Positions 1 through 64,000 of a DNA stretch of 64,000 nucleotides are shown one piece after another. The stretch's first letter is position 1. Each line of letters begins with the position of its first letter. The position numbers were made by a program, and so were the translations under genes. The notes below the pieces were generated by a model. That model made no database searches, had not been told where the DNA came from, and was given only the letters and a program-made list of their open reading frames with translations. The DNA comes from Actinomycetes bacterium (GTDB lineage Bacteria > Actinomycetota > Acidimicrobiia > Acidimicrobiales > Acidimicrobiaceae), in NCBI GenBank assembly GCA_021841935.1, contig JAKCDL010000002.1:62001-126000 (forward strand). Reading direction: 5' to 3'.

Positions 1-503
1 TTTGATCCGTCCGCAACTATCAAGTACCGAGGTTCGACTGTAATCGTTTCGTTCGTTGCCTTATCTAAAACCTCGACCTCTTGTACCTGCTTGTCTCCGT
101 TGAGTTTGACGCTCAAAGCTTCGTGATATGTAAGAAGGTTTGCCCCTGCATTTGCGGCATTTTTCGCTACAGCTTCGTCCAAGCGATATCGGGTGACAAC
201 GTAACCTACTTCAGGAAACTCGGGATGAGACGGCCAAGATAGCTCCATCTCTTTTCCAAAGGCTACGGTTCGAAGACCCTCGTACCTATGAGTAGTTTTG
301 AGAAACGACGACATCCCCATTGCTTCGAGTTGGTAGACCGATCTTGGGGTAAGACCATCGCCACAGGTCTTTTCACGAGGGAACTTCTTTCGCTCTACGG
401 TCACAACATTAAAGCCTGATTTAGCAAGCCAATATGATGCTGAGGCGCCCGCTGGCCCTGCCCCAATTACCAATACGTCACATTTGATTCGATTTGACTC
501 CAC
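1..503 (-). CDS. Geranylgeranyl reductase-family FAD-dependent oxidoreductase (3' end cut by window edge)
   Basis: This is the first ~167 residues of a flavoprotein whose C-terminus lies outside the window. The reverse strand opens with GTG at 503, preceded by AGGA about 6 bases upstream. Translation shows a Rossmann FAD-binding motif (VLVIGAGPAGASASYWLAKS), then CGDGLTPRSV, and near the cut edge VADGS, the second FAD contact typical of the geranylgeranyl reductase/aromatic-ring hydroxylase superfamily. Family members saturate isoprenoid double bonds; actinobacterial relatives such as MenJ reduce one unit of the menaquinone side chain. It is divergent from nuoA, a neighbourhood also known in other actinobacteria, so a role in the quinone used by complex I is plausible. 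The exact substrate is inference. Confidence 0.85.
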   Translation of the reverse strand, partial: MESNRIKCDVLVIGAGPAGASASYWLAKSGFNVVTVERKKFPREKTCGDGLTPRSVYQLEAMGMSSFLKTTHRYEGLRTVAFGKEMELSWPSHPEFPEVGYVVTRYRLDEAVAKNAANAGANLLTYHEALSVKLNGDKQVQEVEVLDKATNETITVEPRYLIVADGS

Positions 504-763
504 ATTTAGATCCTAGATGAGTTCGCATCGCTATTTGCGGTGGCATATTTCCTAGTTATCCGAGGCCAAAATCAAATGAACAATTTATATCAAAATAAGT
601 AAATTTGGGGAATAAGCACGTGACAGGGGTGCCACCGTTTGGTATTTTGGGTAGCTTTAGTGATAGACATTAAGGAGTAAGGGGTAAAACCTAGAGGCAT
701 TGACTTCAGGTGGTTGTGTTGTGCATCTTCCCCGTGCGTCTACAGAGAGGTGATTTCTTCAAG
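504..763. other. Divergent intergenic region between the reductase and nuoA
   Basis: These 260 bases must carry promoters for both the reverse-strand reductase and the long nuo operon. The first half is AT-rich (around 575-612). A TTGACT hexamer lies at about 699-704, but I see no convincing -10 partner at the right spacing. No convincing coding sequence or RNA gene is visible. A frame open from GTG 710 only extends nuoA upstream without a ribosome-binding site. Confidence 0.4.
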
Positions 764-1207
764 ATGGCGTCTTACTTACCCATTTTGGTCATGATTATCT
801 TGGGAGTTGTTTTCGCGGCTGGTTCATTTGTGGCTTCAGGACTGCTTGCTCCAAAGAAGCCAACGGCGGCAAAGCTAGCTCCCTATGAGTGTGGGATTGT
901 CCCTCAGCGTGAGCCGGCTTCAAGGTTCCCGGTGAGGTTCTACCTAATTGCGATGATCTTCATCATCTTCGATATTGAGATAATATTCCTCTATCCATTC
1001 GCAGTATACTTTCGACAGTTAGGCTCCTTTGGTCTGTCGGAGATGATCGTCTTCGCGGTCGTAGTCTTCGCCTCGTTTGTCTACATGATCTCTAATGGCG
1101 CCCTTGACTGGGGGCCGAGTAAGAAGTTCATTCAACAGGCACCTTATCCAGTAAGAGACGCGAACAATACCGTTCGTCGCGTTCCCTCTACGAGTGAGCA
1201 AGTTTAG
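764..1207 (+). CDS. nuoA: NADH-quinone oxidoreductase subunit A
   Basis: Small membrane subunit of complex I with three predicted transmembrane helices; it helps link the peripheral arm to the membrane arm near the quinone site. The conserved loop YECGIVPQ followed by [20 protein letters not shown] is diagnostic of NuoA/ND3. I chose ATG 764 because GAGAGGTGA lies just upstream (745-753). An in-frame GTG at 710 would add 18 residues and bury that ribosome-binding site. The protein is 147 residues with a hydrophilic tail of about 30 residues. It is the first gene of the nuo operon, with a 68-base gap to nuoB. Confidence 0.95.
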
Positions 1208-1275
1208 ATCTTTCATCCTTTCCCCTTCGCGGCATGATGCTGTCGCGAATGCGGTCGCTTTTTACGGAGGTATAG

Positions 1276-1857
1276 GTGGGTTTAGAGAGTCTCAACCACA
1301 ATTTTTTAACTGGAAATATCGAGAACCTAGTCAGGTGGGCGCGAAGAAATAGCGTGTGGCCAGCTACTTTCGGCTTGGCTTGTTGCGCAATAGAGATGAT
1401 GTCCGCGGGAGCGGCCGACTTCGATCTTGCTCGCTTTGGAATGGAGGTTTTCAGAGCTTCGCCGCGCCAAGCCGACCTGATGATAGTTGCCGGGAGGGTC
1501 TCTCAAAAGATGGCGCCGGTTCTGCGACAGGTCTATGACCAGATGATGGAGCCGAAGTGGGTAATTTCGATGGGAGTATGTGCTTCGACGGGTGGAATGT
1601 TCAATAACTATGCGATCATCCAAGGCGTCGACCAGATCGTTCCAGTTGACGTTTATGCTCCGGGCTGCCCTCCGGGGCCAGAGACCCTTATGCACGCGAT
1701 ACTTACGCTCCATGAGATGATTCGTACGGGTGATATTGCGAAGAGGCGCACTGCTAGTGGTAAAGGGGCCCAAGTACTTCTAGAACCATCGAATAGTTCA
1801 TCGGAGAGCAGTAGGCGTATCGAACTACGCCAACCTTTAAGGACGGCGGGTAAATAA
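1276..1857 (+). CDS. nuoB: NADH-quinone oxidoreductase subunit B
   Basis: Peripheral-arm subunit that carries the terminal [4Fe-4S] cluster N2, which passes electrons to the quinone. The tandem cysteines C36-C37 in [11 protein letters not shown]102 in VCASTGG and C131 in APGCPPGPE are the four expected ligands. Translation starts at GTG with GGAGGT at 1266-1271, a strong ribosome-binding site. The length of 193 residues is usual; the last ~35 residues are a polar, poorly conserved tail. The stop codon overlaps the nuoC start by one base (TAATG), implying translational coupling. Confidence 0.97.
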
Positions 1858-2318
1858 TGTTGGAAACTGTCGTAAGGGACCAAAACGGTACCTACTTCCC
1901 AGAGCGCGTTCGATACTTTGAATTGATCTCTGAACTCAAAGATGGATCGTTCGAGTTTTTGTCTGATCTTTGTGCGGTTGATTATCTCGGCAATGAGACT
2001 CGACTTCTGCCAGAGGGAGTCGTTCCAGAGCGATTCGAAGTAGTTGTGAATTTAATCTCTTTAGTAAACCGCGAAAGAGCCAGAGTGCGAGTTCAGGTAC
2101 CCGAGAACGATTGTACGGTCAAGTCGATATATGAGATCTATCAGGGTGCCGAAGCCATGGAGCGCGAGGCCTACGACTTATTTGGAATTGTCTTTGAAGA
2201 TCATCCAGACCTAACAAGAATTTTGATGCCCGAGGGATGGGAGGGCCATCCTCTTCGCAAGGACTATTCGGTAGGTAGAGTTCCGGTTCAATTTAAAGCA
2301 TCGACCTCGATTAGATAG
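1857..2318 (+). CDS. nuoC: NADH-quinone oxidoreductase subunit C
   Basis: The 30-kDa-type hydrophilic subunit, which packs against NuoD and NuoB around the quinone site and carries no cofactor. The signature EREAYDLFGIVFEDHPDLTR followed by ILMPEGWEGHPLRKDY lies in the C-terminal third. At 153 residues it is short for the family because the variable N- and C-terminal extensions are small. The N-terminal half includes the conserved LSDLCAVDY stretch. It overlaps nuoB by one base and ends just before nuoD; it is separate from nuoD, unlike the fused nuoCD of enterobacteria. Confidence 0.95.
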   Translation: MLETVVRDQNGTYFPERVRYFELISELKDGSFEFLSDLCAVDYLGNETRLLPEGVVPERFEVVVNLISLVNRERARVRVQVPENDCTVKSIYEIYQGAEAMEREAYDLFGIVFEDHPDLTRILMPEGWEGHPLRKDYSVGRVPVQFKASTSIR

Positions 2319-2325
2319 GTTGCAA

Positions 2326-3717
2326 ATGGTTAAGCAGATTTCTCAAAGCGCAGATGGCCAAGTCGACTTCGACAACGTTGAAATCGAAGAAGAGGCCGAA
2401 CTACCAATAGCCAATACATCTGAGGGTCCTCAGGAGATGACCCTGCGAGGCGGGACTCAGGAGGATGAGCTCCGCCGTGAAAAGGGAAGCGTCCTTCGTA
2501 TGGCTGAAGGTCTCGTACTTGACTCTGGCGATGTTGACATAGAGATCTCAGAGGATGAGACCATGATCATCAACATGGGACCACAGCATCCATCGACCCA
2601 CGGCGTACTACGACTGATGATGGAGTTGAAGGGTGAAACAGTACTCAGGACGAAGCCTGTCATCGGATACCTTCATACAGGGATGGAAAAGACGGCTGAA
2701 GGGCTCAGTTACATCCAGGGTTCTACAAACGTCACTCGAATGGACTATCTCTCACCGTTGAATAACGAGCTGGTTTTTTCATTGGCAGCCGAATCCCTTC
2801 TAGGAATTGAAGTTCCTGAAAGGGCTATATGGATTCGCATGCTGATGTCTGAGCTCAACCGACTCTCATCACACTTGATGTGGATGGCGACGAACGGAAT
2901 GGACCTCGGTTCAACTTCAATGATGATCTATGGATTCCGCGATCGCGAGATGGTCTTAGCCTTTCTTGAAAAGGTTACTGGCCTTAGAATGAACCATAAC
3001 TACATCAGGCCAGGTGGAGTTGCTGCAGATCTACCTGATGGTTGGTACGATGATGTGCATGCGATTGTAGAGACCATACCGATGCGCCTAGATGAGTACA
3101 ACGACATGTTAACGGGTCAGCCGATCTTCCGTGAACGTACCGAGGGCATTGGTATTATCACTCAAGAAGAGGCCATTTCGCTCTCGGCGACGGGACCGCT
3201 TTTGAGGTCTACCGGGGTCGCATGGGATCTTCGAAAAGACATGCCGTATCTAGCATATGATCAGGTTGAGTTCGATGTAATTGTAGGAAGCGTCGGAGAC
3301 ACATTCGATCGCTACGCAGTTCGACTTGCGGAGCTACGTGAATCTTGCCGAATCATCTCTCAAATTATCGAAAAGATGCCCTCTGGCCCGTATCGCGTTC
3401 TCGACAAAAAGGTAACCCCACCACCTCGAAAGCGCATCGATGAGTCGATGGAGGCGTTGATCCACCACTTCAAGCTCTTCACCGAAGGTATCCACGTCCC
3501 TCCGGGTGAAACTTATGTCGCAGTTGAATCTCCAAGAGGAGAGTTGGGTTGTTACATGGTCTCTGACGGTAGTGCTAAGCCATTTCGTATGCACATTCGC
3601 GGTCCGTCCTTCGTCAATTTGCAAGCATTACCAACGTTGCTAAGTGGATCGTTGATTGCTGATGCCGTAGCAATCACGTCTTCAATCGATCCGGTTATGG
3701 GAGAAGTAGACCGATGA
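2326..3717 (+). CDS. nuoD: NADH-quinone oxidoreductase subunit D with acidic N-terminal extension
   Basis: The 49-kDa-type subunit that forms the quinone pocket with NuoB. The conserved core begins at NMGPQHPSTHGVLRL about 85 residues in and continues through IGYLHTGMEKTAE to the terminal SIDPVMGEVDR. ATG 2326 follows AGATAGG; a TTG two codons earlier is the alternative. The extension before the core is strongly acidic (runs of E and D) and longer than I expect for the family, though actinobacterial NuoD proteins often have some extension. The stop overlaps the nuoE start as ATGA. Confidence 0.95.
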   Translation: MVKQISQSADGQVDFDNVEIEEEAELPIANTSEGPQEMTLRGGTQEDELRREKGSVLRMAEGLVLDSGDVDIEISEDETMIINMGPQHPSTHGVLRLMMELKGETVLRTKPVIGYLHTGMEKTAEGLSYIQGSTNVTRMDYLSPLNNELVFSLAAESLLGIEVPERAIWIRMLMSELNRLSSHLMWMATNGMDLGSTSMMIYGFRDREMVLAFLEKVTGLRMNHNYIRPGGVAADLPDGWYDDVHAIVETIPMRLDEYNDMLTGQPIFRERTEGIGIITQEEAISLSATGPLLRSTGVAWDLRKDMPYLAYDQVEFDVIVGSVGDTFDRYAVRLAELRESCRIISQIIEKMPSGPYRVLDKKVTPPPRKRIDESMEALIHHFKLFTEGIHVPPGETYVAVESPRGELGCYMVSDGSAKPFRMHIRGPSFVNLQALPTLLSGSLIADAVAITSSIDPVMGEVDR

Positions 3718-4334
3718 GTGGATTTAATCCTGAGATGAGAACTAGGGCAGAAAAGATCTGCTCACTATACCCCCAAGTTCGGTCAGCACTCATTCCTCTC
3801 TGCCACCTTGCACAGGAGCAGGCAGGATATTTGAGTGAAGATTTGATGGAAGAGATTGCCGAGATGGTCGGCGTTACACCAGCTGAGGTATATGGAACTG
3901 CCTCCTTTTACGACATGCTCCATACCGAACCAGTTGGTAAATACCTAGTTGGTGTTTGTACGAATATCGCATGTCTTCTTCAAGGTGGCGAAGAGTTATT
4001 AGAGCATGCAGAGGCGAAGTTGGGAGTTGCGCCCGGCGGCACTACCGAAGACGGGATGTTCACTCTAGAAGACATGGAGTGCATTGCTCACTGCAATAAG
4101 GCCCCTGCATTACAGGTCAACTACCGCTTCTTCGGACCAGTAGATGAGGAATCCTTTGATGAATTAGTAGATGATCTTCGCGCAGGAAGGCTTGTCGGCG
4201 ATGTTCCATCTCATGGAACTTTGATTCGCGAAGAGCGAAGTGCGCCGATAGCACTTTCGATCGATGAGGTGTTAGCGGAGCGGGCACTAAGTGACGCAGC
4301 CATTGCACAACGAAAGGCGCAGGTTCAAAGTTGA
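3714..4334 (+). CDS. nuoE: NADH-quinone oxidoreductase subunit E
   Basis: The 24-kDa-type thioredoxin-like subunit that holds [2Fe-2S] cluster N1a next to the FMN site of NuoF. The ligands are C82 and C87 in VCTNIACLLQ and C123 and C127 in MECIAHCNKAP, the standard C-x4-C and C-x3-C spacing. An N-terminal helical bundle precedes the thioredoxin fold. At 206 residues it is slightly long owing to a C-terminal extension of roughly 45 residues. It overlaps nuoD by four bases (ATGA), and its TGA overlaps the nuoF ATG. Confidence 0.96.
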   Translation: MSGFNPEMRTRAEKICSLYPQVRSALIPLCHLAQEQAGYLSEDLMEEIAEMVGVTPAEVYGTASFYDMLHTEPVGKYLVGVCTNIACLLQGGEELLEHAEAKLGVAPGGTTEDGMFTLEDMECIAHCNKAPALQVNYRFFGPVDEESFDELVDDLRAGRLVGDVPSHGTLIREERSAPIALSIDEVLAERALSDAAIAQRKAQVQS

Positions 4335-5653
4335 TGGACGAAAATGCAGAGAGGATTGTACCAAAGATTGTGACATCCCGCATCGGCCTAGACGGTTCTC
4401 ATACATTAGAGACCTATCTAGCCACGGGTGGCTACAGCGCTCTACGCAAGGCATTGACTTCTATGACGCCTGAGGAGATACAGGCCGAAGTTATGACATC
4501 CAATCTCCTCGGTCGCGGTGGCGCTGGATTTGAAGTTGGACGAAAGTGGTCGATGCTAAAGAACTCGCCACTTCGGTATCTTGTCGTAAATGGTGACGAG
4601 TCAGAGCCTGCGACTTTCAAGGATCACATGCTCATCGAAGGCGACCCTCACCAATTGGTAGAGGGTACTATTATCACGGCCTATGCGGTGGGTGCAGCTA
4701 GGGCATTCATTTACATTCGTGGTGAGTTCGCCCTTGGTTTGGAGCGTGTTCAGCGCGCCATCGACGAGGCCTACACTTACGGTGCCCTTGGCAGAAATAT
4801 CTTTGGGAGTGGCTTTTCACTCGATCTAGTGGTCCATCCTGGTGCAGGCGCCTACATTTGTGGCGAAGAGACTGCTCTGATCGAATCGTTAGAGGGCAAA
4901 AGAGGATACCCACGAATAAAGCCACCGTTCTTCCCAGCCGTTATCGGTCTTTATGGTGCGCCGACGATCGTCAATAACGTTGAATCCATGTCGAACATAC
5001 CTTGGATCGTCAATAACGGTGGAGCCGCTTTCGCGAGTTTAGGAATCGGAAGATCCACTGGAACTCGAATATTTGCACTTGCCGGTCACGTGAATCGACC
5101 CGGTAACTACGAAGTAGAAATGGCAAAACTGACCTTTAGAGACCTCGTCTATAAGCCAGAGTACGGCGGTGGAATGCGAATGGGAAGAGGTGTAAAGGCC
5201 TTTATCCCTGGCGGTGTATCAGCACCTTGGTTTGGCCCCGATCAGCTGGATCTTCCCTTGGCTCAAGATGACGTGGCAAAGGCTGGTTCAATGCTTGGTT
5301 CTGGATCGATCGTGATGATGGACGACCATACCTGCATGGTTAGAGCTGCATGGCGCATTACAAAGTTCTTCAATAGAGAGTCGTGCGGACAATGTACACC
5401 GTGCAGAGAAGGTTCTGGCTGGATTGAAAAGATGATGCGCCGAATCGAGACGGGAGCGGGGCGCGAGTCAGATCTCGACATGCTGCTTGATGCCTGCGAC
5501 AACATAGCCCCTGGCCTCTCGTGGCCTCCTGCTCAGACCACAATTTGTGTCTTGGGCCCATCTATTCCTTCGTCAGTAGTAGCAGGTATAAGAATGTTTC
5601 GTGATGAATTCTTGATTCACATCAAAGAAGGCGGTTGCCCGTATGGCAGATGA
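4334..5653 (+). CDS. nuoF: NADH-quinone oxidoreductase subunit F
   Basis: The 51-kDa-type flavoprotein that oxidises NADH through FMN and passes electrons to cluster N3. Seen from ATG 4334 (439 residues): GRGGAGF at 60-66 and NGDESEPATFKDH near 87-99 for NADH/FMN binding, then C351, C354 and C357 in ESCGQCTPCREG with C405 as the N3 cluster ligands. ATG 4334 overlaps the nuoE TGA (TGATG); an in-frame TTG at 4331 is the only nearby alternative. Its 3' end overlaps nuoG by 11 bases. Confidence 0.96.
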   Translation: MDENAERIVPKIVTSRIGLDGSHTLETYLATGGYSALRKALTSMTPEEIQAEVMTSNLLGRGGAGFEVGRKWSMLKNSPLRYLVVNGDESEPATFKDHMLIEGDPHQLVEGTIITAYAVGAARAFIYIRGEFALGLERVQRAIDEAYTYGALGRNIFGSGFSLDLVVHPGAGAYICGEETALIESLEGKRGYPRIKPPFFPAVIGLYGAPTIVNNVESMSNIPWIVNNGGAAFASLGIGRSTGTRIFALAGHVNRPGNYEVEMAKLTFRDLVYKPEYGGGMRMGRGVKAFIPGGVSAPWFGPDQLDLPLAQDDVAKAGSMLGSGSIVMMDDHTCMVRAAWRITKFFNRESCGQCTPCREGSGWIEKMMRRIETGAGRESDLDMLLDACDNIAPGLSWPPAQTTICVLGPSIPSSVVAGIRMFRDEFLIHIKEGGCPYGR

Positions 5654-8180
5654 AATTACCTTTATCCTCGATGGTAAAGAATTAAGGGCTGAGCCGGGTG
5701 AATTGATTATCGCTGCCGCAGAGCGTAACGGTGTCTACATTCCACGTTTTTGTTACCATCCCCACATGCCATCGGTGGGAGTGTGCAGAATGTGTTTGGT
5801 CGAAGTGAAAGGTCCTCGCGGATTCGCCCTCTCACCGTCTTGCTACCTACCGGTTACTCCGGGCATGGAGGTAGTTACCGACTCACCTAAGGTTAAAAAG
5901 GCTCAGAATGGTGTGCTGGAATTTTTACTGGTAAACCACCCTCTCGACTGTCCTGTTTGCGATAAAGGGGGCGAGTGCCCACTTCAAGATCAAGTTCTGT
6001 CTTATGGTCCAGGGGAGTCACGGTTCGTAGAGGAGAAGCGTCACTTTGAAAAGCCAATCGCACTTTCGTCATTGGTTTATCTCGATCGTGAGCGCTGTAT
6101 CCAATGCGATCGTTGCACGCGATTCGCTAGCGAAGTTGCACTTGATCCCTTGATCGAATTTGTTGGAAGAGGCGACCATACAGAGGTTGCCACTTTCCCC
6201 GATCATCCCTTCGCCTCATATTTTTCGGGTAATACGGTTCAAATTTGCCCCGTAGGAGCCTTGACCGCAAAGCCGTACAGATTCAAGGCCCGTCCCTGGG
6301 ACCTTGACCAAAGCGAGTCGACTTGTACTGCATGTTCTCTCGGTTGTCGGATCTCCGTCCAAAGTTCTCGAGGTGAAATTACCAGATATCTCGGTGTAGA
6401 TAGCGAAGCTGTCAACCACTCATGGTTATGTGACCGGGGACGTTTTGGATATGAGTCAACTAACTCTGATCATCGAATCGTAAAACCTCTTTTGCAAGGA
6501 AGAGATGGTGCCTTCGAAGTTTCCTGGAAAGAGGCTTTGTCTAAGGTAGCAACCCTGATACACAATGCAAAAAAGAACGCAACCCCAGTGGCATTTATCG
6601 GTGGAGCTAAATTCTCAAATGAGGGGATCTATTCATTTGTGAAGCTAGCTCGCGAAGCTATTGGAACTGGATTGATTGAAGCACGGGTGGAGGGAGACGT
6701 GTCTCCGTCACTTATCTTCGGCACCAATTCGGCGACGATTAATCAGGTCATGGATTCGCCACTTATTGTTGTCTCTTCGCAAGATCTCAAAGAGGCGCTA
6801 CCCGTACTGTATCTGCGACTCGTTGAAGCTAAGCGTGCTGGCGCACGGATAGTCGAGTTGTCTGAAATCGCAACAGAGATTTCGAAGATTTCTGAGCGAA
6901 TTTCGATTTCCCAACTTGAGCTCGCCCAATATCTTGAGGGCAAGGAGATCGACTCCTCGCGATCAGAGCAGCTCTCTAAGGTCTTGGACGAACTTGGTAA
7001 GTTAGAGTCTCCGTCGTTTGTTCTGGGACGAGCGAGCTACGGCAGCAACAGTAATGTTGTTGAGCGAATATCAGCTTCTCTGCTGAGTAAGGTTCCGAAT
7101 ATGTCCTTCCTGCACGTCATGGGCTCAGCCAACGTGCGTGGCGCCTACGAGATGGGAGCGGTTACAGGCTACTCCTATGGGCGAGTTGAAAGTGACCTAC
7201 CAACGCATGGCGCGAATGGCGTCATTGACATTCTTGAGCTGGCCGCATCTAGAGAGATACTATTGTTCGTCCTTGACGAGGATTTAGGTTCCTCGACCCT
7301 GCCGAGCGACCTCGTCAATCGAGCGTTTGAGATGTCAACTGTAGTAGCGGTCGCAAGCTTGACCTCGCAGGTTACCAACGTTGCTGACGTAGTTTTACCG
7401 GTGGTCGCCTCGGGCGAATACGACGGTACGACGACAAATATTGAGGGGCGTGTCACTCGAATTTCGGCGCGCATTACACCTAAGGGGCTATCTCAGGAGC
7501 CATCGGTAATCGCGAATGAAATAGCGAGAGAAATAGGAGTCGACCTCGGAAAGTATGAGTCCAGCGAAATCTTTCAAGATATCGTTGCGAACTGCTTGAC
7601 CTTTAGCAACTTGACCTATAACATGCTCTCGTCAGGCCGTTTTGCAGATGGTGTAGTGGTGCCACTTTCATCTACAGAGGTTTCGCTCAAGAAGCGACGC
7701 AAGTTAGACCCGGTTGCAACTCCAGGCTTGCTCTCGACTGAAAAGGTCGGACCTGCAATTACGTACATAGCCGAGGAGGATGCAAAGCCCTTTGCGACTG
7801 AGCAGAATCGGCGACCCTCGGCGGTCTCTTTGAGTCCGTCTGTCGACGTTGACATCAACCCTTCGAGGCCAGGTCTTAAGCGTTTAGTTGTAGAGAAGCC
7901 TCTTTACGCTCCAAATTCTCAACTAGATGCATCGGATGCGATGAAGGAACTAGCTTCTGAAGCAGTGGCCTTTGTTAGCCCAAGTGCCATCGACTCTAAC
8001 TTTGAAGGTTCGTCGATCATACTGACGCGCGATGATGGCAAGAGGGTGGAAGTTGGGTACGCGATAGACGATTCCTTGAGAGAAGATGTCGTGAAGCTTC
8101 GAATTGGCGTTAACTACGACGTATTGAATATTGTTGATCCGTTGGCAAATGCGACGTTTGTAACTTTGGGAGACAAATAA
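5643..8180 (+). CDS. nuoG: NADH-quinone oxidoreductase subunit G
   Basis: The 75-kDa-type subunit carrying a chain of Fe-S clusters in the peripheral arm. Ligand sets are visible in order: N1b (C37, C48, C51, C67), N5 (H99, C103, C106, C112), N4 (C152, C155, C158, C202), and a C-x2-C-x3-C-x27-C set (C228, C231, C235, C263) corresponding to the extra cluster N7. A molybdopterin-oxidoreductase-like domain follows without evident cofactor role. The last ~200 of 845 residues are poorly conserved and rich in Ser, Pro and acidic residues. It overlaps nuoF by 11 bases and nuoH by one. Confidence 0.96.
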   Translation: MADEITFILDGKELRAEPGELIIAAAERNGVYIPRFCYHPHMPSVGVCRMCLVEVKGPRGFALSPSCYLPVTPGMEVVTDSPKVKKAQNGVLEFLLVNHPLDCPVCDKGGECPLQDQVLSYGPGESRFVEEKRHFEKPIALSSLVYLDRERCIQCDRCTRFASEVALDPLIEFVGRGDHTEVATFPDHPFASYFSGNTVQICPVGALTAKPYRFKARPWDLDQSESTCTACSLGCRISVQSSRGEITRYLGVDSEAVNHSWLCDRGRFGYESTNSDHRIVKPLLQGRDGAFEVSWKEALSKVATLIHNAKKNATPVAFIGGAKFSNEGIYSFVKLAREAIGTGLIEARVEGDVSPSLIFGTNSATINQVMDSPLIVVSSQDLKEALPVLYLRLVEAKRAGARIVELSEIATEISKISERISISQLELAQYLEGKEIDSSRSEQLSKVLDELGKLESPSFVLGRASYGSNSNVVERISASLLSKVPNMSFLHVMGSANVRGAYEMGAVTGYSYGRVESDLPTHGANGVIDILELAASREILLFVLDEDLGSSTLPSDLVNRAFEMSTVVAVASLTSQVTNVADVVLPVVASGEYDGTTTNIEGRVTRISARITPKGLSQEPSVIANEIAREIGVDLGKYESSEIFQDIVANCLTFSNLTYNMLSSGRFADGVVVPLSSTEVSLKKRRKLDPVATPGLLSTEKVGPAITYIAEEDAKPFATEQNRRPSAVSLSPSVDVDINPSRPGLKRLVVEKPLYAPNSQLDASDAMKELASEAVAFVSPSAIDSNFEGSSIILTRDDGKRVEVGYAIDDSLREDVVKLRIGVNYDVLNIVDPLANATFVTLGDK

Positions 8181-9385
8181 TGGGGCAGGACCCACTCTTT
8201 TTAGGCCACATTTCAATCGGTGTAGTACTAATCGTGATTGTGAAAGTACTGGTTGCCTTCGTTGCTCTCATGGTTTCTGTAATGTTGATGATTTGGTTCG
8301 AGCGCAAGTTGATCTCGGATATGCAGAATCGAATCGGTCCTAATCGTGCCGGACCTTTTGGGATCCTTCAAACTTTGGCAGATGGAATAAAGCTCTTTTT
8401 CAAAGAAGACTTGATACCTGATCGATCTGAAAGATTTGTCTTTAAACTTGCTCCGTACCTAACCCTTGTCCCAGCGTTTTTGATCTTTACCGTTGTCCCT
8501 ATCGGCGGCGTCGTGCACATCTTTGGCCACACAGTTGAATTGCAAGTTGCTGATCCACCAATGGGCATACTCTTTGTGTTGGCGATGTCCTCTGTGGCAG
8601 TCTATGGAACGATGCTCGCGGGATGGTCATCAGGGTCCAAGTATCCCTTGATCGGCTCTGTTCGCGCCTCAGCTCAGATGATCTCATATGAAGCAGCGAT
8701 GGGATTGACAGTTGCGACCGTTGTACTGGTGACCGGTTCTCTTGGTACGAGGGACATCGTTGCGGCGCAAGCTGGTTCTTACTTTGGATTTATACCTAAG
8801 TGGAATTTGATTCGTCTAGGAGTAGTGCCCTTCATAATCTTCCTAATTGCAGTAACAGCGGAACTCAACAGGCCACCATTTGACTTGACTGAGGCGGAGC
8901 AAGAGCTAGTCGGAGGCTTTCACACCGAGTATTCGTCGATCAGATTCGCACTCTTCTTCCTTGCAGAGTTCATGAATACGATTACGATGTCAGCCGTCAT
9001 CGTAACTCTATTTCTCGGTGGACCAAATGGACCAATCCTCTTTGGACCTTCTTTCATATGGCCAATAATCTGGTTTTTGCTGAAGACTGGGGTCTTCCTC
9101 TTTGCATACGTTTGGTTCCGAGCGGCACTTCCGCGACTTAGGTACGATCAACTCATGGATTTGGGTTGGAAGGTGCTCATTCCGATTTCACTTGCATGGC
9201 TGCTACTAGTCGGTGCAATGCAGATATCAAAGGTCTACGGATTTGTCCTCTTTGCTGTATTCATCGTGGCCGGTGGCGCGCTTTTGCGAGCAGTAGCAGT
9301 TGGCAAAGAGTCGAATGAGGTTGATATCGTAACCACATTCAGGCAAGAGAGTCCGCGCAGAGGTTCACTAGGAGGAGATCAATAG
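8180..9385 (+). CDS. nuoH: NADH-quinone oxidoreductase subunit H
   Basis: Membrane subunit (ND1 type) that forms the entry channel for the quinone and joins the two arms of complex I. Multiple hydrophobic helices are separated by conserved loops: RIGPNRAGPFGILQTLADGI early, then AELNRPPFDLTEAEQELVGG, and RAALPRLRYDQLMDLGWKVL near the end, all classic for the family. ATG 8180 overlaps the nuoG stop by one base. The length of 401 residues is slightly above the E. coli protein because of a polar C-terminal tail. Its stop codon shares its last base with the GTG of nuoI. Confidence 0.97.
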   Translation: MGQDPLFLGHISIGVVLIVIVKVLVAFVALMVSVMLMIWFERKLISDMQNRIGPNRAGPFGILQTLADGIKLFFKEDLIPDRSERFVFKLAPYLTLVPAFLIFTVVPIGGVVHIFGHTVELQVADPPMGILFVLAMSSVAVYGTMLAGWSSGSKYPLIGSVRASAQMISYEAAMGLTVATVVLVTGSLGTRDIVAAQAGSYFGFIPKWNLIRLGVVPFIIFLIAVTAELNRPPFDLTEAEQELVGGFHTEYSSIRFALFFLAEFMNTITMSAVIVTLFLGGPNGPILFGPSFIWPIIWFLLKTGVFLFAYVWFRAALPRLRYDQLMDLGWKVLIPISLAWLLLVGAMQISKVYGFVLFAVFIVAGGALLRAVAVGKESNEVDIVTTFRQESPRRGSLGGDQ

Positions 9386-10068
9386 TGGGTGTCTTCGATG
9401 GTTTCAAGGGATTCAAGGTTACGTTCAAGCAAATCTCTGAACCGCGTGTAACAAAGCAATATCCAGAGGAGAAGCGACCAAAGCCGCAACGATTTCACGG
9501 TCGTCACGTTTTGAATCGATATGAAGATGGCATGGAAAAGTGCATAGGTTGTGAATTGTGCGCTGGAGTGTGCCCCGTAGGTTGCATCTACGTGCGTGGG
9601 GCTGACAACTCTCTAGATGATCCTGTTTCGCCCGGAGAACGTTACGGTTTTGTCTATGAGATTAACTATCTCAGGTGCATCCACTGCGATCTGTGCGTTG
9701 AGGCATGCCCGACTGAGGCGATCACTGAATCGAAGCTCTTTGAGTTCTCATTTACGTCGCGTGATGATGCCATCTATACCAAGAGCGAGCTCGTCGTCGA
9801 CGATGATGGAACCCCAAGAAAGATGCCTTGGGAAGATTGGCACGAAGGCGATGAATTGGCGACCTCAGGTTGGATGCGGGCGACATCACCTTCGGGCGAC
9901 AATGACTTTGAAGGTGTCGTCCACTGGTCGAATGAGCTTGGTTTTGGAACGCGTGACCCTGAAAATGGGCAAAGTGTAGATGAGCGAGTCGATGTAGAAA
10001 ATCCATTTTCGATTCGTGTGGTAAAGGCCGACCGCATAAGTCGTCAAAGCGGCGGAAAGGTGCGTTAA
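9385..10068 (+). CDS. nuoI: NADH-quinone oxidoreductase subunit I
   Basis: Ferredoxin-like subunit holding clusters N6a and N6b, which bridge NuoG to NuoB. Two C-x2-C-x2-C-x3-CP motifs are present: C53, C56, C59, C63 in CIGCELCAGVCP and C98, C101, C104, C108 in CIHCDLCVEACP. The start is GTG 9385, overlapping the nuoH TAG; an AGGAGAT site lies just inside nuoH. At 227 residues it has a long C-terminal tail of about 100 residues, acidic then basic, beyond the ferredoxin fold. Confidence 0.96.
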   Translation: MGVFDGFKGFKVTFKQISEPRVTKQYPEEKRPKPQRFHGRHVLNRYEDGMEKCIGCELCAGVCPVGCIYVRGADNSLDDPVSPGERYGFVYEINYLRCIHCDLCVEACPTEAITESKLFEFSFTSRDDAIYTKSELVVDDDGTPRKMPWEDWHEGDELATSGWMRATSPSGDNDFEGVVHWSNELGFGTRDPENGQSVDERVDVENPFSIRVVKADRISRQSGGKVR

Positions 10069-10069
10069 A

Positions 10070-10735
10070 GTGGGCTCTCTCTTACTTGGGGTTATTGCGA
10101 AGCCGGATCTTATCGTCTTCTTGGCCGCGGCTCTGGTGGTTGTTGCTGGTGGTATCGGGGTTATCTCGTATAGGAATCCAGTCCACTCGGCGCTGTCGCT
10201 CGTCATGACAATGTTTGGAATTGCGACGCTATTTATCGAGCAAAATGCTCAATTCTTGGCTGCGGTTCAGATAATCGTCTACGCGGGAGCAATCGTTGTA
10301 CTCTTCCTCTTTGTTATCATGCTTTTGGGCGTAGATAGGGCTGAGGTATTTTCTCGAGAGCGAATTCGGGCGCAAAGGCCTTTAGCGGCTGTCGCCGGAG
10401 TTGTTACACTCGGAGAGATTTTGATCTTGGGACATGCTACTTGGGCCACGGGGGCAAAGGCGGCGACCGGACCTGTAGGCAACTCGTCAGATAATGTCTT
10501 CAAGATAGCTCAGGTGGTGTTTAGTACTTATTTGCTTCCTTTTGAAGCTACCGCCATTCTCTTGGTTATCGCGGTTCTGTCCGCGGTTTACCTCTCCAAG
10601 CGCGTCGTTGTAAATGTTGATGAGGCATTAGAGGCTCCTCTTGAAGTCGCTTCGTCGAGTGATGAAGAGAGTTTTGACGAAGTCACCACTCCAAAGACGA
10701 GTTCTGAAAATGATGATGAGGTCTACGAAGTATGA
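10070..10735 (+). CDS. nuoJ: NADH-quinone oxidoreductase subunit J with acidic C-terminal tail
   Basis: Membrane subunit (ND6 type) involved in coupling quinone chemistry to proton pumping. Hydrophobic helices include [20 protein letters not shown] and the conserved [20 protein letters not shown]. The start is GTG, one base after the nuoI stop. After the last helix and the NVDEAL stretch there is a hydrophilic tail of about 40 residues dominated by Glu, Asp and Ser, which is not part of the core family fold. The 3' end overlaps nuoK by four bases (ATGA). Confidence 0.94.
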
Positions 10736-11037
10736 CAGTTCCTGGAAATTGGTATCTAATTTTGTCAGCGATCCTCTTTTCGCTAGGCGTAATAGGGGTC
10801 TTAGTTCGCAAGAACGTAATTGTCATGTTTATGTCGGTTGAAATGATGCTCAACGCCGTGAACCTCTCATTTGTGACCTTCTCTCGAATGCTTGGCGATA
10901 TTGGGGGGCAGGTTCTGGTCTTTTTCGTGCTTGTTGTCGCAGCAGCTGAGGTGGTAGTTGGGTTGGGCATCATAGTTTCAATTTTTAGACGGCGTGTCGG
11001 CGTAACCGCAGATGACTTACATATCTTGGAAGGGTAA
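10732..11037 (+). CDS. nuoK: NADH-quinone oxidoreductase subunit K
   Basis: Small membrane subunit (ND4L type) with three transmembrane helices that takes part in proton transfer through buried glutamates. [20 protein letters not shown] contains the conserved first glutamate, and the second is in [18 protein letters not shown]. At 101 residues it has the usual size. ATG 10732 overlaps the nuoJ stop, and nuoL starts six bases downstream. Confidence 0.96.
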
Positions 11038-11043
11038 TCTCGA

Positions 11044-12939
11044 GTGAATTCTCTGTTAGTACTTGTTCCGGCTCTTCCATTAGCTGGTTTTATTATAAAT
11101 CTTTTTGTAGGCTCTAAATTTCCTAAGAAGGCAAGTGGAGCTCTAGCGACGCTAGCTGTAGGTTCTGCCTTTGTAATTGCGGTAGTTGAATATTTTCACC
11201 TACTTTCCTTGGCGTCAGCTAACCGCGTTATCGATACCAACGTATTCACCTGGTTTGCCGGAGGCTCTTTAAGCATTCACTTCGGCCTCTATCTAGATCC
11301 GTTATCGGCTGTAATGATCCTATTTGTTACAGGTGTTGCTACTTTGATACACGCATATTCAATTGCATATATGGAGCACGATCCTCGAATGAAGACGTTC
11401 TTTGTGTACTTGAACCTCTTCGTCTTTTCCATGCTGGTTTTGGTTCTGGCCAACAACTTTGTACTGGCTTTCTTGGGATGGGAAGGCGTCGGAGCGTGTT
11501 CTTATTGGTTGATTTCGTTTTGGTTTCACCGTGATAGTGCTGCTTCGGCCGGCAAAAAGGCATTCATCATCAATCGCGTAGGTGACTTTGGATATCTACT
11601 CGGAATGTTCTACATCTTTGATGTCGTCAAGTCGCTCGACTATCACAATGTTCTTGGGTCCGCCTTGGGTTCTGGATCTCTTAGCATTTCCCCACATCAA
11701 GCAACAGTTATTGCACTCCTGCTCTTTATTGGAGCAGCAGGAAAGTCTGCTCAGGTGCCGTTATTTGTATGGTTGGTAGATGCTATGGAAGGCCCAACCC
11801 CAGTTTCTGCGCTAATTCACGCTGCAACAATGGTTACGGCCGGTGTATACCTGATGGCTCGTATCGCCCCAATAATTCACCTATCTAGCGTCGCGTCAAC
11901 CACTATCGCGATCGTTGGAGTGGCTACGGCGTTTATAGCTGCAATGGCTGCAACCGCACAAAATGATATCAAGAAGGTACTTGCCTATTCGACGGTTTCG
12001 CAGCTTGGATACATGTTTCTAGGAATTGGAAGTGGTGCTTACGTGGCTGCCATCTTCTTGATGGTCACGCACGCATTTTACAAGGCGCTCCTCTTCTTGG
12101 GATCAGGATCTGTAATCCATGCCATGAGTGATGAGCAAGATATCAAGAAGATGGGTGCTCTATATAAGGTTATGCCAATTACTGGATTTACCTTTGTAAT
12201 CGCTTGGTTATCGATAGCAGGAGTACCACCATTTTCTGGCTTCTTCTCGAAGGGTGACGTTCTACTTGCCGCCTACTCGAAGAGCCCTATCCTTTGGCTA
12301 GTAGGTGCTATAACAGCGATTTTGACTGCCTACTATATGGGTCGCGAAGTCTATTTGGTCTTCTTCGGTGGTGCTAGGTACAAAGAGGCAGGAGATTTTC
12401 ATCCCCACGAATCACCGAAGCTAATGACGTATCCTCTAATAGTTCTTGCAATTCTCTCGATACTTGGCGGACTTCTAAATCTTGGATTTAGCTCAGGAAC
12501 AGACTTTTTGTCAAACTGGCTTTTGCCAGTCTTCGGTAACGCGCAACAGTCGTTGACCTTTGGTGGAGGAACTAAGTTGATGCTCGAAGGAGCAGACATC
12601 GTCTTTGCGGCGATTGGAATCTTCCTTGCTTCGCGAATTTGGTCGCAAAGTGCTACTAATCCTGGTCTCGAACGCGAGATTCTCAGACGTGGTTGGGGTA
12701 TCGATGACTTCCTCGATTTGCTCTTCTCTCGACAAGGTGAGAAGGTTGCAAATGAGCTCAATGGTTTTGTGGACCCCATGGTCATCGACGGCGCGGTTGT
12801 TGGTGGTGCGAACTTAGTTCGCTTGAGTGCTGGTGTTATGAGACGTCTGCAAAATGGTTACGTCCGTTCGTATGCTTTAGTGATCTCACTTGGAGTCGTA
12901 GTTCTATTGGGTTACGTAGTTACGAGGGCATCTTTCTAA
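11044..12939 (+). CDS. nuoL: NADH-quinone oxidoreductase subunit L
   Basis: The distal antiporter-like subunit (ND5 type) that pumps protons and carries the long lateral helix. Conserved signatures include NNFVLAFLGWEGVGACSYWL, AAGKSAQVPLFVWLVDAMEG, PTPVSALIHAATMVTAGVYL and DIKKVLAYSTVSQLGYMFLG. The start is GTG 11044, a few bases after nuoK. The length of 631 residues is normal. It is followed by a 40-base gap before nuoM, the second-longest break within the operon. Confidence 0.96.
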   Translation: MNSLLVLVPALPLAGFIINLFVGSKFPKKASGALATLAVGSAFVIAVVEYFHLLSLASANRVIDTNVFTWFAGGSLSIHFGLYLDPLSAVMILFVTGVATLIHAYSIAYMEHDPRMKTFFVYLNLFVFSMLVLVLANNFVLAFLGWEGVGACSYWLISFWFHRDSAASAGKKAFIINRVGDFGYLLGMFYIFDVVKSLDYHNVLGSALGSGSLSISPHQATVIALLLFIGAAGKSAQVPLFVWLVDAMEGPTPVSALIHAATMVTAGVYLMARIAPIIHLSSVASTTIAIVGVATAFIAAMAATAQNDIKKVLAYSTVSQLGYMFLGIGSGAYVAAIFLMVTHAFYKALLFLGSGSVIHAMSDEQDIKKMGALYKVMPITGFTFVIAWLSIAGVPPFSGFFSKGDVLLAAYSKSPILWLVGAITAILTAYYMGREVYLVFFGGARYKEAGDFHPHESPKLMTYPLIVLAILSILGGLLNLGFSSGTDFLSNWLLPVFGNAQQSLTFGGGTKLMLEGADIVFAAIGIFLASRIWSQSATNPGLEREILRRGWGIDDFLDLLFSRQGEKVANELNGFVDPMVIDGAVVGGANLVRLSAGVMRRLQNGYVRSYALVISLGVVVLLGYVVTRASF

Positions 12940-12979
12940 TGGCGAAAATGAATATTGGATTTGAGATTGGTACAAACAG

Positions 12980-14524
12980 ATGACATCAGTAGTTGAGGCA
13001 CTAATAATCATTCCGGCCGTTGTAGCTCTCCTCCTAGCTATATTGCCCAAATCCTCATCGAGATCTATAGTTCAGTCAATTACATCAGTGACGATGTTGC
13101 TACTGCTAATAGGTGCTGGTGCAGTAGCGTTTTCTTTCAAAGCTGGAATTGCAGGTTATCAATTCGTTTCAAGCTATTCCTGGATTCCGGCCTTTGGAAT
13201 CTCTTGGAAGATGGGAGTTGATGGAATCTCTCTCTTCCTAGTGCTACTAACAGCAGTTATATTTCCAATTGCCTTCATCGGTGCGGGGGAAAAGGGAAAC
13301 ACAAAGTCCTTTGCAGCCTGGATGCTATTGCTAGAGTCTGCGTGTTTTGGCAGTTTCTTGAGTATCGATCTCTTTGCCTTCTTTGTTACGTTCGAATTGA
13401 CATTGATCCCCTCCTACTTCATTATTGGCTCGTGGGGCTACGAAAAGAGCGGACCAGCTGCCATCAAGTTCTTCGTGTATACGTTTTTAGGTTCGGCACT
13501 CTTGCTAGTGGGAATGTTGGCGCTCGTTTTCATCCATGCGAGTCAGGGACATCCCATTACCTTTGACATAACGAAGCTAATGAATACATCCATGGCTTCA
13601 AGTACTGAAAAGTGGCTCTTCGCCGCCTTTACCGCTGCGTTCGCGGTAAAGGCGCCTATGTTCCCATTTCATACTTGGTCACCTGACGCCTATCGACAAA
13701 GTCCGACCGCGGGCGTAATGGTTTTGGCCGCCGTAATGGCAAAGCTTGGAACATATGGTATCTTGCGCTTCGATCTCTCTCTATTTCCTCACGCAACCAT
13801 AGCCTTCACGCCTCTAATCCTGACCCTAGCTGTGGTTGGAATTATCTACGGCGCAATAGTTGCTGCTGGGGAGAAAGATCTCAAGCGAATGCTTGCGTAC
13901 TCTTCCCTCTCCCATATGGGCTTTATAATTCTGGGAATCTTTGGGTTGACTTCGATCGGCGCCGCAGGCGGAGTGCTTCAGATGATCAACCACGGAATTT
14001 ACACGTCGGCACTCTTTCTCCTTGTTGGCTATTTATATGCAAAGACAAATATCTTCGACATGACGAAGATGGGAGGTTTGCAAAAGAAGCTTCCGATTTT
14101 GGCGGGTATCTTTACCCTCTTCGTGATGTCGTCGGTGGGTCTTCCAGGGCTTAGCGGCTTTGTGGGAGAGTTCATGATACTTCTGGGTACCTTCTCAAGC
14201 CACCGATGGTGGGCTGTAGCAGGTACTACTGGGGTGATCCTCGGTGCGGTTTATATGCTTTGGAGTTACCAGCAGATCTTTCACGGCTCTAAAGAAACCG
14301 AAGTTTCACCGGATAGTGACTCTCGGGGTATCGATCTAAGTGTTCGCCAAATTGCCATCCTTGCTCCCCTTGTCTTGATAGTTGTCCTTGTCGGTGTCTA
14401 TCCTCGGCCACTCTTGAGTCGAATTACGCCGTCGGTTGATGCTTTGATTGGTCATGTTGACGCTGCCAAGAGTGCTCCCGCAGCGATTGCGAAACTGAAC
14501 GTAAGTGGAAAGGTAACTCACTGA
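12980..14524 (+). CDS. nuoM: NADH-quinone oxidoreductase subunit M
   Basis: Antiporter-like proton-pumping subunit (ND4 type). Motifs seen: KMGVDGISLFLVLLTAVIFP, FFVTFELTLIPSYFIIGSWG with the key transmembrane glutamate, AVKAPMFPFHTWSPDAYRQS and KRMLAYSSLSHMGFIILG. At 514 residues its length is normal. It starts at ATG 12980 and overlaps nuoN by one base (TGATG). Confidence 0.96.
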   Translation: MTSVVEALIIIPAVVALLLAILPKSSSRSIVQSITSVTMLLLLIGAGAVAFSFKAGIAGYQFVSSYSWIPAFGISWKMGVDGISLFLVLLTAVIFPIAFIGAGEKGNTKSFAAWMLLLESACFGSFLSIDLFAFFVTFELTLIPSYFIIGSWGYEKSGPAAIKFFVYTFLGSALLLVGMLALVFIHASQGHPITFDITKLMNTSMASSTEKWLFAAFTAAFAVKAPMFPFHTWSPDAYRQSPTAGVMVLAAVMAKLGTYGILRFDLSLFPHATIAFTPLILTLAVVGIIYGAIVAAGEKDLKRMLAYSSLSHMGFIILGIFGLTSIGAAGGVLQMINHGIYTSALFLLVGYLYAKTNIFDMTKMGGLQKKLPILAGIFTLFVMSSVGLPGLSGFVGEFMILLGTFSSHRWWAVAGTTGVILGAVYMLWSYQQIFHGSKETEVSPDSDSRGIDLSVRQIAILAPLVLIVVLVGVYPRPLLSRITPSVDALIGHVDAAKSAPAAIAKLNVSGKVTH

Positions 14525-16113
14525 TGAATTTCGGTCTTTTTGGAACTATCGCACAAGGATCGGTAATTCAGTTCCCGTCGATTTCTTATAAATCGATTGG
14601 TCCAGAATTAGTTTTAGTTGTCGGATCTCTAATCATCATGGTTGTGACATCGTTATTTCCAGCTATGCGCCGACGCGAAGTCGTTACATTCATGTCGAGT
14701 TCGGTAGCTGCCATAGCGCTTATTGATTCAATAGTTTTGTGGAGTCAGTTTCGTTCACATGGGGCTTACAGGGCAATCGCTGGATCGATCACGCTCGATG
14801 GTTTCTCAGTCTTTATGATGGTAACAATCTCGTCAGCGGCCCTTCTTGGGTCTCTAGCCGCTGGTAGCTACTTGACGAAGAGCAATGTGGGAGTCGTAGA
14901 GTTTCAAAGTTTGCTCCTTCTTGCATCCTCCGGTGGAATGATTTTGGCCAGTGCCGGCGATTTGATTGTGATCTTCGTAGGTCTTGAAGTTCTGTCTATA
15001 GCCCTGTACGTACTTGCTGCCTTTGAAAAGAGAAATTCGAGATCGGGAGAGGCGGGGCTCAAGTACTTCATACTCGGAGGCTTCTCCTCGGCGATCTTCT
15101 TGTACGGTATAGCTTTGACCTATGGGGCAACTGGTAGTACCAACATTTCAAAGATTGCCGGGTATCTTGCCGCGAACACCATAACGAACAACGGAGTTCT
15201 CCTTGCTGGAATTGCCCTACTTATCGTAGGATTCGCCTTCAAGGTTGCAGCCGTTCCGTTTCACCTTTGGACCCCCGATGTCTACCAGGGATCTCCATCT
15301 GTCTCTACTGGATATATGGCAGCAGCGGCCAAAGCAGCCGGCTTTGCTGGACTTCTTCGCGTCTTGGTAACCGCTTTCCCGACATTGTCCAATCAGTGGC
15401 GCCCGATTTTGTGGGTTTTGGCTGGTTTGACTATGGTATTTGGCGCCGCGTTGGCATTGATTCAAAAAGACGTGAAGCGTATGCTTGCTTACTCATCGAT
15501 AAATCATGCTGGTTTTGTGATGTTAGGAGTAGCCGCGGGTAGTTCGAGCGGCACATCTGCCTCTCTTTACTACTTGATTTCTTATACGTTTGTGATAATC
15601 GCTACCTTTGCGATAATTTCAGTCTTCGAAGATCCTGAAGTCGGGGGTGTCAAGCTGACTGATCTTCGTGGCCTCTTTGAGAGATCTCCATTCATTGCAT
15701 TTGCTTTGGCAATATTTCTAGTAGCCCAAGCAGGGGCTCCTTTGACAACTGGTCTCATTGCGAAGTTCTCAGTAGTTGCGGCTACAGTAAGTGCTCACAG
15801 CTACGTGTTGGCGGTTATTGCGATGTTGAGCGCTGTAGTTGCGGCATTCTTCTATCTCCGTATTGTTGCTACTGTTTTTTCAAAGAGTGTCAACCAAGAG
15901 GTCGAGACTGGATATTTTTCAGACTCTGATGATTCGGTTGTTGGAGAGCCTTCTAGCGTGGCTGTTGCTTCAACTGTCGTAGTTGATTCGAAATTGAAGA
16001 TAGATTCACTGACGTATGTGGTTGTTGTGGTGTCGTTGCTTTTCACGGTTGGATTTGGTATCTTTGCAGCTCCATTGAGTCAAATGGCAAATCAGGCTCA
16101 CCTTTTATTTTAG
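14524..16113 (+). CDS. nuoN: NADH-quinone oxidoreductase subunit N
   Basis: Antiporter-like proton-pumping subunit (ND2 type) and last gene of the operon. Motifs: VIFVGLEVLSIALYVLAAFE, GFAFKVAAVPFHLWTPDVYQ, GSPSVSTGYMAAAAKAAGF and QKDVKRMLAYSSINHAGFVM. At 529 residues it contains an acidic, serine-rich cytosolic loop of about 45 residues (including GYFSDSDDSVVGEPSS) before the last helix. The NuoJ tail has a similar composition. A possible weak terminator follows the stop. Confidence 0.95.
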   Translation: MNFGLFGTIAQGSVIQFPSISYKSIGPELVLVVGSLIIMVVTSLFPAMRRREVVTFMSSSVAAIALIDSIVLWSQFRSHGAYRAIAGSITLDGFSVFMMVTISSAALLGSLAAGSYLTKSNVGVVEFQSLLLLASSGGMILASAGDLIVIFVGLEVLSIALYVLAAFEKRNSRSGEAGLKYFILGGFSSAIFLYGIALTYGATGSTNISKIAGYLAANTITNNGVLLAGIALLIVGFAFKVAAVPFHLWTPDVYQGSPSVSTGYMAAAAKAAGFAGLLRVLVTAFPTLSNQWRPILWVLAGLTMVFGAALALIQKDVKRMLAYSSINHAGFVMLGVAAGSSSGTSASLYYLISYTFVIIATFAIISVFEDPEVGGVKLTDLRGLFERSPFIAFALAIFLVAQAGAPLTTGLIAKFSVVAATVSAHSYVLAVIAMLSAVVAAFFYLRIVATVFSKSVNQEVETGYFSDSDDSVVGEPSSVAVASTVVVDSKLKIDSLTYVVVVVSLLFTVGFGIFAAPLSQMANQAHLLF

Positions 16114-16133
16114 CTGATTCGTTCTCTTGATCT

Positions 16134-16157
16134 TTAAAGGGCTTATCTAGTCCTTTT
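16134..16157 (+). terminator. Possible weak terminator after nuoN
   Basis: TTAAAGG pairs with CCTTTTAA across a 10-11-base loop, followed by an AT-rich stretch. The stem is short and AT-rich, so termination here would be inefficient; the assignment rests mainly on its position after the last nuo gene. Confidence 0.3.
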
Positions 16158-16158
16158 A

Positions 16159-16180
16159 ATTTGATATCATTTCATCAAAT
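16159..16180. repeat. Inverted repeat ATTTGAT-N8-ATCAAAT upstream of the patatin-like gene
   Basis: Perfect 7-base arms are separated by 8 bases, about 20 bases before the start codon and upstream of the GAGGTG ribosome-binding site. It could be a protein-binding operator or an RNA hairpin; nothing in the sequence identifies the regulator. Confidence 0.4.
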
Positions 16181-16200
16181 CAGGGGCGAGGTGTTGCTAA

Positions 16201-17220
16201 TTGCGAGTATCCAAAGGCGGAAGTGTAAGAGTCAACTTGCAGCAACATGGGACTGCGCCTCTGCCGCAGATGGATTCTGACTACTACTTCATACTTTCAC
16301 TTGACGGGGGTGGAATTCGTGGTTTGATAACTGCGAGGATATTAGCGGAGATTGAAAAAAGAACCGGAAGGTTTGTATCTAGTCTCTTCGACCTTATCGC
16401 TGGCACTTCAACTGGCGGACTTCTAGCTTTAGCGCTAGCATCTCCGGGATTGATAGGTGAGCCGGCTGAACAGGCCGCGAGATTCATCAAAGTATTCGAA
16501 GATGCCGATAAGAATATCTTTGTGCGTCGTGGCTCAGCCTCGTTTGGCATTATGCATGAAAGGTACCATTCGGAGTCATTCGAGCGATATCTCCGGGAGT
16601 TTTTCGGTGAAACAATGATTTCAGAGGCAGTTTGTGATGTATTGGTTACCTCTTACGATCTAGTTGCACGTGACGTTGTTATTTGGACCCGCTATGACGC
16701 TCAAAATAGCGAGGAAGTCGATGTCCCGTTTTGGTTGGCAGCTAGATCTACTGCTGCGGCGCCGACTTACTTTGACCCTGCTCGAGTTGAGGGTGGTGAT
16801 GGACACCGTTCCTTCATCGATGGGGTGATGGCAGCAAATAATCCAGCGATGTGTGCGTATGCTCATTCAGTGAAGGTAGCCTCCGATAGAAAGCCCTTTA
16901 TTGTCAGCATTGGAACTGGTGTCTTTGACCATCCAATGAAGAGGAAGGCGGATCTTAATTGGGGAGCTGCTCATTGGGCTAAGGAGATACTCCATGTCCT
17001 CATAGAAGGTAGCTCGGAGGTGGTGGATTGGCAACTTCGTGAGATAGTTGGGAGAAGTCAGTACCGACGAATCCAAGGTCATCTTGAATATGCGAATGAG
17101 GCGATCGACGATACGTCCTTTCACAATCTCGAGGCACTACATGTGGATGCGGAGAATTGGATTCGAATCTACGACAAGGAAATTGATCTTATTTGCGAGG
17201 CTTTAAGCTTTCGGGGTTAA
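16201..17220 (+). CDS. Patatin-like phospholipase/acylhydrolase
   Basis: Predicted cytosolic lipid acyl hydrolase with a Ser-Asp dyad. DGGGIRG at 35-41 is the oxyanion-hole loop, GTSTGG has the nucleophile Ser70, and Asp207 lies in FIDGVMAANNP, where most patatins have DGG or DGA. TTG 16201 is preceded by GAGGTG with about 8 bases spacing; ATG 16270 (residue 24) is a shorter alternative that still retains all motifs. No signal peptide or membrane helix is evident. At 339 residues it resembles plant-patatin-type bacterial proteins. It converges with the next gene, the two stops overlapping by 18 bases. The substrate is unknown; a role in membrane lipid turnover is inference. Confidence 0.85.
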   Translation: MRVSKGGSVRVNLQQHGTAPLPQMDSDYYFILSLDGGGIRGLITARILAEIEKRTGRFVSSLFDLIAGTSTGGLLALALASPGLIGEPAEQAARFIKVFEDADKNIFVRRGSASFGIMHERYHSESFERYLREFFGETMISEAVCDVLVTSYDLVARDVVIWTRYDAQNSEEVDVPFWLAARSTAAAPTYFDPARVEGGDGHRSFIDGVMAANNPAMCAYAHSVKVASDRKPFIVSIGTGVFDHPMKRKADLNWGAAHWAKEILHVLIEGSSEVVDWQLREIVGRSQYRRIQGHLEYANEAIDDTSFHNLEALHVDAENWIRIYDKEIDLICEALSFRG

Positions 17221-20172
17221 AAATTTTCCAATGATAGGAAGTTCCCAAAAAGATTCCGCCCTAGCAATTGCGATTGCTACTTGGGGCAAGGTGTCTGGGG
17301 CTTCGTAGACTAGGTACCTTGGTAACCAGGTTGGATTGAATTTGGAATTGAAGCGCCAGAGACTTTCTATCTGCATGGTGTCAGAAAGACGCTTTAAAAA
17401 CCACCGCTCAACTCGAGTGGACAGAGCATCGTCGCTATCACCCGCGATAATTGCCCTCATCGTCGCAAAGTTGAGGGAGATTCCTTTGAAACCAGCTTCC
17501 CTTATATATTCGATAGTTGCTACCACCATTAAATCTGTTAGACCGTTTGGATGCTCTCCAAGGTCGCGTCGCATGAGATCGAGTGAATATCCGTTGATGC
17601 CGGGTGCAGGTACCCACTGGCAAAAGCCTACGACGTCACCATTTGGCCCAAGGCAAATGGTTAGTAACAAGTTATCGTCGCGTTCGTCTAAAAATCTGCC
17701 GAGAGTCATCGAAAAGCCTCTTTCGACTCCACCTCTTCGTGATTTGGTTAGAACCTCTAGAAGCTGGCTTTGAGTTTTTTCATCGAGATCTTTGGGATTG
17801 GCGAACTCGATCGAATAGCCGTAGTTTCGCATTCTGTTTACGGCTTGACGAAGCGACTTATTCCTATTGCCTGCGAGGGTGAAGTTTTCCACTTCAACTA
17901 CTGCTTCATCGCCGATGTATATGGATCGCAGTCCACCGGCTCCATAGGTTGCGAGCCACTCTTCTCCTGCACCGAGAATTGCAATGGTCCAACCTTTGTT
18001 AGATGCAAATGATCGGAATGCGTTCCAGGCCTGTTTGCTAGTGGCTCCTGGTCCAATTGGATCTGGAGAGACCAAAGCAACCGTCCCTATAACCGCATAC
18101 GCAATTACGCAGTTGTAAGCAAAGAAGTAGACCTTATCGTCTCTTAGAGCAAAGTAGTCGAGCGTGGATGAGGAGTATTTTGCTACTATTTCCTTTGCGC
18201 TTTGATTCGATTTGTGACTCAGTGAATACTTCGTAACTCCGATCTCGACGACGGGGCGGAATCCTCGAAATACAAGTAAAGCAAAAAGTGACAGGGATAT
18301 CACGGCGAGCGAAGGCGTTAGGAACTCATCTATGAGATGTGGAAGCGGTATGCTGTGAACGCCGAACATGCGCTGGATGACGGCCTCGAATGTCCTTGGG
18401 AGTGAGAGGTTAGAGCGCCTAGAAAAGATAGAAAGTTCGATCTTGAGCGTGGCTGTAGCGGCAGTAGCGACAAGCAACCAAAATATAGGAATTCTGAATA
18501 GACCTTTAGCAAGCGATTCGCGATTGGTCGGTGCTTTGAACGAACGTCGCGAAGCTACCAGTGAGACGGTTAGCACCAAGGTCAGGATCGACTCTTCAAC
18601 GTCGGCACCCTTGATGAGGTTGGTTGCAATCATCGTGGAGGCCAATCCAAGGGTCAATATGAAGGCGCTCCTCTGGCCTCGTCGTAGGCCGCTCGATAAA
18701 GCTATGAGCCCAATTGACTCCATTGCAGCAATGGCATTTGCTAGGACGGGGATCGACAAGGGTAAAAATTCCGTTACAAGTCTGAGGCGAACATGTAATG
18801 GAGGAGCCAGCGTCGATATTAGGTCGATAACACCGACTGCGAAGACTGCTAATGAAATCAATCGCCTTGGTCGTGTAAGGCTATTTCGATCGATATCTGG
18901 AACACTGTGGTAGTTTTCTCCACCTGGGTATGCAGCTAGGATTCGGATTCCAGCGTTTTTGTCGTGCAGGCCAAAGCGGGCAACTCGTTCTCCAAAGTGC
19001 TTTAGACGCGCCTCTTCAGTCTGCGAGTAGAGTCGAACTCGTATCTTTGCGCCAGGTTGAATTTCGATCCATGTGCAGTTGAGGTTGGGTTGAAAGACGG
19101 TTGGAAGTCCGAATCTTGACCTTGCTTCATGGTATGTCGTCGCTACCGATCCCGGTGATGCAAAGAAGCCTTGAAGTAGTTCTGTAAGTTCGGCATTTAC
19201 GCTTTCACCTACGACGATTCCCACCGTAAAGTCATTGATGCTCTCAAGAGCTGCCATTCGGATGGTCGCATTCGGATCGCCGTCAGTAGATACTTCGCCA
19301 ATGGGTGATCCGATAATTGATGAATAGACCTTTCTGATTATCAATGACGCAATGATCAATATCACAATCGCATCTATAGCTGTAGCAAGTGCGCCGAGTC
19401 GAATCAAGTTTGAGTCTGTGGATACTCTATTTTTTAGATGGGCGAGGTTTGCTAGCGATAGGAAAAGGGGAACTCGAATTAGGTACGAGATCACGAGCGG
19501 GATAAGTAAGAACGGAAGGTATCGCAAAGCTTGCCGATAAAAGATCCTGGAGGCTACGAATCGAGTAGCGAGATTTGGGTTGTCGATGACTTCAATTCCA
19601 TCGAGCCAACGACTTTTACGGGCAATTCTTGGTAAGAATTCAAGAAAAAGGCGATCTCTTTGATTTGAATCGCCAACGCGAATGTCATCTTCATCGATTG
19701 AAATACCTCTAATGTCGCTAGCTACGACAATTTGTCTAATTCCGCTAGCGGTCCGGACATCGAGTCGTGCTCGCGGTGAAATTATTGGTTGGAACCGTTC
19801 TATGAAGTTCAGCTCTGAACTGCAAACTGAAGATAGGTCTGCGTCTTTGTTTCCGGGAATGATAGTGAGGTCGAATCCTCGTTCGTGGATGAGAGACTCA
19901 ATTGAGCTAAAGAAGTCTTGATTGTCACGGATGATGTCATCTATCGAACTTGACCCAATGTCAGTAAGGTCGAAAAGATTTCCAGCAAATATAAGGTGTC
20001 CAGGCCCATCCACGGTGGCAAGGTAAGCGGAAAGCTTTCTTAGTTCTTCCCGTTCTTTTGCCGTTCGTTTGATAAATAGATTTGAGACTACGATAACTCG
20101 GCTACCGAACTCGACCTCTAGCCTCGCCTCGTCCGTGACGTCTTCTCTCGGGAGAATTCGTCTATTCGGCAA
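17203..20172 (-). CDS. Membrane protein: degenerate metallophosphoesterase-like domain fused to a phosphatidylglycerol lysyltransferase-type C-terminal domain
   Basis: A 989-residue protein starting at TTG 20172 behind a clear AAGGAG. Residues ~25-180 follow the layout of a calcineurin-like phosphoesterase, but its ligand motifs are altered: SNLF at 30-33 for SDLH, GNLFD at 64-68 for GDLFD, and GNKD at 107-110 for GNHD. Two or more hydrophobic helices lie around 215-280, followed by a soluble stretch to ~425 and a multi-helix membrane region to ~650. The last ~320 residues match the DUF2156/MprF C-terminal fold (LTDLMVVATIEYIREAGFKG, then FNPTWLPRYLVYEAP), which in characterised proteins transfers amino acids from aminoacyl-tRNA to phosphatidylglycerol. 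No lysyl-tRNA synthetase domain is present. The domain architecture is read by eye. Confidence 0.75.
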   Translation of the reverse strand: MPNRRILPREDVTDEARLEVEFGSRVIVVSNLFIKRTAKEREELRKLSAYLATVDGPGHLIFAGNLFDLTDIGSSSIDDIIRDNQDFFSSIESLIHERGFDLTIIPGNKDADLSSVCSSELNFIERFQPIISPRARLDVRTASGIRQIVVASDIRGISIDEDDIRVGDSNQRDRLFLEFLPRIARKSRWLDGIEVIDNPNLATRFVASRIFYRQALRYLPFLLIPLVISYLIRVPLFLSLANLAHLKNRVSTDSNLIRLGALATAIDAIVILIIASLIIRKVYSSIIGSPIGEVSTDGDPNATIRMAALESINDFTVGIVVGESVNAELTELLQGFFASPGSVATTYHEARSRFGLPTVFQPNLNCTWIEIQPGAKIRVRLYSQTEEARLKHFGERVARFGLHDKNAGIRILAAYPGGENYHSVPDIDRNSLTRPRRLISLAVFAVGVIDLISTLAPPLHVRLRLVTEFLPLSIPVLANAIAAMESIGLIALSSGLRRGQRSAFILTLGLASTMIATNLIKGADVEESILTLVLTVSLVASRRSFKAPTNRESLAKGLFRIPIFWLLVATAATATLKIELSIFSRRSNLSLPRTFEAVIQRMFGVHSIPLPHLIDEFLTPSLAVISLSLFALLVFRGFRPVVEIGVTKYSLSHKSNQSAKEIVAKYSSSTLDYFALRDDKVYFFAYNCVIAYAVIGTVALVSPDPIGPGATSKQAWNAFRSFASNKGWTIAILGAGEEWLATYGAGGLRSIYIGDEAVVEVENFTLAGNRNKSLRQAVNRMRNYGYSIEFANPKDLDEKTQSQLLEVLTKSRRGGVERGFSMTLGRFLDERDDNLLLTICLGPNGDVVGFCQWVPAPGINGYSLDLMRRDLGEHPNGLTDLMVVATIEYIREAGFKGISLNFATMRAIIAGDSDDALSTRVERWFLKRLSDTMQIESLWRFNSKFNPTWLPRYLVYEAPDTLPQVAIAIARAESFWELPIIGKFLTPKA

Positions 20173-20224
20173 TTGAGATCTCCTTCATTTCGCCCCCGTA
20201 CCAATATTCACAGAAGCCCTGCCT

Positions 20225-20253
20225 TTGGGATCAAGTATCTGTTCCTATAGGCT
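20225..20253 (+). promoter_or_regulatory. Candidate promoter for the HAD-like gene
   Basis: TTGGGA (20225-20230) and TAGGCT (20248-20253) are separated by exactly 17 bases, a reasonable housekeeping-sigma layout, about 40 bases before the predicted start codon. The same TAGGCTA heptamer occurs before tRNA-Thr (24279) and rplM (58276). Confidence 0.45.
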
Positions 20254-20293
20254 AATCGACACATAAGCGTGCTATTTATGGGTCAGAAGGGAT

Positions 20294-20797
20294 TTGAATT
20301 TGTTTGGTTCTGACTTTTCGATGCCGTCTCATTGGCAACCGTCGTCAAAGGCTCCTAATGGTCTTGACGTTGTAGTGGTTGATATAGATGGCGTTTTAGC
20401 GGATGCGAGCAAGCGACAACACTATTTAGAAAATCGTCCAAAAGATTGGCAACTTTTCTTCGCGGCCTCCGCAGAAGACGAAGTTATCGAAGAGGTAAAG
20501 AGGCTTCTTGAGCTCCTCAACGAGAGCGTAACTGTAGTTCTTCTAACGGGACGACCAACTAGCATTGCAGATTTGACTATCGAATGGTTGAATCGGAACG
20601 CCATTCGATGGAATTTGCTAATCAGTCGTCCTACGGGTGACTACACCTTGGCAACCAAATTCAAGGAATACGAGACCAGCCGGCTTCTTGAACTCGGAGC
20701 AAGAATTCACCTCTGCATCGATGACGACCCCAACAATATCGAAATGTACCGAAAGTTGGGACTACCGAGCCTCTATGTGCACTCTGGGTATTACTAG
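20294..20797 (+). CDS. HAD-superfamily phosphatase-like protein
   Basis: A 167-residue protein with the HAD motifs: DIDGVLAD (the nucleophile pair Asp30 and Asp32), VVLLTGRPT as motif II, a Lys in the TKFKEYE region, and CIDDDPNNIEMY as motif III/IV. The lack of a large cap and the overall size recall the 3'-phosphatase domain of polynucleotide kinases or small swiss-army HAD enzymes, but the substrate cannot be named. The start is uncertain: TTG 20294 is close to AGAAGGG; TTG 20300 has better spacing (9 bases) and ATG 20321 is also in frame. It lies alone between divergent and convergent neighbours. Confidence 0.75.
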   Translation: MNLFGSDFSMPSHWQPSSKAPNGLDVVVVDIDGVLADASKRQHYLENRPKDWQLFFAASAEDEVIEEVKRLLELLNESVTVVLLTGRPTSIADLTIEWLNRNAIRWNLLISRPTGDYTLATKFKEYETSRLLELGARIHLCIDDDPNNIEMYRKLGLPSLYVHSGYY

Positions 20798-20814
20798 ATC
20801 GTGGTTGAAGATCT

Positions 20815-21303
20815 CTAGTCTCTGAAGTTGTTGAATTGTATGGGTATTCCGAAGTCTTCTTCCTTGAGTTTGCTAATTACTAGCTGCAGGTCATCGCGCT
20901 TCTTGCCAGAGACTCGTAATGAATCACCCTGGATTGAGCCACTAACACCCTTTATGGCGGCATCCTTTATGAATTTATTAATTGCCTTGGCTTTCTCAGT
21001 TGACAAACCTGCGACGACTTTGATGGTTTGGCGACATACCCCCCGACCACCTTCAATCACTTCGCCCCTATCGAGGCTTTTGAGTGATACTCCGCGTTTG
21101 ACAAGTTTTTCCTCAAGAACTACGAGAAGGGCGGCAATCCTATCCTGGGATGAAGAGGAGAGTTTTATCTCGTCGTTTGAATATTCGACGATTGAGTTGG
21201 TATCTTTGAAGTCGAAACGCGTTGCGGCCTCTCTTTGGGCCTGATCAACAGCGTTGCGCACTTCTTGAATGTTTACTTCGGAAACGACATCAAATGTAGG
21301 CAC
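20815..21303 (-). CDS. YajQ-family nucleotide-binding protein
   Basis: A small two-domain protein of the YajQ family, some members of which bind cyclic di-GMP. The sequence PTFDVVSEVNIQEVRNAVDQ opens the protein, LVKRGVSLKSLDRG is central, and IQGDSLRVSGKKRDDLQLVI with PIQFNNFRD closes it. GTG 21303 gives 162 residues, the normal size, with the family's usual N-terminus; GTG 21327 would add eight residues. Neither has a clear Shine-Dalgarno. The upstream region runs straight into the divergent tRNA-Tyr gene. It is convergent with the HAD-like gene, 17 bases apart. Confidence 0.9.
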   Translation of the reverse strand: MPTFDVVSEVNIQEVRNAVDQAQREAATRFDFKDTNSIVEYSNDEIKLSSSSQDRIAALLVVLEEKLVKRGVSLKSLDRGEVIEGGRGVCRQTIKVVAGLSTEKAKAINKFIKDAAIKGVSGSIQGDSLRVSGKKRDDLQLVISKLKEEDFGIPIQFNNFRD

Positions 21304-21330
21304 GGTAATATAGGATATTCCAAACACGAT

Positions 21331-21412
21331 GGGTCGGTGCCCGAGCGGTCAATGGGAGCAGACTGTAAATCTGCCGGTTATGCCTACGTAGGTTCGAACC
21401 CTACCCGGCCCA
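21331..21412 (+). tRNA. tRNA-Tyr (GTA)
   Basis: An 82-base class II tRNA. Acceptor arm GGGTCGG pairs with CCGGCCC (one G-U), the anticodon stem GCAGA/TCTGC encloses loop CTGTAAA with anticodon GTA at 21365-21367, a long variable arm is present, and the T-loop is TTCGAAC. The discriminator base is A; CCA is not encoded. Confidence 0.96.
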
Positions 21413-21552
21413 CAAATGAAATAGTTGTTTCTCAAATAATTCTTAGGAAATGCCGATTAGTATTTCGGTGTTACGTCTAACGAAAATTAGTCGATAGCTC
21501 AGAGTTGTTTGAGCTTTACTCTTTTGGCAAATTCGCTTGGCAGGAATTTTTG

Positions 21553-23082
21553 GTGAACCAGACTTTATTGGCATCTTCGGAAGGCGTTAAACAGCGACTT
21601 TCCGCCCCCTCTCTCGGTCAAATTCGGTATACGGGATTCGCAGGGTCAGTTCTTTTGGTTCTCGGTTCCATGGCGCCAGGGTCACCGTTTACTTCGAAGC
21701 CACTTGGTTCGTGGTTTATTGGAATTCAGGGTACCCCTTTTGTCTTTGACCAAGTTCCGTCGTACGTCGCGCAAATTATCTTGTACATCGGCCTTCTTGC
21801 GGTTCTTGTCAGCTGGTTTCAAATCGTAAGAGCCGTCATTGCTAAAAGTGCATCGATGCGATTTCTACTAGTAACTTCGCTGTGGTGGTTTCTGCCCTTG
21901 CTTGTTGCTGGTCCTCTCTTTTCACGAGACGTGTATAGCTATGCGGCAATTGGCGAGATGGTTTCTAGGCATATCTCTCCTTACCTCTACGGGCCGAACA
22001 TTTTGGGTGCAACACCATATCTGAATACAGTTGACCCGTTTTGGGGTAATGCCCCAGCTCCCTATGGCCCTCTATTTCTGTGGATAGCGGGAGCCAGCGC
22101 AGTTCTAAGTGGTCATGATGCTTTTCTAACGATGATTATCCTCAGAGCTCTTGCGATCATTGTCGTTATTGCGATAGCGGCGATTTCGATGAAGGTAGCC
22201 AAGGTTGCGGGATACGACTCCAAACTTGCTCTCGTACTAGTTGGAATGAATCCAATTTTCGTCTACCACCTGGCCTCTTCGGCACATAATGATGCGCTAA
22301 TGATGCTAGGACTAGCTTTCGGTATTTGGGCACTCAAGAAAAACCACCCCTACATAGCTACTTTCGCTATAACTCTCGGAGCTTCGGTGAAAGTGCCAGT
22401 AATAGTGGCAGTGGCTGCGATCGCATTCATGACAACGCCTGACCGCAGATTGGTTACCAAGGTCGTTCCAGCATTGAAACACGGAGCGGTGATGGTTGCG
22501 ACTCTAGTGGCGATGACCACGGTTTCAGGTGTTGGCTGGGGGTGGGTGCATAACCTAAGTACGCCCGGTACGGTAGTTTCACCTGCGGTTCCAACAACCA
22601 TAGTCGCAGCATGGCTTTCTAGGATAGCTTCGCTCGTCGGGCTTCCATCCTCATTTAGCCTCCTGCTAAGCATCTTTAGAGGTTTAGGGCTTCTACTTGC
22701 TGCACTTATAACGCTGTACCTAATCTACAACATCAAGAGCTTGGGCTTTGAAAAGGTCGTTGGGTTATCCCTCTTGGCAATCGTTCTGTTTGGACCGGTG
22801 ATTCAGCCGTGGTACATTACATGGGGGCTTATGGTACTTGCCATGAAGCCAAGTGTTCGATCAGCCTCCTCGATCGTATTTGTATCAATACTTGGTATGG
22901 TGCTCGGTCTACCCGATGGACCTTCAATCGTAGCCTGGACGGCCTATTCGATCGCTGCTCTAGTGGGTCTGGTTTATGTGGCCGGACGCCTCAAGATCGA
23001 TAGCGCAGTGGAACTTATGCTATTCATAGGTCGGGCTCGACGTATTGACTTAGTAATCGCGCGTAGCTTTGAAAGTCTGTAA
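21553..23082 (+). CDS. MptB-like polyprenol-phosphomannose-dependent alpha-1,6-mannosyltransferase
   Basis: A polytopic GT-C glycosyltransferase with around a dozen hydrophobic segments. The first large loop contains FSRDVYSYAAIGEMV and DPFWGNAPAPYGPLFLW, typical of the actinobacterial MptA/MptB family, which extends mannan cores of lipomannan-type glycolipids using polyprenyl phosphomannose on the outer face of the membrane. GTG 21553 has AGGAA six bases upstream; the frame is open from TTG 21505, which has only a weak site. HNDALMMLGLAFGIWALKK is another conserved segment. The 3' end overlaps the next frame by 14 bases. The exact acceptor is unknown. Confidence 0.82.
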   Translation: MNQTLLASSEGVKQRLSAPSLGQIRYTGFAGSVLLVLGSMAPGSPFTSKPLGSWFIGIQGTPFVFDQVPSYVAQIILYIGLLAVLVSWFQIVRAVIAKSASMRFLLVTSLWWFLPLLVAGPLFSRDVYSYAAIGEMVSRHISPYLYGPNILGATPYLNTVDPFWGNAPAPYGPLFLWIAGASAVLSGHDAFLTMIILRALAIIVVIAIAAISMKVAKVAGYDSKLALVLVGMNPIFVYHLASSAHNDALMMLGLAFGIWALKKNHPYIATFAITLGASVKVPVIVAVAAIAFMTTPDRRLVTKVVPALKHGAVMVATLVAMTTVSGVGWGWVHNLSTPGTVVSPAVPTTIVAAWLSRIASLVGLPSSFSLLLSIFRGLGLLLAALITLYLIYNIKSLGFEKVVGLSLLAIVLFGPVIQPWYITWGLMVLAMKPSVRSASSIVFVSILGMVLGLPDGPSIVAWTAYSIAALVGLVYVAGRLKIDSAVELMLFIGRARRIDLVIARSFESL

Positions 23083-23704
23083 AAAACACACTCTTTCAGA
23101 GCTTAATGACCTGTGTGCCATCGATGTTGACTTTCACGATGTGATAGTCAAATCTGCGATACCGCCAATGCTAGATTCAAGGTTTACGCCTGTCGCATTC
23201 GAGGGCCTCTTCATTACCTTGTCCCGCAAGGTGATTCACCAGCAGCTCTCAACTAAGGTGGCTTTGGTTATCGAAGATCGTCTTTCCCAAGAGTGTGGAG
23301 GAAGTATCGAACCGTCACGATTCCTATCATTGGATTCGGATAGCCTCGCGCGTATTGGTTTGTCAAGGTCAAAAGTTCGTGCGATTACTGAATTGGCCTC
23401 AATATTTGAGGCCAGCCCTGATTCAATGCGCGAGATTCTAGAGTTTGATGATGCAAAAGTGATTGCCAGAATCACTTCGCTCTATGGTTTTGGAAATTGG
23501 TCGGCTCAAATGTTCCTTCTATTCGACATGGGACGCAAAGATATCTGGGCCCCGTTAGACCTAGGCGTGAGGAAGGGTTATCAGAGGCTCAAACACCTAA
23601 GCGAGGTGCCTTCCTATGAGAATCTGAAGGACCTAGACAAGGTTTATTCTCCTATGGGATCCATGGCTACTTGGTATCTTTGGAGAGCCCTTGAACTCCC
23701 CTAG
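23069..23704 (+). CDS. DNA-3-methyladenine glycosylase-like HhH-GPD protein
   Basis: Predicted base-excision repair glycosylase of the AlkA/HhH-GPD superfamily. The helix-hairpin-helix ITSLYGFGNWSAQMFLLF (about 135-152) is followed by the catalytic aspartate Asp164 in WAPLDLGVRKG. VIHQQLSTKVA matches the conserved ISQQ-type helix. No Fe-S cysteine cluster is seen, which argues against EndoIII/MutY. TTG 23069 lies inside the preceding gene with no obvious ribosome-binding site, so translation may be coupled and the true start may be downstream. At 211 residues it fits the short AlkA-type enzymes that lack the extra N-terminal domain. Confidence 0.85.
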   Translation: MKVCKKHTLSELNDLCAIDVDFHDVIVKSAIPPMLDSRFTPVAFEGLFITLSRKVIHQQLSTKVALVIEDRLSQECGGSIEPSRFLSLDSDSLARIGLSRSKVRAITELASIFEASPDSMREILEFDDAKVIARITSLYGFGNWSAQMFLLFDMGRKDIWAPLDLGVRKGYQRLKHLSEVPSYENLKDLDKVYSPMGSMATWYLWRALELP

Positions 23705-23723
23705 AGCTAGGATTTGCAGTAAT

Positions 23724-24233
23724 TCAAAGTAGCTTTTCTAGTAGAAGCATGTCTATCCATTTCCCAAATTTTCGTCCGATTTCCCGCTCAATACCTACTT
23801 CGAAGTAGCCCAGCGACTTGTGGAGGGCAATTGAAGCAGTATGGTCGGAGGCAACACGTGCGATACACGCGTGAAAGCCATGCTTGGCCGCCTCATCCAA
23901 GATCGCTGAGAGTAAAAATTTTCCGAGCCCCTTACCCTGATGATCAGGGGCGATGTAAATCGAGTTTTCTACCGTTGTGGAGTAGCCCGGTCGAATCCGA
24001 TAAGGTGAGACCGATGCGAACCCTACGACTTCATCGGAAGATGATTCATAGGCTAGCAGTGCGGGGTACACGCCCTGGTGCTCCTCTATCCATGCTTTTT
24101 GCTGGGATATGCTGCGAGGAACTAGATCTAGAGTAACCCTTGATCCGACTACCTCTCGGTTGTAGATCGACATGAGAGCTTCTGCGTCGCGCAGATTTAC
24201 TGATCTTAAGGCGTATAGTTCGTCGATATTCAT
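23724..24233 (-). CDS. GNAT acetyltransferase, phosphinothricin-acetyltransferase-like
   Basis: A 169-residue GNAT-fold protein. SIYIAPDHQGKGLGKFLLSA contains the acetyl-CoA loop Q-G-K-G-L-G, and the C-terminal GYFEVGIEREIGRKFGKWID resembles the PAT/Bar group that acetylates the amino group of phosphinothricin or related amino acids. The N-terminal IYNREVVGS also fits that group. The physiological substrate is not known. ATG 24233 has a poor ribosome-binding site. It is convergent with the glycosylase gene and divergent from the tRNA-Thr cluster. Confidence 0.85.
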   Translation of the reverse strand: MNIDELYALRSVNLRDAEALMSIYNREVVGSRVTLDLVPRSISQQKAWIEEHQGVYPALLAYESSSDEVVGFASVSPYRIRPGYSTTVENSIYIAPDHQGKGLGKFLLSAILDEAAKHGFHACIARVASDHTASIALHKSLGYFEVGIEREIGRKFGKWIDMLLLEKLL

Positions 24234-24330
24234 GGCTTTAGAGATCGCCCATCCAAGTTGTAATCAATTGACTGCAAATAGGCTACATTCGCATCAGGGG
24301 CATGTATGCTTATATGCTGACTTTTGTCAA

Positions 24331-24403
24331 GCCCCCTTAGCTCAGACGGCAGAGCACATCCATGGTAAGGATGGGGTCGTCGGTTCGATTCCGACAGGGG
24401 GCT
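24331..24403 (+). tRNA. tRNA-Thr (GGT)
   Basis: GCCCCCT pairs with AGGGGGC in the acceptor stem, D-arm TAGCTCAGACGGCAGAGCA, anticodon stem CATCC/GGATG around loop ATGGTAA giving anticodon GGT at 24364-24366, and T-loop TTCGATT. CCA is not encoded. It is four bases upstream of tRNA-Met, so the two are surely co-transcribed. Confidence 0.96.
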
Positions 24404-24407
24404 CTCT

Positions 24408-24481
24408 GGCGGCGTAGCTCAGGTGGTTAGAGCACACGGCTCATAATCGTGGGGTCGTCGGTTCGAGTCCGACCGCCGCTA
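24408..24481 (+). tRNA. tRNA-Met (CAT), elongator type
   Basis: GGCGGCG pairs with CGCCGCT (G-U at the first pair), anticodon stem CACGG/TCGTG around CTCATAA gives CAT at 24442-24444. The first pair is not the C-A mismatch of initiators and the anticodon stem lacks three consecutive G-C pairs, so this is the elongator. No CCA is encoded. Confidence 0.95.
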
Positions 24482-24558
24482 CAAATGGTTAGAGCGAATC
24501 TTCGATCTAACCAAGTTGGTCAGGTCAACGAGTTGGCCTTCGAATTAGGGATATTTAA

Positions 24559-24723
24559 ATGGCAAAGAACGAGAAGCGAATCAAAGTAACGTTGGCATGC
24601 GAGAACTGCAAGCGTCGTAACTATATCACGACAAAGAACCGTATCAACGACCGAGAGCGTATCGAGATGAAGAAGTACTGCCGTTGGGATCGATCACATA
24701 CGACCCACAAAGAAACCCGCTAG
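24559..24723 (+). CDS. rpmG: 50S ribosomal protein L33 with incomplete zinc ribbon
   Basis: A 54-residue protein too short for most ORF callers. [17 protein letters not shown] carries the first Cys pair. The second pair is incomplete: [17 protein letters not shown] has one Cys where zinc-type L33 normally has C-x2-C, the fourth ligand being replaced by Asp. ATG 24559 follows GGGATATTTAA. It sits between tRNA-Met and a strong terminator, as in other actinobacteria where tRNA-Thr, tRNA-Met and rpmG form one unit. Confidence 0.95.
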
Positions 24724-24744
24724 TTCAGTTAGTTCTCTAAAGGG

Positions 24745-24770
24745 AACCCCTCCGCTTTAGAGGGGTTTTT
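24745..24770 (+). terminator. Intrinsic terminator after rpmG
   Basis: AACCCCTC (24745-24752) pairs with GAGGGGTT (24760-24767) around a 7-base loop and runs into six T residues. It ends exactly at the stop codon of the convergent sigma gene, so the terminator for the tRNA-rpmG unit abuts the 3' end of the opposing gene. Confidence 0.9.
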
Positions 24771-25354
24771 TATCTTTTTGACATTCTTTGCTCGAGGCGT
24801 ATCTTGAGAGCACTTCTTGCTCGGTGAAGTCTAACCTTGGCGTTTGCCTCGGATATGGAGAGGCGTTTTGCAATCTCAGAATGCTCCAGGCCGTAAAAGT
24901 CTTTGAGGAGTACCAGTCGCTTCATCTCAAGCGGTAGTTCGTCCATTGCTTGCTCTAAATCGATTGAGTCGATTACACCTTGATCCATCTCCACCTTTGA
25001 AGTGGAGATCTCATGTGGGTCGATCCCTTCGATTACTTCGAAGCGCCTTCTACGCGCCCTAGCTAGCAGCGACGATGCGACGTTTCGTATGATGATCTGC
25101 ATCCAGTTCCAAAAATTTGCTTCTTCGCGGTAGTTCTTAATGGATCGAAAAGCTCTAATGTAGGCCTCTTGGAGGACATCCTTAGCATCTTCTGCGTTTC
25201 CAGTCAGTCGGATCGAGACTGAAAGGAGTCGCGGATATGTGATCCTCACTAATTCATCGAAGGCTTCTTTGCTCCCAGCTTTTGCTTGTTGCGCTAGGTC
25301 TTTGATGTGGCCTTTATCAATTGAGTGAAGAGGCAACTTGCTAGATTGGGTCAT
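24770..25354 (-). CDS. ECF-type RNA polymerase sigma-70 family factor
   Basis: A 194-residue sigma factor with regions 2 and 4 only. Region 2 is seen in GNAEDAKDVLQEAYIRAFRS and FWNWMQIIIRNVASSLLARA. Region 4 is LPLEMKRLVLLKDFYGLEHS with a helix-turn-helix in EIAKRLSISEANAKVRLHRA. No anti-sigma gene is adjacent: it is flanked by rpmG (convergent) and tRNA-Trp (divergent). It interrupts the rpmG-tRNA-Trp-secE neighbourhood. A perfect inverted repeat lies immediately upstream of its ATG. Confidence 0.9.
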   Translation of the reverse strand: MTQSSKLPLHSIDKGHIKDLAQQAKAGSKEAFDELVRITYPRLLSVSIRLTGNAEDAKDVLQEAYIRAFRSIKNYREEANFWNWMQIIIRNVASSLLARARRRRFEVIEGIDPHEISTSKVEMDQGVIDSIDLEQAMDELPLEMKRLVLLKDFYGLEHSEIAKRLSISEANAKVRLHRARSALKIRLEQRMSKR

Positions 25355-25371
25355 TGATATCCAAGATATCA
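25355..25371 (-). promoter_or_regulatory. Perfect inverted repeat overlapping the sigma gene ribosome-binding region
   Basis: TGATATC-CAA-GATATCA ends one base before the sigma factor ATG. On the sense strand the only Shine-Dalgarno-like GGAT falls inside the right arm, so either a bound protein or an RNA hairpin here would limit translation or transcription. The repeat is direct observation; its function is inference. Confidence 0.5.
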
Positions 25372-25490
25372 GGGTAAGTGGCGGCTACGTTCATGAAATT
25401 AGGTCCCGGTAAGGGTATCAACTCGTCGTTAAGGCATTTAGACTAGGTTGTGCTAAATTTTAGCGCAGAGACGGCAGTGCGCGTCAGCTT

Positions 25491-25563
25491 AGGGTAGTAG
25501 CTCAATTGGTAGAGCACCGGTCTCCAAAACCGGGGGTTGGGGGTTCGAGTCCCTCCTGCCCTG
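25491..25563 (+). tRNA. tRNA-Trp (CCA)
   Basis: AGGGTAG pairs with CTGCCCT in the acceptor stem, anticodon stem CCGGT/ACCGG encloses CTCCAAA giving anticodon CCA at 25524-25526, T-loop TTCGAGT, discriminator G. The 3' CCA is not encoded. It lies 37 bases before secE, the usual actinobacterial position. Confidence 0.96.
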
Positions 25564-25600
25564 CTCAGGGTAGGTCGGCACCTCAGATGAGGATCGGAAT

Positions 25601-25894
25601 ATGAATCGTCAGACAAAAAGATTAATGGCGCGTCAGCAAGCGCAAACCGAAGCTTCGCGTCCAGCGCCAAATCGTCGTGCAGCGAGCCAAAAAAATTTGC
25701 CAGAGTCGAGGAGAGTAACTCCCCGTGGCTACCTTAAAGAGGTCGGTGAAGAGTTATCGAAGGTCAATTGGCCGACTCGCAAGGTTGTCGTCAACTATTC
25801 GACTGTAGTCTTCGTAACCCTTACCCTTCTAATAGCGTTGATCTTCGGCCTTAACTTTGTGTTTTCAAAGGCAGTGCTCTTCCTCTTCGGATGA
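25601..25894 (+). CDS. secE: Preprotein translocase subunit SecE
   Basis: A small membrane subunit that stabilises SecY in the Sec translocon. The 97-residue protein has a basic Gln/Ala-rich N-terminus, the conserved amphipathic segment YLKEVGEELSKVNWPTRKVV, and a single transmembrane helix (VVFVTLTLLIALIFGLNFVF). ATG 25601 follows GAGGATCGGAAT. The single-helix form is the usual non-proteobacterial type. nusG follows after 36 bases. Confidence 0.95.
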   Translation: MNRQTKRLMARQQAQTEASRPAPNRRAASQKNLPESRRVTPRGYLKEVGEELSKVNWPTRKVVVNYSTVVFVTLTLLIALIFGLNFVFSKAVLFLFG

Positions 25895-25930
25895 GTGTTA
25901 GATAGATAACGGAAAAGCTAGGAAGCAGTT

Positions 25931-26611
25931 ATGAGTGACTTTTTTGAAGAGGAGTCCGAGGCTCCCCCTGTAGGTATTTCGTCTGCACCAGCATCAACCG
26001 GTCAGCTTGAATACGTTCGGGAAGAGTTCGAAGTGGTAGATGAGGTAGAGGAATCTATTTCGCCGTTTGACCTACCCGGCGACTGGTATGTCATTCACTC
26101 CTATTCGGGGTATGAAAATAAGGTCAAATCCAACTTAGAGACTCGAATGATGTCAATGGAAGTGGAAGACCGCATCTATGACATCTTCATTCCAATGGAA
26201 GACGTAACAGAGATCAAAAATGGCAAGCGCGTAACCTCCCAAAAGAAGGTATTCCCCGGCTACATAATGGTTAGGGCCGATCTTGACGATCAGACTTGGG
26301 ACGTTATTCGACATACTCCTGGGGTTACAGGATTTGTGGGAATGGGAAGCAGGCCGACTCCTCTTAGTCGCAAAGAGGTTGAATCGGTTATGAACTTCTC
26401 CTCAGAGGTGCGTGAAGGTCCACGCAAGACTAAGACAACACTCGAGTATCAACTCGGAGATCCCGTAACCGTAAAGGATGGCGCCTTTGAAGGTCTTACA
26501 GGTATTATCTCCGAAATCAATGAAGATCATCTCAAGCTGAAAGTTCTTGTGAATATCTTTGGTAGAGAAACTCCGGTAGAACTCGAATTCTCGCAGGTTG
26601 CTAAGGTATAG
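25931..26611 (+). CDS. nusG: Transcription termination/antitermination protein NusG
   Basis: Binds RNA polymerase and modulates pausing and Rho action. An acidic N-terminal extension of about 50 residues, common in actinobacteria, precedes the NGN domain ([20 protein letters not shown], then [11 protein letters not shown] and [10 protein letters not shown]). The KOW domain follows ([20 protein letters not shown]). At 226 residues it is complete. Co-transcription with secE is likely. Confidence 0.96.
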
Positions 26612-26637
26612 TAAGCAATTTGTGGAAAGTGACCGTG

Positions 26638-26657
26638 CTATAGCGACTTCGCTATAG
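26638..26657 (+). promoter_or_regulatory. Hairpin between nusG and rplK
   Basis: CTATAGCG-ACTT-CGCTATAG is a perfect 8-bp stem-loop in the 108-base gap. It lacks a following T-run, so it is more likely a processing or stability element, or part of a leader before rplK, than a terminator. Confidence 0.4.
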
Positions 26658-26719
26658 ATTGTTTAAGTTATTTTGTTGGCGGATAGCCGACTTTCTAAGT
26701 CAGTGGAACGAAAAAGATT

Positions 26720-27145
26720 ATGGCAAAGCGTAGAGTAACAGCTGTTGTAAAAATTCAACTCCCAGCGGGTGCGGCAACGCCTGCTCCTCCAGTTGGTACC
26801 GCACTTGGACCTCACGGAATCCAAACTATGGAATTCTGTAAGCAGTACAATGCGGCAACTGAGGCGCAGCGTGGAACTGTAATTCCCGTTGAAGTTACCA
26901 TATTTGACGATCGCTCCTTTACCTTCGTCCTAAAGACCCCTCCAACCCCGGTCTTGCTCAGGCAAGCCGCAGGGGTGCCAAAGGGATCGGCAACAAATAA
27001 GCGAGTTGTGGCTGGAACTATCAGCGAAAGCCAACTCGAGGAAATCGCTAGAACCAAGATGCCAGATTTAAATGCCTATGACATTGACGCAGCAAAGAAG
27101 CAGATTGCTGGAACCGCGCGTTCAATGGGAATCAAGGTCAACTAA
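26720..27145 (+). CDS. rplK: 50S ribosomal protein L11
   Basis: Binds the GTPase-associated centre of 23S rRNA with L10-L12. The sequence has the N-terminal [40 protein letters not shown], and the C-terminal RNA-binding domain ending [17 protein letters not shown]. The length of 141 residues is usual. It is followed by rplA after a 32-base gap, as in nearly all bacteria. Confidence 0.97.
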
Positions 27146-27177
27146 TTACTGGCCCTTAATTTGGGAGATTAAAACAA

Positions 27178-27882
27178 ATGGCAAATAAGCGCATGAAGGC
27201 GCTACTCGCATCGTACGATCGCGAGCGGTTGAACCTTCCTCATGAGGCTATCGACACAGTCAAGAAGCTCGCAACTGCGAAGTTTGATGAGTCAATTGAA
27301 TTGGCTGTTCGCCTAGGTGTTGACCCTAGGAAGGCCGATCAGATTGTTAGAGGCACTGTTTCGCTTCCAGCTGGAACCGGTAAAGAAGTTCGTGTGGCAG
27401 TATTTGCTGCTGGTGATGCAGCAATAGATGCTCGAGATGCAGGCGCCGATGTTATTGGTGCCGATGACCTCGTGAACAGAATTCAATCCGAGGGATTTCT
27501 TGACTTCGACATCGCCATTGCAACGCCTGACCTCATGGGACAAGTAGGTAAGCTGGGTCGAGTTTTAGGACCGCGCGGGTTGATGCCGAACCCCAAGACA
27601 GGAACTGTAACCACAGATGTTGGACGTGCAGTACGCGAATTCAAAGGTGGCCGTGTTGAGTACCGAACCGATCGTGTCGGAAACGTTCAGGTTCCAATAG
27701 GAAAAGCTTCATTTGACAAGGATGCGCTACTCAGCAACTTCAGGGCTGTAATTGATGAGTTGTCGAGGGCGAAGCCGTCATCGGCGAAGGGTCGTTACTT
27801 CAGAAGCGTTACTCTGTCTCCCACCATGGGTCCAGGAGTAAAGATCGACACTAACAGAATGCGTGCTGGCGAAGACGAGTAG
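27178..27882 (+). CDS. rplA: 50S ribosomal protein L1
   Basis: Forms the L1 stalk that moves deacylated tRNA at the E site. Characteristic segments are [40 protein letters not shown] and [15 protein letters not shown]. The length of 234 residues is typical. GGGAG lies 10 bases before ATG 27178. A structured leader lies between this gene and rplJ. Confidence 0.97.
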
Positions 27883-27905
27883 CGTCTCAGTTGAAAATTT
27901 GATAG

Positions 27906-28005
27906 GGCAGTCGCCGGAGACTCTAGGTTGATAAGGGAAACCACCTAGATAGGGGACAGCGAGTTTAGGTGAACTGCCATGGACTATTTCCGTGGCAGTT
28001 CTTTT
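27906..28005 (+). ncRNA. L10-leader-like autoregulatory region upstream of rplJ
   Basis: The rplA-rplJ gap contains AGGTTGATAAGGGAAACC..ACCTAGATAGGGGACAGC-type sequence, where GGTT/AACC and TAGGT/ACCTA can pair. A hairpin follows: GAACTGCCA (27971-27979) with TGGCAGTTC (27993-28001), then TTTT. Position and a purine-rich internal loop agree with the L10 leader that binds the L10(L12)4 complex. The match to the Rfam L10_leader model is by eye and untested. Confidence 0.6.
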
Positions 28006-28019
28006 ATTTAGGAGAAGGT

Positions 28020-28553
28020 ATGGAAAATCCACGTCCCGACAAGGTGGCGATCGTTGAAGAGTTGACTCAACGCTTCAACGCTTCGGCAGCAGTCATCTTG
28101 ACGGAGTATAGAGGCCTCAAGGTTGCAGATCTCGAGAACTTGAGACGCCAACTAAAGGGTGTAGGCGGATCCTTCAAGGTATACAAGAACACCTTGATAA
28201 AGATCGCTGCCAATGGTGTAGGTCTCGAAGGTCTCGATGGTTACCTCGAGGGGCCAACGGCCTTGGCATTCGTTGAGTCGGATGCCGTTGAAGTTGCCAA
28301 GGTGGTAAAGGAGTTCTCTAAGAGCAATGCCAACTTAGTAGTTAAGGCGGGCGTGCTTGGTACTTCAGTCATTGATGGTGCCGGAGCACTTGCACTTGCA
28401 GAACTTCCTTCGCGAGAGGTTTTGTTGGGTCAGATCGCTGGAGTCATGGCCGCGCCAATGCGAGATTTTGCCTACGTTCTCAAGGCGCTCCCACAGAACT
28501 TCGCATATGCCTTGTCGGCATTGGTCGACAAGCGTCGCGACGAGGCGGCGTAA
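28020..28553 (+). CDS. rplJ: 50S ribosomal protein L10
   Basis: Anchors L7/L12 dimers on the ribosome. ATG 28020 is preceded by AGGAGAAGG (28010-28017); an upstream GTG in frame would run through the leader hairpin and is rejected. The N-terminal part has AVILTEYRGLKVADLENLRR and FKVYKNTLIKIAANGVGLEG; the C-terminal helix that binds L12 follows LPSREVLLGQIAGVMAAPMR. At 177 residues it is normal. Confidence 0.97.
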   Translation: MENPRPDKVAIVEELTQRFNASAAVILTEYRGLKVADLENLRRQLKGVGGSFKVYKNTLIKIAANGVGLEGLDGYLEGPTALAFVESDAVEVAKVVKEFSKSNANLVVKAGVLGTSVIDGAGALALAELPSREVLLGQIAGVMAAPMRDFAYVLKALPQNFAYALSALVDKRRDEAA

Positions 28554-28656
28554 AGATTTAGGTCAATTAGCAAAGGGCTGATGACCTCTGCCTCTGGAGG
28601 CGATCCTTTCGTTCTCTAGAGTGCAAATTTATAAAATAAGAAAGGTATAACCTAAA

Positions 28657-29040
28657 ATGGCAACTACAGAAGAGATTCTCGAATCTATTGCAAGCATGAC
28701 AGTCCTAGAACTCAGCGAGCTTCTGAAGGCATTCGAAGAGAAGTTTGGTGTTACGGCAGCTGCTCCCGTAGCGTTTGCTGCGGCCCCAGCTGGTGCGGGC
28801 GGAGATGCCGCTCCAGCAGTTGAGGAGCAGGATGAGTTTGACGTAGTCCTCGTTAGCGTTGGCGAGACCAAGATTCAAGTTATCAAGGAAGTCCGTGGTC
28901 TTACAAGCCTAGGTTTGAAGGAAGCCAAGGATCTAGTCGAGGCAGCACCTAAGGCAGTCCTAGAGAAGGTCTCCAAGGAAGATGCTGAGAAGGCTAAGGC
29001 TCAACTCGAGTCAGCTGGCGCAACCGTTGAGTTGAAGTAG
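28657..29040 (+). CDS. rplL: 50S ribosomal protein L7/L12
   Basis: Stalk protein that recruits translation factors. The N-terminal dimerisation segment ([20 protein letters not shown]), an Ala/Pro-rich hinge, and the C-terminal domain ([20 protein letters not shown], then [15 protein letters not shown]) are all present in 127 residues. A 103-base gap separates it from rplJ; a 281-base gap with a strong hairpin separates it from rpoB. Confidence 0.97.
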
Positions 29041-29151
29041 CTAGTCAAAGATAATTTTGCGGCGTTCGGTTGCCTCGTCAATCGAGAGTCGCTATTCTTT
29101 CTAACTATAGACAACCGTTGCAGTGATGTCGCGGTTCGATAGTTTTATTGA

Positions 29152-29187
29152 AAAGATGAGTCTATCCCGTTGGGATAGGCTCATCTT
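29152..29187 (+). terminator. Strong hairpin between rplL and rpoB (terminator or attenuator)
   Basis: AAAGATGAG-T-CTATCCC pairs with GGGATAG-G-CTCATCTTT around a 2- to 3-base loop, giving a near-perfect stem of about 16 pairs. It is followed by GTGTCTTT rather than a clean T-run. In E. coli the rplL-rpoBC gap holds a partial terminator that lowers polymerase synthesis relative to ribosomal protein synthesis; the position fits the same role. The rest of the 281-base gap shows no coding signal. Confidence 0.65.
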
Positions 29188-29321
29188 TGTGTCTTTACGT
29201 ATAAACTGATTGGTTGTCGTGCACCATAATAGCCTCGCCCTCTTTCACCTACTGGCAGTAAGCAAGAGTCCTTGGCGAGTCACGTCCAAAATCACCTCTA
29301 CTCGAGCTGGGAGAGAATCAA

Positions 29322-32300
29322 TTGACCTCTAGATCTCGTTCTATCGAGCGGTATTCGTTTGCAAACCTTGAAGAGGTGCTTCCTCTTCCGGACCTTATAT
29401 CGATTCAAAGGGAGTCTTTCGACTGGTTCTTGAAAAAAGGCCTCTCTGAAGCGTTTGCAGAACTTAGTCCGATCGAAGACTTTTCGGGAAAGCTAGCCCT
29501 CGAGCTTAGCTTCGATCCTGACGATCCTGATTTAGTTCCAGAGCCTAAGCATACTGAAGAACACTGCAAGGAGAGGGATCTTACATATCAAGCCCCAATC
29601 TTTGTAAAAGCTACTTTCATTAATAAGTCTACGGGCGAGCTCAAAGAGCACACGGTCTTCATGGGTGACTTTCCAATAATGACCGAGCGCGGAACCTTCA
29701 TAATTAACGGAACTGAGCGCGTAGTTGTTTCGCAGTTGGTTCGATCTCCAGGCATAATCTTCCAAAAAGGACGCGAAGCTAAGACCGTAGTCTCCGGTAC
29801 CATTCACGCCTACCGTGGAGAATGGCTTGAGTTTGACGTGGAAGCCAAGCCGGGACGTGAGTTGAATGCAGGAGCTCGCGTTGCCCGCAAGCGCCGAATC
29901 TCAATCTTCACACTAATCCGTGCATTGGGATACGATGATCCCGAGTTGCTCGAGAAGTTTGTAGCCGAATATGACTTCTTGGCGGATCAGTGGGCGAAGG
30001 ATAAAAATATCGCAAAGACACAGGACGAAGCCCTCCTCGAAATTCTAAAGAGGGTGCGTCCTAGTGATCCACAGAACGTTGAGGCTGCACGTAGCTACTT
30101 CGAGAGTTCCTTCTTTTCGCCAAAGAGGTACGACCTAACAAGAGTCGGGCGTTATAAGCTATCGCGCAAGTTAGGTGCGGAGATTGAGCGTCTCTCGGAA
30201 GTGCTCGGTGTGGAACTTACTCCTCCGGGCGAAACTGATACAACTCTCTGCCCGGCCGAAATTCTTGCTGCAGTCTCTTACATGCTGTCCCTAGTCGCCC
30301 AAAAGCAGGGTTACCGTCTTGACGACCAGGACCACTTTGCGAATCGTCGAATCCGAAACGTAGGGGAGTTGATTCAAAATCAATTGCGCCTTGGTCTTTC
30401 GAGGTTGGAGCGTCTTGTAAAAGAGAGAATGTCTACCCAGGACGTTGAGGCAATTACACCTCAGACTCTTATCAACATTAGACCCGTAACTGCTGCGATA
30501 AAGGAATTCTTCGCAACTTCGCAGTTGAGCCAGTTTATGGATCAAGTTAATCCTCTCTCTGGACTTGCCCATAAGCGTCGTTTGAACGCTCTCGGACCCG
30601 GTGGACTTTCCAGGGAGCGCGCAGGTTTCGAAGTACGTGACGTACACACATCTCACTACGGAAGAATGTGTCCAATTGAGACTCCTGAAGGTCCCAACAT
30701 TGGACTCATTGGAGCTTTGGCAAGCTACGCAAAGATCAATGATTTTGGTTTCATCGAGACCCCTTATCGAAAAGTCATTGACGGAGTTGTGACCGACGAG
30801 GTTGAGTACTACTCGGCGGACGCAGAGGAGCAATTTGTTATTGCTCAGGCTAACGCTCCTTTGGATGCTAATGGAAAGTTCATAGACGATAAGGTACTCG
30901 TGCGTCGAGGTCCTGTTGGAGCTGAAGTTCGCGTAGGAGTTGACACCACTTCGTATGGTTCAACTTCGGAGATTGACTACGTTTCTGCGAAGGAAGTTCA
31001 GCTCATGGACGTCTCTCCAAAGCAGATCGTATCTGTATCGACCTCCTTGATCCCGTTCGTGGAGCATGATGACGCTAATCGTGCCCTCATGGGTGCGAAC
31101 ATGCAAAAGCAGGCCGTCCCGCTTTTAGTACCTGAGGCGCCCTATATCGGAACGGGTGTTGAGTCGCGCGCAGCTCGCGACGCTGGTGACGTAGTGATGG
31201 CTGAGGGAGTCGGACTGGTTACAGATGTAAGTGGTGACCGAGTTACTGTCGAGTACGAAGTTGGTGAAACGGACCGCTATGGTCGCGCTCTAGGTCGTAA
31301 GATCTACTCGATTGCAAAGTTCCGTCGTTCCAATCAAAACACTTGCTACAACCAAAAGGTTGTTGTAAATGTTGGTGACCGAGTTGAAAGAGGATCGGTC
31401 CTTGCAGATGGTCCTGCGACACACTTTGGTGATCTTGCACTCGGCAAGAATCTTTTAGTTGCCTTTATGCCATGGGAGGGCTACAACTACGAAGACGCAA
31501 TCATCCTCTCAGAGCGGCTCGTAAAAGATGATGTCCTGACCTCCATTCACATTGACGAACATGAAACAGACGCTCGAGAGACACGTCTTGGACCTGAAGA
31601 GATCACGCGTGACATTCCGAACCTTTCGGAAGAGATACTCTCCGATTTGGATGAACGAGGAATCGTGCGAATTGGGGCTGAGGTCGGACCCAACGATATT
31701 CTCGTCGGTAAAGTTACACCTAAGGGCGAAACTGAACTTACCCCAGAAGAGCGCCTCTTGAGAGCTATCTTTGGTGAGAAGTCGAGAGAGGTTCGCGACA
31801 CCTCTCTTAAGGTGCCACACGGTGAATCCGGGAAGGTTATCGATGTTAAGGTCTTCCCCCGCGAGGAGAACCCAGAGCTACCAGCCGGTGTAAACCAATT
31901 GGTCCGCGTGTATATAGCGCAAAAGCGAAAGATTACCGAAGGCGATAAGCTCGCTGGTCGTCACGGTAACAAAGGTGTTATCTCTAAGATTCTTCCAGTT
32001 GAAGACATGCCTTACATGGCTGATGGTACACCGGTGGATATCATCCTTAACCCCCTTGGCGTACCTTCGCGTATGAACGTTGGGCAGGTTCTTGAGTCAC
32101 ACCTTGGGTACGCAGCACGATGGGGATGGCCTTCTAACCCAATAGCCAAGGAGCCGATCCGTGGTACTGAGACAAAGACTCGACCACGCACTGAGCCATC
32201 GTCATTCATTGCGACACCTGTCTTTGACGGTGCCCACTGGGACGAAGAAGAGAAGGCTGGAAAGCACCCAACCATCAAGAATATATTTGAGAACTTAAAT

Positions 32301-32888
32301 CCTGAGTCGGTTGATGGTAATCGACTAATTGGAAACGATGGTAAGGTAACGCTCTACAACGGTCGAACTGGGGAAGCATACGACAACCCGATTTCGGTTG
32401 GCTATGTCTATATTTTGAAGCTAGCTCACCTTGTTGACGACAAGATCCACGCCCGTTCTACAGGCCCGTACTCAATGATTACCCAGCAGCCACTTGGTGG
32501 TAAAGCACAATTTGGTGGACAGCGCTTCGGTGAAATGGAAGTTTGGGCGCTTGAAGCATACGGAGCTGCGTATGCGCTCCAGGAGCTTCTAACCATCAAG
32601 TCTGACGACGTTTTGGGCCGTGTCAAGGTCTATGAGGCGATTGTCAAGGGTGAGAATATTCCAGAGCCTGGTATTCCAGAGAGCTTCAAGGTTCTTATCA
32701 AAGAGATGCAGTCCCTGGGTCTTGATGTGGAAGTTCTATCTCACGCTGGTGAAGAGATACAGATTCGAGAAATTGATGAAGATGCATTCCGCACAACCGA
32801 GCAGCTTGGTATCTCGCTTGCTCGACCGGAGCGCGGTTCAGATTATGACGATAGTGCACGTCGTCTTGGTGGAGAAGGGAGCCTGTAG
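29322..32888 (+). CDS. rpoB: DNA-directed RNA polymerase subunit beta
   Basis: Catalytic subunit of RNA polymerase, 1188 residues. Recognised segments include [20 protein letters not shown] and [20 protein letters not shown] of the rifampicin-binding fork region, [40 protein letters not shown] and [23 protein letters not shown] 29322 is chosen because GGGAGAG lies six bases upstream. In the rifampicin region residue 422 is Asn where E. coli has Ser531, and residue 409 is Val where E. coli has Asn518. rpoC starts three bases after the stop. Confidence 0.98.
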
Positions 32889-32891
32889 TCG

Positions 32892-35800
32892 ATGATCGAC
32901 GTTAATGAGTTCAGTAACCTCCGCATTGGTATTGCAAGTTCTGATGCAATTAGAACTTGGTCCCATGGCGAAGTAAAGAAGCCCGAGACGATCAACTATC
33001 GTACGCTGCGCCCCGAGCGTGACGGTCTCTTTTGCGAGCGCATCTTTGGTCCAACCAAGGATTGGGAATGTGCCTGTGGAAAGTACAAGCGCGTGAGATT
33101 TAAGGGCATTATTTGCGAGCGATGTGGCGTCGAGGTAACTCGTAATAAGGTGCGTCGTGAGCGGATGGGTCACATCGAATTAGCAGCGCCCGTAGTTCAT
33201 ATCTGGTACCTGAGAGGTACTCGCTCTTGGCTTGCGTACCTCCTGATGGGCACTTCTTTGAAAGAGGAGCTAAAGGCTAAGCAGCTTGAGAAGGTAATTT
33301 ACTTTGCTGCCAATCTAGTTACTTATGTTGACGAAGAGAAGCGTCATGAAGAACTTCCGAACTTAGAGATAGAGCACGCTGCTCACTTGCGTGAAATCGA
33401 GAATCGAAAGAATCTTGAGCTAGACGCTATCTTCAAGGAGAACGAAGAGGAGCTAGCCGAGCTCGAAGAGAAGGGTGCAAAGGACGCTGAGATTCGAAAT
33501 GTAACAAAGCGTTTTGAACAACGTCTTGAGATGACTCGCGCTCGATTCGATCGTGACATCGAAGTTGCAGATAAGGCATTTGATGCATTCAAGAACCTTC
33601 ATGGCCGTCAGATTATCGAAGATGAGATTTTGTGGCGTGAACTTCGCGATAACTTCGGTGAGTTCTTTGAAGGCGGAATGGGTGCCGAGGCAATAGCCAA
33701 GCTAATCTCGCGTCTTGACCTAGTGGATGAAGAGCGGAAGCTTCGCGAAGTTATCGATCCGACGGATGGTCGGAAGCCACTTGCTGCCCAAAGGCGCCAA
33801 AAGGCGATCAAACGATTGAAGATTGTGTCCGCATTCAATGCAGCAGCTGCTGCTAGCGGTGCAAAGATCAACTCTCCGAGCTCGATGATCATGGATGTAA
33901 TTCCAGTTATCCCGCCTGATCTAAGGCCAATGGTGCAACTCGATGGTGGCAGGTTTGCTACCTCGGATCTAAATGATCTTTATCGTCGCGTCATTAACCG
34001 CAACAATCGCCTGAAGAGGCTCCTGGATCTAGCCGCTCCAGAGATCATCGTCAACAACGAAAAAAGAATGCTCCAAGAGGCTGTGGATGCTCTGTTCGAC
34101 AACGGTCGACGCGGACGCCCTGTTGCTGGTCCGGGTAACCGCCCTCTAAAGAGCCTCTCTGATATGTTGAAGGGTAAGCAAGGGCGTTTCCGCCAAAACT
34201 TGCTCGGTAAGCGCGTCGACTATTCAGGTCGTTCTGTTATCGTCGTTGGACCGACTTTGAAACTGCATCAGTGCGGTCTACCGAAGCAGATGGCCCTTGA
34301 ACTCTTCAAGCCGTTCGTAATGAAACGACTTGTGGATCTTGAATATGCGCAGAATATCAAGAGCGCCAAACGGATGGTCGAGCGTCGACGTAGCGAAGTT
34401 TGGAGTGTTCTCTCGGAGGTAGTGAAAGAGCACCCAGTCTTGCTAAACCGTGCTCCTACACTTCACCGTCTAGGTATTCAAGCATTCGAGCCGGTATTGG
34501 TTGATGGGAAGGCTATTCAAATCCACCCATTGGTTTGCGCTGCGTTCAACGCGGACTTCGATGGCGACCAGATGGCTGTTCACCTCCCCCTTAGCTCTGA
34601 GGCTCAGGCTGAAGCCCGAATCTTGATGCTGTCGGCTAACAATATTTTGTCGCCAGCTACAGGTAGGCCGATTACCGTTCCTTCTCAGGACATGGTCTTT
34701 GGAATCTACTACCTCACGATGGAGGTCTCCGGCGGCAAGGGAGAAGGAAGGGTCTTTAGGCATAGTTATGAGATCCGGAGAGCATACGAATCCGGAGATT
34801 TGGGGCTACACGCCAAGATCAAGGTTCGCCGGAACGTCGATGGCCAGATGGAGGAGATTGAGACCACGGCCGGACGAGTCTTCTTCAACGAAGCACTTCC
34901 TGAGGGCTTTAGGTTCGTGAATACCCTTATCGGAAAGCGCGCTACTCCAATTGGATCGATCGTCGAGGAGATTGCGAACAACTACTCTAAGCAGCAGGTG
35001 TCAGCTTCGTTGGATGCCATAAAGTCTCTAGGATTTAGATTCGCTGCCCAGAGTGGTCTCACCATCTCGATCAACGACGTTAAGACTCCTCTTGAAAAGG
35101 CTGAGATACTCGATCGGTATGAGAAAGAGGCCGAAAAGGCCGAAACTCAGTTCAAGCGTGGAATTATCACCGATGACGAACGTCGGCAAAAGGAGGTTGA
35201 GATCTGGACGTCTGCTAACGGCGAGATTGGCAAGGCGATGGAGAAGATGCTCTCCTCTTTTGATTTCAACCCACTTGACATGATGGTCGACTCTGGTGCT
35301 CGTGGAAATGCTCAGCAGATCAGACAGATCTCCGGTATGAAGGGTCTGGTGTCTAACCCGAGAGGTGAAATGATACCTAGACCTATCAAGTCGTCATTCC
35401 GAGAGGGCCTATCTGTTCTCGAGTACTTCATCTCTACGCACGGTGCACGTAAAGGTCTCGCAGATACCGCTCTTAGAACTGCGGACTCTGGTTACCTAAC
35501 CCGTCGTCTCGTGGACGTCGCACAGGAGTTGATCGTAAGGGTCGACGATTGCGGCACCACTCGCGGTATCTGGATGGAGGATATAAAGCCTGACGAGGCC
35601 AAGAGGTCGAGTTATCTTGAGACAAGAATCTACGGACGCGTCTTGGTGGAAGGCGTTGAGCTTAGCGACGGAAGCGTAATGGAGGCCGGAACTCTAATCG
35701 ATGATGTTGTCCTTGCTACCCTCCGTGATGATACGGCCGTAAGTAGGATTCGTGTTCGTTCAGTATTGACTTGCGAAACACCACACGGCGTCTGCCGGAC

Positions 35801-36818
35801 TTGTTATGGTCAATCGCTTTCGGCTGGACGCCTGATTGATCTAGGCGAAGCAGTTGGAGTTATTGCGGCCCAGTCAATTGGTGAACCGGGTACTCAGTTG
35901 ACAATGCGTACCTTCCACCAAGGAGGTGTCGCCGGTGCTGACATCACGCACGGTCTTCCTCGAGTTGTTGAACTCTTCGAGGCGCGTACGCCTAAGGGTG
36001 CAGCGATCTTGGCCCACCGTAGCGGTGTCGTTCGGATCGAGGAGCTAGACGGTCACCGAAAGATGATCGTGGCTGACGATCAAGGTGAGCGAGATGAATA
36101 TGATCTTGCGCCTAAGCAACGACCTGAAGTTCGTGACGGTGACATGGTTGAAGCTGGAGATGTGCTCGTCGATGGTCCCAAAGATCCTAAAGAGCTCCTT
36201 GAAATTAAAGGTATGCGAGAAGTTCAACAGTACTTGGTTGAGGAAGTTCAAAAGGTCTATCGCGACCAGGGTGTTTCAATTCATGACAAGCACATCGAGC
36301 TTATTGTTCGTCAAATGCTGAAGAAGGTTACGGTTGCTGAACCCGGGGACTCCGACTTTTTGCCAGGTGAGCGAGTCGATGCTCGTATCTACCACGAAAA
36401 AAATGTCGAGCTTACCTCGAATGACCTAAAGCCAGCTCTTGGGCGTCCTGAACTTATGGGAATCACTAAAGCTAGCCTTGCAACTGAGTCATGGCTGTCG
36501 GCGGCATCCTTCCAGGAGACGACCAGAGTTTTGACAGAGGCAGCAATAGAGGCGAGAAGTGACTCGCTTCTCGGTCTTAAGGAAAATATCATCATCGGAA
36601 AGTTGATACCTGCAGGAAGCGGCATGCCGCTCTACCGCAGTGTGCAAGTTTCGACTCCAACGGCGTCGAGGATGTCGTATTGGACGTCGGATGATTTCGA
36701 TGACGTAGATATCGACGAGGACGAGTTAGCCTTGATTGAGGCAGAGCTCGAGACTGAAGGTATCACCTTTGACTTCTCAGACGATGAATTCGACAATGAG
36801 GTCGACGAAGGAGCCTGA
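32892..36818 (+). CDS. rpoC: DNA-directed RNA polymerase subunit beta'
   Basis: Largest RNA polymerase subunit, 1308 residues. C60, C62, C75 and C78 form the N-terminal zinc site, NADFDGD at 553-559 binds the catalytic magnesium, and [13 protein letters not shown] is part of the second zinc site. The bridge/trigger helix region is seen in [20 protein letters not shown] charged coiled insertion lies around residues 120-230 (EEL/EEK-rich), as in other actinobacteria. The last ~40 residues are highly acidic. A hairpin terminator follows. Confidence 0.98.
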
Positions 36819-36823
36819 TTTTT

Positions 36824-36849
36824 GCCTCCTTGGCACGAGCTAAGGAGGC
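36824..36849 (+). terminator. Hairpin after rpoC
   Basis: GCCTCCTT (36824-36831) pairs with AAGGAGGC (36842-36849) around a 10-base loop. Only a weak T-rich tract (ATTATT) follows, so termination may be partial. It lies in the 209-base gap before rpsL, which shows no other coding signal. Confidence 0.65.
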
Positions 36850-37027
36850 ATTATTGGGATAATGCATGATTGAGGTTATCAAAACTATATAGTGTAACTT
36901 TGGTCAATTTTCGCCGCCTGCGTATGTGTACCGCGGGAGTTGTTTGAGTTGCAGTTAACACTCGGCGGGAATGTGCATTTTTAAGAGTAGGCAATGAGGC
37001 CATAGGCCAGATTTCGGAAGGTAGTAA

Positions 37028-37399
37028 ATGCCCACGATAGCACAGTTAGTGCGAACGGGACGCGAATCAAAGCGTTCTAAGACGAAGACTCCTGCCCTAA
37101 AGGGAGCGCCACAGAGGCGAGGAGTTTGCACCCGTGTATATACGACAACCCCAAAGAAGCCCAACTCGGCTCTTCGTAAGGTTGCGCGTGTTCGCTTGAC
37201 CTCCGGTGTTGAGGTAACGGCCTATATTCCAGGCGTCGGACATAACCTTCAAGAGCACTCTATCGTTCTAGTTAGAGGCGGTCGTGTTAAGGACCTTCCG
37301 GGTGTTCGTTACAAGATTATCAGAGGTGCACTTGACACCTCTGGTGTAAAGAACCGTAAGCAAGCTCGCTCTCGTTACGGCGCGAAGAAGGAGAAGTAG
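37028..37399 (+). CDS. rpsL: 30S ribosomal protein S12
   Basis: Decoding-centre protein of the small subunit. [20 protein letters not shown] opens the protein, [19 protein letters not shown] and [20 protein letters not shown] contain the two loops in which streptomycin-resistance substitutions occur; both key lysines are wild type here. 123 residues. GGAAGG lies six bases before ATG. First gene of the str unit, three bases before rpsG. Confidence 0.97.
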
Positions 37400-37402
37400 T
37401 AG

Positions 37403-37873
37403 ATGCCTCGTAAAGGACCAGCGCCAAGACGCGAAATCGTTGCGGATCCGATCTATCATTCGACCCTAGTCACGCAGCTAGTCAACAAGGTTCTTTCGCG
37501 CGGAAAGAAGTCGTTGGCAGAATCTATTGTCTACGGAGCTCTAGATTCAATCCGCGAAAAGACGGGAAACGATCCGTTAGTAGTTCTCAAGAAGGCCATA
37601 GAGAATACCAAGCCCGAGCTTGAAGTTAGAAGCCGACGCGTCGGTGGTGCTACTTACCAAGTCCCAGTCGAAGTCAAGTCTCGCCGTGCCCATACTTTAT
37701 CGATCAGATGGATTGTTAGTTTCTCGCGCAAGCGCAGGGAAAAGACTATGGTTGCGCGTTTGGCGAGCGAAATTCTCGACGCTTCGAATGGCATTGGTCA
37801 GTCCGTAAAGCGTCGCGAGGATATGCATAAGATGGCAGAGTCCAACCGCGCATTTGCTCACTACCGTTGGTAG
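37403..37873 (+). CDS. rpsG: 30S ribosomal protein S7
   Basis: Primary 16S rRNA-binding protein of the 30S head. [20 protein letters not shown] at the start, [20 protein letters not shown] in the middle and [15 protein letters not shown] at the end match the family. 156 residues, normal. GGAGAAG in the end of rpsL provides the ribosome-binding site. Confidence 0.97.
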
Positions 37874-37897
37874 TCATAAGTTAAGGTTGAGTTCACC

Positions 37898-37943
37898 CTG
37901 GCGTGGCCTAAGCGTCATACGATTGTATGAATGGTCACGCTGG
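37898..37943 (+). promoter_or_regulatory. Long hairpin between rpsG and fusA
   Basis: An 11-bp outer stem (37898-37908 with 37933-37943, three G-U wobbles) encloses an inner perfect stem TCATAC-GATT-GTATGA (37915-37930). TTTGTGT follows. It may be a partial terminator, an RNA-processing site, or a leader structure for fusA. Confidence 0.45.
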
Positions 37944-37997
37944 TTTGTGTCCGTAGCCCAGTAATTTACTCGAATTTCAGTTTTTTGTGAGGAATAA

Positions 37998-40082
37998 ATG
38001 ACGGCTCGTGAGTACCCGTTGGAGAAGATCAGAAATATCGGCATCATGGCTCACATCGATGCTGGTAAGACTACTACAACCGAGCGAATCCTTTACTACA
38101 CCGGTAAGAACTATAAGATCGGTGAAGTTCATGAGGGCGCAGCAACCATGGACTGGATGGTTCAGGAGCAAGAGCGAGGCATTACGATCACCTCAGCGGC
38201 TACTACCTGCTTTTGGAATTCCCATCGGATCAATATCATTGATACGCCAGGCCACGTGGACTTTACAGTTGAGGTAGAGCGTTCCTTGAGAGTGCTCGAC
38301 GGGGCTGTTGCGGTATTCGATGCCGTTGCAGGTGTTGAACCTCAGACCGAGACTGTTTGGCGTCAAGCCAACAAGTACAACGTCCCTCGCCTTTGTTTTG
38401 TCAACAAGATGGACCGCGTAGGAGCTAATTTCTTTCGTTGCGTAGATATGATCAAAAGCCGTTTAGACGCGGTTCCGTTGGTCATTCAACTTCCAATAGG
38501 AGCAGAGAGCGACTTTGCTGGAATTATTGACCTAATCGAGATGCGTGCCGTGATGTACGGAGATGATCTCGGTGAGAAGGTTACAATCGCAGAGATTCCA
38601 TCTGATTTGGCCGAGCAGGCGCAAGAATACCACCATGAGCTCGTTGAAGCATTAGCTACCTTTGATGACGAGCTGATGGAGAGTTACTTGGCAGAAGAGG
38701 AGATTACGCCTGCACGCCTTCGTCAGACGCTTCGACAGGCGACGATCGCTGGTCATGGTGTAGCGGTACTTTGCGGTTCTGCCTTCAAGAACAAAGGCGT
38801 CCAGCCGATGTTGGATGCAGTCGTAGACTATCTGCCTAGCCCGCTCGATATTCCAGCGGCAGTTGGTACAAACCTCAAGGGGGACGTCGAGCTTACGAGA
38901 GAGGCTGACGACAAGGCGCCTTTCTCGGCTCTTGCCTTCAAAATCATGACCGACCCTTACGTTGGTAAGCTTACGTATTTCCGCGTTTACTCCGGTTCGT
39001 TGGAGAAGGGGTCCTCGGTACTTAATTCCACCAAGGACAAGAAGGAGCGAATCGGTCGACTTCTTTTGATGCATGCTAACCATCGAGAGGATATAGACAC
39101 GATCTTTGCAGGTGACATCGTCGCGGCGGTAGGCCTCAAGAATACGACAACTGGTGATACGCTTTGTACGGCCGATGATCCAGTTGTTCTCGAGTCGTTA
39201 GAGTTCCCTGAGCCGGTTATCCACGTTGCCGTTGAGCCAAAGACTAAGGTCGACCAAGAGAAGATGGGTAAGGCTCTCTATGCCCTAGCTGAAGAGGATC
39301 CAACCTTCCGTATCCGCACGGATGAGGAGACTGGCCAGACGGTCATCTCCGGAATGGGTGAGCTTCACCTTGAAGTTATCGTCGATCGTATGTTGCGTGA
39401 ATTCAAGGTTGATGCAAACGTTGGTAAGCCTCAGGTTGCTTACCGAGAGACGATTCGTAAGTCAGTCGAGAAGCAGGAGTACAAGTACGTACGTCAAAGT
39501 GGTGGACGTGGTCAGTACGGCCACGTTGTTATCACCTTGGAGCCTACGGGTCCTGGAGGCGGCTACGAATTTGTAGACAAGATTACTGGTGGTGTAATTC
39601 CAAAGGAATACATTCCGCCAGTTGATGCGGGTATCCAAGAGGCTATGACCTCTGGTGTACTCGCTGGATATCCGACGGTAGACCTCAGAGTGTTACTTAC
39701 CTTTGGTTCGTATCACGACGTTGACTCCTCGGAAATGGCGTTCAAGATCGCTGGTTCGATGGCTTTCAAGGAAGCAGCCCGTAAGGCATCGCCAGTGCTC
39801 TTAGAGCCAATAATGTCAGTTGAAGTGGTGACTCCGGATGAGTACATGGGTGACGTAATCGGAGACCTGTCATCAAGGCGTGGAAAGATCGAGGGAATGG
39901 ACCAGAGAGGATCAGCTCAAGTGATCCGTGCTCAGGTTCCTCTGTCCGAGATGTTTGGATACGCCACTGACCTAAGGTCGCGCACGCAAGGGCGCGCCGT
40001 ATACACGATGCAATTCAATTCGTACCAAGAAGTGCCCGATTCCATCGCTAAGGAGATCGTGGCACGGGTTCGGGGCGAGTAG
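37998..40082 (+). CDS. fusA: Elongation factor G
   Basis: Translocation GTPase of 694 residues. The GTP-binding elements are [35 protein letters not shown] and [10 protein letters not shown]. The domain IV region includes [26 protein letters not shown] precedes ATG 37998. It lies between rpsG and tuf as in the classical str operon. Confidence 0.98.
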
Positions 40083-40157
40083 CGTAGTATCAGTACCTTG
40101 TAAGCAAGTCGGCGTCGACCACTCGTCGCTGAAAGATAAACGGAGCAAGTTGGAGAG

Positions 40158-41345
40158 ATGGCAAAGCAAAAATTTGAGCGCCTCAAGCCACACGTGAATA
40201 TTGGTACCATGGGTCACATCGACCATGGTAAGACAACACTCACGGCCGCGATCACTAAGACATTGGCGGATCGCAACCCTGGCGTAAAGTTCACACCATT
40301 CGATCAGATCGATAAGGCACCAGAAGAAAGAGCTCGTGGTATAACCATCTCGATTGCGCACGTAGAGTATGAGACGGAAAACCGTCACTACGCGCACGTT
40401 GACATGCCAGGCCACGCTGACTACATCAAGAACATGATTACAGGTGCGGCTCAGGTTGACGGTGCAATTTTGGTTGTCTCCGCGGCTGATGGTCCGATGC
40501 CTCAGACTCGTGAGCACGTTCTACTAGCTCGCCAGGTTGGTGTACCTTACATCGTTGTAGCATTGAACAAGTCCGACGTTGTCGATGACGAAGAGCTTCT
40601 CGACCTAGTCGAGCTCGAGGTTCGTGAGCTTTTGAATGAGTATGACTTCCCAGGTGACGATACCCCAGTTGTACGGGTGTCGGCACTCAAGGCTCTAGAA
40701 GGTGACACCGAGTGGCAGGATCGTATCGTTGAATTGATGAGCCAAGTTGACTCTTATATTCCGGAGCCAGAGCGTGCAGTCGATCGTCCATTCCTCATGC
40801 CGATCGAGGACGTCTTCACCATCCAAGGCCGTGGAACTGTTGTTACCGGTAAGGTAGAGCGAGGCGTGGTTCATATCTCTGACGAAGTTGAAATCGTTGG
40901 ATTGCGTAACACCCAAAAGACGGTTTGCACCGGAGTTGAAATGTTCAACAAGATCCTGGATGAGGGTCAAGCCGGTGACAACGTAGGTGTTCTTCTTCGC
41001 GGTACAAAGAAGAACGACGTCGAGCGTGGTCAGGTTCTCTGTAAGCCAGGTTCTATCACTCCTCACACCGTCTTCGAGGCAAACGTTTACGTGTTGACCA
41101 AGGAAGAAGGTGGACGTCACAAGCCGTTCTTCAACAACTACCGTCCTCAGTTCTACTTCAGAACTACAGACGTGACCGGTACAATTACTCTTCCAGAGGG
41201 TAAAGAGATGGTTGTCCCTGGTGACAACATCACCATGACAGTTGAGCTCCAAAAGCCAATCGCTATGGATGAAGGTCTTCGCTTCGCTATTCGTGAAGGC
41301 GGTCGTACCGTCGGCGCGGGTGCGGTTACCAAGATCATTAAGTAG
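40158..41345 (+). CDS. tuf: Elongation factor Tu
   Basis: Delivers aminoacyl-tRNA to the ribosome. [16 protein letters not shown] is the P-loop, [20 protein letters not shown] carries the catalytic His region, and [10 protein letters not shown] gives guanine specificity. 395 residues. A GC-rich terminator follows, closing the str unit before rpsJ. Only this copy is seen in the window. Confidence 0.98.
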
Positions 41346-41375
41346 TTTCGAGCAAACCTCGATATCAAGGTACGT

Positions 41376-41409
41376 GGTCGGCCTCCAAAAATGGGGGCCG
41401 ACCATTTCG
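41376..41409 (+). terminator. Intrinsic terminator after tuf
   Basis: GGTCGGCCTCC (41376-41386) pairs with GGGGGCCGACC (41393-41403), with one G-U wobble, around a short A-rich loop, followed by ATTTCGTTT. The stem is long and GC-rich, so the str and S10 units are probably separate transcripts. Confidence 0.85.
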
Positions 41410-41462
41410 TTTAACGCATTATGCTGTTAGAGCGTTTTGTTAAATTTTTGTAAGGATTTCTG

Positions 41463-41789
41463 ATGGCAGACAACTCGAAGCAAAGGATTCGTATTCGCCT
41501 TAAGGCGTATGATGCAGCGATTCTTGACGCCTCGACTCGCAAGATAGTCGATACAGTATTGCGTACCGATGCAAAGGTCAAGGGACCGGTTCCGCTGCCT
41601 ACCGAGACTTCCCGGTATACAGTGATCAGATCTCCACATAAGCACAAGGATTCTCGTGAACACTTTGAAATGAGAGTTCATAAGAGGCTTCTAGACATTG
41701 TGGAGCACACGCCAAAGACTGTTGATTCTCTGCAAAGACTAGATGTTCCTGCAGGTGTAGACATCGAGATTAAAGTTCAATCCCTATAA
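41463..41789 (+). CDS. rpsJ: 30S ribosomal protein S10
   Basis: Small-subunit head protein that also serves in NusB-NusE antitermination. [20 protein letters not shown] at the start, [20 protein letters not shown] in the middle and [11 protein letters not shown] at the end. 108 residues, slightly longer than the E. coli protein. TAAGGAT precedes the ATG. It is separated from rplC by 176 bases containing a terminator-like structure, unusual within an S10 operon. Confidence 0.97.
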
Positions 41790-41799
41790 GGGAGTAAGT

Positions 41800-41940
41800 G
41801 GCATTAGTGCCAAATAAGTTTGATGGCTTTGACGTCTGGGTAGGCCGAAAGGAACCGCCTGGCAAACAGATGGCAGAGCTCCGCCGGTAGGCGGAGTTTT
41901 TGTTTGCTAGTCGAACCATCAATCGCCGGTATTCCGGCAT
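41800..41940 (+). promoter_or_regulatory. Structured leader with internal terminator before rplC
   Basis: The rpsJ-rplC gap folds by eye into several elements: GGCA-TTAG-TGCC (41800-41811); a nested stem in which TCTG (41835-41838) pairs with CAGA (41867-41870) and TAGGC/GCCTG pair inside it, with CCGAAAGG at the tip; the terminator at 41879-41901; and GCCGG-TATT-CCGGC (41925-41938). The combination of a folded region, a terminator and the next gene suggests attenuation. No known riboswitch or ribosomal leader consensus was recognised. Confidence 0.5.
41879..41901 (+). terminator. Intrinsic terminator-like hairpin between rpsJ and rplC
   Basis: CTCCGCC-GGTA-GGCGGAG followed by five T residues (41897-41901) is a textbook factor-independent terminator shape. 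It lies inside what is normally a continuous S10 operon, so it must be partial, conditional or followed by a new promoter. Confidence 0.85.
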
Positions 41941-41965
41941 TAGATAAACAAGGAAAGCTCAGGAA

Positions 41966-42607
41966 ATGGCAACCAAGGCTCTGATAGGCAAGAAGCTAGG
42001 TATGACGCAGGTTTGGGATGACCAAAACCGCGTTATTCCGGTAACTGTCGTCAAGGTTGACCCAATGAGGGTCATGAGGGTAAAGCAACCCTCCACTGAC
42101 GGTTATTCGGCACTTTTGGTTACGTATGGTACCAAAGATGCTCGTAAGGTAAATCGTCCCGAAGCGGGCGTCTTTCACAAGGCTGGTGTTGAGCCAGGCG
42201 TGGAAGTTTTAGAGTTTCGTCTTGAGGACGTCTCTGGATATTCTGTTGGAAGCGAGTATGGCGTAGAGATCTGGGAAAGCGGCGATTTCGTCGACGTAAC
42301 CGGGACTTCTAAGGGCCACGGTTACTCCGGAGGCATGAAGCGACACAACTTCAAGGGTCAAAAAGCTTCCCATGGTAACCACAAGAAGCATCGTGCACCG
42401 GGTTCGATTGGAGCCTGTTCAACACCTGCCCGAGTCTTCAAAGGAACTCGTATGGCGGGTCAATACGGTAGCGATAAGGTTACTACACAAAACCTCAAGG
42501 TTGTCAAGGCTGACACTGAAAGAGGGATCTTATTGATCAAGGGTGCGATTCCTGGTGCTAAAGGCTCCTCTGTGGTCGTTCGCGACGCCGTTAAGGGCGG
42601 GAGATAG
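41966..42607 (+). CDS. rplC: 50S ribosomal protein L3
   Basis: Early-assembly 23S rRNA-binding protein near the peptidyl transferase centre. GKKLGMTQVWDDQNRVIPVT opens it; GTSKGHGYSGGMKRHNFKGQ and HRAPGSIGACSTPARVFKGT are the conserved loop that reaches toward the catalytic centre. 213 residues. The ATG follows CAGGAA. Its stop overlaps an in-frame GTG of rplD, whose better start is three bases later. Confidence 0.97.
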   Translation: MATKALIGKKLGMTQVWDDQNRVIPVTVVKVDPMRVMRVKQPSTDGYSALLVTYGTKDARKVNRPEAGVFHKAGVEPGVEVLEFRLEDVSGYSVGSEYGVEIWESGDFVDVTGTSKGHGYSGGMKRHNFKGQKASHGNHKKHRAPGSIGACSTPARVFKGTRMAGQYGSDKVTTQNLKVVKADTERGILLIKGAIPGAKGSSVVVRDAVKGGR

Positions 42608-42609
42608 TG

Positions 42610-43287
42610 ATGTCAGATATACAAGATGTAGTCCTTAATACGTATGCTGCTCCTCTTGTTAATCAAGATGGCAACAAGATAGGTGATGTTGATCTAAATC
42701 CAGCGATCTTTGGATACACACCCAATATTCCACTAATTCACCAGGTCGTGGTAGCGCAACTTGCGGCTGCCCGAAGGGGAACACAGTCAACTAAAACTCG
42801 CGCTGAAGTAAGCGGTGGCGGTCGTAAACCATTTCGTCAAAAGGGAACTGGTAGAAGCCGTCAGGGGTCAACCCGAGCTCCTCACTGGGCCGGCGGCGGA
42901 GTTGCCCTTGGTCCTAAGCCAAGGCTTTATACGCAACGCACTCCTAAGAAGATGAAGCGAGCTGCTCTATATCACTCGTTATCTGATCGTGCGTCTTCCA
43001 ATGCGATAGTCGTCGTAGACGCGTTCAACTACGAAGAGCCCAAGACCAAACTCGGTCTTTCGTTTTTGGCAAATGCAGGACTTGCCGGCAAGAAGATTCT
43101 CTTGGTGGTAGATCCGTACGAATACAACTTGGTTAGAACCTTCTCAAACCTACCTTCGGTTCGTTTGATTGATGAGGCAGAGTTGAATCCTTACGACGTC
43201 CTTTGGTCGGATGTGGTGGTTTTTGAGAAGTCAACACTTCTTGGCGATGACGACGGCGAAGAGGTTGAAGAAGAGGAAGCTAATTAA
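42610..43287 (+). CDS. rplD: 50S ribosomal protein L4
   Basis: Large-subunit protein lining the exit tunnel. The tunnel loop contains [20 protein letters not shown] and [23 protein letters not shown] 42610 is favoured over GTG 42607 because GGGAG is six bases upstream of it. 225 residues; the last ~15 residues are almost all Asp and Glu, an acidic tail not part of the core fold. rplW follows after two bases. Confidence 0.96.
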
Positions 43288-43289
43288 CC

Positions 43290-43577
43290 ATGGCGAATGC
43301 ATATTCAATAATCATCAAGCCGGTCATCTCGGAGAAGTCTTTTGGTCTTTCTGAGAGCAATGTATATACCTTTATCGTCGATCGCAGAGCCAACAAGGTT
43401 GAGATCGGTAAGGCCGTGGAAGAGATCTTCTCGGTCAAGGTGGCAAAGGTTAATACCTCGAACCGCAAGGGAAAGCGTCGTCGTAATCCCCGTACCGGCC
43501 TTTACTCGCAATTGTCCACTACTAAAAGAGCGATGGTAACCCTCAAAGAGGGTCAGATCGACATCTACCAGAGATAG
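43290..43577 (+). CDS. rplW: 50S ribosomal protein L23
   Basis: Exit-tunnel rim protein that docks signal recognition particle and trigger factor. [20 protein letters not shown] at the start and [20 protein letters not shown] in the loop match the family. 95 residues. Its ribosome-binding site lies in the acidic 3' end of rplD (AGAGGAAG). Confidence 0.96.
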
Positions 43578-43589
43578 AGGTTTTATAAG

Positions 43590-44426
43590 ATGGCAATACG
43601 CAAGAGAAAGCCAACGAGCCCTGGTCGTAGATTCCAATCGAGCTCTGACTTTTCTGAAATTACCAAGGATCGACCCGAGAAGTCTCTCCTGGCTTCTAAA
43701 AGCGGTACAGGCGGTCGTAACGTCTATGGCCGTAAGACTTCCCGTCACAAGGGTGGCGGCCATAAGCAGCAATACCGTTTGATCGACTTCAAGCGTCGTA
43801 AAGACGGTGTTCCCGCGAAGGTAGCGGCGATCGAATATGATCCCAACCGTAACGCACGTATCGCTCTTCTTCATTATCTAGATGGAGAGAAGGCCTACAT
43901 TCTTGCACCCAATCGACTTAAGGTTGGAGAGTTGGTTGAATCGGGTCCAGCGGCTGATATTCGCGTTGGTAACGCTCTTCCGTTGCGTAACATACCTGTT
44001 GGTACCGTGGTGCACAACGTCGAGTTGAAGCCAGGTCAAGGTGGAAAGCTTGCGCGTAGCGCAGGACTTTCGATCCAGCTTGTAGCCAAGGAGGGTGACT
44101 ATGCAACCCTTCGTCTTCCTTCTACAGAGATGCGTCGCGTTCCGATTGATTGCCGTGCAACCGTTGGCGAAGTAGGTAATGCTGAGCACGAATTGATTTC
44201 GATCGGTAAGGCTGGCCGTAATCGCTGGAAGGGTGTTCGCCCACAAACGCGTGGTGTAGCTATGAACCCAGTGGATCACCCACTCGGTGGTGGTGAAGGA
44301 AAGACCTCTGGAGGTCGCCATCCGGTATCTCCTTGGGGTAAGCCAGAAGGAAGAACGCGTTCACGTCGCAAGGCCAGTGACGCGATGATTATTAGACGTC
44401 GCCGCGGTCGCGGTGCAAGGCGCTAG
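43590..44426 (+). CDS. rplB: 50S ribosomal protein L2
   Basis: Universally conserved 23S rRNA-binding protein required for subunit joining. [40 protein letters not shown] and the C-terminal [20 protein letters not shown] with its conserved His are present. 278 residues, normal. AGAGG precedes the start by nine bases. Confidence 0.97.
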
Positions 44427-44441
44427 GAAGGTTAACGTAAC

Positions 44442-44723
44442 ATGGCACGTAGCCTCAAGAAGGGCCCCTTTGTGGACGCGCACCTTTTGAAGAAGGTCGA
44501 CGATCAAAACGCTAAGGGAGAAAAGAAGGTCATTAAGACCTGGTCAAGAAGGTCTACCATTATTCCGGATATGGTTGGACATACGATCGCGGTACACGAT
44601 GGTCGTAAGCACATACCGGTTTATGTAACAGAGTCGATGGTCGGTCACAAGTTGGGTGAATTCAGTCCAACTAGGACTTTCAAGTATCATGCCGGCCAGG
44701 AGAGGGCAGGTAAGAGAAGATGA
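44442..44723 (+). CDS. rpsS: 30S ribosomal protein S19
   Basis: 30S head protein contacting S13 and the A-site tRNA region. [40 protein letters not shown] and [20 protein letters not shown] are family signatures. 93 residues. It overlaps rplV by four bases (ATGA). Confidence 0.97.
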
Positions 44724-45355
44724 GCACTTCTACCAATTCTGGCGTTCGCGCCGTACTTCGTGGATATCGTATGTCCGCCTCGAAGGTTCGCGAAGTTCTC
44801 GACTTGATCAGGGGCAAAGATATCATTACTGCTCGTGACATATTGGTTTATACCGATCGTGGAGCTGCCAAAGCAGTTCTGAAGCTTCTGGCTTCTGCGG
44901 TAGCCAATGCAGAGCATAACAACGGCATTCCAGGCGAAGAGTTGTATGTCGCGGCGTGTTACGCCGATGAGGGCGTGACTATGAAGCGCTTTAGCGCTAG
45001 AGCGCGAGGGCGTGCGGCGCAGATACTAAAGAGGACTAGCCACATCACCATAATTGTCGATCGGATGGACGAGCGAAAGATCGCCGAGGTTGTCCGTAAG
45101 CGAAGCAATGACGAGGCGAAGCGTCAAGCACGTCGTTCAGCGCGCGTGAGGGCTTCAAATCCGGCCAAGGATCAGGTTGAAGAGAGTCAGATCGAGATTT
45201 CTGAAGATGAGGTCCTTGAAGCGCAAGACGTCGCGGTGGTTGAAACTGTCGAGACCAACGTTGCGTCGGAAAATATCGTAGAGGCGGATGCAGCTGAGAC
45301 CTTGAATGAGGATGAAGTAGTGGTTGACGCCGAAGTAGAAGGTGAGAGCAAGTAA
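44720..45355 (+). CDS. rplV: 50S ribosomal protein L22 with long acidic C-terminal tail
   Basis: Exit-tunnel protein. The core has [40 protein letters not shown] and the tunnel hairpin [20 protein letters not shown]. The core ends near residue 125. The remaining ~85 residues go from a basic linker to a highly acidic, Val/Glu/Asp-rich tail, nearly doubling the usual ~110-residue size. Its stop overlaps the rpsC start by one base. Confidence 0.95.
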
Positions 45356-46197
45356 TGGGGCAGAAGGTAAATCCTTACGGCTTTCGACTTGGCGTTACTA
45401 CTAAGTGGAAGTCAACTTGGTACGAAGACAAGAACTATCGGGAGACTGTACTACAAGATTGGGAGATCCGTAACTTCTTGACTAAGCGTCTTGAAACCTT
45501 GCAGCTTTCTCGGGTTGAGATTGAGCGCAAGCGCGGAGATATTCGTGTAGATATCTACTCCTCCAAGGTAGGTCCAATCGTTGGGCACCAGGGGAAGAAT
45601 ATTGAGAAGATCCGTCACGAGCTCGGCGCTCTTATCGGCGATGAGAAGGTCCAGCTTAATGTGAAGGAGATCGCGCAGCCAGAGTTGGATGCGGCGTTGG
45701 TGGCCCAAAATATTGCAGATCAGCTTGCTCGTCGTGTCTCATTCCGTCGTGCGATGAAGCGTTCAATGCAGTTGGTCGAGCGTTCAGGTGGGCAGGGCGT
45801 AAAGATCCAATGTTCTGGTCGTCTTGGTGGCGCCGAAATGGCTCGAAAGGAGTCGTATCGTGAGGGACGCGTTCCACTCCATACGCTCCGCGCCGACATC
45901 GATTACGGTTTCCGCGAAGCTCGTACAACCTTCGGAAGAATCGGCGTAAAGGTCTGGATCTATAAGGGTGACATAGTTCCTTATCGTGTTCCTAGCGCTC
46001 AAGAGGCTCCGGTAGTTGAGCCAGCTGCTAAGCCTAAGAGAGTTTCCGCTGGAGGCGGTCGGCGTAACAGCGAGCGTCGTGCTAGTGGCGGTTCAGAGGA
46101 GCAGTTGGAAAAGATACTTGATCGCAGCGAGGACCTTGAGAGAAAAGTACGTCCTGAGTCGCACGAAGCGGCCCACTTCAAGCGGGAGACTGATTAG
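45355..46197 (+). CDS. rpsC: 30S ribosomal protein S3
   Basis: mRNA-entry protein with a KH domain. [20 protein letters not shown] opens it, [20 protein letters not shown] is the KH loop, and [20 protein letters not shown] belongs to the C-terminal domain. 280 residues: after about 215 a charged tail ([20 protein letters not shown]) extends the protein, a common actinobacterial feature. Confidence 0.96.
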
Positions 46198-46199
46198 CA

Positions 46200-46631
46200 A
46201 TGTTGATGCCACGTAGGGTAAAACACCGCAAGGTGCAGCGAGGTCGCCGAGAGGGCGTTGCTAAGGGCGGTACCGAGCTTAATTTTGGTGAGTACGGAAT
46301 TCAAGCTTTGGAGTCGGGATGGTTGACTGCTCGTCAAATTGAGTCCGCTCGTATCGCGATGACAAGGCATATTCGTCGTGGTGGAAAGGTTTGGATCAGG
46401 GTTTTTCCCGACAAGCCAATCACCAAGAAGCCTGCTGAGACGAGAATGGGTTCGGGTAAGGGTAACCCCGAGTTCTGGGTTGCCGTTGTCAAGCCAGGAC
46501 GTATTTTGTTTGAGTTGAACGGCGTGAACGAAGAGTTGGCCCGAGGTGCTATGGAGAGAGCTATTCAAAAGCTTCCATTTAAGGCGCGCTTCGTGGTGCG
46601 AGATTCGTTTTCCCATGAGAATGAGGTTTAG
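46200..46631 (+). CDS. rplP: 50S ribosomal protein L16
   Basis: A-site tRNA-contacting protein of the large subunit. [24 protein letters not shown]-type [20 protein letters not shown] and [20 protein letters not shown] match the family. 143 residues. Two bases after rpsC. Confidence 0.97.
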
Positions 46632-46633
46632 TC

Positions 46634-46840
46634 GTGTCTAAAGCATCTGAACTAAGAGAACTAGACAGCGTTGAGTTGCGAGAGCGTCTCGACCAAGATA
46701 CTAAGGAGCTCTTCAATCTGCGCTTCGATCTGGCTACATCCTCGGTTGCCAATACGGCGAGAGTTGGATTGTTAAAGCGGGAGATCGCTCGTATCAATAC
46801 ACTCTTGAACGAGCGTGAGCGATCAGCGGAAGGTAAGTAG
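46634..46840 (+). CDS. rpmC: 50S ribosomal protein L29
   Basis: Small helical protein at the exit tunnel. LRELDSVELRERLDQDTKEL and FNLRFDLATSSVANTARVGL contain the family signature. 68 residues from a GTG start; ATGAGAATGAGG at the end of rplP carries its upstream purine tract. rpsQ follows two bases later. Confidence 0.95.
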   Translation: MSKASELRELDSVELRERLDQDTKELFNLRFDLATSSVANTARVGLLKREIARINTLLNERERSAEGK

Positions 46841-46842
46841 CT

Positions 46843-47115
46843 ATGAGTGATGAAGTTGAAGTAAAGAAGAGCGCGCAGAAGATTCGCGAGGGGATTGTTA
46901 TCTCTGATTCCATGACAGATACAGTTGTGGTCGCAGTAATCGAGCGAGTGCGCCATCCTCGTTACCGAAAGACTGTGCAGCGTACAAAGAAGCTTTACGC
47001 TCACGATTCGAAGTTCGAGGCAAGAGTTGGGGACACAGTGCGCCTGGAGGAGACCCGTCCTCTTTCCAAGCTCAAGCGTTGGCGCGTGGTGGAGATAGTG
47101 GAGCGTGCTCGATGA
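46843..47115 (+). CDS. rpsQ: 30S ribosomal protein S17
   Basis: Primary 16S rRNA-binding OB-fold protein. [20 protein letters not shown] and [20 protein letters not shown], then [20 protein letters not shown], are diagnostic. 90 residues. The stop overlaps the rplN start as ATGA. Confidence 0.96.
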
Positions 47116-47480
47116 TACAGCAAGAGACCAGATTACGGGTTGCTGACAACTCGGGTGCTAAGGAAGTTCTCGTTATAAAGGTCCTTGGTGGCTCACGGAG
47201 ACGATATGCAAGTATTGGGGATATCTTCGTAGCTACAGTCAAGGACGCTATACCTGGAGCCAACGTTAAGCGTGGAGACGTCGTGAAGTGTGTAGTGGTG
47301 CGGACGAAGAAGGAGAAGCGTCGCGCCGATGGAAGCTACATACGCTTCGATGAGAATGCGGCTGTCATTATCAATGATGCCATGCAGCCACGTGGTACGC
47401 GTATCTTCGGTCCGGTTGGACGCGAATTGCGTGACAAGAAGTTTATGAAGATTATTTCCTTGGCACCGGAGGTGCTCTAG
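47112..47480 (+). CDS. rplN: 50S ribosomal protein L14
   Basis: Subunit-interface protein. Starting at ATG 47112 it begins [20 protein letters not shown], the standard N-terminus; an upstream in-frame start inside rpsQ would add 11 unrelated residues. [20 protein letters not shown] and the terminal [13 protein letters not shown] agree. 122 residues. Directly abuts rplX. Confidence 0.97.
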
Positions 47481-47786
47481 ATGAAGATTCGTAAGGGCGA
47501 TACCGTCCGGGTGATGGCTGGTAAGGATAAGGGTCGGGAGGGTTCGGTTTTACGAACTCTTCCAAAGAAGGACAAGGTCGTCGTAGAGAGGGTCAATGTT
47601 GCTAAGAAGCATCAAAAGCCCACTTCTACGACTGAGCAGGGTTCAATCGTCGATAAAGACATGCCCATCTCTGTTGCCAATGTCCAGATTGTTTGTCCTA
47701 AGTGCGGGCCGGTTCGAGTTGGCTCGCTTACCAAGGCTGATGGTAAGAAGATTCGTGTTTGCAAGCGTTGCGGTGGTGAACTATGA
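47481..47786 (+). CDS. rplX: 50S ribosomal protein L24
   Basis: Assembly-initiating protein with a KOW motif: [20 protein letters not shown]. The C-terminal half has a zinc-ribbon-like set C72, C75, C94 and C97 (CPKC and CKRC), found in many but not all bacterial L24 proteins. 101 residues. No gap from rplN, four-base overlap with rplE. Confidence 0.96.
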
Positions 47787-48349
47787 CAAATACTGCTGAG
47801 ATGCCTCGTTTGAAGGCGAAGTACAATGAGATCCTCCGCGAGCAGTTGAAGACGTCTCTTGGTTTGGGCAACATTATGGAAGTCCCGAAGATGGAGAAGA
47901 TCGTTATCAATATGGGTGTTGGTCGTGCCACACAGCAAGCCTCGCTTCTTGAAGGGGCGGTTCGCGAACTGGAGGCTATTACGGGCCAAAAGGCAGTCGT
48001 AACTAGAGCACGTAAGTCGGTAGCTGGATTCAAGCTCCGTCAGGGCAACGCCATCGGTGTAAAGGTTACGCTCAGGGGCGACAAGATGTGGGAGTTTTTC
48101 GATCGACTCGTCTCTCTTTCTATTCCCCGTATACGTGACTTTCGTGGACTAAATCCGAAGTCTTTTGATGGAAGGGGCAATTACACGTTCGGTGTGACCG
48201 AGCAGTTGATCTTCCCCGAGATCGAATACGACAAGGTTGATGTAACCCGAGGTATGGATATCACAATCGTTACGACGGCGAGTACCGATGATCACGGTCG
48301 TGCGCTCTTGAGTGCATTCGGTTTTCCTTTCAAGAGAGAGGGTCAGTAA
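47783..48349 (+). CDS. rplE: 50S ribosomal protein L5
   Basis: 5S rRNA-binding protein of the central protuberance. [40 protein letters not shown] and [20 protein letters not shown] are characteristic. 188 residues. rpsN starts on the next base after the stop. Confidence 0.97.
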
Positions 48350-48535
48350 ATGGCTAAAAAGGCTTTGATTGAGAAGCAGAGGCGCGTTGCGAAGTTCAAG
48401 ACACGCGCTTACACGAGATGTGGTCGATGTGGACGTCCCCATTCCGTATACCGTAAGTTTGGCCTGTGCAGAATTTGCCTTCGAGTTATGGTTCATGCGG
48501 GAGAAGTTCCAGGCGTTACCAAGGCAAGCTGGTAA
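48350..48535 (+). CDS. rpsN: 30S ribosomal protein S14, type Z (zinc)
   Basis: Short zinc-binding S14 of 61 residues. Ligands C24, C27, C40 and C43 lie in [20 protein letters not shown]. The short zinc form is the one normally encoded in the spc cluster of Gram-positive lineages. Confidence 0.97.
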
Positions 48536-48550
48536 GGGGTTGATGACTAG

Positions 48551-48952
48551 ATGATGACAGATCCGATAGCTGATATGTTGACTCGTATCCGTAATGCGAA
48601 TACCGCGATGCACGACTCGGTTTCTATGCCAGCTTCGAAGCTTAAGAGTTCATTAGCCGCACTACTCCAGCGTGAGGGTTACATCGAAAGCTTTGACGTA
48701 AAGGATGTCGAGGGTAGGGCTGGTCAAGTTCTTGAGATAACTCTCAAGTACTCGTCAGAGCGTAAGAGAGTGATCTCGGGTATCCAGAGAATCTCGAAGC
48801 CAGGTCTTCGTGTCTACTCGAGAGCGGAGGCTATTCCGCGTGTTCTTGGTGGTCTCGGCATTGCTGTAGTTTCCACCTCTAAGGGTCTCATGACAGATCG
48901 CGAAGCACGTAGGCAAAAGATTGGTGGAGAGGTCGTCTGTTACGTTTGGTAG
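48551..48952 (+). CDS. rpsH: 30S ribosomal protein S8
   Basis: 16S rRNA-binding assembly protein. [20 protein letters not shown] opens it, [20 protein letters not shown] and [19 protein letters not shown] close it. 133 residues. Two adjacent ATG codons (48551 and 48554) could both serve as start. Confidence 0.96.
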
Positions 48953-48983
48953 CCGACGACTCCGGTAAGGAGTTTGATTTCAA

Positions 48984-49526
48984 ATGTCACGAATCGGAAA
49001 GGTTCCAGTCGAAATTCCTGGTGGCGTTAGCGTCCAGATCGATAATGGAAATTTCTTGAAGGTGTCGGGTCCTAAGGGTTCTCTAGAGAGAACTCTTCCT
49101 GGCGAGATTGTAGTACGGCAGGACTCGAGTGTACTTGTTGTAGAGAGGCCTAACGATGAACGCCTTTCAAAGGCGCTTCATGGTTTGTCTCGCACCTTGG
49201 TTTCAAATATGGTTAACGGGGTTACCAACGGGTTTACCAAGGAACTAGAGATAGTTGGCGTTGGTTACCGTGCGAATCTCAAGAGCCCGACAGAGATCGA
49301 GATGGCGCTTGGTTTTTCTCATCCTGTGCAAGTTCTTGCGCCGGAGGGCATTTCCTTTGAGGTACCGGTCCCAACAAGGATCATCGTTAAGGGTATCGAC
49401 AAGGAGCTAGTCGGCCAGGTTGCCGCTAACATTCGCAAGATTAGGAAGCCTGAGCCGTATAAGGGTAAGGGCGTGCGCTATTCGGGCGAGAAGATCCTCC
49501 GTAAAGCTGGCAAGACAGGTAAGTAG
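48984..49526 (+). CDS. rplF: 50S ribosomal protein L6
   Basis: Large-subunit protein near the sarcin-ricin loop. [40 protein letters not shown] and [20 protein letters not shown] are family signatures. 180 residues. A GGTAAGGAG site precedes ATG. Confidence 0.97.
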
Positions 49527-49540
49527 GGGCTGAATTAGTA

Positions 49541-49906
49541 ATGTCCAAAAACAAATTAAATAGCCAAGAGTTACGACAGAAGCGTCATAAGAGGGTTCGT
49601 AGAACTGTAATCGGTACTACTGAGCGTCCTCGTCTTGCCGTCTTTCGGTCGAACAAGCACATCATGGCTCAAATCGTTGACGATAGTTCGGGTACAACGC
49701 TCGTTGCGGCTTCAACATACGAAGCTACGCTTCGTAGTGGCGTGACAGGGAACATCGACTCTGCTCGTAAAGTTGGCGAGCTAATAGCGGAGCGCGCTGT
49801 TGAAAAAGGTGTCAAGGCGGTCGTTTTCGATCGTGGTGGCTTTCAATACCATGGCAGAGTCGCCGCTGTTGCTGACGGCGCCCGTGATAAGGGATTGGAG
49901 TTCTAG
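49541..49906 (+). CDS. rplR: 50S ribosomal protein L18
   Basis: 5S rRNA-binding protein. [20 protein letters not shown] and [20 protein letters not shown] at the start and [20 protein letters not shown] at the end match. 121 residues, two bases before rpsE. Confidence 0.97.
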
Positions 49907-49908
49907 TA

Positions 49909-50457
49909 ATGGCCGATGAAACCTACGAAGAGAGAACCATAAAGGTAAACCGAGTCGCTAAGGTCGTCAAGGGCGGACGTCGTTTTTCCTTTACGGCGTT
50001 GATGGTTATAGGCGACAAGAATGGCCGCGTGGGCCTCGGTTACGGTAAGGCTAAAGAGGCTGGCGTAGCTGTACAAAAAGGAATTGAAGAGGCTCGTAAG
50101 AATCTTTTTGACGTAGCTTTGGCGGGAGAGACCATCGTTCACCCCGTTCTTGGCGAAGCTGGCGCAGGCAGGGTACTGCTAAAGCCCGCAGCACCTGGTA
50201 CTGGTGTTATAGCTGGTGGAGCTGCTCGTTCGATTTTGGAGATGGCAGGAATACATGATGTCGTCGCTAAGTCACTTGGTTCTTCTAACGCAATCAATGT
50301 GGCTCACGCTACTATCGCTGGTCTAAAGGCTATAAAGCGACCGGATGAGGTGGCAGCGCTGCGAGGACGCTATGCGGATGAGATAGTTCCAAAGGCAATA
50401 AACGATGCGTATAATCGTAAAAAGGCGGAGATCTCCGGCAGCAGAGGTGATTCATAA
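49909..50457 (+). CDS. rpsE: 30S ribosomal protein S5
   Basis: Decoding-fidelity protein with helicase-like function at the mRNA entry. [40 protein letters not shown] and [20 protein letters not shown] are conserved. 182 residues. Its stop overlaps the rpmD ATG by one base. Confidence 0.97.
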
Positions 50458-50648
50458 TGGCTGATGAAGCGAAGATCATAGTTACCCAAATCCGTTCCGC
50501 CATCGGATCGAAGCCTAAGCACCGGGGAACGTTGAAGGCACTTGGTCTTGGGAGAATTGGTAAGAGCAATGCGCTTCCTGATCGTCCTGAGATTCGTGGA
50601 ATGATAGCTCGCGTTGTTCACCTCGTTGAAGTTCAGGAAGAGGTTTGA
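50457..50648 (+). CDS. rpmD: 50S ribosomal protein L30
   Basis: Small large-subunit protein: ITQIRSAIGSKPKHRGTLKA and LGLGRIGKSNALPDRPEIRG are the family signature. 63 residues. rplO follows four bases after the stop. Confidence 0.96.
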   Translation: MADEAKIIVTQIRSAIGSKPKHRGTLKALGLGRIGKSNALPDRPEIRGMIARVVHLVEVQEEV

Positions 50649-50652
50649 GTCG

Positions 50653-51153
50653 ATGTTGAAGTTACACGATTTGGCACCTGCTGAGGGTGCGAAGAAGACA
50701 AAGAAGCGCGTCGGTCGCGGTATTGGTGGTAAGGGTGGCAAGACTGCTGGTAGAGGTACCAAAGGTCAAGGAGCTCGTGATACGATCCCAATGGGGTTTG
50801 AAGGTGGGCAGTTGCCGCTGACGCAGCGCTCGCCAAAGGCCAAGGGGTTTAATAATCCATTCAAAGTGGTCTATGAGATTGTCAATTTGGACAAAATTGC
50901 CGAGCTAGCCTCACAAGGTGTGGTCGTCATCGATCCGGCAACACTTGCTAACTACGGAATTGTAAAGAAGAATTCTCTGGTTAAGGTCCTGGGCCAGGGA
51001 GAGATTCGGACGGGTGTGACTGTTACTGCCCATAAATTCTCGAGAGCGGCGGAGTTCGCTATTCGGGCAGCGGGTGGTTCGACAGTCGCTCTAGACCTAC
51101 CGTACGCCGGAGGACGTCCTCCCGTGAAGGGTAACCAACACGCTAATCGTTAG
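50653..51153 (+). CDS. rplO: 50S ribosomal protein L15
   Basis: 23S rRNA-binding assembly protein. ATG 50653 begins MLKLHDLAPAEGAKKTKKRV, the normal N-terminus; an upstream in-frame start inside rpmD is rejected. GRGIGGKGGKTAGRGTKGQG is the Gly-rich signature. 166 residues, longer than E. coli L15 through a C-terminal extension. A strong terminator follows. Confidence 0.96.
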   Translation: MLKLHDLAPAEGAKKTKKRVGRGIGGKGGKTAGRGTKGQGARDTIPMGFEGGQLPLTQRSPKAKGFNNPFKVVYEIVNLDKIAELASQGVVVIDPATLANYGIVKKNSLVKVLGQGEIRTGVTVTAHKFSRAAEFAIRAAGGSTVALDLPYAGGRPPVKGNQHANR

Positions 51154-51174
51154 AAGGTTTTGCGTGCTAACTTT

Positions 51175-51221
51175 GAGAGGAGCCCAACAGCGTGTTCGCG
51201 GTGCGGCTCCTCTGTCTTTTT
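51175..51221 (+). terminator. Intrinsic terminator between rplO and secY
   Basis: GAGAGGAGCC (51175-51184) pairs with GGCTCCTCT (51205-51213), a 9-bp GC-rich stem with an internal loop that can fold further, then TCTTTTT. It splits the usual rplO-secY-adk unit, so secY probably has its own promoter in the following ~95 bases. Confidence 0.8.
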
Positions 51222-51318
51222 GTGCAATTGCGAATTGGTCGCAAGGTAGAGAACTGACTAAGATTTATCATTGAATTTGGTCCGAGGTGGCCAAAGTTTA
51301 GATTTTTAGGGTTGATGG

Positions 51319-52614
51319 ATGCTGGGAAGTCTAAGAAACGTATTTCTAGTGGCGGAGTTGCGAAAGAAGATTCTCTTTACGCTTTTCGTTATCGTCATAT
51401 ATCAGCTGGGTGCGAATCTTCCGGTGCCCGGAATTGACTTCAATGCTCTGAAGCAGCTCGAATCGTCGGCTGGGGGATCGGGAGTTTTGGGGTTCCTTAA
51501 TCTCTTTTCGGGCGGAGCTTTGACGAGATTTGCAATCTTTGGCCTGGGGATCATGCCATACATTACCTCGTCGATCATTATCCAATTGTTGACCACTGTG
51601 ATACCCAAGTTTGAGGAGTGGAGGGACCAGGGACCAGTTGGTGAGAAGCGAATAACTCAGACCACTAGGTATCTGACTGTTGCATTGGCACTACTTCAAG
51701 GGACTGGCTTAACATTTGTCTTCCACAATGGCGGTGCGGGTTTTCTACCCAACGGTAAGGCTATAGATCTAATCCCTAACTTCACAGTTCCGCGTGTCTT
51801 ATTCATAGTCCTTACCTTTGCAGCGGGTACAGCTTTGGTCATGTGGCTAGGCGAACTCATTACGCAGCGCGGTATCGGCCAAGGTATGTCGATTCTGATT
51901 TTCGCAAACGTTGTGGCTGGTATCCCGACCGGTGGCCATGCGATTCTGCAGCAGGCTGGTGGCTTCAAGTTCGCCATAATTGTTCTCGTCGCAATTGCTA
52001 TTCTGGTTGCGATCGTCTTCGTTGAGCAAGGTCAAAGACGTATTCCAGTTGTATTTTCAAAGCGTGTAGTAGGCCAAAAGATGTACGAGGGTTCAAACAC
52101 ACACATTCCTTTGAAGGTCAATCAGTCTGGTGTCGTTCCAATTATCTTTGCATCTTCGATTCTCTACTTTCCGGTTCTTTTGACCAATATTATTCCGTGG
52201 ACGGGTTACAGAAACTTCGTCAATAACAACCTTGTCTCGCCGACGAGCTTCGTATACATAGGCATCTACGGTGTTTTGATCGTTATGTTTACCTTCTTCT
52301 ACGTGCAGATCGTCTTCGATCCATACCAGCAGGCCGATATCATTCGCAAGCAGAGCGGGTTTGTGCCTGGTATTCGACCTGGCGCTCCTACGGAAAGATA
52401 TTTTGCAAAGATTCTGAACCGAATTACGTTGCCAGGTGCCCTATTCCTTGCCGGAGTAGCTTTGATACCTGCGATCTTGTTGGCGGTATGGAATGTTACC
52501 GGTTATCCCTTTGCTGGTACGACTCTTTTGATTGCCGTAGGCGTTGCGCTTGAGACGATGAAGCAGATCGATTCGCAGCTGTCAATGCGCAATTACGAGG
52601 GATTCCTCAAGTAG
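51319..52614 (+). CDS. secY: Preprotein translocase subunit SecY
   Basis: Protein-conducting channel with ten transmembrane helices. Conserved pieces: GANLPVPGIDFNALKQLESS, FGLGIMPYITSSIIIQLLTT, KRITQTTRYLTVALALLQGT, and FDPYQQADIIRKQSGFVPGI in the cytoplasmic loop C5 that contacts SecA. 431 residues. ATG 51319 follows TTAGGGTT. adk follows after 23 bases. Confidence 0.97.
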   Translation: MLGSLRNVFLVAELRKKILFTLFVIVIYQLGANLPVPGIDFNALKQLESSAGGSGVLGFLNLFSGGALTRFAIFGLGIMPYITSSIIIQLLTTVIPKFEEWRDQGPVGEKRITQTTRYLTVALALLQGTGLTFVFHNGGAGFLPNGKAIDLIPNFTVPRVLFIVLTFAAGTALVMWLGELITQRGIGQGMSILIFANVVAGIPTGGHAILQQAGGFKFAIIVLVAIAILVAIVFVEQGQRRIPVVFSKRVVGQKMYEGSNTHIPLKVNQSGVVPIIFASSILYFPVLLTNIIPWTGYRNFVNNNLVSPTSFVYIGIYGVLIVMFTFFYVQIVFDPYQQADIIRKQSGFVPGIRPGAPTERYFAKILNRITLPGALFLAGVALIPAILLAVWNVTGYPFAGTTLLIAVGVALETMKQIDSQLSMRNYEGFLK

Positions 52615-52637
52615 ATTTTGACTGGCAGGGAGTAGAG

Positions 52638-53294
52638 ATGAATAAGCCATTCCGCATAGCAATGCTGGGTAAACAGGGTGCTGGTAAAGGTACCCAATGC
52701 TCTCGAATTTCTGAACAGTTTCAGATTCCCCACGTTTCGACGGGGGATATGCTTCGTAGCGCAGTCAAGGCGGGAACCGAATTTGGTCTAAGAGCTTCTG
52801 AATTTATGGAGCGTGGGGATTTGGTTCCTGACGAGGTTATTATTGGAGCGGTAGTAGAGCGCCTAAGTCAAGATGATGCTGTCAATAGTGGCTATCTTTT
52901 AGATGGTTTTCCACGAACGCTTGCCCAAGCTAAGGCTCTCGATTCTGCCATCGATCAAGCGGTTAAGCTCGTGATCAACTTAGAGGTTGCGACCGACGTT
53001 GTCCTGGAGAGACTTTCCTCGCGGCGTGTCTGCGAGGGATGCGGCCGTACGTATTCCGTCTCTAATCCACCAACTAGCCCTTGGCACTGTGATACTTGCG
53101 GCGGAGACGTGGTTCAACGAGCTGATGATAAGCCAGAGGCTATTTCGAGGAGGCTCGCACTTTACGACGAATTGACCTCCCCTCTCATTGGATGGTACAG
53201 CGAAAAGGGAATCTTGGTCACAGTTGAAGGTAGTGGCGACCTCGATATTGTTACTTCTAATATTGTGAAAGCTATACATTCAGTAGAAGCCTAA
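52638..53294 (+). CDS. adk: Adenylate kinase, zinc-lid type
   Basis: Interconverts AMP and ATP with two ADP. The P-loop is GKQGAGKGTQ at 11-20, DGFPRT at 89-94 binds substrate, and the long lid carries C132, C135, C151 and C154, a four-Cys zinc site typical of Gram-positive adenylate kinases. 218 residues. GGGAG lies 9 bases before ATG. Standard secY-adk-map order. Confidence 0.97.
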   Translation: MNKPFRIAMLGKQGAGKGTQCSRISEQFQIPHVSTGDMLRSAVKAGTEFGLRASEFMERGDLVPDEVIIGAVVERLSQDDAVNSGYLLDGFPRTLAQAKALDSAIDQAVKLVINLEVATDVVLERLSSRRVCEGCGRTYSVSNPPTSPWHCDTCGGDVVQRADDKPEAISRRLALYDELTSPLIGWYSEKGILVTVEGSGDLDIVTSNIVKAIHSVEA

Positions 53295-53319
53295 TTCCTG
53301 ATTGATAAGAGGTTCTGTT

Positions 53320-54081
53320 TTGAAGTGGGATTCCACTATTCGACGTTCAGACGTTGAGATCGATAAAATGCGTAAGGCTGGCGAGATCGTTCGGGAGATC
53401 AAAGAACGTATCCGCGAGGTGGTGCGTGACGGTGTTACAACTCTAGAATTGGATCTCGTCGCAAGAGAAGTCATTGAACGTCGAGGTGCGAAAAGTAACT
53501 TCCTGAATTATCACGGATTCCCAGCAACAATCTGTACTTCTCCAAACAGTATGATCGTTCACGGTATCCCTGGAGATTACAGGCTCAAAGAGGGCGATAT
53601 CATCTCCATAGATTGCGGTGCAATCTGGCAGGGTTATCATGGTGATTCTGCTTACACTATTGGGGTTGGAAAGATATCCAAGCAGGCAGAGAAGCTTCTT
53701 CAGGTGACTCAAAACTCACTTTTAGCTGGTATTGCTGTGATGATTCCCGGAAATCATCTCCATGATATCGGTAGGGAAGTCCAGAAGGTTGCGGAGGCCG
53801 CTGGATTTTCGGTCGTACGGGAGTACGTGGGTCATGCGATCGGCACCGCTATGCACGAATCCCCTAATGTTCCGAACTATTGGCCTGGTACACCAGGTCC
53901 AAAGTTGCGTTCAGGAAATGTCTTTGCCGTTGAGCCTATGGTAAACGTAGGAAAGGCTGATACTCGAGTTCTCGACGACGGATGGTCGGTGATTACGGCG
54001 GATGGCTCGCTCTCTGCTCACTTTGAAGATACGATTGTAGTGACTGATAATGGGCCAGAAGTTCTGACATCTGAATATTAG
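53320..54081 (+). CDS. map: Methionine aminopeptidase, type I
   Basis: Removes N-terminal Met from nascent proteins. From TTG 53320 (253 residues), the metal ligands are D98, D109, H172, E205 and E236, and the conserved substrate His is H81. TTG 53320 has AGAGG seven bases upstream, while the in-frame TTG 53302 lacks a site. The residues YHGFPATICTSPNSMIVHGI and GHAIGTAMHESPNVPNY are family signatures. Confidence 0.96.
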   Translation: MKWDSTIRRSDVEIDKMRKAGEIVREIKERIREVVRDGVTTLELDLVAREVIERRGAKSNFLNYHGFPATICTSPNSMIVHGIPGDYRLKEGDIISIDCGAIWQGYHGDSAYTIGVGKISKQAEKLLQVTQNSLLAGIAVMIPGNHLHDIGREVQKVAEAAGFSVVREYVGHAIGTAMHESPNVPNYWPGTPGPKLRSGNVFAVEPMVNVGKADTRVLDDGWSVITADGSLSAHFEDTIVVTDNGPEVLTSEY

Positions 54082-54159
54082 TATTTTGCACGATTTATCG
54101 CCATCCCTTATAAACTTGAAACCCTGTGTAGCGTATTAACTTGTTAAAGTTGCATAGGC

Positions 54160-54173
54160 GTGTGCTTGCACAC
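54160..54173 (+). repeat. Perfect palindrome upstream of infA
   Basis: GTGTGC-TT-GCACAC lies about 20 bases before the infA ribosome-binding site. It could be an operator or a small RNA hairpin. The GTG in its left arm is in frame with infA but would place the AAGGAG site inside the coding region. Confidence 0.4.
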
Positions 54174-54204
54174 CAATGGTTGTCGAAGAAATAAGGAGAT
54201 TCAT

Positions 54205-54429
54205 CTGTCAAAGCCGAAAGAGGATGCGATCCTACTCGAAGGGACGGTCGTAGAGCCCCTTCCTAATGCAATGTTTCGAGTTGAACTTGATAATGGACAT
54301 AAGGTTCTTGCCCATAGTTCGGGAAAGATGCGAATGCACCGAATTCGTATTTTGCCAGGGGATCGAGTTCAAATTGAATTGACGCCCTATGACCTCACCC
54401 GAGGTCGGATTACATATAGGTATCGCTAG
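54205..54429 (+). CDS. infA: Translation initiation factor IF-1, apparently with a CTG start
   Basis: A 74-residue S1-type OB-fold factor that occupies the A site during initiation. The conserved body is [40 protein letters not shown] and [15 protein letters not shown]. No ATG, GTG or TTG fits the expected N-terminus. AAGGAG (54193-54198) sits six bases before CTG 54205, which opens the standard SKPKEDAI sequence. In-frame GTG 54160 and TTG 54166 would add 13-15 residues through a hairpin and the ribosome-binding site. The common HISGKM is HSSGKM here. Confidence 0.9.
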
Positions 54430-54484
54430 TCTTCTTCGCGAAGAGTAGCGATCATTGAATCTTTCAAGATCGAAAGAGATTGTT

Positions 54485-54598
54485 ATGAAGGTTAGACCTA
54501 GCGTCAAAACTATCTGTGAAAAGTGTAAGGTAATTCGTCGGCACGGAGTCGTGCTGGTGATTTGCGAAAACCCAAGACACAAGCAACGACAGGGATAA
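54485..54598 (+). CDS. rpmJ: 50S ribosomal protein L36
   Basis: A 37-residue zinc ribbon protein. Ligands C11, C14, C27 and H32 lie in [20 protein letters not shown] and [11 protein letters not shown] 54485 follows GAAAGAGATT. It is in its usual place between infA and rpsM. Confidence 0.95.
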
Positions 54599-54602
54599 AG
54601 TA

Positions 54603-54980
54603 ATGGCACGAATAGCCGGAGTAGACATTCCAAGAGAGAAGCGTGTAGAGATCTCTCTCACGTACATATTTGGAATTGGACTGACCACCTCGCAGAAGAT
54701 TCTTTCTGCAACGGGCATCGACCCGAATACTAGAGTCCGCAATTTGACGGATGAAGAAGTTACGCAGCTGCGTGCTTACATTGATGCAAATTACAAGGTT
54801 GAGGGCGACCTACGTCGAGAGGTGTCTCAGGATATCAAGCGGAAGCAAGAGATCGGATGCTATCAGGGCCTCCGTCATCGCAAGGGACTTCCAGTTCGAG
54901 GCCAAAGAACACATACCAATGCTCGAACGCGCAAGGGACCAAAGAAGACAGTCGCAGGAAAGAAGAAGGTAAAGCGCTAG
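54603..54980 (+). CDS. rpsM: 30S ribosomal protein S13
   Basis: 30S head protein bridging to the large subunit. [39 protein letters not shown] and [20 protein letters not shown] are diagnostic. 125 residues. AGGGAT precedes ATG. Confidence 0.97.
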
Positions 54981-55014
54981 TCCGCTTACTTTTATTTGTA
55001 ACTAAGGAGCATCA

Positions 55015-55413
55015 ATGGCTAAGCCTAAGCCAGCTGGTCGAAGGATTAAAAAGAAAGAGCGTAAAAATATCGCTCATGGGGTTGCCCACATTCATTCATC
55101 CTTCAACAACACTATCGTATCAATAACTGACCCTGAAGGAAATGTAATTTCGTGGGGATCCGCAGGTAACGTAGGTTTTAAGGGTTCACGTAAGTCAACT
55201 CCTTTCGCCGCTCAGCTCGCTGCGGAAGCGGCAGCTAAGAGAGCGGTTGAACACGGCGTTCGCCGAGTTGACGTTCTTCTCAAGGGTCCTGGTTCAGGTC
55301 GCGACACTGCGCATCGCGCTATAGCGAACGCAGGGATTGAAATAGTTTCGGTTCGTGACGTTACACCGACGCCTCACAACGGTTGCCGGCCTAAGAAGCG
55401 TCGCAGGGTATAG
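55015..55413 (+). CDS. rpsK: 30S ribosomal protein S11
   Basis: Platform protein near the E site. [40 protein letters not shown] and [18 protein letters not shown] are family signatures. 132 residues. TAAGGAG lies just upstream. Confidence 0.97.
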
Positions 55414-55436
55414 GTAATTCAAGGAGAAGATGAAAA

Positions 55437-56057
55437 GTGGCACGTTACACCGGCCCTGTATGTAGATTATGTCGCCGTGAGCGCGAAAAGTTGTTCCTCA
55501 AAGGTTCGAAGTGCGAGACTCATTGCCCACTAGAGAAGAGAAACTATCCTCCAGGTGAGCACGGTCGCGACCGTAGCCGACAAGGTTCAGAGTACCTGAC
55601 GCAGCTTCGTGAAAAGCAGAAGGCACGCCGTATCTATGGCGTACTCGAAAAGCAATTTAGAAATATGTTTGAAGAGGCTTCGCGTCAAGACGGCATTACA
55701 GGTGAGAATTTGTTGAGGCTCCTTGAGATGCGTCTTGACAACGTATGCTATCGAGCTGGTTGGGGCGTTTCGAGGTCTCAATCTCGTCAGTTCGTTCGTC
55801 ACGGTTTTGTTACCGTCAACGGTCGAAAGGCGACCATTCCTTCGATGAGACTCCGGAAGGGTGATGTCGTAGCACTCACTCCGCACGCTAAGGATCTCGC
55901 CGTAGTTGAGGAGTCGATAAGCCGTGGAATTAGGGTACCAGATTGGTTGACGGTTGGTGATGATCACCGTTCGGTCGAGGTTACGAATCCACCATTGCGT
56001 GAGCAGATCACTACTGACGTTCGCGAGCAGCTAATCGTCGAACTCTATTCGAAGTAA
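55437..56057 (+). CDS. rpsD: 30S ribosomal protein S4, zinc-binding type
   Basis: Primary 16S rRNA-binding protein. C9, C12, C26 and C30 near the N-terminus form a zinc site (VCRLCRRE, KCETHC). The S4 RNA-binding domain has RLDNVCYRAGWGVSRSQSRQ and FVRHGFVTVNGRK. The start is GTG 55437, seven bases after AAGGAGAAG. 206 residues. It lies in the alpha operon before rpoA. Confidence 0.97.
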   Translation: MARYTGPVCRLCRREREKLFLKGSKCETHCPLEKRNYPPGEHGRDRSRQGSEYLTQLREKQKARRIYGVLEKQFRNMFEEASRQDGITGENLLRLLEMRLDNVCYRAGWGVSRSQSRQFVRHGFVTVNGRKATIPSMRLRKGDVVALTPHAKDLAVVEESISRGIRVPDWLTVGDDHRSVEVTNPPLREQITTDVREQLIVELYSK

Positions 56058-56077
56058 TCGAACTCATAGGAGAAAAG

Positions 56078-57016
56078 ATGCTCTTTATACAGAGACCTAC
56101 AGTTGAAGAAGCTTCGGAAGAGGTCAATAATCGGCAAAAGTTTGCGATCGGCCCTCTAGAGCCTGGTTTCGGTCACACACTCGGAAACGCTTTGCGTCGT
56201 GTCTTGCTTTCTTCAATTCCTGGATCTGCCATCGTTGAAGTTCGCTTTGACGATGCTCTCCATGAGTTCGCGACTCTTTCGGGTGTCAAAGAAGATGTAT
56301 TGGAGATCATTTTGAATCTCAAAGACGTCGTTGTTCGTTCGGAAACCGATGAACCCGTGACAATTCGTTTGGATGTTCGTGGTCCAGGAGTTGTACGAGC
56401 CGGTGATTTTCAGGTGACAGCTGACATTGAAATCGTGAACCCCGAGCTTCAAATTGCCACTCTGTCGGATAAAGGCCGCCTGGCCTTCGATGCAATCGTG
56501 GAAAAGGGTAAGGGTTACAAGAGCGCTGATTCGAGCCGTAACGCAAACGTGATCGGTCGGATCCCTATGGATGCTCTTTACTCACCCCTTAGAAGAGTTG
56601 CTATAGACGTTACGGCAACCGCTGGTGAGCAGTCAAGAGACTACGATCGCCTTGTGCTCGATATCGAGACTGACGGTTCAATTACGCCCCGTGAAGCTCT
56701 CGCCTCCGCAGGCGATACGCTTCGCTCGCTCTCGACGATTATTGCTGAGATGAGCGACGCTCCTCTTGGCTTAGCGCTGACGGAGACACCAGTGATTGAG
56801 TCGAGGTCGCCTGATCTAGATCTTCCGATCGAGGATCTAGAACTAACGGAGAGGCCGAGAAACTGTCTCAAGCGGGCTCAAGTAAATACGATCGGTGAGC
56901 TTCTTTCGAAGACCAACGATGATCTTTTAGCTATAACAAATTTTGGACAAAAGTCCCTTGATGAGGTCGTTTCTCGTCTTCACGAACGAGGACTGTCCTT
57001 GAGGAAGAGAGATTAA
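56078..57016 (+). CDS. rpoA: DNA-directed RNA polymerase subunit alpha
   Basis: Assembly platform for the polymerase. The N-terminal domain carries [20 protein letters not shown] and [18 protein letters not shown]; the C-terminal domain has [20 protein letters not shown] and [20 protein letters not shown] for UP-element and activator contact. 312 residues. AGGAG precedes ATG. rplQ begins one base after the stop. Confidence 0.97.
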
Positions 57017-57017
57017 T

Positions 57018-57371
57018 ATGCCGGGTAGACCTAAGCAGGGTCGCCGTTTTGGTGGCGACGCTAAACATCAAAAGGCGATTATGGCCAACTTGGCAGCATC
57101 ATTGTTTGCTGCTGAGTCGATAACAACCACGGAAGCAAAGGCTAAAGCTTTGCGTCCCGTAGCAGAGAAGCTTATAACCAAGGCGAAGCGTGGCGGTTTG
57201 CATAATCACCGCGAGCTAGTTGCGTACCTTCGAGACAAGGATATGGCTCAAAAGTTGATCGTTGAGATCGCAGAGCGATATGCTGATCGTCCGGGTGGAT
57301 ATACGCGAATTCTCAAGAAGGGTCCACGTCAAGGTGATAACGCGCCTATGGCAGTGATCGAACTGGTTTAG
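57018..57371 (+). CDS. rplQ: 50S ribosomal protein L17
   Basis: Exit-tunnel protein. [40 protein letters not shown] and [20 protein letters not shown] match the family. 117 residues. A terminator follows. Confidence 0.97.
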
Positions 57372-57383
57372 TTCATCAATTTG

Positions 57384-57416
57384 AATGGGTGGTGCTCAAG
57401 GGCATCACCCATTTTT
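57384..57416 (+). terminator. Intrinsic terminator after rplQ
   Basis: AATGGGTGGTG (57384-57394) pairs with CATCACCCATT (57403-57413) with one G-U, an 8-base loop, and a run of five T residues. It separates the alpha operon from truA, only 18 bases before the truA start, so read-through or a close promoter must supply truA. Confidence 0.85.
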
Positions 57417-57434
57417 CATTTAAGGAAGAGTTGA

Positions 57435-58265
57435 TTGTCGTTTAGTAGAGTTGCTGTTGAATTTTCATACGACGGTGGATCGTTTTTCGGTTATGCCCGC
57501 CAAAATGATCAGATAACGGTTCAGGGCACGATCGAGGCGGCGTTGGAAACTCTCTTTGGCGTGCCGATAGATACCGTGGTTGCCGGACGGACGGATCGGG
57601 GTGTTCACGCTGATTCTCAATTTTTAAGCTTTGACAACCCCTTTTCTAGAGATCTTGATGAGGTGAGGATTCGACGTTCTCTTGATCGTCTGTGTGGAGA
57701 TGCAATCGCAGTTCGAAGAGTGCACTTTGTGGATGATCGTTTTCATGCGCGCTTTTCAGCTGTAGCTCGACGTTATCGCTATGTGTTCGCCAGTGAGGGC
57801 GCACTTGCTCCATATGAGCGCCATCTTGCGTGGGAAGTCTCTGGTTACATTGACTATGGTGCCCTGCATGAAGCTTCGAAATCAATTTGCGGTGAACGTA
57901 ACTTTGCAGCCTTCTGTCGCAAGGATCCCAATGGTGGATCTCTGTGGCGACGGGTTGATGAGGTTTCGCTCTATCTGCGAGAAGGTGGTCGTTATGCAAT
58001 TGAGATCGAGGCTAATGCATTTTGTCATCAGATGATTCGATCTCTAGTTGCTTATCTGATTGCCATTGGAAGTGGGAAGCTTGCAGCCGATAGCTTTGCT
58101 CGTCTCTTCGATTTGCAGTCTCGTGCAAATGGGATTGATCTTGCTCCTCCATCGCCGCTCTCCCTTGTCGCAGTACGGTACCCCGAGCCCTATGGAGAGA
58201 TTTCGAGTAGTTATTCATCCTTAGGTGAGCTACTTTGGTGCGTTCGAGACGCAAACGGTGGGTAA
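57435..58265 (+). CDS. truA: tRNA pseudouridine(38-40) synthase TruA
   Basis: Modifies the anticodon arm of several tRNAs. The catalytic aspartate is D54 in AGRTDRGVHADSQFLSF, and RFHARFSAVARRYRYVF and FCHQMIRSLVAYLIAIG are conserved. TTG 57435 follows AAGGAAGAG closely. 276 residues, normal. The rplQ-truA-rplM order is common in Gram-positive bacteria. Confidence 0.95.
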   Translation: MSFSRVAVEFSYDGGSFFGYARQNDQITVQGTIEAALETLFGVPIDTVVAGRTDRGVHADSQFLSFDNPFSRDLDEVRIRRSLDRLCGDAIAVRRVHFVDDRFHARFSAVARRYRYVFASEGALAPYERHLAWEVSGYIDYGALHEASKSICGERNFAAFCRKDPNGGSLWRRVDEVSLYLREGGRYAIEIEANAFCHQMIRSLVAYLIAIGSGKLAADSFARLFDLQSRANGIDLAPPSPLSLVAVRYPEPYGEISSSYSSLGELLWCVRDANGG

Positions 58266-58280
58266 TACCCATCGATAGGC

Positions 58281-58286
58281 TATAAT
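58281..58286 (+). promoter_or_regulatory. Consensus -10 element upstream of rplM
   Basis: TATAAT inside TAGGCTATAATG matches the housekeeping -10 consensus 66 bases before the rplM start. The -35 region 16-17 bases upstream (TGGGTA) is poor, so a full promoter is likely but not proven. Confidence 0.5.
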
Positions 58287-58300
58287 GTACGTCTGTGTCT

Positions 58301-58316
58301 GTTGCCGCTTGGCAAC
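58301..58316 (+). promoter_or_regulatory. Hairpin in the rplM 5' untranslated region
   Basis: GTTGCC-GCTT-GGCAAC is a perfect 6-bp stem with a tetraloop between the TATAAT element and the rplM start. Autogenous control by L13 at its own leader is known in other bacteria, but no consensus match can be claimed. Confidence 0.4.
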
Positions 58317-58351
58317 CCTACACGTATTTCAACTAAGAAATTTGTGAGATT

Positions 58352-58804
58352 ATGCGTACATTTTCAACTAAGCCAGCGGAGATTACTCGCAAGTGGTTCG
58401 TAGTCGATGCCGAAGGAATGGTCCTCGGCAGATTAGCAACTGAAGTTGCTCGTGTGCTTCGTGGTAAGCATAACCCTTATTTTGCTCCACATTTGGACAC
58501 TGGCGATCATGTTATTATCATTAACGCCGATAAGGTTGTGCTTACGTCCAACAAAGCTGAGCGCAAGTTTGCCTATCGCCACTCTGGCTACCCAGGTGGT
58601 CTAAGAACCGATCGCTATACCGATCTTCTTGCAACAAAGCCAGTATTCGTTGTTGAAAAGGCGATAAAGGGAATGCTCCCTAAGAATCGCTTGGGCGCAG
58701 CGATGTTTACGAAATTGAAGGTATACGCAGGACCCACTCATCCACATGCGGCTCAGATGCCTGAGCCAATGGCAATCGATGGCGCGATTCGCGCAAGTCG
58801 TTAG
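58352..58804 (+). CDS. rplM: 50S ribosomal protein L13
   Basis: Early-assembly large-subunit protein. [40 protein letters not shown] and [19 protein letters not shown] are diagnostic. 150 residues. rpsI follows after 12 bases. Confidence 0.97.
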
Positions 58805-58816
58805 GAGTTATTGAAA

Positions 58817-59212
58817 ATGGCAGCAGCAGTTTTGGCTAACGCAACGGGAAGAAGAAAGTCAGCGGTCGCCCGAGTTAGGCTTCGTGCTGGCGAAGGAAAG
58901 ATCACATGCAACAAGCGTGGCTTCGAAGAGTACTTCGGGGCCGCGAGCTTGAGGCAACATGCAGCAGAACCACTGCGTATCGCGAATGTGTTATCAAACT
59001 ACGATATCGACGCTACGTTAGATGGTGGCGGTGTCGCAGGTCAGGCCGGAGCTCTAAGGCTCGGTATCGCTCGAGCTCTCATTGAGCTCGATCCAGAGAT
59101 GCGTCCGATTTTGAAGAAGGCTGGACTCCTTACCCGTGACGCGCGCGAGAAGGAATCCAAGAAATACGGCCTCAAGAAGGCCCGTAAGGCTCCTCAGTAC
59201 TCAAAGCGTTAA
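58817..59212 (+). CDS. rpsI: 30S ribosomal protein S9
   Basis: 30S head protein whose C-terminal tail touches P-site t[23 protein letters not shown] and [10 protein letters not shown]-type [20 protein letters not shown] with the terminal PQYSKR are classic. ATG 58817 has AGGAG nine bases upstream; TTG 58811 is too close to it. 131 residues. Confidence 0.97.
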
Positions 59213-59213
59213 T

Positions 59214-60521
59214 ATGCTCGAATTTGGTACAGATGGTGTACGTGGTAAAGCGAACTCAGAACTTACTTCTGAGTTCGCTTTACGTTTAGGTAAGGCTGTT
59301 GCATCGGTACTTCCTGGCTCTACGTTTTTAGTGGGTAGAGATACGAGAATCTCAGGGACTATGCTTCAGTCAGCTTTTTCGGCTGGAATTGCATCAATGG
59401 GGTCAATGGTTCTCGACCTAGGAGTTATTCCGTCTCCAGGAGTCTCTTTCCTTGCATCAAAGTTACGTCTCAGCGGTGCAGTGATTTCGGCATCACATAA
59501 CCCATTCTACGACAATGGAATCAAGATCATTGGAGTCGGTGGCGCCAAACTCGATACTGCAATTGAGCGGGAGATTGAAAGTCGAACTCGAACCGATCTA
59601 GTAGTTGGTGAATCGGTTGGTACCATAACCGATGCTAGACACCTTGCTAGTGACTACGTCGATTACTTGAGCTCGGTTGAGCTCGTAGGTGACTTGAGTG
59701 GATTGAAGGTGGTTCTTGATTGTGCCAATGGAGCCTCCTCTAACTATGCCCGTAGAGTTTTCGAATCCTATGGAGCTACAGCAGTGCTGGTATCAGACCA
59801 GCCAAATGGCGTCAATATTAATTTGAACTGCGGCTCTACCCACATCGATCAATTGTCAAGTGCAGTTGTGGCAGAAGGGGCTGATCTTGGTCTTGCCTTT
59901 GATGGCGATGCAGATCGAGTTTTAGCTGTAGACGCGGCTGGACGTTCACTCGACGGTGATGTCATTATGGGCTACATTGCTACCTTCCTTCAAGGACGGG
60001 GCTTTCTGCGACACAGTGGAATTGCGCTGACGGTGATGAGTAACTTAGGCCTCAAGCGCTTTTTGTCATCGGTGGGTATAGTTTCGATTGAGACACCCGT
60101 GGGAGACCGAAATGTCTTTGAAGCCATGGAGCGCTATGACTATGTTCTCGGAGGAGAACAAAGTGGCCATATCATTCTTCGTGACATCGCATCCACTGGC
60201 GATGGGATGTTGACCGGGCTTATCTTCGCATCAGCTCTTTTGTCACAGACGGACGGATTGTCAAAGGGAGTTAGGTCACTATACCAGCCTTTCCCTCAGA
60301 TATTGAAGAATGTTCGCGTTGAAAGCGGTGCAAGTCAGAAAGTAGCTTCGCTTGCTGGCGAGATAGAGAGCGCTCAAGGGAGGCTTGGGGATTCGGGGCG
60401 TATTCTCATTCGTCCAAGTGGCACCGAACCACTAGTGCGCATTATGGTTGAAGCGCAGGATCGTACCCTGGCCGATGAATTAGTTGAACACTTTGTGCGA
60501 CTGATCTCGAATGGCAAGTAA
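59214..60521 (+). CDS. glmM: Phosphoglucosamine mutase
   Basis: Converts glucosamine-6-phosphate to glucosamine-1-phosphate for UDP-GlcNAc. ATG 59214 gives MLEFGTDGVRGKAN, the expected N-terminus, one base after rpsI; the longer frame from within rpsI is out of register with homology. The phosphoserine is S94 in AVISASHNPFYDNGIKI, the metal loop is DGDADR, and the phosphate-binding loop is RPSGTEPLVRIMVEA. 435 residues. Functions with glmS downstream. Confidence 0.96.
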   Translation: MLEFGTDGVRGKANSELTSEFALRLGKAVASVLPGSTFLVGRDTRISGTMLQSAFSAGIASMGSMVLDLGVIPSPGVSFLASKLRLSGAVISASHNPFYDNGIKIIGVGGAKLDTAIEREIESRTRTDLVVGESVGTITDARHLASDYVDYLSSVELVGDLSGLKVVLDCANGASSNYARRVFESYGATAVLVSDQPNGVNINLNCGSTHIDQLSSAVVAEGADLGLAFDGDADRVLAVDAAGRSLDGDVIMGYIATFLQGRGFLRHSGIALTVMSNLGLKRFLSSVGIVSIETPVGDRNVFEAMERYDYVLGGEQSGHIILRDIASTGDGMLTGLIFASALLSQTDGLSKGVRSLYQPFPQILKNVRVESGASQKVASLAGEIESAQGRLGDSGRILIRPSGTEPLVRIMVEAQDRTLADELVEHFVRLISNGK

Positions 60522-60699
60522 CCCTCGAGTTATATCCGATTGCGGAGATCTTTCGTTATAAGGGCCGAGACCATTTCTTTTCCTCAGATGGTTATTGGGT
60601 TATCGATTGACCTAAATTGAGATATGGATTTCCGATTTTTTAGGTGAACTTGAAGGTGTCATAGGACGATAACCATTCCAAACGGACGGGAGCACAATT

Positions 60700-62547
60700 A
60701 TGTGTGGCATTATTGGCGTGGTTGGAGAAGGATCCCACGCGAAGCAATTGACTGATGGCCTACGACGGCTTGAGTACCGCGGTTACGACTCGGCGGGCTT
60801 AGTTGTGACTTTTTCCGACGGAGAGATGCAGCGTCGAAGGGTTGCAAATGGCAAAAACTCTTTGAGCGAATTAGAGCTTGAGACGAGTGAAATTTCCTCG
60901 GAGAGCATCGTATCTGGTATTGGCCACACTAGATGGGCGACCCATGGTCGTCCGTCGCTGCCAAATGCTCATCCGCACCTTGACTGCTCAGAGAGACTTG
61001 CAGTAATTCAGAATGGAATTGTTGAGAATTACGCCGAGCTCAAGGTGGAACTCATTGAAAAGGGGCATATCTTTTCATCGGAGACTGACACCGAAGTAAT
61101 CTCGCACCTCCTTGAAGATGAGATGCGAACCGGGGTAACTCTCCTTGAGGCCGTTAAAAGATCTGCGCTAAGGATGCGCGGTGCTATGTCATTCGTGGCT
61201 CTTTCGCTCGATGCGGTCGGTGAGTTAGTTGGATTTAAGCGAATGGCCCCTATGATCATCGGAACGAATGGGGACCAGTGGTTCATCGCTTCAGATATTC
61301 CTGCCATTCTCGATCAAGCTACGTCGTTTTTTCATCTCGAAGATGACTCAGTCGCAAGCATCACCAAGTCAGGAGTTGAAGTCTTCGCCAAAGATGGCAG
61401 TAGGTCTGAAATGACTGAGTTCGTCGTTGATTGGACGCTTGATTCGGCCGAAAAGGCGGGATACGAAGACTTTATGTCGAAAGAGATCTTTGAGCAACCA
61501 GGCGCCCTGAGAGATACTTTAGCAGGAAGGCTGAGGGGTAGTGGTGAGATTGAATTTGATGAGACTTCGATCTCCAATGATGACCTGGCGCGGATCAACA
61601 AAGTATTTATAGTCGCTTGTGGAACTTCGTTTCATGCCGGCATGGTCGCTAAATATGCGATCGAGCACTGGACAAAAATGCCCGTTGAACTAGACATCTC
61701 ATCAGAATTTCGATATAGAGATCCAGTGGTAGATGAGAGGACCCTGGTGGTGGCTGTATCTCAAAGCGGCGAAACTCTCGATACCTTAGCTGCATTGCAT
61801 GAGGCTAAGAACCTTGGTGCTCAGACAATCGCAGTCTGCAACGTCGTTGGTTCATCAATGGCCCGTCTCGCTGACTCGGTTCTCTACACAAGGGCGGGAC
61901 CGGAGGTAGGAGTTGCTGCTACCAAGACCCATACTGCACAAATCGGTGCCCTTCTTCTTCTGGCTCTAAAACTAAGCCGGATTAAGGGTCAGCTCTTTCC
62001 AAGTGAGATCGATGGGCTCTATCAGGAGTTGATTGAGATCCCTTCGAAGATCGAAGAAGTTCTCGATAAGTGGGACTCAATTCGTTCTGTAGCTCAGACA
62101 TTTTCCGAAAGGGAACGTTTTTACTTTATAGGACGGCATGTGGGATTTCCAGTGGCCCTAGAGGGTGCGCTGAAGCTCAAGGAGATTTCATATTTGCCTG
62201 CAGAAGGTTATCCCGCTGGAGAGTTGAAGCATGGACCTATCGCAATGTTGGATAAGAATGCTGTTGTAATAGCCATGGCCTCGAAGACGCGCCTGTTCGA
62301 GAAGATCGTTTCAAATATCGAAGAGGTTCGAGCGCGCGATTCTGCTGTAATTGTCATAGGTAACAGCGGAAGCGAATCGGTTATTAGGGAGGGAGAGTAC
62401 TTTATTGAGGTTCCTCAAGTTCACCCACTGCTAGCTCCGCTCGTAGACGTCGTTCCTTTGCAGATATTTGCTTACCATATGGCACGAATCCACGGCGAAG
62501 ATGTTGATCGACCCCGAAACCTTGCCAAAACCGTGACAGTTGAGTAG
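60700..62547 (+). CDS. glmS: Glutamine-fructose-6-phosphate aminotransferase (isomerizing)
   Basis: Makes glucosamine-6-phosphate from fructose-6-phosphate and glutamine. MCGIIGVVGEGSHAKQ places the Ntn nucleophile Cys2 at the N-terminus; GIGHTRWATHGRPSLPNAHP binds glutamine. Two SIS domains follow (VACGTSFHAGMVAKY, AVSQSGETLDTLAAL, YLPAEGYPAGELKHGPIAML). The C-terminus PRNLAKTVTVE is canonical. 615 residues. The 178-base gap after glmM shows no recognisable RNA switch; glmS-ribozyme features were not found. Confidence 0.97.
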   Translation: MCGIIGVVGEGSHAKQLTDGLRRLEYRGYDSAGLVVTFSDGEMQRRRVANGKNSLSELELETSEISSESIVSGIGHTRWATHGRPSLPNAHPHLDCSERLAVIQNGIVENYAELKVELIEKGHIFSSETDTEVISHLLEDEMRTGVTLLEAVKRSALRMRGAMSFVALSLDAVGELVGFKRMAPMIIGTNGDQWFIASDIPAILDQATSFFHLEDDSVASITKSGVEVFAKDGSRSEMTEFVVDWTLDSAEKAGYEDFMSKEIFEQPGALRDTLAGRLRGSGEIEFDETSISNDDLARINKVFIVACGTSFHAGMVAKYAIEHWTKMPVELDISSEFRYRDPVVDERTLVVAVSQSGETLDTLAALHEAKNLGAQTIAVCNVVGSSMARLADSVLYTRAGPEVGVAATKTHTAQIGALLLLALKLSRIKGQLFPSEIDGLYQELIEIPSKIEEVLDKWDSIRSVAQTFSERERFYFIGRHVGFPVALEGALKLKEISYLPAEGYPAGELKHGPIAMLDKNAVVIAMASKTRLFEKIVSNIEEVRARDSAVIVIGNSGSESVIREGEYFIEVPQVHPLLAPLVDVVPLQIFAYHMARIHGEDVDRPRNLAKTVTVE

Positions 62548-62576
62548 GTCTTCGAAATCTTTTGAAGTTGAAGTCG

Positions 62577-62618
62577 AATAGACAAGGGGCGCTTGACGAA
62601 AAGCGCCCCTTGTCTATT
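62577..62618. terminator. Bidirectional terminator between glmS and the repeat protein
   Basis: A perfect 18-bp stem (62577-62594 with 62601-62618) with a 6-base loop. On both strands the stem ends in AT-rich sequence (TATTT forward, TATTC reverse), so it may serve both convergent genes. It is the longest perfect hairpin seen in the window. Confidence 0.8.
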
Positions 62619-62646
62619 TAGAGACTGCGAATCTGATTTGGGTTGG

Positions 62647-63519
62647 TTAGATTGCAGATCCTGCACTCGAAGATGATGGTGGAGTTGTCGGAAAGCCACC
62701 GTTAGCTCCGCCGCCGGGGCCACCAACATGGGTGTTGTTTACGAAGTTGGTAATCATCTCGTTCAGATGGGCAAGCGCATTGCTCTGCTGAGTGGAAGTA
62801 ATGGTTCCAGCCTTAGCGGCGTTGTTTATGTTGGTGGTCGCTGTAGCAGTTAGTTCGCTGATCAACGTGGCAGCTGATACATTATGCTCTCCCGCGATAG
62901 TTGCCAAGGACTTTCCAGATGCTAGTTCGCTCTGTATTGAAGCTACCGTGGTATTTAGATCGGTGGCTGCGGCTGACAGTAGGTCACCTGCGATCCTTTG
63001 CCCGCCAGCTCTACCGCCAGGGCCACCGTTAGCTCCGCCGCCGGGGCCACCAACATGGGTGTTGTTTACGAAGTTGGTAATCATCTCGTTCAGATGGGCA
63101 AGCGCATTGCTCTGCTGAGTGGAAGTAATGGTTCCAGCCTTAGCGGCGTTGTTTATGTTGGTGGTCGCTGTAGCAGTTAGTTCGCTGATCAACGTGGCAG
63201 CTGATACATTATGCTCTCCCGCGATAGTTGCCAAGGACTTTCCAGATGCTAGTTCGCTCTGTATTGAAGCTACCGTGGTATTTAGATCGGTGGCTGCGGC
63301 TGACAGTAGGTCACCTGCGATCCTTGGACCACGGTGATCGTGTCCTGAGTTTTGAGGGGATGTACCAGTGTTGGTTGTTGGCGCAGACGTTACTGACGAT
63401 ACGGTCGAGGCCGAGGACAGGCTCGGCGTTCCTAGTACCGCTCCTCCCAACCATCCGCCGCCTACGGCTGCGATGGTGAGTCCGGTTGCAACTTTTTTGT
63501 TCAGACGAATCCTCTTCAT
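62647..63519 (-). CDS. Secreted protein with two near-identical ~100-residue helical modules
   Basis: 290 residues. A basic start followed by a hydrophobic stretch (KKVATGLTIAAVGGGWLGGA) looks like a signal peptide, then a Ser/Thr linker. Two modules beginning RIAGDLLSAAATDLNTTVAS and ending HVGGPGGGANGG follow, joined by a Gly-rich link (PGGRAGGQ), and a Ser/Pro-rich tail. Within each module SGKSLATIAGEHNVSAATLI resembles a helix-turn motif seen in many uncharacterised actinobacterial exported proteins. No enzyme motif or anchor was seen. The function is unknown. ATG 63519 has only a weak AGGTAG upstream. Confidence 0.8.
   Translation of the reverse strand: MKRIRLNKKVATGLTIAAVGGGWLGGAVLGTPSLSSASTVSSVTSAPTTNTGTSPQNSGHDHRGPRIAGDLLSAAATDLNTTVASIQSELASGKSLATIAGEHNVSAATLISELTATATTNINNAAKAGTITSTQQSNALAHLNEMITNFVNNTHVGGPGGGANGGPGGRAGGQRIAGDLLSAAATDLNTTVASIQSELASGKSLATIAGEHNVSAATLISELTATATTNINNAAKAGTITSTQQSNALAHLNEMITNFVNNTHVGGPGGGANGGFPTTPPSSSSAGSAI
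62695..62998 (-). repeat. Direct repeat copy B (304 bp, encodes the C-terminal module)
   Basis: By base-by-base reading these 304 bases are identical to 63022-63325. The offset between copies is 327 bases (109 codons), so the reading frame is kept. The 23 bases between copies are not repeated. Confidence 0.9.
63022..63325 (-). repeat. Direct repeat copy A (304 bp, encodes the N-terminal module)
   Basis: Identical partner of 62695-62998. Identity extends through synonymous codon positions, which points to a very recent duplication or ongoing gene conversion. Confidence 0.9.
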
Positions 63520-63710
63520 GCTGTTTATCTACCTAACTTCTAAGGGGGTCTTATTGTTCGACTAGCGAACACCTACATCGTCGATCTCGATGCCTAAAAT
63601 TAGCTGTGGTGTCGGTAGAATTACCCTAGGCGATGGCTGAGAGAGGGGAATGTTTCTAATTATTCCTTCAGAAGTGCATCTCAAAGCGATGCGTTCCCTC
63701 TTTGGTCGGT

Positions 63711-63730
63711 GCTAAAAGTTCGCTAAAAGT
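63711..63730 (+). repeat. Short direct repeat upstream of acpS
   Basis: GCTAAAAGT occurs at 63711-63719 and again at 63722-63730, 11 bases apart (one helical turn), just before the acpS ribosome-binding site. It may be a regulatory site or chance. The rest of the 234-base gap holds a small GCATC/GATGC stem (63676-63691) and no coding signal. Confidence 0.35.
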
Positions 63731-63753
63731 CTTTCAAGGGAGGTGGCTTGATT

Positions 63754-64000
63754 GTGCAAAGGCTCCCTTATTCGGTAGGCATTGACATCATTTCTATTGA
63801 TCGAATTGAACGAGCCTTGAGCCGTCACCCGTCTTTCGCATCGCGAATTCTCACTGAAAGTGAGGCGATTGAGATGCCTCTCTTGCGGAAAGGTGGGAAT
63901 CAAGAGCCATCTTTCAGTAGGCGGAGCGTTGAGTTTTTGGCGGCTCGATTTGCAGTTAAAGAGGCGGCTTCAAAGTCACTGCACATCAATCTCTTTTCGG
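63754..64000 (+). CDS. acpS: Holo-[acyl-carrier-protein] synthase (3' end cut by window edge)
   Basis: Transfers the 4'-phosphopantetheine arm to acyl carrier protein. The visible 82 codons contain SVGIDIISIDRIERALSRHP, with the metal-binding Asp, and VEFLAARFAVKEAASKSL with the second metal ligand Glu. GTG 63754 is about 10 bases after AAGGGAGGT; TTG 63748 in frame is a close alternative. In other actinobacteria acpS also lies downstream of glmS, so the repeat protein between them looks like an insertion. Confidence 0.93.
   Translation, partial: MQRLPYSVGIDIISIDRIERALSRHPSFASRILTESEAIEMPLLRKGGNQEPSFSRRSVEFLAARFAVKEAASKSLHINLFS

Follow-up and report, generated by a model that had tools for sequence, protein, structure and literature searches.

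A conserved structured leader RNA ahead of rplC in Acidimicrobiales, a candidate autoregulatory element with a terminator form in the genus of Acidithrix

Why should a terminator-like hairpin stand directly ahead of an essential ribosomal-protein operon? The question is raised by a 64,000-nucleotide stretch of DNA (the window) from a draft genome that belongs to the same genus as Acidithrix ferrooxidans, in which 176 nt separate rpsJ from rplC, the latter being followed by rplD, rplW, rplB, rpsS, and further ORFs. A preliminary description of this DNA read the gap as an attenuation leader, with a terminator, a GAAA-capped stem before it and another hairpin after it, and suggested that it might be an undescribed ribosomal-protein autoregulatory RNA controlling rplC onward, with rpsJ expressed apart. 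All three elements are exactly as described and can be read directly from the sequence (Table 1).

Results

A structured leader precedes rplC

The gap folds more stably than its shuffles (-66.2 versus -50.4 +/- 4.0 kcal/mol, z -4.0); positions 41790-41905, folded as a single sequence, are moderately unusual (z -2.1). Its core is a hairpin, P2/P3, in which the P3 region reads GGCC-GAAA-GG(AA)CC at 41843-41856, joined to a second hairpin, P4, by a segment within which GCAAACAGATGGCA does not vary in the genus. An outer helix, P1, might conceivably close the leader; its pairing is confined to the window species and the two relatives closest to it, with zero double changes.

Table 1. Features of the rpsJ-rplC gap and its flanking genes (window coordinates)
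Feature	Position	Strand	Basis or remark
rpsJ (S10), upstream neighbor	41463..41789	+	ORF; in most relatives a homologue stands before the leader
Small hairpin TGGCA-TTAG-TGCCA, just 3' of rpsJ	41799..41812	+	Kept in L001-L003 only
Putative closing helix P1, 5' half TTGATGG	41820..41826	+	Predicted fold
Leader RNA family core	41829..41911	+	Match to covariance models R1/R2
Hairpin P2/P3	41836..41862	+	Covariation
P2	41836-41840 with 41858-41862	+	Part of P2/P3
P3	41843-41846 with 41851-41852 and 41855-41856	+	Part of P2/P3
GAAA loop of P3	41847-41850	+	
Conserved 2-nt bulge in P2/P3	A41853-A41854	+	
Joining segment CAAACAGATGGCAGAG between P2/P3 and P4	41863..41878	+	
Hairpin P4, intrinsic terminator stem	41879..41896	+	
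U-tract UUUUU of the terminator	41897..41901	+	Conserved in the genus
Putative closing helix P1, 3' half CCATCAA	41916..41922	+	Predicted fold
Downstream hairpin P5, GCCGG-TATT-CCGGC	41925..41938	+	Position and sequence differ among relatives
Probable rplC Shine-Dalgarno sequence AAGGA	41950..41954	+	Predicted mostly unpaired (0.75)
rplC (L3), which opens the putatively controlled operon	41966..42607	+	ORF

Among relatives, the gaps 5' of rplC share one order of elements: GAYGU, P2/P3, P4, and GUYUGCGUG. The 3' strand of P2/P3 carries a 2-nt NA bulge, the A of which is nearly invariant and the flanking G-C pair invariant, and P4, GCUCCG/CGGAGC in the family, varies less than P2/P3 and is conserved in sequence too. 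Across 79 realigned loci, 92% of cells pair, and double changes occur at 16 of the 21 pairs, including 10 of the 11 in P2/P3. There are 243 double-changed cells, against 76 +/- 7.5 after shuffling and 22-78 with the partner strand slid, and parsimony on the rplC tree resolves them into about 71 independent double changes, mostly in P2/P3. These counts all come from alignment A4, which was built from the source sequences. Because A4 was fitted to the structure, they lean somewhat toward it, a minor concern in view of how large the effect is and of what the slid controls give. The covariation analysis for which the preliminary description had called thus shows that evolution has maintained P2/P3, with its 2-nt bulge, as a structure. 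P2/P3 is kept even where P4 has been lost, as would be expected of a sensor whose output part can be exchanged.

Several variants of the arrangement were observed. In genera g2, g3, and g7 of the same family (L108-L110, L165-L169, and L171-L173), P2/P3 is present and P4 is gone; g3 has a different long hairpin (GGCAC...GUGCC) ahead of the rplC Shine-Dalgarno sequence. In two AT-richer relatives (L049 and L060) an element resembling P2/P3 (CUACG/CGUAG with GCGCCC...GGGGACC) lies about 100-180 nt 5' of rplC, and what follows it is unrelated; the model barely detects this diverged variant.

Distribution of the leader

A two-hairpin covariance model built from 22 sequences (P2/P3 with the 2-nt NA bulge, then P4) matched most of the 98 sources searched with E values of <1e-10. 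The window's own genome holds a single copy (64.5 bits with R1, E 1e-17). In a sample of the class, 119 of 246 genomes match, and within the order 83 of 87; of the four exceptions there, two belong to genera with P2/P3 but no P4 in the rplC gap, one matches a second model, and one is an assembly without rplC. The gene directly 3' of the leader is rplC at all 50 of the loci L111-L160 (49 loci from other genomes and the window's own), and the leader accompanies rplC even at loci distant from rpsJ (L013 and L063). Class members without the leader have rpsJ-rplC gaps of -3 to 58 nt, which leave no room for it.

Outside the class we found weak matches only, and those whose neighbors were checked, the strongest ones, have neither rpsJ nor rplC nearby. 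The weak matches checked are terminators or unrelated sites, with ordinary terminators, for example, beside pyk, a cold-shock gene, and a tRNA gene; the strongest match outside the class (41 bits) is a terminator beside a pyruvate-kinase gene. A homologue of the leader before rpsJ in other Actinobacteriota was considered and rejected, neither rpsJ nor rplC being near the candidates (L161-L164 and L208-L211). With Rfam 15 at its gathering thresholds, the window yields four tRNAs only and 20 relatives yield nothing; the best subthreshold match is RsmY, at 20.7 bits versus the 57 needed. Nor is such an rplC leader named in the open-access papers searched. The leader is thus an undescribed structured-RNA family, real and, on comparative evidence, well supported, much as the preliminary description had supposed for a leader of rplC onward. 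It has the general marks of a ribosomal-protein leader, namely a conserved structured RNA 5' of a ribosomal-protein operon, with strong copies beside ribosomal-protein genes only.

The search also turned up several records with rplC of the Acidimicrobiia type under other titles, one titled Saccharibacteria (L069) and five titled Acidobacteria (L013, L026, L042, L057, and L066). The leader is present at high score in L013, L042, L057, and L069, and, because rplC type and leader disagree with the titles, the names or bins look wrong.

The terminator form is confined to one genus

At 41879-41901 the window reads CTCCGCC-GGTA-GGCGGAG-TTTTT, a GC stem of 7 bp with a GGTA loop and five T, 65 nt before rplC. 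In a strict search (perfect stem of at least 7 bp, at least 6 GC pairs, at least 5 T directly after), this is the sole site on either strand of the 64 kb, and 60 dinucleotide shuffles gave 0 sites; a looser scan found 9 sites where 7.2 are expected, which alone is not significant. Hairpin P4 with at least five U is kept in all 11 genomes examined of the genus, at loci of 47 to 64% GC, the U-tract persisting even at 63-64%. Terminator score d is 8-32 in the genus and mostly <5 elsewhere, and in most other genera the place of the U-tract is taken by a low-scoring, GUYUGCGUGU-like sequence. A GC-rich stem followed by a U-tract is accordingly found in the genus and not in most other family members. 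By sequence, then, P4 with its U-tract is an intrinsic terminator in the genus of Acidithrix, and this canonical terminator, or attenuator, form is specific to that genus. The attenuation layout seen by the preliminary description therefore holds for the genus, where the terminator is conserved, and fails as a feature of the family; because that conservation stops at the genus, attenuation cannot serve the family as its general output.

Outside the genus P4 may possibly act as a weak terminator, because ordinary terminators of relatives can have tails, such as CUUUUGCGUG, that resemble those of non-genus leaders. The rpsJ terminators of three relatives (L038, L068, and L075) score 22-38, although the leader tails of the same genomes score low. 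A class-specific tail could not be defined from the terminators collected over 800 kb of relatives' DNA, which were too few and too noisy to serve as a reference.

rplC as the usual start of the operon

A -10-like box (TAnnnT) lies 15-75 nt 5' of the leader at 78 of the 79 loci, compared with 34 +/- 4 in shuffles that keep base composition and not dinucleotides. In some relatives rpsJ has its own terminator or lies >1 kb from rplC. From these boxes, rpsJ terminators, and separated genes, we take rplC, and not rpsJ, to be the usual first gene of the operon in the order. That rpsJ is expressed apart, as the preliminary description proposed, thus agrees with what is seen in most relatives; its premise that rpsJ and rplC are normally cotranscribed is not the rule in the order. 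The window species and the two relatives closest to it have a degenerate box, with the small hairpin at 41799-41812 occupying the site of the box (TAGGCT) found in other species of the genus; in these three the leader may therefore be reached by read-through from rpsJ. A scan of the stretch from the terminator to rplC for a promoter that might have accounted for rplC expression found none. In the tuf-rpsJ gap of the window (41374-41405), a strong 14-pair hairpin has a short T-rich tail and is followed by a TATGCT box, and rpsJ may form a transcription unit of its own, apart from tuf too.

Candidate elements that were rejected

Several elements that might accompany such a leader were sought and set aside. 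A motif search for mimicry of rRNA in 23S and 16S gave nothing above chance (best E 0.087; best 23S score 14.9 versus maxima of 14.5 +/- 2.3 in shuffles that keep base composition and not dinucleotides). The 23S helices at about 510-560 and near the 3' end (2932-2989) of L193 look like P2/P3 (GG..UA bulge..CC), and these resemblances, in domain I and near the 3' end, were rejected as mimics because their scores do not exceed those of shuffled sequence. Inspection by eye revealed no conserved antiterminator; CCGCCU/AGGCGG, between P2 and P4, occurs in some species of the genus only, being present in L001-L004 and by inspection broken in L005-L010. A small ORF from GGAG-N7-GUG after P4 loses its start codon and varies in frame and length, with in-frame stops before rplC at 34 of 79 loci, the other frames having them at 43 and 31. 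Sequestration of the Shine-Dalgarno sequence is not conserved, the sequence being accessible in most species and in no conserved pairing, and a GAYGU/GYGUG pairing is, by inspection, broken in several clades.

Discussion

We think it likely, with a probability of roughly 0.6, that this RNA is a cis-acting leader through which a ribosomal protein autoregulates the rplC operon, with transcription attenuation as its means in the genus. We infer that a protein of some kind would be the regulator, and L4 and L3 are the likeliest candidates. L4 is suggested by analogy with the E. coli S10 leader, and L3 by the position of rplC as first gene together with the role of the L3 globular domain, which organizes domain VI of 23S rRNA (PMC9935924). 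In such a scheme, a ribosomal protein encoded by the operon, most probably L4 or L3, would bind P2/P3 when in excess over rRNA, the bound hairpin would favor termination at P4, and rplC onward would not be transcribed; new rRNA would draw the protein off, and polymerase would read through. Where P4 has no U-tract or is itself absent, as in other genera, the same sensor could serve a different output: termination might be weak, or translation might be affected, the latter conceivable because the leader lies close to the start of rplC. A narrower version, in which rplC is autoregulated by its own product L3 through a conserved P2/P3 sensor with genus-dependent outputs (a terminator in Acidithrix, other hairpins elsewhere), is a tentative idea that we consider rather doubtful; no L3-responsive leader turned up in the open-access literature searched.

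These proposals must be weighed against others. The structured RNA could be real and P4 with its U-tract nothing but a constitutive terminator or processing hairpin, which ends rpsJ transcripts or fixes the ratio of rpsJ to rplC without any protein switch. P4 does resemble terminators elsewhere, several weak matches of the model are ordinary terminators, and neither an antiterminator nor a ligand was found. However, P2/P3, independently conserved with a bulge of its own, would then be superfluous, and in relatives the hairpin lies 3' of a promoter-like box, so that it acts on rplC transcripts and not on rpsJ ends alone. Moreover, a plain strong terminator directly 5' of an essential operon would silence that operon, and P4 is non-canonical in most relatives. 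We therefore regard a constitutive hairpin as unlikely.

It also seems improbable that the leader acts mainly on translation or mRNA stability throughout, the U-tract of the genus being a mere extra. Such an action would suit the near-constant spacing of about 36-39 nt that places the leader close to the rplC start in many species, as well as the restriction of the U-tract to one genus; yet the accessible Shine-Dalgarno sequences speak against it, as does the retention of U5 in 11 of 11 genus genomes against GC drift. A metabolite riboswitch, or another non-ribosomal signal acting through P2/P3, is far less probable still. The hairpin and its conserved bulge might in principle accommodate a small molecule, but strong copies stand only before rplC and never before metabolic genes, and the RNA is small and simple for that class. 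Finally, a chance terminator-like sequence with random folding in an intergenic gap might be suggested by the modest z value of the single-sequence fold, but the covariation, the conservation across the family, and the empty shuffles refute it, and we give it practically no weight.

The candidate autoregulatory leader has parallels in known systems. The S10-operon leader of E. coli, upstream of rpsJ, is an L4-responsive attenuator with a stem D and an attenuator hairpin E, in which binding of L4, with NusA, causes termination (PMC10578931). In both, the operon is of the S10 type, a terminator hairpin comes after an upstream hairpin, and the set of downstream genes, rplD (L4) among them, is the same. 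The present leader differs in lying between rpsJ and rplC, in another phylum, with no family match and a terminator in one genus, and the L4 effect known in E. coli makes L4 a candidate here by analogy; because the location differs and homology was not detected, the leader is not a member of the E. coli family. A predicted L4 leader of Archaeoglobi, with rplC, rplD, rplW, and rplB as regulated genes (PMC7247131), likewise lies directly before rplC in the same operon, but it is archaeal and restricted to its lineage, and the Rfam scan of the present leader found nothing. The rpsJ motif RLC-47-1 of Peptostreptococcaceae, a candidate ribosomal leader of an S10-type operon (PMC11109978), differs, as far as its description allows comparison, in standing before rpsJ and in Clostridia. 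The L10(L12)4 leader of rplJL in Bacillus subtilis also works by transcription attenuation (PMC4538822), in another operon and with another protein.

How this large ribosomal-protein operon is kept in balance is known in detail for E. coli, and few leaders have been predicted for it in other lineages. The family described here, with strong covariation support, spans nearly a whole order of Actinobacteriota. Its proposed output could be tested in a cultured species, Acidithrix ferrooxidans, and across its genera it would offer a natural series in which the putative sensor stays constant while the output part changes.
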